DNA of 5,757 bases. It comes from Pseudomonadota bacterium. GTDB taxonomy: Bacteria; Pseudomonadota; Alphaproteobacteria; Sphingomonadales; Sphingomonadaceae. Below, in pieces: positions 1 to 5,757 of the stretch; position 1 is the first letter of the stretch; each line of letters begins with the position of its first letter. The position numbers and the translations under genes were made by a program. The notes below the pieces were generated by a model. The model saw nothing but the letters and a program-made list of their open reading frames with translations, made no database searches and was not told the origin of the DNA. Location: positions 1 through 5,757 of the forward strand of contig JAEWJQ010000236.1 of the NCBI GenBank assembly GCA_023386515.1. The letters run 5' to 3'.

Positions 1-250
1 TCGAGGAGACCATGATCAGCGGCCGTGGGCTGCCCACCATGATATGGGCGAGACAGGTGATGCCGTCCATTTCCGGCATGTTGACGTCGAGCGTCACGAC
101 ATGCGGGTCGAAGGATTCGACCATCGCCAGCGCCTCCGCACCGTTACGCGCGGCCTGCACCACCATATCGTTTTGACGTTCGAGCAGCTGGACGAGATGG
201 CGCCGCATCAGCGCCGAATCGTCGACCACCAGGACACGGATCACCGGCAT
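1..250 (-). CDS. cheB: Chemotaxis response regulator / protein-glutamate methylesterase CheB, N-terminal part (cut by window edge)
   Basis: Only the first 83 residues are present. They form a receiver domain: acidic pair D10-D11 after strand 1 (VLVVDDSALMRR), phospho-acceptor D55 in TLDVNMPEMDG, and S82 at the conserved Thr/Ser position in LIMVSS. The DDSALMRR opening, the VxMPxMDG block and the (P)LIMVSS strand are typical of CheB rather than single-domain CheY. In the family, phosphorylation of the Asp activates a C-terminal methylesterase that removes methyl groups from receptor glutamates; that domain would lie beyond the left edge. The ATG at 250 follows GAGG (262-259) with 8-base spacing, and this site overlaps the stop codon of the CheW gene, so translational coupling is likely. 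It is the third gene of the operon and would act on the receptor encoded two genes upstream. A CheY-type or other receiver protein cannot be fully excluded without the C-terminus. Confidence 0.85.
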   Translation of the reverse strand, partial: MPVIRVLVVDDSALMRRHLVQLLERQNDMVVQAARNGAEALAMVESFDPHVVTLDVNMPEMDGITCLAHIMVGSPRPLIMVSS

Positions 251-258
251 CGCCCGCG

Positions 259-262
259 CCTC
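259..262 (-). promoter_or_regulatory. Ribosome binding site of cheB overlapping the upstream stop codon
   Basis: GAGG on the minus strand shares two bases with the TGA stop (263-261) of the triple-CheW gene and sits 8 bases before the cheB ATG. It supports the ATG at 250 and suggests coupled translation of the two genes. Confidence 0.6.
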
Positions 263-1841
263 ACGCCGCCAGCCGCTCGTCGATCGCCGCCAGCGCGGCC
301 TCTTCGCCCGCATCGATCAGGCAGCCGACATCGAGCAGCTGGATCAAGCGCTTCTGCTCGGGCAGATTGGCGACCCGCTGCACCACCTTGCCGCGCTCGC
401 CCGCCAATTCGGGCGCGGGCGAGATGGCGGCGTCGGCGATGCGCCGCACTTCCGACACGCTGTCGACGATGAAGCCGGTGTCGCGACCGTCGATCGTGAA
501 CACCATGATCCGCTGCCGATCGGACCGCTCGACATCGTCTAGCCCGAAGCGGCGGCGCTGGTCGATCACCGGCAACACCGTGCCGCGCAGATTGATCACG
601 CCCTCGACGAAATCGGGGGTGCGCGGCACGCGGGTCAGCTGATCGGGAACGCGCACGATTTCCCGCACGGTCTCGACCGGCACGCCATATTCCTCCTGCA
701 TCAGGCGGAAGATGACGAATTGCGCATCGTCGACGATGTCGTTGACCACGCTTTGCTCCTCCTGTTCGATGCTGATCGCGTCGGCGTTCGCGCCGCGCAG
801 GCGGCGCAATTCGTCGAGGTCGAACAGGCCGCCCGCCTCCAGCACCGAGACGAGCCGCCGCCCGTCCTCCAGCCGGCAGATCGCGCGGATGTCGCCCCGG
901 CCGCCGCGCTGTCCCAGCGAGGCGGGCACCGGCTCGACCAGCGCCCGGTCGACGCGCAGCACCGCCTTGACCATGTCCATCACCACGCCGACAGACAGAC
1001 GCTGACCGTCGCCGCCGATCGATACAACCACCACCTTGTTCGCCTCCGACAGCGCCTGGTCGGCAAGGCCGAACAAGGCGCGCAGCGAGACCAGCGGCAG
1101 GATGCGGCTGCGCAGCGTGGTGACGCCGAGCACATGTCCCGGCGCATTGGGCACCGGCGTGATCGCGTCGGGCAGCTGCACGATCTCCTGCACGTCGCCG
1201 ATCGGGAAGGCATATTCCTGCCCGTCGACCAGAAAGCTGACCAATTGGTCCTCGTCGGTCGTTTCATGATCCGGCTCATCCGGCGCGTGCAAGGCCGGTG
1301 CGCCGGGCATCGCCGCCGCGGTCCGCCGGTCCAGCGCGGCGAAGCTGCGCCCGATCGTTCGCGCGGCGTCGATGATCATCACGATCGTCTTGCCGTCGTC
1401 GTTCTTGATCATGCCGGTCAGCAGATCGGTATCGATCGTCGCCTGCACCTGCGCGACCGGTTCGACGCACTGCGCATCGACGGTCACGACATTCGCCATT
1501 CGGGCGACCATCAACCCGACAGGCTGACCCTGATCGAGCACGACGACGCGGCTGGCGTCGTCCACCATCGCCTCCGGCAGGTTGAACAATCGGCGCAGGT
1601 CGAGCACCGGCAGCACCGTGCCGCGCAGGTTCGACAGTCCGATCAGCTCGGGCGGGCTCAGCGGCATGCGCACCACGTCGGGGACGCGGACGATCTCCTT
1701 CACCTCCGCCAGCGGCACGGCGAACATCTCGCCGGCGCTGTGGAAGATGACGAACTGCCGCGTCGTGTCGGTATCGCCCGGATCGGGGCGGCCGTCCGCC
1801 GATCCCGTCGCGGCATCCGACGGGTCTATCTTGTCAGCCAT
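261..1841 (-). CDS. Chemotaxis adaptor with three tandem CheW domains
   Basis: The protein has 526 residues, against about 150-170 for a usual CheW. After an acidic, probably disordered N-terminus (1-26), CheW domains lie at about 27-172, 197-348 and 371-515, joined by short acidic linkers. Each repeats the CheW core: a QFVIF-like first strand, an xxEIVxxP segment (E49, E219, E394) and an NLRG-type motif. The motif is NLRGTVLPVLDLR in domain 1 (71-83) and NLRGTVLPVIDQR in domain 3 (417-429), but decays to TLRSRILPLVSLR in domain 2 (242-254). CheW domains link MCP hairpin tips to the CheA kinase. There is no receiver domain, so it is not CheV, and no HPt or kinase domain, so it is not CheA. 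ATG 1841 is chosen because AAAGGA (1854-1849) precedes it by 7 bases and the residues upstream in the same open frame (up to 2081) are Arg/Pro-rich shadow of the receptor gene. It lies 28 bases after the receptor gene and is presumably co-transcribed. Confidence 0.93.
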   Translation of the reverse strand: MADKIDPSDAATGSADGRPDPGDTDTTRQFVIFHSAGEMFAVPLAEVKEIVRVPDVVRMPLSPPELIGLSNLRGTVLPVLDLRRLFNLPEAMVDDASRVVVLDQGQPVGLMVARMANVVTVDAQCVEPVAQVQATIDTDLLTGMIKNDDGKTIVMIIDAARTIGRSFAALDRRTAAAMPGAPALHAPDEPDHETTDEDQLVSFLVDGQEYAFPIGDVQEIVQLPDAITPVPNAPGHVLGVTTLRSRILPLVSLRALFGLADQALSEANKVVVVSIGGDGQRLSVGVVMDMVKAVLRVDRALVEPVPASLGQRGGRGDIRAICRLEDGRRLVSVLEAGGLFDLDELRRLRGANADAISIEQEEQSVVNDIVDDAQFVIFRLMQEEYGVPVETVREIVRVPDQLTRVPRTPDFVEGVINLRGTVLPVIDQRRRFGLDDVERSDRQRIMVFTIDGRDTGFIVDSVSEVRRIADAAISPAPELAGERGKVVQRVANLPEQKRLIQLLDVGCLIDAGEEAALAAIDERLAA

Positions 1842-1848
1842 ACGGGCA

Positions 1849-1854
1849 TCCTTT
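1849..1854 (-). promoter_or_regulatory. Ribosome binding site of the triple-CheW gene
   Basis: AAAGGA on the minus strand, 7 bases before ATG 1841. This site decides the start: the frame stays open to 2081, but only this ATG has a ribosome site and begins CheW-like sequence. Confidence 0.7.
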
Positions 1855-1869
1855 GCGCGGGAAGGAAGG

Positions 1870-3795
1870 TCAGGCGGCCTGCAGCTCGTCGGCGAGCGAG
1901 GCGATCTCCTCGACCGCCGCGGCAAGCTGTTCGGCGCCCTGCGCCTGTTCGCGCGCGGCGGTGCTCGCCTCGTTGGACGTCCGCGATGCCTGTTGCGCGG
2001 CGGTCGACACCTGCTCGACCGCGATCTGCGTCTCGCGCAACAGCACGCCGATCTGCTCCGCCGCGGTGGAGATGGCGGCATTGCCGTCGACCACCTCGGC
2101 GACGTCGCGCGCGATCTGCTCGAGACCGGTGGCGATCGCGCGGTTCTTCTCGACCTCGCTGCTCGCCGCGTCGGCGATCTCCTGCAGGTCGGTGCGCACC
2201 CGCGCGATCGTGTCCTGAATCTCCTTCACCGTATCCTTGATCCGGTCCGCATTCTCCGCGGAGTCGCGCGCGAGATTGCGGATGTCGGTCGACACCACCG
2301 CGAAACCCTTGCCGAATTCGCCGGCGCGGGCCGCCTCGACCGAGCCGCTGACCGCGAGCATGTTGGTCTGGATCGACACCGTGGTGATCGCGTCGACGAT
2401 CTTGTCGATGCGGCGGCTGACCTGCTCCAGCGCCGCGATTTGGTCGCGGCTGGCGCGACCGGCGTCGACCGACTGCGCGACCCCACCCATCATCGCATCG
2501 AGCAGCGTCTTGTTTTCGTCGAGCAGCCCGGCGATCGCCTTGCCCTTGTCGACCGCCACGCTCGCCAGGCCGGCGGCGCGCTGCGCATTGCCCTCGATCT
2601 GCTCGATCGCCGCCGCCGACTGCTGCGTCGCCGCCGCGGCCTGCTGCGCACCGCGGTTGATCTGTTCCAGCGCGGTCGAAATCTGTGTCGAGGCGCGGGT
2701 GATCTCCTCCACGGCGCTCGACAGTTCCTCGGCGGCGGATGCCACCTCTTCCGCGCTCTTGCCGATGTTGGTGCTGTTCTTCAGCTCCTCGGCCAGTTCG
2801 GACAGTTCCTGCGACGCCTGCTCGCTCTGCTGCAGCGCCGCCGCCTGCTGCTCGATCGTCGTGCTCGTTTCCTGACAGGCGGCGCCCTGTTCTTCCGCCG
2901 CCGTCGCGATCACCTCGGCGCCCTTCAGCGCCTCGTTGGCCGCTTGCGTCGCGACCTCCGCCCCACTGGCGATCTCTTCGCAGCCGCGGATGATGTCGAG
3001 CATGTCGACGCGGATCTGCTCCAGCTGGGCCGTGACCGTATTGCCCTTTTCCACCTCGCCGCGCGCGGTGGCGGCGGACTTGTCGATGCCTTCGGCGACG
3101 AGCCGCACGTCCTGCTGCACCTGCGCGATCAGTTCCTGGATGTCGCGCGCCGACTTCTCGCTCGTCTCGGCCAGCGTGCGCACCTCGTCGGCGACGACCG
3201 CGAAACCCTTGCCGTGCTGGCCGGCGCGTGCCGCCTCGATCGCCGCATTGAGCGCGAGGAGATTGGTCTGGTCGGCGATCCGGGCGACGGCCTTCACCAC
3301 CTCGCTGATGCCGGTCGCCTGCCGGTCGAGCTCCTCGACCATCTTGACCGAGCTTTCCTGGCGCTCGGACGCGCGTGCGATCGCGGCGATCGAGGCGGCG
3401 ACGTTGCCGCTGGTCCCGCCGACCAGATCGGACAGCGCCTGGGTGAGCTTGAGCGAGGCGTCGGCGCGCTGCTTGGCGTCGTTGAGCAGACCTTCGGCTT
3501 GCGAGATCGACTTCATCGTCTGCTGCGCCGCCCCCGACGCCTGTTCCGCCCCGACGCTGCTCTGGTCGGACGCGCGGCGCAATTCCTCCGCCGCCGATGC
3601 CGCTTCGGTGATGCCGCTGGCGAGCTGGGTGGTTGCCGAGGCGATCCGCTCCGCCGCCTTCTGCTGGCGCGCGAAGGTGCGGGCCTTGCGCTTCTCCGCC
3701 TCTGCCGCGACGCGGATGCTGCGCGATCCGGCCAGCGACGCCGATTCGTCGTTATTTTGTGTATTCTTAATCGTCGTACGCTTAGCCAGTGCCAC
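1870..3795 (-). CDS. Soluble methyl-accepting chemotaxis receptor with two tandem signalling hairpins (DosM-like)
   Basis: The protein has 641 residues, almost all helical heptad sequence rich in Ala, Glu and Gln. No hydrophobic segment could span a membrane, and no PAS, globin, HAMP or other sensor domain is recognisable, so it is cytoplasmic. A basic N-terminal tail (1-50) is followed by a first MCP hairpin with a canonical tip, [17 protein letters not shown] (176-192) and [15 protein letters not shown] (195-209). A second hairpin has tip [17 protein letters not shown] (476-492) and [15 protein letters not shown] (495-509). MCP tips bind CheA and CheW; two tips are the mark of double-signalling receptors such as Vibrio cholerae DosM. 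Sites fitting the methylation consensus include E301/E302, E315/Q316, E356/E357 and Q391/Q392. There is no C-terminal CheR-binding pentapeptide. The start is GTG, the only start codon after the in-frame stop at 3822, behind AGGGGGG with 6-base spacing. It is first in the operon with the triple-CheW and cheB genes. The input signal is unknown. Confidence 0.93.
1873..2742 (-). repeat. Second MCP signalling unit (internal duplication, copy 2)
   Basis: This encodes residues 352-641 of the receptor. From its tip to about residue 623 it aligns with copy 1 at a constant 300-residue offset without gaps: E187/E487, GKGFAVV 195/495, EVEK 247/547, LEQI 258/558, TAA-(EE/QQ) 298/598. The rising arm is two heptads (14 residues) longer than in copy 1 if the ASAAEEL motifs (66-72 and 352-358) are equivalent. 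Confidence 0.8.
2821..3600 (-). repeat. First MCP signalling unit (internal duplication, copy 1)
   Basis: This encodes residues 66-325 of the receptor, with the canonical tip at 176-209. It is homologous to copy 2. At DNA level the two copies share the 18-base stretch ACCGCGAAACCCTTGCCG (plus strand) at 3197-3214 and 2297-2314, exactly 900 bases apart. Confidence 0.8.
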
Positions 3796-3801
3796 CTCTA
3801 A

Positions 3802-3808
3802 CCCCCCT
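3802..3808 (-). promoter_or_regulatory. Ribosome binding site supporting the GTG start of the receptor gene
   Basis: AGGGGGG on the minus strand, 6 bases before GTG 3795. No ATG occurs in frame between the upstream stop (3822-3820) and the coiled-coil sequence, so this G-rich site supports the GTG start. Confidence 0.5.
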
Positions 3809-3818
3809 GATTCAATTG

Positions 3819-3824
3819 ATTATG
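3819..3824 (-). promoter_or_regulatory. Possible -10 element of the receptor operon promoter
   Basis: CATAAT (5 of 6 matches to TATAAT) lies on the minus strand in the only AT-rich stretch before the operon, 23 bases ahead of GTG 3795. No good -35 hexamer sits 16-18 bases upstream (TTAAAC at 18 matches in 3 of 6 positions). A TAAA box also occurs 16 bases before CGACATAA, a poor match to flagellar sigma-28 promoters. The sigma factor is undecided. Confidence 0.3.
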
Positions 3825-3859
3825 TCGAATATGGACCTAAGGGTTTAAAGATCGCTTAA

Positions 3860-3897
3860 GGGATGGCGGACTCCCGCGTGGCTGACGGCAATCAGCC
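3860..3897 (-). other. Two small hairpins at the 3' end of the ArsR-type gene
   Basis: GGCTGA (3880-3885) and TCAGCC (3892-3897) form a perfect 6-base stem with a 6-base loop that includes the regulator's stop codon. Immediately after it in the minus-strand direction, GGGA and TCCC (3860-3863 and 3872-3875) can form a weaker 4-base stem. No T-run follows, so this is not a standard intrinsic terminator. It may weakly attenuate read-through from the regulator gene into the receptor operon, or protect the transcript end. Confidence 0.35.
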
Positions 3898-4263
3898 TTG
3901 GCCGGGTTTCTCGGCTGCGGCGGCGAAGCTGTCGTTGCTCAAGTCGGTCGCATAGGCGTTGATGATCCCGGGCAGCAGGCCGGGGAAGCGTGCCTCCACC
4001 TCGTCCCAGCGCGGCGCGTTGCGCACTTCCACGCCATGGCGCTCGCTGCGGATCAGGCCCGCATCGCGCAGGATCTTGATATGGTTCGACAGCGACGATT
4101 TGGGGATCACCCGATCGCCGACGCACGCCACCGCCGAACAGGCGTCGACGCACCCCGCCTTCATGATCGTCGCGAAGATCGCGGCGCGCGCCGGATCGGA
4201 CAGCGCGTGCAGGATCGCGTCCGGCCGGATGTCTTCGATCGCCGGGTGGATCAGGGGTCTCAT
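3892..4263 (-). CDS. ArsR-family (winged helix-turn-helix) transcriptional regulator
   Basis: The protein has 123 residues, the usual length for ArsR-type repressors. Residues 16-34 (ILHALSDPARAAIFATIM) match the family's first helices, and KSSLSNHIKILRDAGLIRSERHG (55-77) is the HTH recognition region leading into the wing. Such proteins bind DNA as dimers and leave their operator when a ligand or modification changes the fold. The classic arsenic/metal motif ELCVCDL is absent. Instead C38, C42 and C47 form a CxxxCxxxxC cluster just before the recognition region, which could sense thiol-reactive compounds or bind metal; that is inference. ATG 4263 is the only start codon in frame after the stop at 4296, but it has no clear ribosome site. 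The gene is divergent from the reductase genes, with a palindrome between them, so it probably regulates them and itself. Confidence 0.9.
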   Translation of the reverse strand: MRPLIHPAIEDIRPDAILHALSDPARAAIFATIMKAGCVDACSAVACVGDRVIPKSSLSNHIKILRDAGLIRSERHGVEVRNAPRWDEVEARFPGLLPGIINAYATDLSNDSFAAAAEKPGQG

Positions 4264-4298
4264 GTTTTTTGCATCTGGGGTCTTGATCCCGCCTCAAT

Positions 4299-4319
4299 TA
4301 GTTCCAGATTCCCGAACTA
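4299..4319. promoter_or_regulatory. Probable operator: TAGTTC-N9-GAACTA inverted repeat
   Basis: A perfect 6-base inverted repeat (4299-4304 and 4314-4319) with 9-base spacing sits in the 108-base divergent region, 35 bases from the regulator ATG and 52 from the reductase ATG. The arm spacing puts both halves on one DNA face about one and a half turns apart, centre to centre, as suits a dimeric winged-helix repressor. It is the most symmetrical element in the spacer, so it is the best candidate for the ArsR-type regulator's binding site controlling both directions. No convincing -35/-10 pair was found around it. Confidence 0.6.
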
Positions 4320-4357
4320 TGGGATTAACGGTTGCCATGTTGGTGCCGGCCCATAGC

Positions 4358-4363
4358 AGAAGG
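4358..4363 (+). promoter_or_regulatory. Ribosome binding site of the short-chain dehydrogenase gene
   Basis: AGAAGG, 8 bases before ATG 4372. It supports this start, which also gives the standard distance of a classical SDR N-terminus to its glycine motif. Confidence 0.65.
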
Positions 4364-4371
4364 TTCAGGTC

Positions 4372-5118
4372 ATGGCGAAACTTAGCGGCAAGGTGGCGAT
4401 CGTCACGGGGGCATCGAAGGGCATCGGCGCGGGAATCGCCAAGGCGCTGGCCGCGGAGGGCGCGGCGGTGGTCGTCAATTACACATCCAGCCAGGCGGAC
4501 GCCGACACGGTCGTCACCGGTATCACCGCCGCCGGCGGACAGGCGATTACGGTGCGGGGCGACGTGACCAAGGCGGACGACGCGCGAGCATTGGTGACGG
4601 CGGCGGTAGAGCGGTTCGGACGGCTCGACGTGCTGGTCAACAATTCCGGCATCTACGAATTCGCGCCGATCGAAGAGGTGACGGAGGAGCATTACCGGCG
4701 TCAGTTCGACGTCAACGTGCTCGGTACGCTGCTCGTCACCCAGGCGGCGTCACCGCACCTCCAGCCCGGAGCGAGCATCATCAACGTCTCGTCCGCGATC
4801 ACGCACGTGCATACGCCCGGCGCAGCGGTCTACGCCGGCACGAAAGGCGCGGTGAACGCGATCACCGACGTGCTCGCCAACGAACTCGCGCCGCGCCAGA
4901 TCCGGGTCAATGCGGTCAGCCCCGGCTTCGTCGTCACCGAGGGGACGCACAGCGCGGGCATCGTCCAGTCGGATATGGCTGCCGGCATCGTCGCGCAGAC
5001 GCCGCTCGGCCGCGCCGGCCAGCCGGAAGACATTGCCGGCGTCGTCGCCTTCCTCGCCTCCGATGCGGCGGGCTGGCTGACCGGCGAGAATATCACCGCG
5101 AGCGGCGGCATCCGCTGA
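4372..5118 (+). CDS. Short-chain dehydrogenase/reductase (classical SDR family oxidoreductase)
   Basis: The protein has 248 residues, normal for classical SDRs, which move hydride between NAD(P) and a hydroxyl or carbonyl group. It has the glycine motif TGASKGIG (12-19), D64 after strand 3, NNSG (90-93, replacing the usual NNAG), N115, and the catalytic S141, Y154 and K158 with the standard 13-residue Ser-Tyr spacing. PGFV (around 170-190) and the C-terminal LTGENITASGGIR are also typical. K16 in the glycine loop and N36 rather than Asp at the end of strand 2 favour NADP(H). It resembles the SDRs often labelled glucose 1-dehydrogenase or 3-oxoacyl-ACP reductase, but the substrate cannot be read from sequence; a fatty-acid FabG role is unlikely in this setting. 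It is divergent from the ArsR-type regulator and 54 bases ahead of an aldo/keto reductase, probably one transcript. Confidence 0.93.
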   Translation: MAKLSGKVAIVTGASKGIGAGIAKALAAEGAAVVVNYTSSQADADTVVTGITAAGGQAITVRGDVTKADDARALVTAAVERFGRLDVLVNNSGIYEFAPIEEVTEEHYRRQFDVNVLGTLLVTQAASPHLQPGASIINVSSAITHVHTPGAAVYAGTKGAVNAITDVLANELAPRQIRVNAVSPGFVVTEGTHSAGIVQSDMAAGIVAQTPLGRAGQPEDIAGVVAFLASDAAGWLTGENITASGGIR

Positions 5119-5172
5119 TCCACGCGTGCCGCCGGGATGGGCCGATCGGCGCCGCGACGCGTTGTCGAGGGC

Positions 5173-5757
5173 ATGCAGACGATCCGCTTCCCCGACGGCA
5201 CCACCATTCCCGCACTCGGCCAGGGCAGCTGGATGATGGCCGAGGACCCCGCGCGCCGCGGCGATGAGATTGCCGCGCTGCGCGAGGGTGTCGCACTCGG
5301 CATGACGCTGATCGACACGGCCGAAATGTACGCTGACGGCGAGTCCGAACGGCTGGTCGGAGAGGCGATCCACGGCCTGCGCGACGAAGTCTTCCTCGTC
5401 AGCAAGGCCTATCCACAGAATGCGTCGCGCGATCGCCTGCCCCGCGCCTGCGAGGCTAGCCTGGCCCGGCTCGGCACGGACCACATCGACCTGTACCTGC
5501 TGCACTGGCGCGGGCGCGTACCGCTGGCCGAGACGGTGGAGGCCATGGAGCGGCTGGTCGCGGCCGGCAAGATCCGCCGCTGGGGCGTCAGCAATCTCGA
5601 CACGGACGACATGGCCGAACTGATGGCTGCCGGCGGCAGCGGCTGCCAGACCGACCAGATCCTCTACAATCTTACCCGCCGCGGACCCGAGCATGACCTG
5701 ATCCCGTGGCTGACGCAGCGACACATCCCGGTCATGGCCTACAGCCCCGTCGAGCAG
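5173..5757 (+). CDS. Aldo/keto reductase, N-terminal part (cut by window edge)
   Basis: The frame is open from ATG 5173 to the right edge (195 residues, no stop), about 70% of the usual 270-280 residues. It starts [18 protein letters not shown], the normal first strand of this family, and carries the AKR catalytic tetrad: D48 and Y53 ([14 protein letters not shown]), K78 (FLVSKAYP) and H111 (DLYLLHW). Further family blocks are [10 protein letters not shown] (132-141) and the cofactor-side PVMAYSP near the edge. Members fold as an (alpha/beta)8 barrel and reduce aldehydes or ketones with NADPH. ATG 5137 is in frame and would add 12 residues ([12 protein letters not shown]), but these do not look like the family. 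GAGGG (5167-5171) before ATG 5173 is very close, so the exact start is less certain than the identity. It follows the SDR gene by 54 bases on the same strand, without a terminator. Confidence 0.9.

Follow-up and report, generated by a model that had tools for sequence, protein, structure and literature searches.

Introduction

The soluble receptor of Thermotoga maritima (PDB 2ch7) and the cytoplasmic domains of the Escherichia coli receptors have one hairpin per chain and are homodimeric. A different arrangement is described for the F9 class of chemosensory systems, whose name comes from Wuichet and Zhulin, as cited in PMC7534058. According to that paper, the F9 system of Vibrio cholerae forms cytoplasmic plates with two CheA/CheW layers, and its receptor DosM (VC1403) is described, on the basis of cryo-tomography, as an extended rod whose two ends each bear a signalling domain. 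The V. cholerae baseplates are reported to lie 35 nm apart (PMC3964821). DosM together with CheW3 is given as the signature of the class in PMC9321776, where full F9 clusters were counted in 64 and partial ones in 8 of 2781 species, alphaproteobacteria included, and where 98% of the DosM homologs have no sensor domain. The role of the membrane-free F9 arrays is called unclear in PMC7534058.

Here, we analysed a stretch of DNA of 5,757 nucleotides (the window), which carries a receptor gene belonging to this already known, uncommon type (DosM). The analysis makes three testable additions to the class: a fixed tip spacing with a predicted central hinge, a probable pairing of hairpin 1 with hairpin 2, and a tagged HEAT-repeat protein as a likely partner.

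Results

Organization of the Locus

On the minus strand of the window, the genes for the receptor, the triple-CheW protein and CheB follow one another with gaps of 28 and 10 bases (Table 1). Only the start of cheB lies inside the window, and the top NCBIfam match of this fragment is CheB (PRK00742); cheB and cheR are both present in the cluster of Sphingomonas sp. 8AM.

Table 1. Features of the receptor locus in the window.
Feature	Position	Strand	Description
dosM-type receptor gene	1870..3795	-	GTG start; 641 aa; two MCP signalling hairpins, no sensor domain or membrane segment
N-terminal tag MALAKR, residues 1-6	3778..3795	-	on a probably disordered tail; residues 1-23 with pLDDT < 50
Hairpin 1, residues 44-340	2776..3666	-	best MCPsignal stretch, residues 149-301 (Pfam); predicted helix 24-340
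Tip 1, residues 176-209, canonical	3169..3270	-	tip letters
Central hinge, residues 341-343 (predicted)	2767..2775	-	DSSP helix break in the AlphaFold model, midway between the tips
Hairpin 2, residues 344-640	1876..2766	-	Pfam, AlphaFold helix, PDB comparison
Tip 2, residues 476-509, conserved variant	2269..2370	-	tip letters
cheW3, triple-CheW coupling protein	261..1841	-	526 aa; three PF01584 stretches (Pfam)
CheW domain 1 of cheW3	1347..1766	-	
CheW domain 2 of cheW3	807..1256	-	
CheW domain 3 of cheW3	300..731	-	
cheB 5' part, receiver domain	2..250	-	first 83 codons; window ends within the gene

The window also carries an ArsR-type regulator with a cysteine-rich stretch, CVDACSAVAC (3892-4263, minus strand), and, divergent from it, a short-chain dehydrogenase (4372-5118, plus strand) followed by an aldo/keto reductase. 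The regulator and the dehydrogenase look like a local regulatory pair. In the relatives L003 and L001, the place of this block is occupied by a single open frame (L003:4261-5793) that combines a FliR-type export domain (Pfam, residues 9-231) with MotA (218-308/342-450); behind it come motB and a PilZ gene, directly upstream of the F9 operon. The FliR-MotA frame was matched in 2 of the 80 loci surveyed below.

A sequence-only reading of this DNA had claimed a single chain with two MCP tips at residues 176-209 and 476-509, free of a membrane segment and of a sensor domain, and had suggested an MCP domain search as a check. All of this was borne out. MCPsignal (PF00015) matched the receptor in two stretches (E 2.8e-58), the best of them within hairpin 1, and the tip letters were found over 17 residues starting at 176 and at 476, with the EAARAG motif at 187 and 487. 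MCPsignal was the only Pfam family at E 0.001, and the highest 19-residue Kyte-Doolittle mean was 1.15. The receptor departs from an ordinary transmembrane MCP in both of its features, the membrane segment and the single signalling hairpin. The same reading had spoken of two complete signalling hairpins; both are indeed present, but the second tip is a conserved variant and not canonical. The tip 1 letters were identical in 119 of the 120 proteins in which both tips were found (121 examined, the window's own included). Tip 2 has a commonest 20-residue form with few variants, and the window's receptor has S for N in it. The two hairpins are 31% identical when aligned at an offset of 300; the remaining offsets between 296 and 304 gave 6.5-13%. 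The tandem signalling domains, the adjoining triple CheW and the absence of a sensor domain or membrane segment are the features of F9/DosM, and we regard the receptor as almost certainly a member of this class.

Distribution of the Operon and Spacing of the Tips

One genome for each of 84,980 species was scanned with the tip-2 region, which gave 354 confirmed stretches; the best 80 were taken as loci. They span Sphingomonas, Methylobacterium, other alphaproteobacteria, and gamma-, beta- and deltaproteobacterial lineages. A CheW3 match was present in 78 of the 80 loci, a frame with at least three CheW matches in 75, and a CheA match within the stretch in 75, some stretches ending early. In Sphingomonas sp. 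8AM and Thiorhodospira, the gene order (assigned mostly with Pfam) is dosM-cheW3-cheB-HEAT-cheR-cheY-cheA. The exact tip-2 DNA motif was found in 6 of 369 gammaproteobacterial and 4 of 385 alphaproteobacterial genomes, the centre genome counted in each, and the reversed motif in none of these genomes. As the motif is exact, the counts are a lower bound. The two-tip receptor type is uncommon, in agreement with the literature.

All 18 genomes searched had 3-6 CheA matches, which rules out F9 as the sole chemosensory system of its hosts. Sphingomonas had 3-4 CheA matches (10/10 genomes) and 17-25 MCP matches (4/4 genomes). A plasmid of Azospirillum brasilense (L093) carries an F9 operon with a HEAT gene and cheA, preceded by a response regulator and a CheC; for the two further Che operons of this species, Che2 and Che3, PMC6759762 reports no arrays assignable by tomography. 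In Magnetospirillum sp. UT-4 (L040), the dosM-like frame has 278 codons only and is directly followed by cheA, and CheW3 and HEAT matches are absent from the stretch.

All of the 201 public relatives listed have their two tips separated by exactly 300 residues. They are the top-ranking hits, 120 or fewer from each search, of one search with 3271 and another with 2620 hits. The spacing was read by the tip letters in 200 of them and by two EAARAG motifs in P0193. Among 90 loci, in which L083 repeats L046 and L090 repeats L003, both tips lie in a single open frame in 86, at a spacing of 300 in 85 and of 224 in one; tip 1 was not found in frame in the other four. The spacing of 224 belongs to the DosM of Sphingomonas sp. 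RIT328 (L008:8831-10585), where 76 residues around the hinge are missing through either a natural deletion or an assembly error. A remote relative on a Novosphingobium plasmid has a spacing of 299. The closest public relative among the matches listed, labelled as a Sphingomonas taxi MAG, is 83% identical to the window's receptor. Since the listed relatives have both tips 300 residues apart, the two-tip receptor is neither chance nor misassembly, and the idea of a gene-fusion or assembly artefact, against which the 201 relatives and 85 of the 86 scorable loci speak, can be dismissed with practical certainty. New here are the fixed 300-residue spacing and the combination of a canonical tip 1 with a fixed-variant tip 2.

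Predicted Fold and Central Hinge

The receptor was modelled as a single chain with AlphaFold using 100 sequences (mean pLDDT 89.3, pTM 0.62). The model consists of two long helices, the second covering residues 344-640, which are separated by the three-residue break listed in Table 1. The tip turns do not appear in the DSSP line of the model, and we placed them at residues 191-193 and 491-493 by presumed analogy with E. coli Tsr; with this placement the midpoint between the tips falls inside the break. The heptad phase is constant inside each hairpin, with a shift of roughly one residue in the 330-350 region. Around the hinge, N340, S341, K346, S347, E349 and V351 are conserved in 91 to 100 of the 100 sequences.

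In the model, hairpins 1 and 2 seem to lie alongside each other, with their tips at the same end. In the PDB comparison, 8d9p, which we take to be a designed single-chain four-helix bundle, aligned over model residues 142-544 (195/195 residues, rmsd 2.4), the range being judged from the first and last aligned residues. Because unrelated helical bundles scored as high as receptors, the comparison was used only for the side-by-side arrangement and for the receptor rows. Two points weaken the model as evidence: single-chain AlphaFold may also satisfy between-chain contacts within one chain, and the pTM is only 0.62. As modelled, the break at 341-343 would suit a chain that reverses at this point no less than it would suit a rod.

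Coevolution between the Hairpins

As single-chain prediction could be forced into side-by-side packing, a coevolution test was run. The alignment comprised 247 non-redundant sequences (284 before thinning) with a Neff of 87 for ~600 columns. Columns 35-641 with less than 10% gaps were used, column variability was corrected, and equal height was defined as i+j=684. On the N1-C2 equal-height diagonal, none of the 108 shifts was as high, either by MI or by DCA. For C1-N2, one shift was as high by MI and 22 of 108 by DCA, so that this diagonal does not stand out by DCA. Neither do the controls within the hairpins, for which 12 (N1-C1) and 30 (N2-C2) of 108 shifts were as high by DCA and none by MI. 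For the parallel pairs, 0 (MI) and 34 (DCA) of 108 shifts were as high for N1-N2, and 6 (MI) and 7 (DCA) for C1-C2. When the strongest 400 pairs were considered, 12 (MI) and 15 (DCA) lay on i+j=684, against 1-8 and 1-9, respectively, on 16 shifted diagonals.

As a null, 184 alignments were simulated on the tree with site-specific frequencies and no coupling. None of them reached the combined equal-height score of 0.187 (simulated mean 0.008, sd 0.038) or the within-hairpin control score of 0.158. Taken alone, the raw N1-C2 score was weak (11/184 as high) and its shift score was reached by 0/184; the C1-C2 parallel pairs (78/184 as high) and the N2-C2 control (50/184) were not significant alone. 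A six-class alphabet weakened the inter-hairpin signal (N1-C2 2/108, C1-N2 10/108) and one control as well (N2-C2 48/108). Hairpins 1 and 2 most likely touch along their length, and we consider their pairing with each other probable.

HEAT-Repeat Protein and N-Terminal Tag

A HEAT-repeat protein was matched in 74 of the 80 loci. Four of the remaining six stretches end before its place, and two loci (L040 and L047) are without it. The gene lies between cheB and cheR, as checked with Pfam at L003:13360-13980 and L046:13632-14261. The annotated operons L091 (Novosphingobium resinovorum plasmid pHR1a) and L092 (an Agrobacterium vitis plasmid) have no HEAT gene. Downstream of the F9 operon, both carry cheX and PAS proteins, and both plasmids are typed as conjugative. 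Among the best-listed literature matches, judged by title and start of abstract, none names a HEAT-repeat protein in F9.

A short N-terminal tag, M-x-L-x-[KR], was found in 158 of 201 listed public DosM proteins and in 100 of 120 listed public HEAT proteins (the best 120 of 637 hits), both according to the databases' own gene calls. One rule was then applied to all seven genes of the loci, accepting in-frame starts that lie up to 45 residues upstream or up to 30 residues downstream of the expected position; for DosM the tag itself served as the reference start, and the CheR reference was an in-frame piece cut by hand. By this rule the tag was present in 65/74 DosM and 53/73 HEAT genes, compared with 0/77 for CheW3, 1/77 for CheB, 1/75 for CheR, 0/78 for CheY and 9/73 for CheA. 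It is not universal, being missed in 9 of 74 DosM and 20 of 73 HEAT genes; in L055, L056 and L059, DosM starts with MPLIAA instead. For the Sphingomonas phyllosphaerae HEAT protein, the AlphaFold model has a mean pLDDT of 92, and of ~52 over the first 20 residues. In both proteins the tag probably sits on a disordered tail, as judged from the models.

Several roles of the tag were considered. Docking onto the HEAT protein itself is unsupported, the first 20 residues of that protein not being confidently placed by AlphaFold. A pairing code between DosM and the HEAT protein was rejected as the sole role, because operons without a HEAT gene keep the DosM tag (MALVKK in L091, MALMKT in L047 and MALVKT in L092, the last just upstream of the annotated DosM start). 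For the same reason the partner of the tag is probably a third component. Synonymous codons vary at tag residues 2-6, which speaks against a codon effect; selection seems to act on the tag peptide.

Discussion

From the gene sequences and the predicted structure, we propose as a tentative model that the receptor acts as the scaffold of a two-layered CheA/CheW3 array free of the membrane, and that its hairpins 1 and 2 pair in an antiparallel two-chain rod. Two chains would lie antiparallel in one rod, with hairpin 1 of one against hairpin 2 of the other. Each rod end would present the same pair of tip 1 and tip 2, inserted into identical CheA/CheW3 baseplates, and the hinge would mark a mid-plane where the N termini and C termini of both chains meet. 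CheR and CheB would adjust the arms through their methylation. As the DosM chain has no sensor domain, it would receive its signals from other cytoplasmic receptors that share the lattice. A straight 300-residue rod would measure ~45 nm at 0.15 nm per residue. This calculated length is greater than the baseplate distance of 35 nm given for V. cholerae (PMC3964821), which counts against the rod. If pairing is granted, we lean slightly toward the antiparallel rod over a folded single chain, since the former also retains the rod shape reported for V. cholerae.

A folded single-chain dimer is nearly as likely as the antiparallel rod, and on its own we would call it possible, on the unlikely side. 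The chain would turn at the hinge and pack both hairpins within one molecule, like an ordinary receptor dimer, and the layers would stand tail to tail. The AlphaFold model looks like such a fold, with its predicted short break midway, equal arms and both tips ending level; the heptad phase slip at the hinge points the same way, and the equal-height coevolution fits equally well. On the other side, V. cholerae DosM is described as an extended rod from cryo-tomography (PMC7534058), and single-chain AlphaFold is biased to such an answer. Array thickness was rejected as a means of separating the two forms, as the residue counts give nearly the same total.

In a parallel rod, like tips would come together, the two tips 1 in one baseplate and the two tips 2 in the other, so that the faces of the array would differ chemically. 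It suits the rod with a signalling domain at each end described in PMC7534058, and also the fact that tips 1 and 2 differ in a conserved manner. In such a rod hairpins 1 and 2 would point in opposite directions and touch nowhere but at the hinge, and it is disfavoured because the hairpins coevolve at equal height along the arms; we rate it as unlikely.

More doubtful still is the view that the group has no cytoplasmic sandwich and that the receptor is a minor member of polar membrane arrays or works free of any array. Given the numbers of CheA and MCP matches in Sphingomonas, other arrays probably exist. Against this view stand the missing membrane segment and a dedicated operon with its own CheW3, accompanied in relatives by CheB, CheR, CheY and CheA.

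Beyond the preferred antiparallel rod, a broader and more tentative generalization may be considered. In DosM-type receptors, hairpin 1 might always pair with hairpin 2, whether between chains (in trans, in antiparallel rods) or within one chain (in cis, in a single-chain dimer), so that a fixed tip-1/tip-2 heterodimer would stand at every kinase-facing DosM tip and the faces of the sandwich would be identical. The tagged HEAT protein might be an unnamed F9 component that docks beside DosM at a shared mid-plane site. In the antiparallel rod and in the folded form alike, tip 1 and tip 2 would be paired at each kinase-facing end, and this would account for their conserved difference. If the hairpins do pair, the DosM rod with unlike ends needs redrawing and each tip becomes a built-in heterodimer. 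The tag common to DosM and the HEAT protein offers a concrete handle on a likely F9 component.

Comparison with Known Systems

The T. maritima soluble receptor and the cytoplasmic domains of the E. coli receptors differ from the window's receptor in having one hairpin per chain. MtpA of Methylobacterium aquaticum, a cytosolic formaldehyde-taxis receptor, was considered as a DosM and set aside, only an MCP signalling domain being reported for it in PMC10613068. A HEAT-repeat protein within a chemotaxis gene region is also known from haloarchaea, where the HEAT_PBS protein OE2401F is described as needed for flagellar rotation switching (PMC2666748). This likeness, by description only, concerns the operon neighbour in relatives and not a gene of the window. 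The main texts of the F9 papers PMC7534058 and PMC9321776 make no mention of HEAT, a difference from the HEAT-repeat gene in most of the loci surveyed here. With the F9 class as a whole, the locus shares DosM and CheW3 with cheB adjoining, and the checked relatives add cheR, cheY and cheA.

The parallel with V. cholerae DosM drawn by the sequence-only reading stood in part: the tandem hairpins and the adjoining triple CheW support it, as a likeness of description. The window's receptor is set apart from V. cholerae DosM by a likely sphingomonad host and by the proposed pairing of hairpin 1 with hairpin 2. Like DosM of the V. cholerae F9 system (VC1403, cluster I) as described in PMC7534058, it is soluble, has two signalling domains and is encoded with a triple CheW.
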